Origin: a virus
Virus record (IMG/VR): IMGVR_UViG_3300007538_000177
Coordinates: 1-24,261 of that record
DNA length: 24,261 nucleotides
Reading direction: 5' to 3' (one strand)
A model generated the notes under the pieces. The model saw nothing but the letters and a program-made list of their open reading frames with translations, searched no databases and was not told the DNA's origin. Shown one piece after another: positions 1-24,261 of this stretch. A program made the position numbers and the translations under genes. Position 1 is the first letter of the stretch; the number at the start of each line of letters is the position of its first letter.

Positions 1-41
1 GTTTTCTTTACACCCGCAGAAAATGCCTGAAAAAAGCAAAT

Positions 42-63
42 GTTAGAATACTCTAACTTTTTT
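42..63 (+). terminator. Intrinsic terminator before the packaging genes
   Basis: A perfect 6-bp stem, GTTAGA (42-47) and TCTAAC (52-57), closes a 4-base loop (ATAC) and is followed by six T residues (58-63). This is the usual shape of a Rho-independent terminator on the plus strand. It lies 13 bases before the small terminase start, so it probably ends a transcript from upstream of the window. The stem is A+T-rich, so efficiency may be modest. Confidence 0.7.
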
Positions 64-76
64 ACCTATAAAAACG

Positions 77-466
77 ATGGAAGTACAAAAAGAAAAAGAA
101 AACCCGCAGCCCCCGATTGAACTAAAAGGGAGGGCCTTGGAAATTTGGGGCGTAACAGTTGAAGAGCTACGCAAAAGCGGCGCTTTGTTTTCAACCGACC
201 TAAACCTTTTGGCTAGTTACTGCAAAGAGCTAGCAAACTATGAGCACGCTTGCGCTCAGATTGAAGAGTTCGGCGAAGTTATACAAGGCATACACGGCCC
301 GACCTTAAGCCCTTGGCACACTATTAAACACAAAAGCCTAAAGGCGGCCTGCGATATTGGCCGCTTGTTTGGCGTAACTCCTAACGCTCGCCAGGCTTTA
401 AAACCCGAAAAGAAGGAGCCCATTAAAAAGCTGGGCGTTTTCTCGAATAAACCTAAAATAGCATAA
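77..466 (+). CDS. Phage terminase small subunit, P27 family
   Basis: A 129-aa protein that would recognise phage DNA and load the large terminase for packaging. Family features seen: a central helical segment beginning around residue 38 (FSTDLNLLASYCKEL), then the typical GPTLSPW and a C-terminal helix with DIGRLFGVTPNARQAL. The length fits P27-type (Terminase_4) small subunits. The charged, Lys/Pro-rich tail after residue 105 is variable in the family. Position directly ahead of the large terminase supports the call. The ATG at 77 follows an A-rich leader (CTATAAAAACG) with no Shine-Dalgarno, as is normal in Bacteroidetes. Assignment is from sequence pattern and context; no search was run. 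Confidence 0.85.
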   Translation: MEVQKEKENPQPPIELKGRALEIWGVTVEELRKSGALFSTDLNLLASYCKELANYEHACAQIEEFGEVIQGIHGPTLSPWHTIKHKSLKAACDIGRLFGVTPNARQALKPEKKEPIKKLGVFSNKPKIA

Positions 467-468
467 CG

Positions 469-723
469 ATGGCTAAGAAAATTCAACCCAAAAAAGTCGG
501 CGAGTTTTATACAGACGCCCCGACTATTGAAACGCAGGGCCCCAATTACATTTTAGTAAAAGACGGCCAAAGCGTAGACGGCAAAGAGTACCGTAATTTG
601 TACGTAGCCCAGCAGGCGCTTATTTACTGGGTCTCCAATAATACAAAGGCGCCTAAATTTAGAAAGTCCGATAAAATAGAAAAAGCACAGCTTGCCGACG
701 ACGAGCAAACAAATAGCGACTAA
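469..723 (+). CDS. Hypothetical protein between the terminase subunits
   Basis: An 84-aa hydrophilic protein starting 2 bases after the small terminase stop. I do not recognise a family. The first half looks beta-rich (short segments around GPNYILVKDG and NLYVAQQALIYWV) and the C-terminus is charged and probably disordered (KSDKIEKAQLADDEQ). Its last 32 bases overlap the start of the large terminase gene in another frame, so translation of the two may be coupled. Codon use and tight spacing match the neighbours, so it is probably a real gene, perhaps a packaging accessory, but that is inferred only from position. Confidence 0.65.
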   Translation: MAKKIQPKKVGEFYTDAPTIETQGPNYILVKDGQSVDGKEYRNLYVAQQALIYWVSNNTKAPKFRKSDKIEKAQLADDEQTNSD

Positions 724-2338
724 TTACGCCGAGCAGGTTCTATCTGGGCAAATTGTGGCGGGTGGCTTAGTTAAACAAGCCTGCGCCCGCTTTTTGTCTG
801 ACTTGGAGCGCTTTAGGTTTGAGGAGCCTTTATCCGATCATGCTATTGACTTTATACAAAGCCTAACCCATACAACGGGCGAGCACGCGGGTAAGAAGTT
901 TAAGCTTGAGCCTTGGCAGGTTTTTATTGTTGCTAACCTTTTTGGCTTTTTGGGCGAAGATGGGGCCCGCCGCTTTTCTAGGGCTTATATCGAGGTTCCT
1001 CGCAAAAATGGTAAATCGACGTTTGCTAGTGCAATAATGCTCTACGGCTTGCTAGCTGACGGCGAAGAGGGGGCGCAGGTCTACTCAGCGGCTACTAAGC
1101 TAGACCAGGCGATGATGGTTTTTGGCGAAAGCGTAAGGGCGTGCAATGCTCAGGAGTGGCTTAAGGACGAGCTAGTAATACAGAACTCAATACACAACAG
1201 ACGCATAGTCTACGGCAACTCCATATTTAAGCCGCTGGAATGGAACCCAGGTAAGCAGGACGGCCTCAATACGCACTTCTGCGTAATTGACGAATACCAC
1301 GCGCACCCTAATGACGAGCTCTATAACGTTATTTTTAACTCAATGGGGGCAAGGCGCCAGCCGCTTCTTTTTACAATTACTACCGCAGGCTTCAACCGAC
1401 AAAGCCCTTGCTACCGCCATAGGCAATATTGCCAGCAGTTACTAGACGGGCAAATAGCAGACGAGGCCCTTTTTACTGTTATTTACTCGCTTGACCCTGG
1501 CGACAACTGGACAGACCCGAAAACATGGGCAAAGGCTAACCCTAATTGGGGCGTAAGCGTTTACCCTAAGAAACTAGAGCAAGCGGTTAACGAAGCCAAG
1601 GAACTAACGCATAAAGAGGTAGAATTTAAGACTAAGCTATTGAACGTTTGGACAGACACGGCCCAAACTTGGATAGCAGATGCCACCTGGGCAAATTGCG
1701 GCGAGCCTTTCGAGTATTCAGAGCTGGAGGGCCAAGAATGCTACGGAGGGCTTGACCTTGCAAGCGCTAGCGACTTCTGCGCCTTTTCTTTGTACTTCCC
1801 AGAAAGCGGGCACGTTATTACCCGCTATTACTTACCCGAGGAAGCAGTAAAGCGTAGAACCGACGCAGTAGGAGAAAGCGTGCGCTCTTGGGTGCGTGAA
1901 GGGCTTATAATTGAAACAGAGGGCAACGTAACCGATTACGCTTTTATCAAAGCCGATATTATAGACCTAGCCGAGCGCTTCGACATTAAAGACATAGCTT
2001 TTGACCGCTTTAACTCAAGCCAGCTAATTATAGAGCTGCAAAACGAGGGGCTCACTATGTACCCCTTTGGCCAAGGCTTTGTATCTATGAGCGCCCCGAC
2101 TAAGGAGCTAGAGCGCTTGGTTAAAACGCAAAACATAAAACACGGCAATAACCCAGTAACGCGCTGGCAAATGAGCAACGTACTGCTTAAACGAGACCCT
2201 AGCGATAACGTTAAAATAGACAAAGCAAAAAGCGGCGACAAAGTAGACGGGCCTGTAAGCATAGTAATGGCTTTGGGTACTTATATGCAAGAGGCTGCTA
2301 AAAACGAAAATAACGAATTTTGGTTTATTAAACTTTAA
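692..2338 (+). CDS. terL: Terminase large subunit (ATPase and nuclease)
   Basis: A 548-aa DNA-packaging motor that pumps genomes into procapsids through the portal and cuts concatemers. The N-terminal ATPase domain has a Walker A motif PRKNGKST (residues 103-110), a Walker B CVIDEYH (197-203, D200/E201) and a coupling motif ITTAGF (229-234). The C-terminal RNase H-like nuclease domain has candidate metal ligands D355 (GGLDLASASD), D438 (IAFDRF) and D519 (KVDGPVSIV). Length and motifs fit the Terminase_1/lambdoid-type family paired with P27 small subunits. The start used is TTG at 692; the frame closes with TAG at 677-679 and the only other early start is GTG at 755. The TTG start keeps the segment NYAEQVLSGQI, which is typical of these proteins, so I prefer it. 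Confidence 0.95.
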   Translation: MPTTSKQIATNYAEQVLSGQIVAGGLVKQACARFLSDLERFRFEEPLSDHAIDFIQSLTHTTGEHAGKKFKLEPWQVFIVANLFGFLGEDGARRFSRAYIEVPRKNGKSTFASAIMLYGLLADGEEGAQVYSAATKLDQAMMVFGESVRACNAQEWLKDELVIQNSIHNRRIVYGNSIFKPLEWNPGKQDGLNTHFCVIDEYHAHPNDELYNVIFNSMGARRQPLLFTITTAGFNRQSPCYRHRQYCQQLLDGQIADEALFTVIYSLDPGDNWTDPKTWAKANPNWGVSVYPKKLEQAVNEAKELTHKEVEFKTKLLNVWTDTAQTWIADATWANCGEPFEYSELEGQECYGGLDLASASDFCAFSLYFPESGHVITRYYLPEEAVKRRTDAVGESVRSWVREGLIIETEGNVTDYAFIKADIIDLAERFDIKDIAFDRFNSSQLIIELQNEGLTMYPFGQGFVSMSAPTKELERLVKTQNIKHGNNPVTRWQMSNVLLKRDPSDNVKIDKAKSGDKVDGPVSIVMALGTYMQEAAKNENNEFWFIKL

Positions 2339-2350
2339 ACAATATTAAAA

Positions 2351-2554
2351 ATGGCAAAAAGAACAGACGCCTGGCTAACCTTTAAGGACGACTTTATAAT
2401 GGAGTTTTACAAGGAGCTGCCCAAGTCTAAAACTTACGCAGAGGCTTACGAGAAAATCGAGGCCCGTTACATGGCTATCTTTAACCGCCGACGTTTTAAA
2501 GATTACGGCGTCTTTAGATCAACCCTAAGCAGATGGCTAAAAGAGAACCGATAA
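2351..2554 (+). CDS. Small basic protein between terminase and portal
   Basis: A 67-aa strongly basic, mostly helical protein. The C-terminal part (around residues 43-66, FNRRRFKDYGVFRSTLSRWLKE) has the look of a recognition helix, so nucleic-acid binding is plausible. It starts 12 bases after the large terminase stop with an A-rich leader. I have an impression of similar small proteins in phages of Bacteroidetes, but no named family. Its position suggests a late gene linked to packaging or head assembly. The downstream gap (2555-2601) contains the promoter proposed for the portal gene, so this would be the last gene of the terminase unit. Confidence 0.6.
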   Translation: MAKRTDAWLTFKDDFIMEFYKELPKSKTYAEAYEKIEARYMAIFNRRRFKDYGVFRSTLSRWLKENR

Positions 2555-2561
2555 AGCTACT

Positions 2562-2597
2562 TTGTTGCAAGCGTTTTAACCTACTTAAGTAATTTCG
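2562..2597 (+). promoter_or_regulatory. Putative Bacteroidetes-type promoter of the portal gene
   Basis: TAATTTCG at 2590-2597 differs at one position from the Bacteroidetes -7 consensus TAnnTTTG and ends exactly 4 bases before the portal ATG at 2602. Upstream, TTGTTGCAAGCGTTT (2562-2576) holds TTG elements 22 and 25 bases before the -7 box, a little wider than usual spacing. The same 15-base segment, with one change, recurs upstream of the 13598 gene. Transcription would begin at or next to the ATG, giving a leaderless mRNA. Confidence 0.45.
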
Positions 2598-2601
2598 CCG
2601 T

Positions 2602-3888
2602 ATGCAGTTTAGCCTTAAAAGGCTTTTTAGCCCTAGCCGCCTAGAAAAACGGAGCACGTTAAGCGCCCCCGCTGAGTGGCTTATAAACTCTTTAACAAAC
2701 GTTTTCGGCGCTCAGACCTCTAGCGGTCAGGCAGTTAATACCCGTACAGCTTTAAGTATTGCCTCGGTGCACGCTTGTGTACGTGTTATATCTGACGGCC
2801 TAGCAACTCTTGACCTTAAGCTTTACGAAGAGACCGACAACGGCAAGCGAGTAGCTCGCGCTCACTACGCTAGCGCCTTGGTTAATGAGCCTAACCCTTA
2901 TCAAACTAAATTCGACTTTTTAAAGTACCAGGTTGCCCAGCTTGCGCTTAGAGGTAACGCCTACGCTTTTATCAATCGCGACGTGCGTTTTATTGGCGTG
3001 GAGCTTCACCCGATTAGCGCCGAGTTTGTTAAGCCCGTTTTAAGCGACGGCCAGGTATTTTACAAGGTAAGCCTTCCAAACTTCCCTAACCTAGTGCCCG
3101 CCGTTGATATGCTGCACTTTAAAGGGCTTTGCTTTGATAACCCCCTAGAGGGTAAGAGCCCCGTCCAAATCCACGCTGAAACCTTGGGCGTTGACTTGGC
3201 TGCCATTCGTGCAAGCGGCGACGTTTATAAGAACGGAACCCTTAAATTTTTGCTTAAGTCTGAGCACCAGATTAAACCCGAGCAAGCGCAAGGCTTAAAA
3301 CTAAGCTTAGACGACGTTATCAACGGCTCTGCCCGATCTACTGTTTTACCTGCTGGCGTTGCTATGGAGAAGCTTAGTATGAGCCCAGAAGAGGCGCAGT
3401 TTTTAGAAGAGCGCCAGTTTTCAGCTGAAGAGGTAGCCCGTATTTTTGGCGTGCCCGCTTCAATGATCGGGGCCAATAAAGACGGGGTTAAGTCTAGCGT
3501 GGAACAGGAATACCAAGACTTTTATAGCCGCACGCTTATGGCTTACGCTATCAACATAGAGCAGGAAATGCGCCGCAAGTTGCTAACTGAGTCAGATAAA
3601 GTTAACTATTACTTTAAGTTTAACTTTAACTCTTTGCTGCGTGCGACTGCTAACGACAGAGCAGACTTTTATAACAAGGGCATAAGAGGCGGCTGGTTAA
3701 GCCGTAACGAGGCCCGCCAGTTTGAGGACGCTAACGGCTTCGAGGGTGGAGAGTCTTATTTAATTGAAGCTAACCTTATGCCCTCTGAGCAGATTAACGC
3801 CTATATGCAGGCTAAGATTGACCAGCTCACAAGCGCCGCTTATAAGAACAACAACCCAGACGGGAATAACAATAATACGCAAGCTTAA
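2602..3888 (+). CDS. Portal protein, HK97 family
   Basis: A 428-aa dodecameric ring protein at the head vertex through which DNA passes. HK97-type features: an N-terminal region with SVHACVRVISDGLATLDLKLYE-like sequence, the RGNAYAFI segment near residue 115, and the C-terminal FSAEEVARIFGVPASMIG stretch around residue 275 that is highly typical of phage_portal PF04860-type proteins. The extreme C-terminus is Asn-rich (NNNPDGNNNN). Length is normal for the family. The gene sits between the terminase and the protease, as expected, and the protease begins 1 base after its stop. Confidence 0.95.
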   Translation: MQFSLKRLFSPSRLEKRSTLSAPAEWLINSLTNVFGAQTSSGQAVNTRTALSIASVHACVRVISDGLATLDLKLYEETDNGKRVARAHYASALVNEPNPYQTKFDFLKYQVAQLALRGNAYAFINRDVRFIGVELHPISAEFVKPVLSDGQVFYKVSLPNFPNLVPAVDMLHFKGLCFDNPLEGKSPVQIHAETLGVDLAAIRASGDVYKNGTLKFLLKSEHQIKPEQAQGLKLSLDDVINGSARSTVLPAGVAMEKLSMSPEEAQFLEERQFSAEEVARIFGVPASMIGANKDGVKSSVEQEYQDFYSRTLMAYAINIEQEMRRKLLTESDKVNYYFKFNFNSLLRATANDRADFYNKGIRGGWLSRNEARQFEDANGFEGGESYLIEANLMPSEQINAYMQAKIDQLTSAAYKNNNPDGNNNNTQA

Positions 3889-3889
3889 A

Positions 3890-4507
3890 ATGGAAACGAA
3901 TAAAGAACGCCGCAGCTTTGTAGGCACCGTAGAAGCCCGAAAGGTAGAAGGCCAAGAAATGCCCGCCGAAATTGTTGGCGTAGCGGCAGTAATTGACCAG
4001 CGCACAGACCTAGGTTTTGCTGAGGAAGTTATAACCGCTGGGGCCTTTAACGAGGTGCTAGAGGACGACGTTAGGGTGTTGGGCAACCATGACCCTAACC
4101 TGGTACTAGGCAGAACTGCAAGCGGCACGGCTAAGGTATTTATTACCGAAAAGGGCGAGCTTGGTTACTCTTTTACTCCCGATTACGAGAACCCTACACA
4201 CGTTACTTGGGTTCGCTCTATTATGCGCGGCGACATTACGCAGAGCTCTTTTGCTTTTACTGTTGAAAAGAACGGCAGCGAGTGGCGCACTTCTGACAAG
4301 TACGGGGTAAATGGTTTGCGTGTTATTAACAAAATAAGCAAGCTCTACGACGTTAGCCCAGTTACTTACCCAGCTTACGAAGGCACAGCAGTAAGCGCCC
4401 GCGATTGCTCGGGAGCTATTGAGGAGCGCGAGTTGCTAGAGGCCGACAAGCACGAGGCTAGTGCTGACTTGCTTAAGTTGACCCTGGCCCGTTATAAGAA
4501 CTACTAA
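3890..4507 (+). CDS. Prohead maturation protease, peptidase S78 family
   Basis: A 205-aa serine protease that trims the capsid protein and then itself during head maturation. The family signature is visible: His67 in VLGNHDPNLVLGRT and the catalytic serine in DITQSSFAF (S119/S120). The frame is open further upstream to 3764, but that extension lies inside the portal gene and is unlike the family; the ATG at 3890 gives the expected N-terminus (RRSFVGTVEARKVEG) and leaves a 1-base gap after the portal stop. The start is preceded by CAAGCTTAAA, A-rich with no Shine-Dalgarno. The product acts inside the procapsid on the product of the next gene. Confidence 0.93.
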   Translation: METNKERRSFVGTVEARKVEGQEMPAEIVGVAAVIDQRTDLGFAEEVITAGAFNEVLEDDVRVLGNHDPNLVLGRTASGTAKVFITEKGELGYSFTPDYENPTHVTWVRSIMRGDITQSSFAFTVEKNGSEWRTSDKYGVNGLRVINKISKLYDVSPVTYPAYEGTAVSARDCSGAIEERELLEADKHEASADLLKLTLARYKNY

Positions 4508-4538
4508 AAAACTAAGAAACAAATAAACACTTAATACA

Positions 4539-5861
4539 ATGAACAAAATTAAAGCATTGAAAGAAGAGCGCGGCCGCTTGATTGGCGAGTTGCAGACTCT
4601 GCAAAACAACATCGAAAAAGAAGCCCGTAGCATGAGCGACAGCGAGAGCGCCCGCTTGGACGAGATTGACGCCCGCCTTGATTCTATTAAGGTAGAAGTC
4701 GAGAAGCTCGAGAAATTGCAAGCTCGCGCTGCTGAAGCTGCTAACTTGGCTGGAGCCTCTTCTTACTCTGAGCAGAAAGAAGTTAACAAAATGAGCGAGA
4801 AGTTTAGCTTTAAGCGTGCCTTGCAAATGGCTGCCACTGGCCGCAAAGATGGCGTAGAAGCTGAATTGAGCGCTAAAGCTGCCGACGAGTTCCAGCGCAG
4901 CGGTGTTAGCGTTGCTGCTCACTCTGTTTTGATCCCTTCTGACGTTTTCAAGCGCGACATGACCGCAACGGGTGGAAGCCCCGCAGGTTCTGAGGGTGGC
5001 TACAACATCGCTACCGAAGTGGGTGGTATTATCGACGTGTTGTTGCCTAAGACCGTTCTTCGCGGTTTGGGTGTACAGCAGTTGAACGGCTTGGTAGGTA
5101 ACTTGGACTTGCCCCAAGCTTCTACTTTGCCCTCTGGTGGGTGGAATACCGAAAACGGTACCGCTACTGAAAAGAGCCCCGCCTTCGGTAAAGTTTCTTT
5201 CTCTCCCAAGCGTTTGGCCGCTTACATTCAGGTTTCTAACCAGTTGATGCTTCAGAGCTCAAACAGCATTGACGCCTATGTGCGCAACTGGCTGTTGCAA
5301 GCTATGGCTCAGTCTTTGGAAACTGCTGCTATTAAAGGCGGTGGATCTAACGAGCCTACTGGTATTATTGCCAACGGTTCTGTAAACGTTACTTACGCTG
5401 GTGGAGCTGCTTCTAACGCTACCAACGCTAACGGTGCTGCCGTTGTTTGGGCTGACGTTATCAACTTAATGAAAGCCGTAGAAAACGCTAACGGCGAGGG
5501 TGTTGCCTACTTGACTAACCCCTTGGTTAAAGCTGCTTTGCAAACTACTCCCCGCCAGTCTTCAGGCGTAGAGGGTAACTTTATTATGCCTTCAGGCGCT
5601 AACGAGTTGAACGGCTACCAGGCTGCCTTTACTACTTTGTGCCCCTCTAACTTGTCTAAAGGCTCTGCCTCTGACTTGAGCGCTATGATTTTTGGAGACT
5701 TCTCTAAAATGGCTATTGCTTCTTGGGGTGGTATGGAGTTGACGGTTGACCCTTATAGCGGTGCTACTGCTGGCTTGACAAACGTAGTTCTTAACTCTTA
5801 CATGGACGTTAACTTGCTCCAACCTACTGCCTTCGCAGTATGTAAGGACATCGACGCCTAA
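4539..5861 (+). CDS. Major capsid protein, HK97 fold
   Basis: A 440-aa shell protein. Residues 1-70 form a charged coiled coil (heptad-like Leu/Ile with many Glu/Lys), the delta/scaffolding domain found in HK97-like capsid proteins and normally removed by the S78 protease. The rest has typical segments: GGYNIATEVGGIIDVLLPKTVLRGLG, the FGKVSFSPKRLAAYIQVSNQLM spine, and FGDFSKMAIASWGGMELTVDPY near the C-terminus. Most Leu codons are TTG and Ala/Ser are largely GCT/TCT, unlike neighbouring genes that use CTT, TTA and CTA; this suggests selection for very high expression. The leader is A-rich (many A and no G before the ATG), a strong Bacteroidetes translation signal. The exact cleavage site cannot be read from the sequence. 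Confidence 0.95.
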   Translation: MNKIKALKEERGRLIGELQTLQNNIEKEARSMSDSESARLDEIDARLDSIKVEVEKLEKLQARAAEAANLAGASSYSEQKEVNKMSEKFSFKRALQMAATGRKDGVEAELSAKAADEFQRSGVSVAAHSVLIPSDVFKRDMTATGGSPAGSEGGYNIATEVGGIIDVLLPKTVLRGLGVQQLNGLVGNLDLPQASTLPSGGWNTENGTATEKSPAFGKVSFSPKRLAAYIQVSNQLMLQSSNSIDAYVRNWLLQAMAQSLETAAIKGGGSNEPTGIIANGSVNVTYAGGAASNATNANGAAVVWADVINLMKAVENANGEGVAYLTNPLVKAALQTTPRQSSGVEGNFIMPSGANELNGYQAAFTTLCPSNLSKGSASDLSAMIFGDFSKMAIASWGGMELTVDPYSGATAGLTNVVLNSYMDVNLLQPTAFAVCKDIDA

Positions 5862-5877
5862 TTACTCTAACAAGCCG

Positions 5878-5926
5878 CTAGGGGCTTAAACCTAGAGCCT
5901 GGGGGTGGTTAACTCTCGCCCCCAGG
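5878..5926 (+). other. Two tandem hairpins after the capsid gene
   Basis: A 5-bp hairpin, CTAGG (5878-5882) with CCTAG (5891-5895), is followed at once by an 8-bp hairpin, CCTGGGGG (5898-5905) with CCCCCAGG (5919-5926). No T-tract follows, and the next gene starts 14 bases later, so this is not a standard intrinsic terminator. It may protect the abundant capsid mRNA from 3' exonucleases or slow transcription. Structure is seen in the sequence; function is inferred. Confidence 0.5.
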
Positions 5927-5939
5927 AGCCACTTAAAAA

Positions 5940-6128
5940 ATGAAAGTTAAATTTTTGATAAACGCAAGCGGTAAGTTTAACCTGAGCTACGGCCCTGGAG
6001 ACGTTGCCGAACTTGACGCCAAGCAGGCAGAGCTTTTGATTGAGGCAGGAGCTTGCGAGGTTGTAGCTGAGGAAGTAGCAGAAAAGGCAGAAAAGGCAGA
6101 AAAGCCCAAAACGATTAAGAAAAAATAA
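5940..6128 (+). CDS. Small hypothetical protein after the capsid gene
   Basis: A 62-aa protein with a beta-rich N-terminus (KVKFLINASGKFNLSYGPGDVAEL) and a segment KQAELLIEAGACEVV, then a repetitive charged tail made of AEK triplets (residues about 48-56) ending in poly-Lys. Similar small proteins with the pattern 'GDVAELDAKQAELLIEAG' often lie between the capsid and connector genes of tailed phages, but I know no established function. Three bases separate it from the connector gene. It could help head completion; that is inference from position. Confidence 0.7.
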   Translation: MKVKFLINASGKFNLSYGPGDVAELDAKQAELLIEAGACEVVAEEVAEKAEKAEKPKTIKKK

Positions 6129-6130
6129 AG

Positions 6131-6787
6131 ATGCTAACGGGTAAGCGTATTATAAGCCAGGCTAACGCAGCTACCGATTACTTAACCTTATCAGAGGCTA
6201 AGTCTCACCTGCGCGTAACAAGCTCAAGCGACGACAGCTATATTGCTGGGCTTATCGGCATGGCTTTTGACGCTTGCGGGCAGTATCTAGGTTACAATGT
6301 AATTAAGTCGACAGTTCGTTACGGCTTTGATGGCTTTGTAGGCCTTCCTAGCTTAATAAACCCCGTTAACGGCCTCCAAACGCCTAGCGGCAATTACTTG
6401 CGCATACCGAGCCGAGTTCTTAGCTTAGAACACGTTTATTACATTAACGAGTCCAACGCTCTTACCGAGTTCGACGCCGCCGACTGGATCAGCGCCCCTG
6501 ACCCTTTGGGAAACTACGGCCGCGATATTTTCTTTAACTCTGCGCCTAGCTCTTTAACTGACGACCGCACTAGATACTTAGTAGAGTGCATCGAGGGTTT
6601 CGAGCTGACTAGCGCCACAACTGACTTAGGGAATAAGTTGCCCTTAAGCGTTAAACACGCTGCGCTTTTGCTAGTAGGCCAGTATTATGACAACCGCTCG
6701 AGCGTTACCTCAAGCTCTGGAATGAAGCCCTTAGACTTTGGCTTAAAATACATGTTAGACCCCTATCGCTTGGAGGTATTCGTATAA
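6131..6787 (+). CDS. Head-tail connector protein, gp6-like
   Basis: A 218-aa protein expected to form the ring below the portal (HK97 gp6/SPP1 gp15 type adaptor). The N-terminal hallmark LTLSEAKSHLRVTSSSDDSYIAGLIGMAFDACGQYLG (residues about 19-54) matches the Phage_connect_1/gp6-like family, in which a short helix bundle begins 'LTLEEAKAHLRV'. The length is somewhat greater than the shortest family members. The stop codon overlaps the next gene's ATG by one base (TAATG), consistent with coupled translation. Confidence 0.85.
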   Translation: MLTGKRIISQANAATDYLTLSEAKSHLRVTSSSDDSYIAGLIGMAFDACGQYLGYNVIKSTVRYGFDGFVGLPSLINPVNGLQTPSGNYLRIPSRVLSLEHVYYINESNALTEFDAADWISAPDPLGNYGRDIFFNSAPSSLTDDRTRYLVECIEGFELTSATTDLGNKLPLSVKHAALLLVGQYYDNRSSVTSSSGMKPLDFGLKYMLDPYRLEVFV

Positions 6788-7107
6788 TGGACAGCGGGCG
6801 CTTTGACGAGCTTATAAGCATAGAGAGCTATACCGAAAGCGTAAGCTCTAACACGGGCGAGCGGGTCCAGTCTTGGGCTGAGTTTGCGCAAGTATGGGCT
6901 CAAGTTAAAGAGAGCGACTTCGGCCAGGAGCCAGTTAACGCAGATCGCAGAGAGCATAAGACTAAGGTAAATTTTATCATTCGCTACGTGAGCGGCCTTA
7001 ATACTAAAATGCGCATAAGCTGGGGCGGCAATTATTACAACATTCTAAACATAGCAGAAAAGGAGCGGCGTATGTACGCTAACTTGCAGACTGAATTAAC
7101 AAGCTAA
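6787..7107 (+). CDS. Head closure (head-tail joining) protein
   Basis: A 106-aa protein that would plug the connector and dock the tail (SPP1 gp16/HK97 gp7-like, Phage_H_T_join family). Family signs are the N-terminal GRFDELISIESYTES, the central WAEFAQVWAQVKE and the C-terminal WGGNYYNILNIAEKERRMYANLQTEL, a small beta-barrel pattern. Length is typical (about 105-115 aa). The start overlaps the connector stop by one base, and the following gene begins 3 bases later. Confidence 0.88.
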   Translation: MDSGRFDELISIESYTESVSSNTGERVQSWAEFAQVWAQVKESDFGQEPVNADRREHKTKVNFIIRYVSGLNTKMRISWGGNYYNILNIAEKERRMYANLQTELTS

Positions 7108-7110
7108 AAA

Positions 7111-7518
7111 GTGGTAGAAGGCTTTAAAAATATCGCCCGAAAGTTTAAGCAAGTAACGACTTCGCAAGAGGCCCAGATTTACTCTATAATGAGAAAAGCA
7201 GCTGAGCCAATAGTAACAAGCGCACAGAGTCGGGCAAACAGCCGCACGGGCAACCTACGAACTTCTATTGGTTTTATTGAGCGAAATAGACGTTATAAAA
7301 ACATGGTTTTAATAGGCCCTCGCACTTACGGAGGCTGGAAAGGCCAGCACGCTTACCTAGTTGGCAAAGGCTTTAAAATACAACGATATGACGGCGGGGT
7401 AACCATTATACCAGGTAATAACTTTATGGGCTACGCTTTGTCTCAAAATCTAGAAGCAGTAAAAGCGCAGATAGAGAAAGGCGTATTTAAACTAATCGAG
7501 CAACAAATTAAAAAGTAA
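7111..7518 (+). CDS. Tail completion protein, HK97 gp10 family
   Basis: A 135-aa basic protein with the HK97-gp10 pattern: an early helix followed by MRKAAEPIVTSAQSRANSRTGNLRTSIGF (about residues 27-55) and a beta-rich second half including IGPRTYGGWKGQHAYLVGKG. It probably sits at the head-tail interface or terminates the tail tube. The start is GTG at 7111; the next in-frame Met (residue 27) would remove the N-terminal helix expected in the family. The 3-base spacing from the head-closure gene also favours GTG. Confidence 0.82.
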   Translation: MVEGFKNIARKFKQVTTSQEAQIYSIMRKAAEPIVTSAQSRANSRTGNLRTSIGFIERNRRYKNMVLIGPRTYGGWKGQHAYLVGKGFKIQRYDGGVTIIPGNNFMGYALSQNLEAVKAQIEKGVFKLIEQQIKK

Positions 7519-7524
7519 AATAAA

Positions 7525-7953
7525 ATGGCAACTTCAGGACTTGTAAATGGTACCCTTATTGCGATCTACAAAGACGTAGCGGGAACCTTGACGAAAATTG
7601 CAAACGCAACCTCTAACGACTTCGACATTACTAAAGATATGATCGACGTAACCAACAAAGATAGCGGCGGCTATAAGGAGTTTTTGGCTGGCGAGGCTGG
7701 CTGGACTTTGAGCTGTGAAGGTATTTTTGAAGAAGACGGCGGCGTAACTGGTATTAGCTGGAAGGACATTATCACCGACTTGGTAGCTGGTACTAGTGTT
7801 ACCGTAGCTATGACCTCTCAGGTAAGCGGCGACATTAAGTTGAGCGGCAGCGCCTTCTTTTCTAACTTGACTATGAGCGCTCCCAACAACGACGCTACCA
7901 CCTTTTCAGCTTCTTTGCAGGGAACTGGTGCTTTGACTGTTGGAACCGTATAA
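7525..7953 (+). CDS. Major tail tube protein, TP901-1-like
   Basis: A 142-aa beta-rich protein expected to form the hexameric tail tube. Typical features are the N-terminal NGTLIAIYKD, the NKDSGGYKEFLAGEAGWTLSCEGIF segment around residues 49-73, and the C-terminal SNLTMSAPNNDATTFSASLQGTGAL. Small all-beta tail tube proteins of this length are common in phages of Gram-negative and Gram-positive hosts. Leu codons are mostly TTG, as in the capsid gene, and the start follows AAAATAAA, both fitting high expression. The next gene encodes the tail chaperone, as expected. Confidence 0.9.
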   Translation: MATSGLVNGTLIAIYKDVAGTLTKIANATSNDFDITKDMIDVTNKDSGGYKEFLAGEAGWTLSCEGIFEEDGGVTGISWKDIITDLVAGTSVTVAMTSQVSGDIKLSGSAFFSNLTMSAPNNDATTFSASLQGTGALTVGTV

Positions 7954-7972
7954 CAATTAGCGCCTTTTTGCG

Positions 7973-7980
7973 TATAATTG
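7973..7980 (+). promoter_or_regulatory. Possible -7 element upstream of the tail chaperone gene
   Basis: TATAATTG differs by one base from TAnnTTTG and ends 4 bases before the ATG at 7985, the same spacing as in six other genes of the window. No TTG lies at the proper -33 distance (the nearest, at 7940, is 30 bases away), so this is a weaker candidate. Confidence 0.3.
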
Positions 7981-7984
7981 CACC

Positions 7985-8332
7985 ATGCAAGAGATACAAA
8001 TAGGGGATAAAAAGCACCCTCTTTTCTTTAACATGGTGGCAATAGAGCGCGTAATGCAAGGCGCTGACGTTCAAGACTTCGACCAACTCGCGCAGAGCGG
8101 GCAGGGATTAGCTAAGACGCTAAGCTTTGCCCGCCTTTGTGCTTTTTACGGAATCCAGGCAGGTTATAAGAAGATCGGCGAAAAATGCCCGTATAAGGAC
8201 GCTGAAGAATTAGCCGAGGACGTTACCGCCTTGAGTGAAGTTAGCCCAGCTCTTAACGCCTTTACTGAGGCTGTAAGCAAGTTCTTTGCAGTAGATGCAG
8301 AGCAAGCCGTAGAGGGCTCAGAGGGAAACTAG
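7985..8332 (+). CDS. Tail assembly chaperone, short form (G-like)
   Basis: A 115-aa protein that would bind the tape measure protein and recruit tube subunits during tail assembly, like lambda gpG. It lies between the tube and tape measure genes, as this family does, and is helical and acidic. Its reading frame ends at TAG 8330-8332, immediately after the slippery heptamer GGGAAAC. A fraction of ribosomes should shift to the -1 frame and make the longer GT form. Function is assigned from position, size and the frameshift signal rather than from sequence similarity alone. Confidence 0.8.
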   Translation: MQEIQIGDKKHPLFFNMVAIERVMQGADVQDFDQLAQSGQGLAKTLSFARLCAFYGIQAGYKKIGEKCPYKDAEELAEDVTALSEVSPALNAFTEAVSKFFAVDAEQAVEGSEGN

Positions 8333-8664
8333 AAAGCGGCGAGCGGCAGCCGCTAACTTTTGACAAGCTTAAGGCTATTGCTTACGGCGAAATGCTACTA
8401 AGTGAGGCCGAGTTTGAAGAGATTACGCCGCGTTACTTTATGCTTCGGTTAAAGGGGCTAAGAGATGCCCAGCAACAGCAGTACCGAAATGAGTGGGAGC
8501 GCACTAGGTGGCTCGCTTTGTTTGTTGTTATGCCTTACTCTAAGCGTAAGATGCAACCTAAAGATCTTATAACCTTCCCCTGGGAGCGTAAAATTGCGGC
8601 AAGTGTTAAGCAAGTAATAGAGGCAAATAAGGCTATATTTGACAAGCTAACCCCCGACAAATGA
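7985..8664 (+). CDS. Tail assembly chaperone, -1 frameshift product (GT-like)
   Basis: Product of join(7985..8329, 8329..8664), about 226 aa. The -1 frame is open across the junction and continues without a stop as KLESGERQPLTFDKLKAIAYGEM and on to TGA 8662-8664. The T-like part contains MLLSEAEFEEITPRYFMLRLKGL and a WERTRWLALFVVM segment, typical of the C-terminal part of such chaperones. If annotated alone, this part would start at the ATG at 8392, but the upstream in-frame codons look coding and no promoter or leader signal precedes 8392. The stop overlaps the next ATG by 4 bases (ATGA). Confidence 0.8.
8323..8354 (+). promoter_or_regulatory. Programmed -1 ribosomal frameshift signal
   Basis: The heptamer G GGA AAC (8323-8329) is in the phase required for a -1 slip (X XXY YYZ) and is followed directly by the zero-frame stop TAG. 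Five bases downstream of the heptamer a 6-bp stem, AGCGGC (8335-8340) with GCCGCT (8349-8354), closes an 8-base loop. Slippery site, spacer and stem all lie within the usual range for stimulators. Lambda uses the closely related GGGAAAG. Confidence 0.88.
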
Positions 8665-9062
8665 GAGCCGCTAAAGTAATTTATAACATACTCGCCAATA
8701 GTGCGGGCGTTAGCGCTTTGGTTTCAAACCGAATAAGCCCAGTATTATTACCCCAAGGCTCGGCCTTTCCTGCTGTTGTTTATTCAGAGGTAAACATAAA
8801 CGCGACGCCAACAAAAGACAGCAATAGCCGCCTAGATTTTACACGGGTGCAGATCGATTGCCTTGCTACAACTTACGAAGGCGCTAGCACTTTGGCTGAC
8901 GCTGTGCGCTCTGCTCTTAATGTAGTTACCCCAGGCACTTACAACGGGGTAAACGTGTTTTATATCGAGTTTGACAATGAGCAGGAGTTTAGCGATAACG
9001 CCGCAGACTTTGACGGTATTTTCCAAGTTTCCCAAGATTACATAGTTAGCTACTCGGTATAA
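8661..9062 (+). CDS. Tail terminator/completion protein, DUF3168-like
   Basis: A 133-aa alpha/beta protein beginning MRAAKVIYNILANSAGVSALVSNRISPVLLPQGSAFPAVVYSEV, the common opening of DUF3168 (gp17-like) proteins that cap the tail tube next to the head. Later segments DSNSRLDFTRVQIDCLATTYEGASTLADAVRSAL also fit. In many phages this gene lies before the tube gene; here it follows the chaperone. It overlaps the GT stop by 4 bases and its own stop overlaps the tape measure start by 1 base. Confidence 0.85.
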   Translation: MRAAKVIYNILANSAGVSALVSNRISPVLLPQGSAFPAVVYSEVNINATPTKDSNSRLDFTRVQIDCLATTYEGASTLADAVRSALNVVTPGTYNGVNVFYIEFDNEQEFSDNAADFDGIFQVSQDYIVSYSV

Positions 9063-11050
9063 TGGCAGGCAATTTAGATTTAAACGTAAAGATAACAGCG
9101 GACGCCGAGAAGCTCAAGAAGGGCATGGCCGACGCCGTTAACATTGTTCGCGGTGGTACGGATAAAATAAAAACCTACGCTTTTGCCTCTCAAAAAGCCT
9201 TAGAGGAGGCCATGGGCGGCCAAAGCCTTGTAGCAAAACGCAGGGCATTTAGCGAAAGTATCAAGCAAACCAGAAGCGACCTGGTAGGCATGAAAAACGA
9301 GTTAGACCGTATGCAGCAAAAGCTTGCAAATACGGCTAAATGGGATATAGAGACGCAAGACAAATTACAAGCGAGAATATTAAGGTTAAAAGCTTCTATT
9401 CGAGATACCGATAAGGAAATAAAAAACTTCCAAGACGGGCAGGCTAATCTTAATCAAACAGTACAAGAGGGCAGCCGAAGGGCTGAGCAAAACACCCAAG
9501 CAATGGAGGCCGTTAGCCGTGCGGTTAACGCCGCTTCTATGGCTACGCTTTTGCTTAGCGGCAATAATGACAAGCTAGGCAAAGTAATGCGAGGCGTACA
9601 GGTTACTATGGCTTTAGCCTCTGCCGCTGTTGCTCTTTACAACTTATCACAAAGGCAAAACGAGATTTACACAGCCGCGGCTACTGTTGTTCAAAAAGGC
9701 TACGCCATTGCAGTAGGTACTTCTACGGGCGCAATGAAAGCCTTTAGAATAGCGTTATTGGCCTCTGGTATTGGTATTGCGGTTGTAGCTCTTGGCTTCC
9801 TAGTTGAAAAAATGGTAAGCCTTGGAGATGAAACCGAAAAGACTACCGACAAGCTAGACGAACTTAGCAAGGTTATAGAAGATAACCAGCTAGGAGCTCT
9901 TCAATATAAACACGAGCAAACCATGCACCAGCTCAGGGTAGAAGGTGCAGCAGAGGAGAAACTACAAGCCCAAAGAGAGAAAGCGTTTAACGAGCAGTTT
10001 GCTTTGTTCCAAAAGCTTATAAAAGAGCGTAAAGATGCAAATAAAAGCGCTCAAGACCTATACGAACAACAAGCAGAGTTTGTAAGACAAGCCGCAGCCG
10101 AAGATGATAAAATAGCAGAAGAGCAAGCAGAAAAGCAAAGAGAGCGGCAAAAGAAAGCCATAGAGAATTATAAAAAGTACGTTAAAGAGGTTGCAAACTT
10201 ACAGCGCTCAATGTACGAGGAGCTTGCTAGGTTGCAGATAGGGTACACCGAATGGGCCAATAAGTACTTCGAACGCAAAGCGCCGCCAGAGATAACGATT
10301 TCAACCTTTGCCCCTGCTTCTGTAACAGAGCCAGGAGTAAAAGCCCCAGACGTTTTACCAGGCGTTGGCTCCTTTATGGACATGGCCACGCAGAACCAAG
10401 AGGCTGTAAACTTGGATCTAGACTCTATCGAGCAGTTTAGAAAGAATACTTACCAGTATGGGCTTATCTTGGGGATGCGAGTAAAGCAAACCGAGAGCTT
10501 CGCTGATAAAATGACGATAGCCGCCGAACAAGCCACTCAAGCATTAAACTCAATGGCTGCCGATATGGCTAGCGCCTTTGGAACTATGATGGGCGAAACA
10601 ATAGCAGGCAAAGCCGACGCTTTTACTACTTTTATGCAGGCCTTTGCTAACTCAATGGCTAACTTTTTAAGCACGTTCGGTAAAGCGCTTATCGCTCAAG
10701 CTATTGCTATTGACGCCTTTAAAGAAAGTTTAAAGAGCTTAAACCCCGCAATAGCCTTAGCCGCAGGTATTGGACTTTTAGCCGCTTCTGCGCTCGTTAA
10801 GTCTACTATGGCAAAGGGCGAGAACGTTTCAGCCTTTGCAGACGGAGGTATAGTAAGCGGCCCGACTTTAGGCTTAATGGGCGAATACCCAGGCGCTAGA
10901 ACGAACCCCGAGGTAATTGCTCCCCTTGATAAATTGCAGTCAATGATCAACACAGGGCAAGGCGGCAACTTTGTAGCACAAACTAAATTCGACGGCCGCG
11001 ACTTGTGGCTAGCAGTTAACCGTTACGAAAAAGACAAAGCTAGAGGTTAA
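9062..11050 (+). CDS. Tail tape measure protein
   Basis: A 662-aa long helical protein that sets tail length and is thought to pass into the host envelope at DNA entry. It has long coiled-coil stretches (about residues 55-155 and 265-390) rich in Gln/Glu/Lys, hydrophobic segments near residues 160-195 and 226-250, and another near 563-580 (AIALAAGIGLLAASAL). The C-terminus carries the conserved tape measure motif FADGGIVSGPTLGLMGEYPG followed by NPEVIAPLDKL. This is short for a tape measure, implying a rather short tail of about 100 nm under the usual 1.5 Angstrom per residue rule. No lysozyme or peptidase domain was noticed. Confidence 0.92.
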   Translation: MAGNLDLNVKITADAEKLKKGMADAVNIVRGGTDKIKTYAFASQKALEEAMGGQSLVAKRRAFSESIKQTRSDLVGMKNELDRMQQKLANTAKWDIETQDKLQARILRLKASIRDTDKEIKNFQDGQANLNQTVQEGSRRAEQNTQAMEAVSRAVNAASMATLLLSGNNDKLGKVMRGVQVTMALASAAVALYNLSQRQNEIYTAAATVVQKGYAIAVGTSTGAMKAFRIALLASGIGIAVVALGFLVEKMVSLGDETEKTTDKLDELSKVIEDNQLGALQYKHEQTMHQLRVEGAAEEKLQAQREKAFNEQFALFQKLIKERKDANKSAQDLYEQQAEFVRQAAAEDDKIAEEQAEKQRERQKKAIENYKKYVKEVANLQRSMYEELARLQIGYTEWANKYFERKAPPEITISTFAPASVTEPGVKAPDVLPGVGSFMDMATQNQEAVNLDLDSIEQFRKNTYQYGLILGMRVKQTESFADKMTIAAEQATQALNSMAADMASAFGTMMGETIAGKADAFTTFMQAFANSMANFLSTFGKALIAQAIAIDAFKESLKSLNPAIALAAGIGLLAASALVKSTMAKGENVSAFADGGIVSGPTLGLMGEYPGARTNPEVIAPLDKLQSMINTGQGGNFVAQTKFDGRDLWLAVNRYEKDKARG

Positions 11051-11055
11051 TTTCG
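11048..11055 (+). promoter_or_regulatory. Possible -7 element upstream of the baseplate gene
   Basis: TAATTTCG, identical to the element before the portal gene, overlaps the tape measure stop codon and is followed by CACT and the ATG at 11060. The match to TAnnTTTG has one mismatch, and no TTG lies 19-21 bases upstream. The support is the repeated box and the repeated 4-base spacing. Confidence 0.35.
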
Positions 11056-11059
11056 CACT

Positions 11060-13543
11060 ATGGCCGTTTTATATTATACCCGTTTTCAGAGCATAGCCCT
11101 AAACAATTACGAGGTAGAGCTTTGGAGCGACGCAACGGGCACGAGCCCTTTACAAGCGTTTAACGCATACAAGCAGCGGGTAATAGCTGACGGCGGTTAT
11201 ATCGAGGACGAAGAGGGGCTTTTAACTTCTCTAAGATTATTAAGCGGCACAGAGGAACTAATGGCAGCAACGCCAGGCTTTACAATAGAGCGCCAGGGCG
11301 AAAGCGATACTTTTTTTGATAACCCTATAAGGGCTAGCCGTTGTAGCGCGTTTTTTGTAGTAAAAAATAATACAGACCTAAGCGCCTTTGAAGGCATAGC
11401 GACAGACCCAGAGGGTACATACGTTATAAAGCTTTATAAAAATACGGCTCTTTATTTTGTTGGACGAGTTCTAGCCGACCAGATGCGCTTTGAACGTGGA
11501 GCTGTTGAGGGTAAGCTTGTTATCGAAGTGGCGGCAGTTGACGCCCTTAATCTTATCGAGGGCTTTTACGTGGATCCCGCCTGGTTCACAGACGACCACG
11601 CTAGCGCATTAGACGTACTTACAAACTGCTTAGAGCTTAGCGGCTTGACTGACTATTTTAGCTCGACAGATAACTACATATTTGACGGCCTAGAGCAATA
11701 CGAGACGGCTACTCAGAGCGTAAGCAGCCAGAAGCTCGCAACATTTTGGCTTAACCAGCTTGCCTTTGTAGACAATTTAGACGTATTCGGCGGCTTTGAG
11801 CTTTCTTGGGTTAATGCTAAGCAGGCTTTAGAAATTATACTTAACGGCTTCGGGGCTAGAATACACCACACAGACGGAGCCTTTTACATTACTCAGGCGC
11901 CTAGCTACTTAAGCTCTACGCTTGTTTTTCACAAGTATACAAAAGGGCAAACGTATAACGGCACTAGCACTATAAGCCACGCAGTTAGCCTAGGAGCTGA
12001 CGAGCGCCCGCAATGGGCCGCCAAGCCTTCGCTTTATTACCAGCCTCCCTTTAGACTTGCGGAGAATAACTACATTAAAGCAAACGGGGCGTATATCAAA
12101 AAGGCCAATTTCACAGACCCCCCACTTTCTTTAGAGTTTGACCGCCCGCCTCAAGATTATAACTTTAGGGTTCAAATTAATGTAGAAAGCGTAAAGCCAC
12201 CCGCTAGAAGCTACCACCGTTTAGCCTATAAAGTTTACGGCCTCTCTGCTGCAAACCCGAGCCTCTACTACGTTTATAGCGGTTATAACTGGAACAGCCA
12301 GAGCACAGTACCCCAATATCTTTACACGGCTTACAAGGAGCAGGGTATTGCTACCTTTGGCGTGCCTACTAGTTTAACCTTGGATTTTATCGGCCCAATA
12401 GCTACGGGCCCCGCTGGCGCTATTACTAGCTTTGTAGTAGAAATAGCAGTGCAGGCTATTACTCCCGTCTGGGTACGAGATCCAGTAAGCGGCGGCTGGT
12501 GGCAAAGCAGCTCCTTAACCTATCTTAATAACGTTGGCTCTATTGCTGCGGCTTATGCTTATAATACTTACACGCCAGGAACTCCCGACGAGTTTAAAAA
12601 AGAGCTTGTAACCAAGGCCACTAACAGCTTAGGCGGTAATAGCATAGTTAAAGAGTTAAGTCAGATATTTTACGACGGCTCTACTAGCTACGAAGCTGGT
12701 ACTATATTCGTCGGCTCTTCTTTTGCTTCTGCCGTTGCTCCTACAAGCTGGGGCGTAGGTTGGGAGGCTGGCTACTCTGAAACTTTTCAGCAGACTTACG
12801 TTGATCAAGTTATAGCTATCTATTCAAAGTTCAAGAACGTAATAAGAGGCACTTGGCACGACGCAGGCAGTTTAAACGCAATTAAGAGCCTTTACTTTGA
12901 CTCTAAGGCATGGCTTTTAAACGGCTCTACCTTTAGCGCCCAGTATGAAACCTGGGAGGGCGAGTGGCTGAGCTTAGAGGTAGATTACGCCGAGGTAGTG
13001 CAAACTGGCGACGAGGACGACATAAGGCCCAGCGAGCGCGTTTATTTTGAGGATCAAGTCGAATACTTGCGGGCTCGAATTGGTAACGTTGAGCAAATTA
13101 CAGGCAACTTGCCAGGCCAATTACTTGAGGACTTTATAGAGGTCAGCGAAGGCGCACCTACTAGCGACCCAGGCAGCGACGGCACTTATACGCTGGCGAT
13201 GGCTTACGACGCAGCTAACACTAATTTTAGCTGGCAAATGCGCCAACTTGGCAAGAGCTTAAACGTAACAAGCGATATTACAACCTTTCCCACTGAGTAC
13301 GAGATTTTTGTCTGCGATACTTCGGCCGCCTCGATTACAATAGACTTGCCAGCTCCCCCAAGCGTTACCCCTGGCTTGCGCTTTGGCTTTGTTAAGACTA
13401 ACTCAAACCATAGCGTAATATTAGACGCTGGCGCAGGCTATCAGATTAACGACACGCAGCTTTTAAGCTGGTCTAGCAAGTGGGAGACTTACTGGGTACA
13501 GTCTGACGGAGTGCAGTGGTACATAGTAGCCTCAAATAAGTAA
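11060..13543 (+). CDS. Large tail tip/baseplate protein
   Basis: An 827-aa protein directly after the tape measure, the position of distal tail, tail hub or tail-associated lysis proteins. It is beta-rich, with an N-terminal part (residues 1-200) containing alternating strands such as YVIKLYKNTALYFVGRVLADQMRFE, which resembles the hub/distal-tail domains seen in such proteins, and a middle region with many Tyr/Ser. The C-terminal part after about residue 680 (SEGAPTSDPGSDGTYTL onward) looks like an independent beta domain, perhaps an attachment platform for the small tail proteins or fibre that follow. No catalytic motif was recognised. Tail location is secure from context; the exact role is inferred. 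Confidence 0.7.
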   Translation: MAVLYYTRFQSIALNNYEVELWSDATGTSPLQAFNAYKQRVIADGGYIEDEEGLLTSLRLLSGTEELMAATPGFTIERQGESDTFFDNPIRASRCSAFFVVKNNTDLSAFEGIATDPEGTYVIKLYKNTALYFVGRVLADQMRFERGAVEGKLVIEVAAVDALNLIEGFYVDPAWFTDDHASALDVLTNCLELSGLTDYFSSTDNYIFDGLEQYETATQSVSSQKLATFWLNQLAFVDNLDVFGGFELSWVNAKQALEIILNGFGARIHHTDGAFYITQAPSYLSSTLVFHKYTKGQTYNGTSTISHAVSLGADERPQWAAKPSLYYQPPFRLAENNYIKANGAYIKKANFTDPPLSLEFDRPPQDYNFRVQINVESVKPPARSYHRLAYKVYGLSAANPSLYYVYSGYNWNSQSTVPQYLYTAYKEQGIATFGVPTSLTLDFIGPIATGPAGAITSFVVEIAVQAITPVWVRDPVSGGWWQSSSLTYLNNVGSIAAAYAYNTYTPGTPDEFKKELVTKATNSLGGNSIVKELSQIFYDGSTSYEAGTIFVGSSFASAVAPTSWGVGWEAGYSETFQQTYVDQVIAIYSKFKNVIRGTWHDAGSLNAIKSLYFDSKAWLLNGSTFSAQYETWEGEWLSLEVDYAEVVQTGDEDDIRPSERVYFEDQVEYLRARIGNVEQITGNLPGQLLEDFIEVSEGAPTSDPGSDGTYTLAMAYDAANTNFSWQMRQLGKSLNVTSDITTFPTEYEIFVCDTSAASITIDLPAPPSVTPGLRFGFVKTNSNHSVILDAGAGYQINDTQLLSWSSKWETYWVQSDGVQWYIVASNK

Positions 13544-13556
13544 GCCCCTTTTTAAA

Positions 13557-13593
13557 TTGTTGCGAGCGTTTCGCCTTAGTGCTTTTATTTTTG
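13557..13593 (+). promoter_or_regulatory. Putative promoter upstream of the small tail protein gene
   Basis: TATTTTTG (13586-13593) matches TAnnTTTG fully and ends 4 bases before the ATG at 13598. TTGTTGCGAGCGTTT (13557-13571) is nearly identical to the segment at 2562-2576 before the portal gene and supplies TTG 23 bases upstream of the -7 box. The whole intergenic gap (54 bases) is spent on this arrangement. Confidence 0.55.
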
Positions 13594-13597
13594 GAGT

Positions 13598-13876
13598 ATG
13601 GCACAAGCAAGCGCAGACATTCTAGCGGGTTCTCAGGGTTTTAAATACCACGCAGCCGCTACCGTTACTAGTGTATCTTATGACGCGGTAGTGTGTCAAG
13701 AGGACACCGTCTTTACTTCTTTTACCGTTACCCCAGACTATCAAACTGGCTCTAACGTTCTGAGCGCCCGCGGTATGAGCGGCGTAACTTTTCAGCAAGG
13801 CACTTACTTGCCCGCTGGTAAAGGTCAGAAAATTACGGGCTTTGTTATTAGCTCTGGCTCTGTAATCGGTTACTAA
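13598..13876 (+). CDS. Small structural protein, beta-rich
   Basis: A 92-aa protein rich in Ser, Thr, Val and Gly with no charged clusters, as in decoration or tail-tip proteins. The motif SARGMSGVTFQQGTYLPAGKG and the ending FVISSGSVIGY recall a type of small protein I associate with the region before the fibre in phages of Bacteroidetes, but no characterised family is known to me. It has its own well-formed promoter and probably starts the fibre/lysis transcript. Function unknown; structural role inferred. Confidence 0.65.
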   Translation: MAQASADILAGSQGFKYHAAATVTSVSYDAVVCQEDTVFTSFTVTPDYQTGSNVLSARGMSGVTFQQGTYLPAGKGQKITGFVISSGSVIGY

Positions 13877-13894
13877 GATCTTAGAACTTACAAA

Positions 13895-14050
13895 ATGAAA
13901 CTAATTAGCACCCTGGGAATTGGCACACGAGGGCGCGTCTATTTCGGTCAAGGCTGGGATTACGTCGTACTTTATAAAGCTCGTATAACTTCAGACGGAG
14001 GTTACTACGAGGGTGTGAGCTGCTTACTCAGAAAGCTTAACAACTTATAA
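13895..14050 (+). CDS. Small hypothetical protein, 51 aa
   Basis: A short frame from ATG 13895 to TAA 14048-14050 encoding 51 aa, with an N-terminus MKLISTLGIGTRGRVYF and a C-terminus CLLRKLNNL. It fills the gap between the 92-aa tail protein (18 bases before) and the fibre (10 bases after), reads in the same direction, and has an A-rich leader (CTTACAAA), which all favour a real gene. It is basic with aromatic residues (WDYVVLYK) and may be a small beta protein. No family recognised. Confidence 0.6.
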   Translation: MKLISTLGIGTRGRVYFGQGWDYVVLYKARITSDGGYYEGVSCLLRKLNNL

Positions 14051-14060
14051 AGCAAAAAAT

Positions 14061-15818
14061 ATGAGCGATTTATTAAACCAGGCTAGCCTTGTCTACATAC
14101 CAAGCGGCTACAAAGAAGATACCGCTTATTCCGTTATCCCCACAGACGGAAGCGGAGACCTTACCTTCACCCGTGCTTCTGACGGCACCCGTGTAAATTC
14201 TGCGGGGTTGGTTGAAAATGTGCCTTGGAATTTGTGTACCTATTCGGAAGACCAAACACAATGGACATCACAAAATGCGACCACAGTAACGGCAAATAGC
14301 ACAACTGCACCGAATGGAACAATAACGGCTGACACAGTAACGCCAACGGCGGTAAATGACGACCACTATAGAGGCATTTTATTATCAAGCCAAGTTGGAG
14401 AATTGACCGCTTTTATTTATGTCAAGCCAAATGGGTACAATTTTTTTGACTGGGGTATTTGGAATGGTTCATTTTACATTGTTCGTGCTACTTTTGACTT
14501 GGTAAATTTAACTTATACATTTACAATTCCAGGAACGGCAACGATTGAAAGCGTAGGTAACGGGTGGTTAAAATGTGGTATAAGCGGAAGCAATGCAAGT
14601 TTGTCAACCATTGGCTTGTATTATCGCACAAGACCAACGGGAGGCTCGGGTTTTTTCACGGGTAACGGAACAAGCGGGGCATTTGTTTGGGGCGCACAAC
14701 TAAACACAGGCACAACCGCAAAGCCCTACTTCCCCACCACCGACCGCCAAAATGTTCCCCGTTTGACTTATGAGGGAGGGTGTGCGAGTTTGTTGCTTGA
14801 GCCGCAAAGAACGAACCTAATTCTACAAAGCGAGGCCTTTGGTAGCGCATCTTGGAGTGCTTTCAACGCATCTGTTTCATCTAACGTAAGCGCAACACTT
14901 GACCCACAAGGGTACTATGGGGCTGACAAATTAGTTGAAGATTCAAGCAGTGCATATCATGACGCAGACCAAGTGCAGACCTACACGGCTGCGGCTTATA
15001 CTATTTCGGTATTCGCCAAAGCAGCAGGTCGCAATCATATCTTCCTTCAGCATTTTGATGGCAGTACGTTCTTTACCAGTGGCACGTTTAACCTTGCCGA
15101 CGGAACCATAAGCGGAGTCGGCACTATTGAAAATTACGGAAACGGATGGTACCGATGCTCATATACGGCCACAACCGCAAGCGGAACGGGAAAATCTTAC
15201 ATTAATTTAAGTAACGGAACAACGGGTAACTATCAAGGCGACGGAACAAGTGGCGTGTACATTTGGGGCGCACAACTTGAAGCAGGTTCCTACCCAACCT
15301 CCTACATCCCCACAACTTCGGCTGCGGTTACAAGGGTAGCGGATTTGGCAAGTGCTCCACAAGGTACACATGGAAATTTTGGGACTAATCCATTTTGTGT
15401 TTTTTTAGATGTAAACTTTGCAAAATTATCATCTACGGGCGCTATTGCATTGTTAGGAAATAGACAAAGCAGTAATTGGTGGCGTATTTATTCCAATGGA
15501 AGTGAATTCCGTTTAGAGTTAAATGGTAGTAATGGATTTGTTTCGGATATATTTTTAAATCAAGGAACTTTAACAAGCCGAACAAAAATTGCATTTAATA
15601 GAAATGGCAATGATATGAAAATTTATGTAAATGGCTCTCAAACGTTTGCTGCATCAAGTGCAGTGTATTCAAGCGATTTCACAACGGGGAATACACAAAT
15701 TGATTTTAATTCATGGTATGCGGGCGTTTATGAAATTACAGCAACTGAATACAATGAAGTAGTATTGTTCAAACAATCATTGACCGCCTCCGAACTGGCC
15801 GCATTAACTACTCTCTAA
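14061..15818 (+). CDS. Tail fibre / receptor-binding protein with duplicated jelly-roll domains
   Basis: A 585-aa protein. Residues 1-65 (SLVYIPSGYKEDTAYSVIP, then LTFTRASDGTRVNSAGLVE) form a conserved anchor seen in fibre-like proteins of phages from Bacteroidetes. Two similar carbohydrate-binding-like beta domains follow, each ending in a matching segment: GNGTSGAFVWGAQL (about 201-214) and GDGTSGVYIWGAQL (about 393-406), with NGWLKC/NGWYRC pairs before them. A third LamG-like domain covers about 440-585. Base and codon use change after about 14190 and become more A+T-rich after about 15360 (AAT, GAT, ATT frequent), pointing to exchange of the binding part. The product probably recognises surface glycans of the host. 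The jelly-roll resemblance is by pattern only. Confidence 0.75.
   Translation: MSDLLNQASLVYIPSGYKEDTAYSVIPTDGSGDLTFTRASDGTRVNSAGLVENVPWNLCTYSEDQTQWTSQNATTVTANSTTAPNGTITADTVTPTAVNDDHYRGILLSSQVGELTAFIYVKPNGYNFFDWGIWNGSFYIVRATFDLVNLTYTFTIPGTATIESVGNGWLKCGISGSNASLSTIGLYYRTRPTGGSGFFTGNGTSGAFVWGAQLNTGTTAKPYFPTTDRQNVPRLTYEGGCASLLLEPQRTNLILQSEAFGSASWSAFNASVSSNVSATLDPQGYYGADKLVEDSSSAYHDADQVQTYTAAAYTISVFAKAAGRNHIFLQHFDGSTFFTSGTFNLADGTISGVGTIENYGNGWYRCSYTATTASGTGKSYINLSNGTTGNYQGDGTSGVYIWGAQLEAGSYPTSYIPTTSAAVTRVADLASAPQGTHGNFGTNPFCVFLDVNFAKLSSTGAIALLGNRQSSNWWRIYSNGSEFRLELNGSNGFVSDIFLNQGTLTSRTKIAFNRNGNDMKIYVNGSQTFAASSAVYSSDFTTGNTQIDFNSWYAGVYEITATEYNEVVLFKQSLTASELAALTTL
14665..15277 (+). repeat. In-phase direct repeats within the fibre gene
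   Basis: ACGGAACAAG occurs at 14665-14674 and 15241-15250, and TTTGGGGCGCACAACT at 14686-14701 and 15262-15277. Both pairs are exactly 576 bases (192 codons) apart, so two domains of the fibre arose by duplication and still share DNA identity at their conserved ends. Such identity could also allow recombination that adds or removes a domain. Confidence 0.8.
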
Positions 15819-15819
15819 A

Positions 15820-16203
15820 ATGAATACCTTCAAAAAATACGAGTTCACTCCCGCACAATGGGACACACTCAAAAAGAAGATACAAGAAACAACGACAACC
15901 CCAAGCGGGGAAAGCGTAACAACTTGGAAGGGTTGCGCAGTCCACGAAATAGGTTTTATTTGCCTTGAATGGGGCAAAGATGCCGAAGATATGCCCGTGT
16001 GTGTTAATCAGTCCGATAAATGGGCGGTGGATATTCTATGGTATGTTGAACCTTTGGCCGACTTTACCGCTTACGAGGTATGGCCGAAGCCTTGCGGGGT
16101 GCATATTTTCGCAGGTTGCGAAGGTGAATACTTGAAAGGGTATTGCGCCAAGTTCCCCGATAGTGAGTATTGTGTAGTTCCCGAACCGCTAACAAATGGC
16201 TAA
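15820..16203 (+). CDS. Hypothetical protein after the fibre
   Basis: A 127-aa acidic protein rich in Trp and Cys (7 Trp, 6 Cys), starting 1 base after the fibre stop with leader CTCTCTAAA. It looks alpha/beta (WDTLKKKIQETTT, then VHEIGFICLEWG and WAVDILWYVEPLADFTAYEVWP). Base use resembles the fibre rather than the lysis genes, so it may have travelled with the fibre as one module. A fibre assembly chaperone or tip protein is possible from position only. Its end overlaps the next small gene by 8 bases. Confidence 0.65.
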   Translation: MNTFKKYEFTPAQWDTLKKKIQETTTTPSGESVTTWKGCAVHEIGFICLEWGKDAEDMPVCVNQSDKWAVDILWYVEPLADFTAYEVWPKPCGVHIFAGCEGEYLKGYCAKFPDSEYCVVPEPLTNG

Positions 16204-16318
16204 AGCGAAAACAAAAGCGGCTACTGCGACCTGGAAACCTAAGCCGAAAAGAAGGCGGCCAGGAGTTCACGCTAAGAACAATAAACCAGCGAAAAAATAC
16301 AGAGGGCAAGGCAGGTAA
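16196..16318 (+). CDS. Small, extremely basic protein, 40 aa
   Basis: A 40-aa frame from ATG 16196 to TAA 16316-16318, overlapping the previous gene by 8 bases in another frame. Almost half of the residues are Lys or Arg, with the motif KPKRRRPGVHAKNNKPAKKYRGQGR split over residues 16-40. I have seen small proteins with 'RPGVHAK' and 'KYRGQGR' in phages of Bacteroidetes, usually near the tail/lysis boundary. Nucleic-acid binding or virion packing with DNA is plausible from charge. No function is established to my knowledge. Confidence 0.6.
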   Translation: MAKAKTKAATATWKPKPKRRRPGVHAKNNKPAKKYRGQGR

Positions 16319-16337
16319 CTTAATACGACTTAGATAA

Positions 16338-16598
16338 ATGAAACTCCCCGTAAGCTTCGACCAATTCAGCAAAGATCCAAGTAAAGCGCTGACTTATTTA
16401 ATGGTTTTCGCCGTTATCTTTCTTTACCTCAGAACCGAAAAACAGAGCAATAACGAGGGCAGTAAATGCGAGGAGCGTTTAACTGCTTGCGAGGCCCAGC
16501 TTAAGCAGTTTAGCGCAATGCTTAAGACTTCTGACAGCTCTACGGCTGCGCTGCGTTCTGAGCTGAATACTTATAAGAAACTAGGGGTAATTAATTAA
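16338..16598 (+). CDS. Membrane-anchored small protein with coiled coil
   Basis: An 86-aa protein with one transmembrane segment at about residues 18-32 (LTYLMVFAVIFLYLR) followed by a charged helical domain (KCEERLTACEAQLKQFSAMLK) containing two Cys. The topology, short cytoplasmic start, one membrane pass and an outer coiled coil, is that of an inner-membrane spanin-like or lysis accessory protein. It opens the lysis region. I do not recognise a family. Confidence 0.6.
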   Translation: MKLPVSFDQFSKDPSKALTYLMVFAVIFLYLRTEKQSNNEGSKCEERLTACEAQLKQFSAMLKTSDSSTAALRSELNTYKKLGVIN

Positions 16599-16606
16599 TC
16601 AATAAA

Positions 16607-16963
16607 ATGAAAGCTACTATTTTACTCGCCGCTTTGCTTGCCGCTAGTTTGCCAGTTAAGGATAAAGCCACAGATCCAGACCCTTATAAAAAGTATTCTA
16701 TGCAGCTGGATAAAACCAGGGCGAGTATAGCAGCAACGCACGCAGCTATTGCAGAAGCTCAGGCAATGACAGAGGCAAAGGTAGAAGAGGTAAAAGAGGT
16801 GGTAATAGAGGCCGAGGCAATGGCGGAAAAGATGCAGCTTTTAGAGCGCGTTTGCGAAGTTTACGAGGTTCCAGTGCCCGCTTCTTTAGAGGACTTCGAG
16901 CAGCTTAGGGTAGAGGACTCTATTCGCTTGGCAAATATGCAGCAGTTAAATGGGATTAAGTAA
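16607..16963 (+). CDS. Secreted or membrane-anchored coiled-coil protein
   Basis: A 118-aa protein with an N-terminal hydrophobic signal-like segment (TILLAALLAASLPV, residues 3-16), then a long acidic alpha-helix rich in Ala and Glu (residues 35-80) and a helical C-terminus ending LANMQQLNGIK. This suggests a periplasmic coiled coil, as in spanins or lysis regulators. It begins 8 bases after the preceding membrane protein gene and is followed at once by the holin candidate (TAAATG). No lipobox is evident. Confidence 0.55.
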   Translation: MKATILLAALLAASLPVKDKATDPDPYKKYSMQLDKTRASIAATHAAIAEAQAMTEAKVEEVKEVVIEAEAMAEKMQLLERVCEVYEVPVPASLEDFEQLRVEDSIRLANMQQLNGIK

Positions 16964-17197
16964 ATGAAACTTTTAGAAATGTTTAAGGGCCAAGCTGGCG
17001 AGGTTTCCAGTAAGCGCGTAGTGGGCGTAATTGGCGCCCTTGTTCTTTTTGGTACTATGGTAGCCAACTCTTTTAGCGCCGTGGAAATTGCCCCTAGTGC
17101 TGAGTTAGTCGCCGCAGTTGAGTGGGTTACTATTTTGTGCTTAGGTTTTACTTCGGTAGAAAAATTCGCTAAAGGTGGAGCAAAAGAGCAAAAATAA
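16964..17197 (+). CDS. Holin-like membrane protein
   Basis: A 77-aa protein with an N-terminal amphipathic helix (LLEMFKGQAGEVSSKR), and two hydrophobic segments, about residues 19-37 (VVGVIGALVLFGTMVANSF) and 46-62 (ELVAAVEWVTILCLGFT), and a charged Lys-rich tail. Small size, two membrane segments, charged C-terminus and a place between lysis genes are the usual signs of a holin that opens the inner membrane at the end of infection. It starts directly after the previous stop. The call is structural, as holins show little sequence similarity. Confidence 0.65.
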   Translation: MKLLEMFKGQAGEVSSKRVVGVIGALVLFGTMVANSFSAVEIAPSAELVAAVEWVTILCLGFTSVEKFAKGGAKEQK

Positions 17198-17531
17198 AGA
17201 CGGCTATACGCTTAAAGACGTCGCTCTTATTGGCCTAGCTATTTGGGTTCTTTTAGGGCTTATCTTTATCGGCGCCTTGTTTCGCTTTGGGCCTAAGATA
17301 CCGAGCGAGCCAGGTAAAATAGATACGGTAATAGAGCAGTACCACGACACGCTTACTAAGCTTGAGATCAAGCGCCAAGTGTTGCGGGATACTATTACTA
17401 AAACCCAGGTAAAATATGACACAATATTTAAAAGGATTAGCGCTAGCGGCGATACTTCTTGCAGCACCTTGCAGCGGCTTCTCGCAATGCACAGAGAGCT
17501 GGACGGACAGCACGACGCGGCTAGAAATTAA
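17175..17531 (+). CDS. Inner-membrane spanin-like protein (Rz-like candidate)
   Basis: A 118-aa protein with one transmembrane segment near residues 16-36 (ALIGLAIWVLLGLIFIGALF) and a periplasmic coiled-coil-like region with a regular pattern (VIEQYHDTLTKLEIKRQVLRDTI). This is the topology of i-spanins, which join with an outer-membrane partner to fuse the two membranes. The start is GTG at 17175, overlapping the holin candidate by 23 bases; no ATG gives a sensible alternative. Another gene starts inside it in a different frame at 17416, an arrangement seen for Rz/Rz1 pairs. Confidence 0.55.
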   Translation: MEQKSKNKDGYTLKDVALIGLAIWVLLGLIFIGALFRFGPKIPSEPGKIDTVIEQYHDTLTKLEIKRQVLRDTITKTQVKYDTIFKRISASGDTSCSTLQRLLAMHRELDGQHDAARN

Positions 17532-17730
17532 CCTATACTTAGCCGAAGGCGCTAAAGCTCGGGCGCTTGCTCCTCTGTACTTAGAGCGAATAAAAACCGA
17601 TAGCTTAGAAATAATCGAGCATAAGAAAGCAGTTGAGCACTTGCAACACGTTAACAGCGGTTTAACTATAAAGCTAAAGCTGTGGCGTATAATTGCACCC
17701 GTGGCCTTTGTTTTAGGCCTTATACTTTAA
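17416..17730 (+). CDS. Small exported protein with C-terminal membrane segment (spanin partner candidate)
   Basis: A 104-aa protein overlapping the previous gene by 116 bases in another frame. It has a signal-like N-terminus (YLKGLALAAILLAAP, then C19) and a hydrophobic C-terminus (IIAPVAFVLGLIL). An N-terminal Cys after LLAAP could be a poor lipobox (Pro at -1 is unusual), or signal peptidase I could cut after GFS. Lipoprotein plus C-terminal membrane segment would be the topology of a unimolecular spanin; without lipidation it may be the partner of the preceding protein. Which applies cannot be decided here. Confidence 0.5.
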   Translation: MTQYLKGLALAAILLAAPCSGFSQCTESWTDSTTRLEINLYLAEGAKARALAPLYLERIKTDSLEIIEHKKAVEHLQHVNSGLTIKLKLWRIIAPVAFVLGLIL

Positions 17731-17733
17731 GGG

Positions 17734-18561
17734 ATGGCAGAAACCAGCGTAATAATTCACGAGATAAAAGGCTGGGGGAATTACCGCTTTTTACTCTTAT
17801 CAGATATTCACTGGGATAACCCCAAATGCAACCGCAAGCTATTAAAGCGCCACTTAGACGAGGCTAAAGAAGGCGGGCACCCGATACTTATAAACGGCGA
17901 CCTTTTGGACTTAATGGGCGGCAAAAAAGACCGCAGGGCAAATAAGGAGACAGTAAGGCCAGAGCACCAGGTAGTAAATTACTTCGACGCCGTAATAAGC
18001 GACTGCGCTAAATACTTTAAGCCTTACGCCGAGCTTATACACTTGATTGGGTACGGCAACCACGAGACGGCTATAACTACGCACAACGAAATAGACCCGC
18101 TTAGAACCTTTGCCCAGTTAATAGGGCGAGAAGAGGCACTAGGCACTTACTCGGGCTGGGTTATGTACCAATTTAAGAGCAATAGCAACGAATGTAAAAC
18201 GCTACGCATTAAATACCACCACGGCAGCGGAGGCGGCGGGGTAGTTACAAAGGGCGCAATTCAGTTTAACCGCATGGCTACAATGGTAGAGGGTGCCGAC
18301 ATTATTTGGAGCGGGCACGTTCACGAGAGTACCGAGATTATTTACACTATTGAACGCCTAAACAGAAACAATCGCCCCGAGCTGGTTAACTGTTATATGG
18401 TTCGTACTTCTACCTATAAAGAGGAATATTTACCAGGTATGGGCTGGGCAGTGGAGCGCGGTATGCCACCTAAGCCGCTTGGAGGCCGCTGGCTAGACGT
18501 TAAGTTTGGCGTTTACGAGGGCAAGCCTTACCTTCTTTTTAACACTCAGCACGCTAACTAA
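17734..18561 (+). CDS. Calcineurin-like metallophosphoesterase
   Basis: A 275-aa protein with the full set of metallophosphoesterase motifs in order: DxH at D24-H26 (SDIHWD), GDxxD at 55-59 (GDLLD), GNHE at 108-111, a metal-binding His at 162/163 (YHHGSGGGG) and GHVHE at 194-198. These residues hold two metal ions and the enzyme should cleave phosphoester bonds; the substrate cannot be told from sequence. It starts 3 bases after the spanin-like gene and ends 11 bases before the endolysin gene. Its position inside a lysis cassette is unusual, although phages do carry such enzymes. Possible targets include nucleotides, nucleic acid ends or envelope phosphoesters. Confidence 0.88.
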   Translation: MAETSVIIHEIKGWGNYRFLLLSDIHWDNPKCNRKLLKRHLDEAKEGGHPILINGDLLDLMGGKKDRRANKETVRPEHQVVNYFDAVISDCAKYFKPYAELIHLIGYGNHETAITTHNEIDPLRTFAQLIGREEALGTYSGWVMYQFKSNSNECKTLRIKYHHGSGGGGVVTKGAIQFNRMATMVEGADIIWSGHVHESTEIIYTIERLNRNNRPELVNCYMVRTSTYKEEYLPGMGWAVERGMPPKPLGGRWLDVKFGVYEGKPYLLFNTQHAN

Positions 18562-18572
18562 ATTAAATTAAA

Positions 18573-19211
18573 ATGGATATTAAAGACTTAAATCTTAAAA
18601 GCGTCGAGTTCACGAATTACATAAAAGAGGAACACGAAAAGACGCAGGTTTATTTACACCATACGGCTGGAGGGCCAAGCGGTGAGGCAGTTTTTCGCTA
18701 TTGGGAAAAGACACCCGAGCGGGTTGCAACTTGTGTAAGTATTTCAAATGACGGAACAATAGTGCAAGGGTATAGCTCTAAATATTGGGCTTATCATTTG
18801 GGGCTACAAAAGCCAACCTTCGCTAAGTTTGGGCTTCCGTACAAGAGCCTAGATAAAACCTCGATAGGTATTGAAATTTGCAACTATGGATTTTTGACTG
18901 AGAAAAACGGCAAGTTTGTTAATTACGTTGGCGGGGTTTGCGAAGATATTTGCGAGCTTGAAACACCTTATAAAAACCATAAGTATTGGCAGAACTACAC
19001 AGACGAACAAATAGAAAGCACTCGTAAGCTTCTGCTCTACTGGGGCGAAAAATACGGCATTGATTTAACTTACAAGGAAGATATTTGGAACGTTACGCCT
19101 AGAGCTTTGAAAGGGGATAACGGTATATTTACCCATAACTCAGTAAGAAAAGATAAGGCCGACGTTTACCCGCACCCTAGGCTTATTGAGATGCTTAAAA
19201 GCCTAAAATAG
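18573..19211 (+). CDS. Endolysin, N-acetylmuramoyl-L-alanine amidase (Amidase_2)
   Basis: A 212-aa enzyme that would cut the bond between N-acetylmuramic acid and L-alanine in peptidoglycan. T7-lysozyme/PGRP-like features: HHTAGG at 29-34 (Zn ligand His29 or His30), YHLG around His75, the SIGIEICNYG strand (97-106), and FTHNSVRKDKADVYP (187-200), where His188 and Asp197 would complete the zinc site. No signal peptide or membrane anchor is visible, so release depends on the holin. Last gene of the plus-strand late block; a hairpin lies shortly downstream. Confidence 0.92.
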   Translation: MDIKDLNLKSVEFTNYIKEEHEKTQVYLHHTAGGPSGEAVFRYWEKTPERVATCVSISNDGTIVQGYSSKYWAYHLGLQKPTFAKFGLPYKSLDKTSIGIEICNYGFLTEKNGKFVNYVGGVCEDICELETPYKNHKYWQNYTDEQIESTRKLLLYWGEKYGIDLTYKEDIWNVTPRALKGDNGIFTHNSVRKDKADVYPHPRLIEMLKSLK

Positions 19212-19216
19212 TAGAT

Positions 19217-19242
19217 AAAAAAAGCCCGCTAGTCAGGCGGGC
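19217..19242 (-). terminator. Strong terminator between converging genes
   Basis: A perfect 6-bp G+C-only stem, GCCCGC (19224-19229) and GCGGGC (19237-19242), closes a 7-base loop. On the minus strand it is followed by seven T residues (A tract 19217-19223), which is a classical intrinsic terminator for the recE/recT unit. Read on the plus strand it lacks a T-run after the stem, so it ends the late transcript less well, if at all. Confidence 0.88.
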
Positions 19243-19293
19243 CGTTACTTTGCGCGTGGAAGAAAAGTTTTAACGACTTGTTGCAAATATAAG

Positions 19294-19896
19294 TTAATCT
19301 GCCGAAAGTGCACTATTTAGCCCCTCGCTTGTTTTAGGCGCTTCTGAGGCTATATCTCTTGCCTCCTCTTGAGTCTGTAAGCCCATGAGTATTTCGGGGG
19401 CGTAGAGGCGTCCAAAAAAGGCCGCAGCACGATAGCGCAGCATTAAGTCGGGCATAGTTTTCCACTTTGAACCCGCTTTAGTAGCCCAGCCTTCGCTAGC
19501 TGCCATATCTAGGGTAACAGTAGGCCCTTCGATAAGCTCGCCCGTAGCCAGCTCAGTAGCAACCGCTTTACAGCTCTTGCCGTCTGAGATAAATTTAAGA
19601 GCAGAGAAGCGCCCGCAGCTATTTAGTGCAGCAATAATAAAAGAGCTAGACCAAGATGGGCGCCCGTGTATTACGTGCAAGTTCTGCATAACCATTAAGG
19701 GGCTAGCGCCTATACGCTGCGCAATTTCAAGCGCTACAAGCGTATTGGGAATGTTGCCCCGATAGCTTTGGGGGATTAGATCGCTAGAGCTTAGGGCTTT
19801 GGCTACACGTTGCGCGTGGTCAAAGTTTGAGAGGCTCAGGGGTGCAGCGGTTTCTACTTGCTCGACTGCTTGGGTTTGGGTTTCTTTCTTTTCCAT
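19294..19896 (-). CDS. RecT-like single-strand DNA annealing protein
   Basis: A 200-aa protein that probably anneals complementary single strands during phage recombination. The central part, residues about 50-100 (NTLVALEIAQRIGASPLMVM, then HGRPSWSSSFIIAALNSCGRFSAL), and residues 143-176 (SKWKTMPDLMLRYRAAAFFGRL onward) are typical of a phage family I associate with RecT. The N-terminus is Gln/Glu-rich and disordered, and the C-terminus (EAPKTSEGLNSALSAD) is acidic. It follows the RecE-like exonuclease gene in one minus-strand unit with a 4-base gap, as in the classical nuclease-annealing pairs. Start CAT on the plus strand at 19894-19896 follows an A-rich leader. Assignment relies on this pairing plus sequence pattern. 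Confidence 0.72.
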   Translation of the reverse strand: MEKKETQTQAVEQVETAAPLSLSNFDHAQRVAKALSSSDLIPQSYRGNIPNTLVALEIAQRIGASPLMVMQNLHVIHGRPSWSSSFIIAALNSCGRFSALKFISDGKSCKAVATELATGELIEGPTVTLDMAASEGWATKAGSKWKTMPDLMLRYRAAAFFGRLYAPEILMGLQTQEEARDIASEAPKTSEGLNSALSAD

Positions 19897-19900
19897 GTTA

Positions 19901-20716
19901 TTAAAGTGTTTTAGTAATGTATTCGGGTAATAAAAGCGCCTCGACCTTGTCGCTATACCCTGGCCAAGTGTTAGACTCTAGGCAATGGGCATAGGTTAAA
20001 AGGTTGGCAAGATAGCAAGAGCGGCCGTAACTCAGCTCTTGATCTTCATACAAATAAAGGCTAACAAGGTAAGGCGCTGACTTTTCAACGGCAATAAATA
20101 CGAAGCCCTCGACCTCTTCGCCTTTGGCTTGCTTCCAGCCGTCGCAGTAAAACGCAGCTTGGACGTGGTAGCGGTATTTAAAAGCCGAGCGGCTAAACCC
20201 GTGCTTACTTGCGTCCTCAGTAGTTTTAAGGTCTACAATGTAGCGAGAGCCGTTTACGTAAGTAACAAAGTCGGGGCGAGCCTTGCAGTTTACCCCAGTT
20301 TGAGGGTCTTGCCAGCTTATAGTACTTTCAGCTTCGCCCTGGGCTAGTAGTTTAGCGGCTAAAGGGTGCGCTTTAACCGACTCGGCTACCTTAAGACACT
20401 GGGCAAAGTCTTCAGCGTTTAAGTAGATCTTATCGGGGTGCTCAAGATAGAAAGCGGCTAAAGTCTCTTTACCTTCTTTAGTTCTGCGGTCTACGTCGGG
20501 AAAGGCGCAATATTGTAAAGCAAAGCGCTCAGGCTCTAAGACGGCGCAATGTACAGCGCTGCCTATCTCTAAAGCCTTGCTGCTTTTTTCTTGGTACTCG
20601 CCGCTGAGATACTTATAGAAGTAATGGGCTGGGCTTTTTTCGATAAGATCCAGCCCGCTTTTGCTTATGTGGCTGGTGTCTTTGTGGTAGTCGTGGTTAG
20701 AAAGTTCGTTTAACAT
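19901..20716 (-). CDS. RecE-like exonuclease, PD-(D/E)XK family
   Basis: A 271-aa nuclease that would degrade one strand of duplex DNA and hand 3' single strands to the RecT-like protein. Motifs of the RecE/exonuclease VIII-like group are complete: GSAVH at 52-56 (His56), RPDF with Asp149 (CKARPDF), VDLKTTEDA with Asp162 and Lys164, and YHVQAAFY at 183-190 (Gln186, Tyr190). The length matches the isolated C-terminal nuclease domain common in phages, rather than the much longer E. coli RecE. It is transcribed from a divergent promoter region shared with the small HTH gene, and its promoter element lies 4 bases before the ATG. Confidence 0.9.
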   Translation of the reverse strand: MLNELSNHDYHKDTSHISKSGLDLIEKSPAHYFYKYLSGEYQEKSSKALEIGSAVHCAVLEPERFALQYCAFPDVDRRTKEGKETLAAFYLEHPDKIYLNAEDFAQCLKVAESVKAHPLAAKLLAQGEAESTISWQDPQTGVNCKARPDFVTYVNGSRYIVDLKTTEDASKHGFSRSAFKYRYHVQAAFYCDGWKQAKGEEVEGFVFIAVEKSAPYLVSLYLYEDQELSYGRSCYLANLLTYAHCLESNTWPGYSDKVEALLLPEYITKTL

Positions 20717-20717
20717 A

Positions 20718-20749
20718 TTGCAAACTTACGCAAAAAAGAGTTAAATTTG
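20718..20749 (+). promoter_or_regulatory. Putative promoter of the HTH-SSB unit
   Basis: TAAATTTG (20742-20749) fully matches TAnnTTTG and ends 4 bases (CACT) before ATG 20754; TTG at 20718-20720 lies 21 bases upstream. The -33 element falls between the recE -7 box and the recE ATG, so RNA polymerase could not occupy both promoters at once. Confidence 0.6.
20721..20728 (-). promoter_or_regulatory. Putative -7 promoter element of recE/recT
   Basis: On the minus strand TAAGTTTG, a full match to TAnnTTTG, ends 4 bases (CAAT) before the recE ATG. No good TTG element appears 19-21 bases upstream, where the plus-strand promoter lies. The expected mRNA would start at the ATG. Confidence 0.5.
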
Positions 20750-20753
20750 CACT

Positions 20754-20933
20754 ATGGACTTAGGAAAAGAAAACGTAGCCAAGGAGCTTAAAAAGCTTTG
20801 TATAGATAAAAACACAAGCTTAACAAAAATATGCAAGGCGGCCAAAGTGGACCGCTCGACCTTAAGACGCTGGGAGGTCCAAGAGCCGCAGAGCGTTGTT
20901 ATATTGCGCAAGTTATTAGATCAACTAAAATAA
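20754..20933 (+). CDS. Small helix-turn-helix protein, 59 aa
   Basis: A short gene (ATG 20754 to TAA 20931-20933). Residues 22-40 (SLTKICKAAKVDRSTLRRW) form a clear helix-turn-helix of the XRE/Cro or transposase-like type, flanked by basic helices. The protein is small enough to be only the DNA-binding domain, as in Cro. It is first in the plus-strand unit, lies directly at the overlapping divergent promoters and is followed by the SSB gene after 4 bases, so it is a likely regulator of recE/recT and of its own unit. No binding site was proven. Confidence 0.72.
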   Translation: MDLGKENVAKELKKLCIDKNTSLTKICKAAKVDRSTLRRWEVQEPQSVVILRKLLDQLK

Positions 20934-20937
20934 GAAT

Positions 20938-21306
20938 ATGTTAAAGTTAAATTTTACTGGAAACCTTGGCAAAGATGCCGAAACAAAGACAATGCAAGAC
21001 GGAACGCTGCAAATACGTTTTAACGTAGCAGTAAACCAAGGGCGAGACAAGGAGCCGCTTTGGGTAGGCTGCGCTTATTACAGAGACGCGAACCAAGGGG
21101 CGGCGCTTGCCCAATACTTAAAGAAAGGTAAAAGCGTGTTAATCGAGGGCTTGCCAAGCGTAAGCGAATACGAGGGCAAGAGTTATCTTAATTGCCGAGT
21201 GCAGTTTATCGAGCTCTTGGGCGGGGCTGAAGGTGGCACTAAACAAGCCGCTAAACCAGTTGCTCAACCCGCTAGCTCTGACCTTTCTAATGATCTACCT
21301 TTTTAA
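20938..21306 (+). CDS. ssb: Single-stranded DNA-binding protein
   Basis: A 122-aa OB-fold protein that coats single-stranded DNA in replication and recombination. The start LKLNFTGNLGKDAETKTMQDG and the strand ...IRFNVAVNQGRDKEPLWVGCAY are typical of bacterial and phage SSBs, as is YLKKGKSVLIEGLPSVSEYEGKSYLNCRVQFIELLG. The last residues, DLSNDLPF, form the acidic tail with terminal Pro-Phe that binds partner proteins. Its tail linker is short (about 20 residues). It is divergent from the recE/recT pair, with which it may cooperate. Confidence 0.95.
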   Translation: MLKLNFTGNLGKDAETKTMQDGTLQIRFNVAVNQGRDKEPLWVGCAYYRDANQGAALAQYLKKGKSVLIEGLPSVSEYEGKSYLNCRVQFIELLGGAEGGTKQAAKPVAQPASSDLSNDLPF

Positions 21307-21315
21307 CGTAACAGA

Positions 21316-21579
21316 ATGGGAGGCTTTGACTATTTCGACCCAGGCGTAACTTACGATAAGGACGCGGTAAACAACCCTAGCCACTACACTCAGGGTAAAG
21401 TAGAAGCTATCGAGGCAATAGAAAGCGCCTTAAGCTTAGACGAATACCGAGGCTTTTTAAAGGGCCAAGTATTAAAGTACGTTTGGCGAGCTGGGAAGAA
21501 AGGCGAGAATAAGACGGCAGAAGATCTAGCCAAAGCCGACTTTTATCTAAAGAGGTTGCAAAAGTTAGGCAGTCTCTAA
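21316..21579 (+). CDS. DUF3310-like protein (SaV/T7 gp1.7-type)
   Basis: An 87-aa protein with the DUF3310 pattern: NPSHYTQGKVEAIEAIESAL (residues 20-39), then GFLKGQVLKYVWRAGKKG and EDLAKADFYLKRL. Members include T7 gp1.7, a nucleotide kinase-like protein, and many phage proteins of unknown role. If the function holds, it may act in nucleotide metabolism of the infected cell. It is the last gene before a terminator, 9 bases after the SSB stop. Confidence 0.85.
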   Translation: MGGFDYFDPGVTYDKDAVNNPSHYTQGKVEAIEAIESALSLDEYRGFLKGQVLKYVWRAGKKGENKTAEDLAKADFYLKRLQKLGSL

Positions 21580-21636
21580 TTATATTCGCCTCGCTCAATC
21601 TGTTAAATCTGGTATAGGTTTGTTTTTCATGCAAGG

Positions 21637-21662
21637 GGCCTCCAATTTGGGGGCCTTTTTGT
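21637..21662 (+). terminator. Intrinsic terminator after the SSB unit
   Basis: GGCCTCC (21637-21643) pairs with GGGGGCC (21649-21655), with one T-G wobble and a 5-base loop, followed by TTTTTGTTTT. This is a standard Rho-independent terminator on the plus strand and closes the 20754-21579 unit. The rest of the 188-base gap (21580-21767) holds no gene that I can support; its end carries the next promoter. Confidence 0.85.
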
Positions 21663-21733
21663 TTTCTATACTTCCGTTTACTCAAGTTTTTAATTCATTC
21701 ACAAAATAAATAAGTGTTTTTTGCGGCATAGTG

Positions 21734-21763
21734 TTGCAGGTTTGCACGCTTGTAGTATCTTTG
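21734..21763 (+). promoter_or_regulatory. Putative promoter of the 21768 gene
   Basis: TTG at 21734-21736, a 19-base spacer and TATCTTTG at 21756-21763 form the best Bacteroidetes-type promoter of the window (-33 TTG, -7 TAnnTTTG). The -7 box ends 4 bases (AACC) before ATG 21768, so the mRNA should be leaderless. The region around it is more A+T-rich than the coding parts. Confidence 0.75.
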
Positions 21764-21767
21764 AACC

Positions 21768-22007
21768 ATGGAAAACAAACAAACAAACTTTATTTCTTTA
21801 ATGATGTACTCAAATCAACCCATGCCCTATATTTTAGACGTGGTTAAAGAAACTGAAAAAGCTTATGAGTTAAAAAATCAATGTAATAAATCAATTTGGT
21901 TGCCAAAGTCAGTTATAACTTTTGACGATAATTTGAGAGTATTTAAAATGGCAACCTGGTTTAGAAAAAAATTAACAAACATACAAATTTCAATAATACA
22001 AGGATAA
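21768..22007 (+). CDS. Small hypothetical protein, A+T-rich gene
   Basis: A 79-aa protein with the segment CNKSIWLPKSVITFDD (about residues 38-53), a pattern shared with several small phage proteins, but no established function is known to me. Codons are A+T-rich (TTT, AAA, ATT, AAT), unlike the flanking genes. It has its own promoter and a weak terminator, so it appears to be a single-gene unit and perhaps a recently gained accessory gene. Its product is basic and soluble, without a membrane segment. Confidence 0.6.
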   Translation: MENKQTNFISLMMYSNQPMPYILDVVKETEKAYELKNQCNKSIWLPKSVITFDDNLRVFKMATWFRKKLTNIQISIIQG

Positions 22008-22010
22008 ACA

Positions 22011-22034
22011 AGGGGGCCTAACCGCCCCTCTTTT
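22011..22034 (+). terminator. Weak terminator after the 21768 gene
   Basis: AGGGG (22011-22015) pairs with CCCCT (22025-22029), with the possibility of one extra C-G pair beside a bulged G, followed by CTTTTAC. The stem is short and the T-run is only four bases, so read-through into the following genes is likely. Confidence 0.45.
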
Positions 22035-22067
22035 ACTTTAGACAAACAATAAAACAAAATAACCAAA

Positions 22068-22337
22068 ATGACACAGTTAGACCTTTTAAACGAGAACCCC
22101 TGGCCCGTGTTGGCCTTTGCGGTTTCAATTTACGCCACCTACAAGCTGGTAAAGTATTTAATTAAGCGAGCCGACTACGAGCCTACCGAAGTGCCGCCTA
22201 GAAAGCAAGAGTCTGCTCCTGAGCCAGTAGAGTATTTTAACGACTGGGTTGAGCATATTGCTAAGGAGAACAAAAAGGCGAGAATGTACAAGGGTAAGGC
22301 TGGAGCTATTGCCAAGACAAAGGGAGGTAAAAAATGA
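22068..22337 (+). CDS. Small membrane-anchored protein
   Basis: An 89-aa protein with one hydrophobic segment at about residues 12-30 (PWPVLAFAVSIYATYKLVKYL), then Pro-rich and charged regions (PPRKQESAPEPVE) and a Lys-rich C-terminus. Topology suggests a single-pass inner-membrane protein with the tail in the cytoplasm. The leader is A-rich. It is first in a packed set of small genes up to 23385; the next gene overlaps its stop by 4 bases. No family recognised. Confidence 0.55.
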   Translation: MTQLDLLNENPWPVLAFAVSIYATYKLVKYLIKRADYEPTEVPPRKQESAPEPVEYFNDWVEHIAKENKKARMYKGKAGAIAKTKGGKK

Positions 22338-22666
22338 GCTTTTGCAGTTTTTCGCTAGTACTAAACGTTGCGGCGTTTACTTTCTTGGCTTATAGAGAAG
22401 TTACGCAGCGCAAGCGCCTTAGGGCCAAGATTAAAGAAACCGCTAAGAAATACCAGATCTTAATGGACGGCGTACAAGACGACATACAAGAGACAATAAA
22501 CAAGCTTAAGGCTCAGCGGGATGATATGTATAACCAGGTACTTAAACAAGAGGCGCTAGCTAAAGCGGCCCAAGAGGTTAAAGCAGCAGCTGAGGCAGTT
22601 AAGCCCAAAAGAGCGTATAAAAAACGGGAGGCTAAAGATGGAAACAACCATAAAAAGCAGAAGTAA
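22334..22666 (+). CDS. Membrane protein with cytoplasmic coiled coil
   Basis: A 110-aa protein with a hydrophobic N-terminus (SFSLVLNVAAFTFLAY, residues 5-20) and a long highly charged helical region (residues 25-90), ending in a Lys-rich tail. The start overlaps the previous stop (ATGA), with GGGAGG six bases before the ATG, one of the few Shine-Dalgarno-like sequences in the window. This overlap and the shared membrane segment suggest that the product works with the preceding protein. Unknown function. Confidence 0.55.
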   Translation: MSFCSFSLVLNVAAFTFLAYREVTQRKRLRAKIKETAKKYQILMDGVQDDIQETINKLKAQRDDMYNQVLKQEALAKAAQEVKAAAEAVKPKRAYKKREAKDGNNHKKQK

Positions 22667-22919
22667 AGGCTGGCGCTCTTCTACCCCAATGCTAAACTTT
22701 TGGATAGAGCAACGGGCCGAGGCTTGGACGAAATACTTTGAGGCTTTAGAGCTATTCGAACTAGCTACAACGAACCAAGGAAGGCGAAACGCTGGCAGGT
22801 TAAAGGCAGAAGCTAGCAGCAGGGCGCAGTATTTTGACCTTCTTATTATGGCGGCAATAGATCCACTATTTGACCTTTGGGCGGTTCGGGATCATGTGAG
22901 AGAGGGGGTAGAGTTGTGA
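22638..22919 (+). CDS. Hypothetical helical protein, 93 aa
   Basis: A 93-aa protein rich in aromatic and charged residues with three predicted helices (WIEQRAEAWTKYFEALELFEL, NAGRLKAEASSRAQYFDLLIM). The start overlaps the preceding gene by 29 bases, with GGGAGG 8 bases before the ATG. The stop TGA at 22917-22919 overlaps the next GTG start (GTGA). I recognise no family; the tight overlaps mark it as part of one co-translated unit. Confidence 0.55.
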   Translation: METTIKSRSKGWRSSTPMLNFWIEQRAEAWTKYFEALELFELATTNQGRRNAGRLKAEASSRAQYFDLLIMAAIDPLFDLWAVRDHVREGVEL

Positions 22920-23167
22920 ATAAGTTTGAAAATACGCCAATGCAAGAACTTCGTAAAGATTTAGAGAAAATGATTGAGCCGCATTTAGAGCACGGCTATA
23001 GCAACCCGACAGATGAGCCTTTTTATACTCTTGATCATATCATTTACATGGTGAGAAAAGAGTATTTATTTCAAGAGCAAAATAGACTACAAGAGGCTTG
23101 GCAAGCTGGTTATAATCGGGCCATGGGAGAAGTGGCGCTAAAGGAATTACTTAAAACAGCAAAATGA
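22916..23167 (+). CDS. Hypothetical helical protein, 83 aa
   Basis: The frame is open from TTG at 22877, but the GTG at 22916 forms a GTGA overlap with the previous stop and is preceded by a purine-rich stretch (GAGAGAGGGGGTAGA), so I choose it; the added 13 residues (MGGSGSCERGGRV) would be unlike the rest. The 83-aa protein is helical and acidic-neutral with a DHIIYMVRKEYLFQEQNRLQ segment. It overlaps the next gene by 4 bases (ATGA). Function unknown. Confidence 0.55.
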   Translation: MNKFENTPMQELRKDLEKMIEPHLEHGYSNPTDEPFYTLDHIIYMVRKEYLFQEQNRLQEAWQAGYNRAMGEVALKELLKTAK

Positions 23168-23385
23168 TCGATATGTTGACCCCCGAAAAATACGCTAGCC
23201 AGCTTTACGCTGAAGCCATAGATTTTACCAAGAGCAAGAAAAAGGCGGCAGAAGCTGCACGCTGGGCGCTTGCTACTTTGATAGAGCAGAGTAAAGACTA
23301 CGGTATGCTTATGCACCACTCTAGCGGGCTTAAATTGTTAACCTTTTACAACAAAGCTCTAGAGGAGGCTTGTAAATTAGGTTAA
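23164..23385 (+). CDS. Hypothetical helical protein, 73 aa
   Basis: A 73-aa, mostly helical protein (PEKYASQLYAEAIDFTKS, then AAEAARWALATLIEQS) starting in a 4-base overlap with the previous gene. It ends the packed unit that began at 22068. The reading frame stays open for about 60 codons after its TAA, but that stretch is better explained as non-coding structured sequence. No known family. Confidence 0.6.
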   Translation: MIDMLTPEKYASQLYAEAIDFTKSKKKAAEAARWALATLIEQSKDYGMLMHHSSGLKLLTFYNKALEEACKLG

Positions 23386-23526
23386 GAGTATTATTTTAGC
23401 GGCAGCCCTGGCGGCTTGAAGGCGTCGGCTTGGGCTTACTCTTGTAGCAGAAGGGTAATATGCTATAAAAATCTTGGCCCGTTGGGTTTCGGAAGCTGCT
23501 ACCTCCGTTACTCTTCGGGCTTTTTT
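23384..23526 (+). ncRNA. Candidate structured leader or regulatory RNA
   Basis: The 151-base gap before the replication gene is full of complementary segments. AAGAGTA (23384-23390) pairs with TACTCTT (23437-23443); AGCCC (23404-23408) with GGGCT (23432-23436) inside it; GTAGCAG (23444-23450) with CTGCTAC (23496-23502). A second copy of TTACTCTTC (23508-23516) can pair with GAAGGGTAA (23450-23458), and GCCCG (23477-23481) with CGGGC (23516-23520) before a T6 run, a terminator shape with a large loop. These pairings exclude one another in part, as in attenuators. No tRNA fold fits. Transcription and function are not shown. Confidence 0.45.
23516..23526 (+). terminator. 3' arm and T-run of a large-loop terminator
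   Basis: CGGGC followed by TTTTTT; its partner GCCCG lies 34 bases upstream (23477-23481). It would close the 22068-23385 unit or act as the switchable part of the structured leader. The large loop makes it an uncertain terminator. Confidence 0.4.
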
Positions 23527-23536
23527 ATTGCACAAA

Positions 23537-24261
23537 ATGAAACAGCAAAAAGACGCTTACTACTTTTCCCACGATAGTAACGCAAGACACGACGAGCGTA
23601 TTTTAGAACTACGCGACGCTATGGGGTGGGAAGGTTACGGCCTTTACTGGGCCTTTATTGAAATGATGCGGGAGAGCTCAGACTTTACCGTAACAAAAAA
23701 GCCAGCGGTATTAAGGCAAGCTTTAGGCATTGAAAAAGAGAAGCTAGAGCAGTTTTTGCAGCTCTGCCTTGAGTTCGGTTTATTTACTCAAGACGGCGAA
23801 AGGCTTTACTCTGAGAGCCTTAAGCGCCGAATGGATCAAATGAATGAGCAACGAGAGAAGTTTAGAGAAGCGGGCCGTAAAGGAGGAAAAGTAAGCCAGG
23901 CTCAAGCCACCCTTAAGCCAGGCTCAAGCGATGCTCAAGCAATTAAAGAAAATCAAATTAATCAAATTAATAAAATCAATAAAAGCAGTGAGGAGGATTT
24001 TGTTTTTGAGGGATTTAAGACCGAGAAACTAGCGCAGCGATCTAAAAAGCCTGGGCCGACTTGGGGGCGAGTGCATGATATTTTCATACAATACGGTTTA
24101 GCTGAGCACGTGGCCGAGGATTTTTGGGATAGAATGAGCGACAACAATTGGAACAACGGCACAGTAAAGGACTGGGAGGCTTTTACCGAAAAAGCAGCAG
24201 ACAAGGCGCAGCTTCAGGCTTACGGCTGCCGCTTAGGACATAAGCCAGACCCTAATTATAA
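23537..24261 (+). CDS. Replication protein, DUF4373-like N-terminus (partial)
   Basis: A frame from ATG 23537 that runs off the window end without a stop (241 codons plus two bases). The N-terminus (KDAYYFSHDSNARHDERILELRDAMGWEGYGLYWAFIEMM) is the winged-helix of DUF4373/Lin1244-Lin1753-like proteins, which are replication initiators or replisome organisers in phages. A linker rich in Gln/Ser/Asn (about residues 115-150, including KGGKVSQAQATLKPGSS and QINQINKINK) follows, then a C-terminal domain with FIQYGLAEHVAEDFWDRMSDNNWNNGTVKDWEAF, also typical. It probably loads helicase at the phage origin, which may lie in its own linker-coding DNA. No other gene of the window has a replication-initiation role. 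Confidence 0.82.
   Translation, partial: MKQQKDAYYFSHDSNARHDERILELRDAMGWEGYGLYWAFIEMMRESSDFTVTKKPAVLRQALGIEKEKLEQFLQLCLEFGLFTQDGERLYSESLKRRMDQMNEQREKFREAGRKGGKVSQAQATLKPGSSDAQAIKENQINQINKINKSSEEDFVFEGFKTEKLAQRSKKPGPTWGRVHDIFIQYGLAEHVAEDFWDRMSDNNWNNGTVKDWEAFTEKAADKAQLQAYGCRLGHKPDPNY
23889..23943 (+). repeat. 11-bp-periodic repeats (candidate iterons)
   Basis: The core GCTCAAGC occurs at 23900, 23922 and 23933, with a degenerate copy CCTTAAGC at 23911 and a weaker one (AAGTAAGC) at 23889, all in steps of 11 bases. The 16-base block TAAGCCAGGCTCAAGC is present exactly at 23892-23907 and 23914-23929. Because 11 and 22 are not multiples of three, the copies are read in different frames, so the repetition is at the DNA level and not in the protein. 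Confidence 0.75.
23941..23986 (+). other. A+T-rich tract next to the repeats (candidate DNA unwinding element)
   Basis: A 46-base stretch of almost only A and T, with the 9-base unit ATCAAATTA repeated in tandem (23952-23960, 23961-23969), follows the iteron-like repeats immediately. It encodes the KENQINQINKINK linker. Placement beside iterons is what an origin of replication would show, as in lambda gene O. Confidence 0.6.

Follow-up and report, generated by a model that had tools for sequence, protein, structure and literature searches.

A recurrent 11-bp iteron array in the linker-coding DNA of Lin1244_N-type phage initiator genes: a probable intragenic replication origin

The viral DNA analysed here (IMG/VR record IMGVR_UViG_3300007538_000177, 24,261 nucleotides, referred to as the window) ends within a replication initiator gene that carries direct repeats followed by A+T-rich DNA in the middle of its coding sequence. 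Does this DNA merely encode a stretch of protein, or is it also the site at which the phage begins to replicate? The original prediction was that it is the origin and that the protein encoded around it binds it. The evidence described below supports this, and the linker-coding DNA is very likely an intragenic phage replication origin whose iterons are bound by the N domain of the same gene's product; binding, melting, helicase recruitment and origin use are inferred, not measured.

The assignment to the Lin1244_N (DUF4373) type held. The protein matches PF14297 (Lin1244_N) with an E-value of 4.5e-13 (50.2 bits against a curated Pfam cut-off of 25) and phrog_2562, "replication initiation protein", with an E-value of 8e-18. 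In the AlphaFold2 model the N domain has a helix-helix-helix-strand-strand-helix fold with pLDDT mostly above 90, the winged helix being modelled confidently over residues 20-116. The pLDDT is low over residues 117-171, the linker is predicted to be disordered, and the C domain is modelled with low confidence. On this model the repeats encode the linker between the winged-helix and C-terminal domains, as had been claimed (Table 1). Searches by sequence and by fold for a solved homologue of the initiator gave generic winged-helix matches only and no close structure. The contig terminates within the gene; in the close relative L002, whose C domain is 97% identical, the gene stops a few codons past the window's contig end and is directly followed by DnaB. 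DnaB, DnaC-like loader or primase genes follow Lin1244_N initiator genes in relatives, and L439 has a similar open frame downstream of its initiator gene. Further upstream, the window has a recombination and replication block (19294-21579), in which minus-strand genes for a RecT-like annealing protein and exonuclease VIII are followed by plus-strand genes for SSB and a DUF3310 protein.

Table 1. Features of the initiator locus at the end of the window
Feature	Position	Strand	Basis or remark
Terminator-like RNA hairpin and T run	23476-23526	+	Directly before the start codon; pairing checked by script
Lin1244_N (DUF4373)-type replication initiator gene	23537-24261	+	Pfam and PHROGs matches; 3' end beyond contig end
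N-terminal winged-helix domain, residues 1-116	23537-23884	+	AlphaFold2; predicted iteron binder
Linker-coding DNA, residues about 118-154	23888-23998	+	Predicted disorder in protein
Iteron array, 11-bp units	23889-23943	+	Direct reading, Tandem Repeats Finder, recoding test
A+T-rich tract, candidate DNA unwinding element	23941-23986	+	40 of 46 A/T; directly 3' of iterons
C-terminal domain	23999-24261	+	97% identical to L002; exchanged independently of N domain and iterons

The array consists of 11-bp units starting at 23893, 23904, 23915 and 23926, ending in a partial unit at 23937 and preceded by a degenerate one upstream of 23893; from 23893 onwards the units read AAGCCAGGCTC, AAGCCACCCTT, AAGCCAGGCTC, AAGCGATGCTC and AAGCAAT. 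Read directly from the sequence, the core GCTCAAGC is exact at 23900, 23922 and 23933, and degenerate versions occupy the same 11-bp register at 23889 (AAGTAAGC) and 23911 (CCTTAAGC). The predicted coordinates and 11-bp periodicity therefore held, with the qualification that these last two units are only degenerate at the quoted core; the two exact 16-base copies 22 bp apart (TAAGCCAGGCTCAAGC, starting at 23892 and 23914) were also confirmed. Tandem Repeats Finder reports 23893-23940 as the top array in the window, with scores of 61 at period 11 and 68 at period 22. Over lags of 7-40 bp, the block at 23889 has the highest score in the 24 kb, 23.7; in 100 first-order Markov sequences the maximum averaged 16.1 +/- 1.7 and never exceeded 21.2. 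Synonymous recoding of the linker peptide matched the lag-11 score in none of 5000 trials and the lag-22 score in 4 of 5000, and the claim that protein function does not explain the repeats also held. The iteron block is real, beyond both chance and peptide coding. The iteron motif is significantly self-complementary (p 0.01). Another repeat in the window, GCAGAAAAG, occurs in three perfect copies at 6078-6104, in the intergenic gap that follows the major head protein gene.

The adjoining tract was predicted to follow the repeats without a gap over 46 bases, and does so. It contains only six G/C, and equal A+T-richness is found at just two other places in the window. The tract has a periodicity of its own, a 9-bp AATCAAATT series.

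A search for the same kind of period and tract in homologues had been proposed along with the original prediction as a way to check it, and its outcome was positive. A total of 406 homologous Lin1244_N loci were gathered from phage, viral-contig and genome collections, representing 154 non-redundant domains, and the linkers of 146 non-redundant genes were tested, each against synonymous recodings of its own gene. The linkers' z averaged 1.88 at lag 11 and, at lag 22, 1.14. Once purine and A/T runs were masked, the best lag was 11 in 57 genes and 22 in 21, together 78 of 146, against a chance expectation of about 4-5 genes each; neighbouring lags are near zero. In the same recoding test the C-terminal coding DNA has no period (z 0.05) and the N-domain coding DNA has a weak peak (z 0.74). 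The phages and prophages whose genes have a detectable site belong to very different bacteria. Subfamily iterons differ widely in sequence (for example GCGAACGCAAT, CCACCCAATCG, AAAGGGTCATG and AAGCCAGGCTC), yet the period is still 11, and motif self-complementarity is significant in 41% of genes, the window's among them. About half of the Lin1244_N genes lack a clear 11/22-bp block, and some use about 21 bp. As a positive control, the same method gives 23-bp intragenic iterons in all eight RepA_N matches, and therefore separates the two families as well. Periodicity is weak or absent in 11 Phage_rep_org_N genes, and none of the four genomes tried gave a match for a comparison with DUF1376. 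Some Lin1244_N proteins, of about 127-130 residues, stand alone without linker, iterons or C domain (L037, L045, L048, L062, L066 and L089).

A+T-rich DNA likewise follows the iterons across the family. The G+C fraction is 0.47 in the last iteron but drops to 0.28 and then 0.24 over the following 40 nt, and purines climb to 0.80 in the region after the last iteron. A second series of periods in the homologues' linkers, at lags 5, 10, 15, 20 and 25, arises because many relatives carry a purine-rich AAAGN tract after the repeats, unlike the 9-bp type of the window. These AAAGN pentamers exceed synonymous expectation in L011, L019, L063, L330, L344 and many others, where they encode KESKVKES-type peptides.

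A second iteron cluster, placed within the N-domain coding DNA some 140-210 nt upstream of its end, was considered as a family-wide feature and rejected. Matches to each gene's own motif are 10-20 times background in this region, but the peptide accounts for much of this (27 observed against 18.1 +/- 2.4 expected), and synonymous divergence there is 0.192 against 0.172 in the flanks, showing no overall conservation. No clear second cluster was seen in the N-domain coding DNA of the window. In L139, L163, L155, L165 and L359, of the TGCGAACGC-type lineage, the 11-bp motif also lies within the winged-helix coding DNA, at about nt 130-200 of the gene; a second cluster confined to this lineage remains a possibility, partly explained by the peptide.

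Periodicity can also come about without any DNA function. The repeats could be low-complexity DNA born of slippage, or the product of selection on the linker peptide, and disordered linkers do tolerate repeats. Periods of 11 and 22 are not codon-based, however, and exceed synonymous recoding, and distant subfamilies with different sequences share the same period. Synonymous change is moreover suppressed. Third positions of conserved codons were compared between the iteron-plus-tract core and its flanks in 46 pairs of related genes from 17 families, with no gene used twice and identical genes removed. Divergence is 6.3% (0.063) in the core against 17.2% (0.172) in the flanks, 2.7-fold less; the core is below the flanks in 42 of 46 pairs; with a single pair taken per family, this holds for 15 of 17 families. 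The two exceptional families are the exchanged pair formed by the window and L002, and one with just eight sites. At four-fold sites the values are 0.04-0.06 within the core and about 0.2-0.4 in the surrounding sequence. Both iterons and tract are shown to be constrained across the family, the tract as much as the iterons. Disappearance of the repeats at synonymous positions had been named beforehand as a refutation of the origin, and the opposite was found. Slippage or peptide selection alone is strongly disfavoured and very unlikely, and a DNA-level function of the core is very likely for the family. The window gene itself falls outside this test because its sole close relative, L002, carries an exchanged cassette.

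That exchange bears on which protein domain the DNA belongs to. Across the family, iteron motif similarity correlates with N-domain similarity (Spearman 0.64) more than with C-domain similarity (0.25). The window and L002 have upstream DNA in common and nearly identical C domains, but their N domains are 33% identical and their iterons are different; the differing segment begins at about the start codon and extends through the A+T tract, and the exchange junction lies directly after the tract. L433, found through its shared leader, has an L002-type N domain (73%) and iterons with a C domain unlike that of L002 (32% over a short alignment), and L439 combines an L433-type N domain and identical iterons with yet another C domain. 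When domains shuffle, the repeats follow the N-terminal winged-helix domain and not the C-terminal domain, and in close relatives N domain, repeats and tract are exchanged as one cassette. A similar natural exchange of N domain and origin, of about 500 bp, is reported to distinguish plasmid pPR9 from pSK41 (PMC5703833).

Direct repeats next to A+T-rich DNA also occur at partition, packaging and recombination sites, and the array might be one of these and not an origin. Against this, it lies inside an initiator gene, which many phages have next to helicase genes, and the array's sequence varies with the DNA-binding domain of the initiator; this reading is very unlikely. In the EF62phi genome (L429) a separate 8-bp/16-bp repeat array is present near position 2008, between parA-like and DnaD-like genes, and might possibly be a partition site or a second origin.

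The gene is preceded by a conserved structured leader (23396-23526 of the window). Within it, GUAGCAG (23444-23450) can pair with CUGCUAC (23496-23502) inside the terminator-like hairpin; in L002, L433, L434 and L439 the corresponding pair, with compensatory changes, is GUAGGAG/CUCCUAC. In these four relatives the type of hairpin matches the N-domain/iteron type. The leader could be an attenuator or pseudoknot controlling initiator expression, although this is no more than a possibility. It is also one of two points in favour of a third alternative, that the iterons are an operator (an autoregulatory, copy-number or handcuffing site) and replication starts elsewhere; the other is that iteron-binding initiators can also regulate themselves. 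An operator about 350 bp into the gene, however, needs no adjoining conserved A+T-rich tract, and a tract as constrained as the iterons fits a melting zone. The operator reading is considered unlikely.

The origin reading, which is preferred, can be put as follows. The N-terminal winged helix would bind the four to five 11-bp iterons of the gene that encodes it, which are spaced about one helical turn apart and are probably used as 22-bp pairs. The nucleoprotein complex would then melt the adjacent A+T-rich tract, and the C domain, held on the disordered linker, would recruit the replicative helicase, encoded immediately downstream in relatives. Because the iteron is 11 bp, not a multiple of three, the linker peptide would be essentially translated origin DNA, and the proposal that the Gln/Ser linkers of such proteins are a by-product of DNA iterons is consistent with the data. 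No binding or replication data, and no report of a DUF4373/Lin1244 origin, were found in the literature searched. GC skew, suggested as a further check, was uninformative: among relatives' genomes, that of mEp515 has its cumulative minimum at the gene and those of EF62phi and Athena1 do not. The skew is confounded by gene orientation and was dropped as origin evidence. The phage genome in the window is not complete, which leaves room for an origin elsewhere.

Lambda, SPP1 and RepA_N plasmids are textbook cases of intragenic iteron origins. In lambda, iterons and then an A+T-rich tract lie in the middle of the initiator gene O (PMC7466680), and the window likewise has direct repeats followed by an A+T-rich tract inside an initiator gene. 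The predicted resemblance held for this layout only, the window protein being from another family and its iterons differing in sequence and in spacing, with 11-bp units. No lambda O-type homology was met: Lin1244_N is the only Pfam match above threshold, and the PHROGs matches are to phrog_2562 and unnamed families. In SPP1, oriL has direct repeats in the gp38 initiator gene together with an A+T-rich unwinding element, and genes for the helicase loader and helicase come next (PMC6316719). The window's array and tract are similarly placed within the initiator gene (gene 38 in SPP1). The sole Pfam match of the window protein, Lin1244_N, speaks only indirectly to any sequence relationship with gp38, and no second origin in the style of SPP1 was found in this window. 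The RepA_N family (PF06970), with pSK41 rep as an example, shares a winged-helix N domain, Rep boxes in the middle of rep that encode the linker, and a separate C domain, of DnaD-like type in RepA_N; the origin in this family is known to be central in rep (PMC5703833). The RepA_N proteins are plasmid initiators, whereas the window gene is a phage gene with no Pfam match to PF06970, and their 23-bp iterons (8 of 8 matches) differ from its 11-bp unit, even though its lag-22 score is also high.

What is new is a large, little-studied family of phage initiators with its own 11/22-bp period and a measurable synonymous constraint. A bolder reading, towards which the evidence as a whole tips only slightly when all its parts are taken jointly, is that the leader hairpin, the winged-helix domain, the 11-bp iterons that match it and the A+T tract make up a replication-specificity cassette, complete in itself and about 0.5 kb long, which passes between phages, across bacterial phyla, and is joined to interchangeable C domains; the linker peptides of the family would be translated origin DNA, and origins could be read from the gene. 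The finding accounts for the odd NANAMQTHSxxNAxKESKVKES-type linkers. It would predict, from sequence alone, the origin and its cognate binding domain in many phages and prophages of Bacillota, Bacteroidota, Proteobacteria and others, and the many natural pairs of domain and DNA site may yield rules of recognition.
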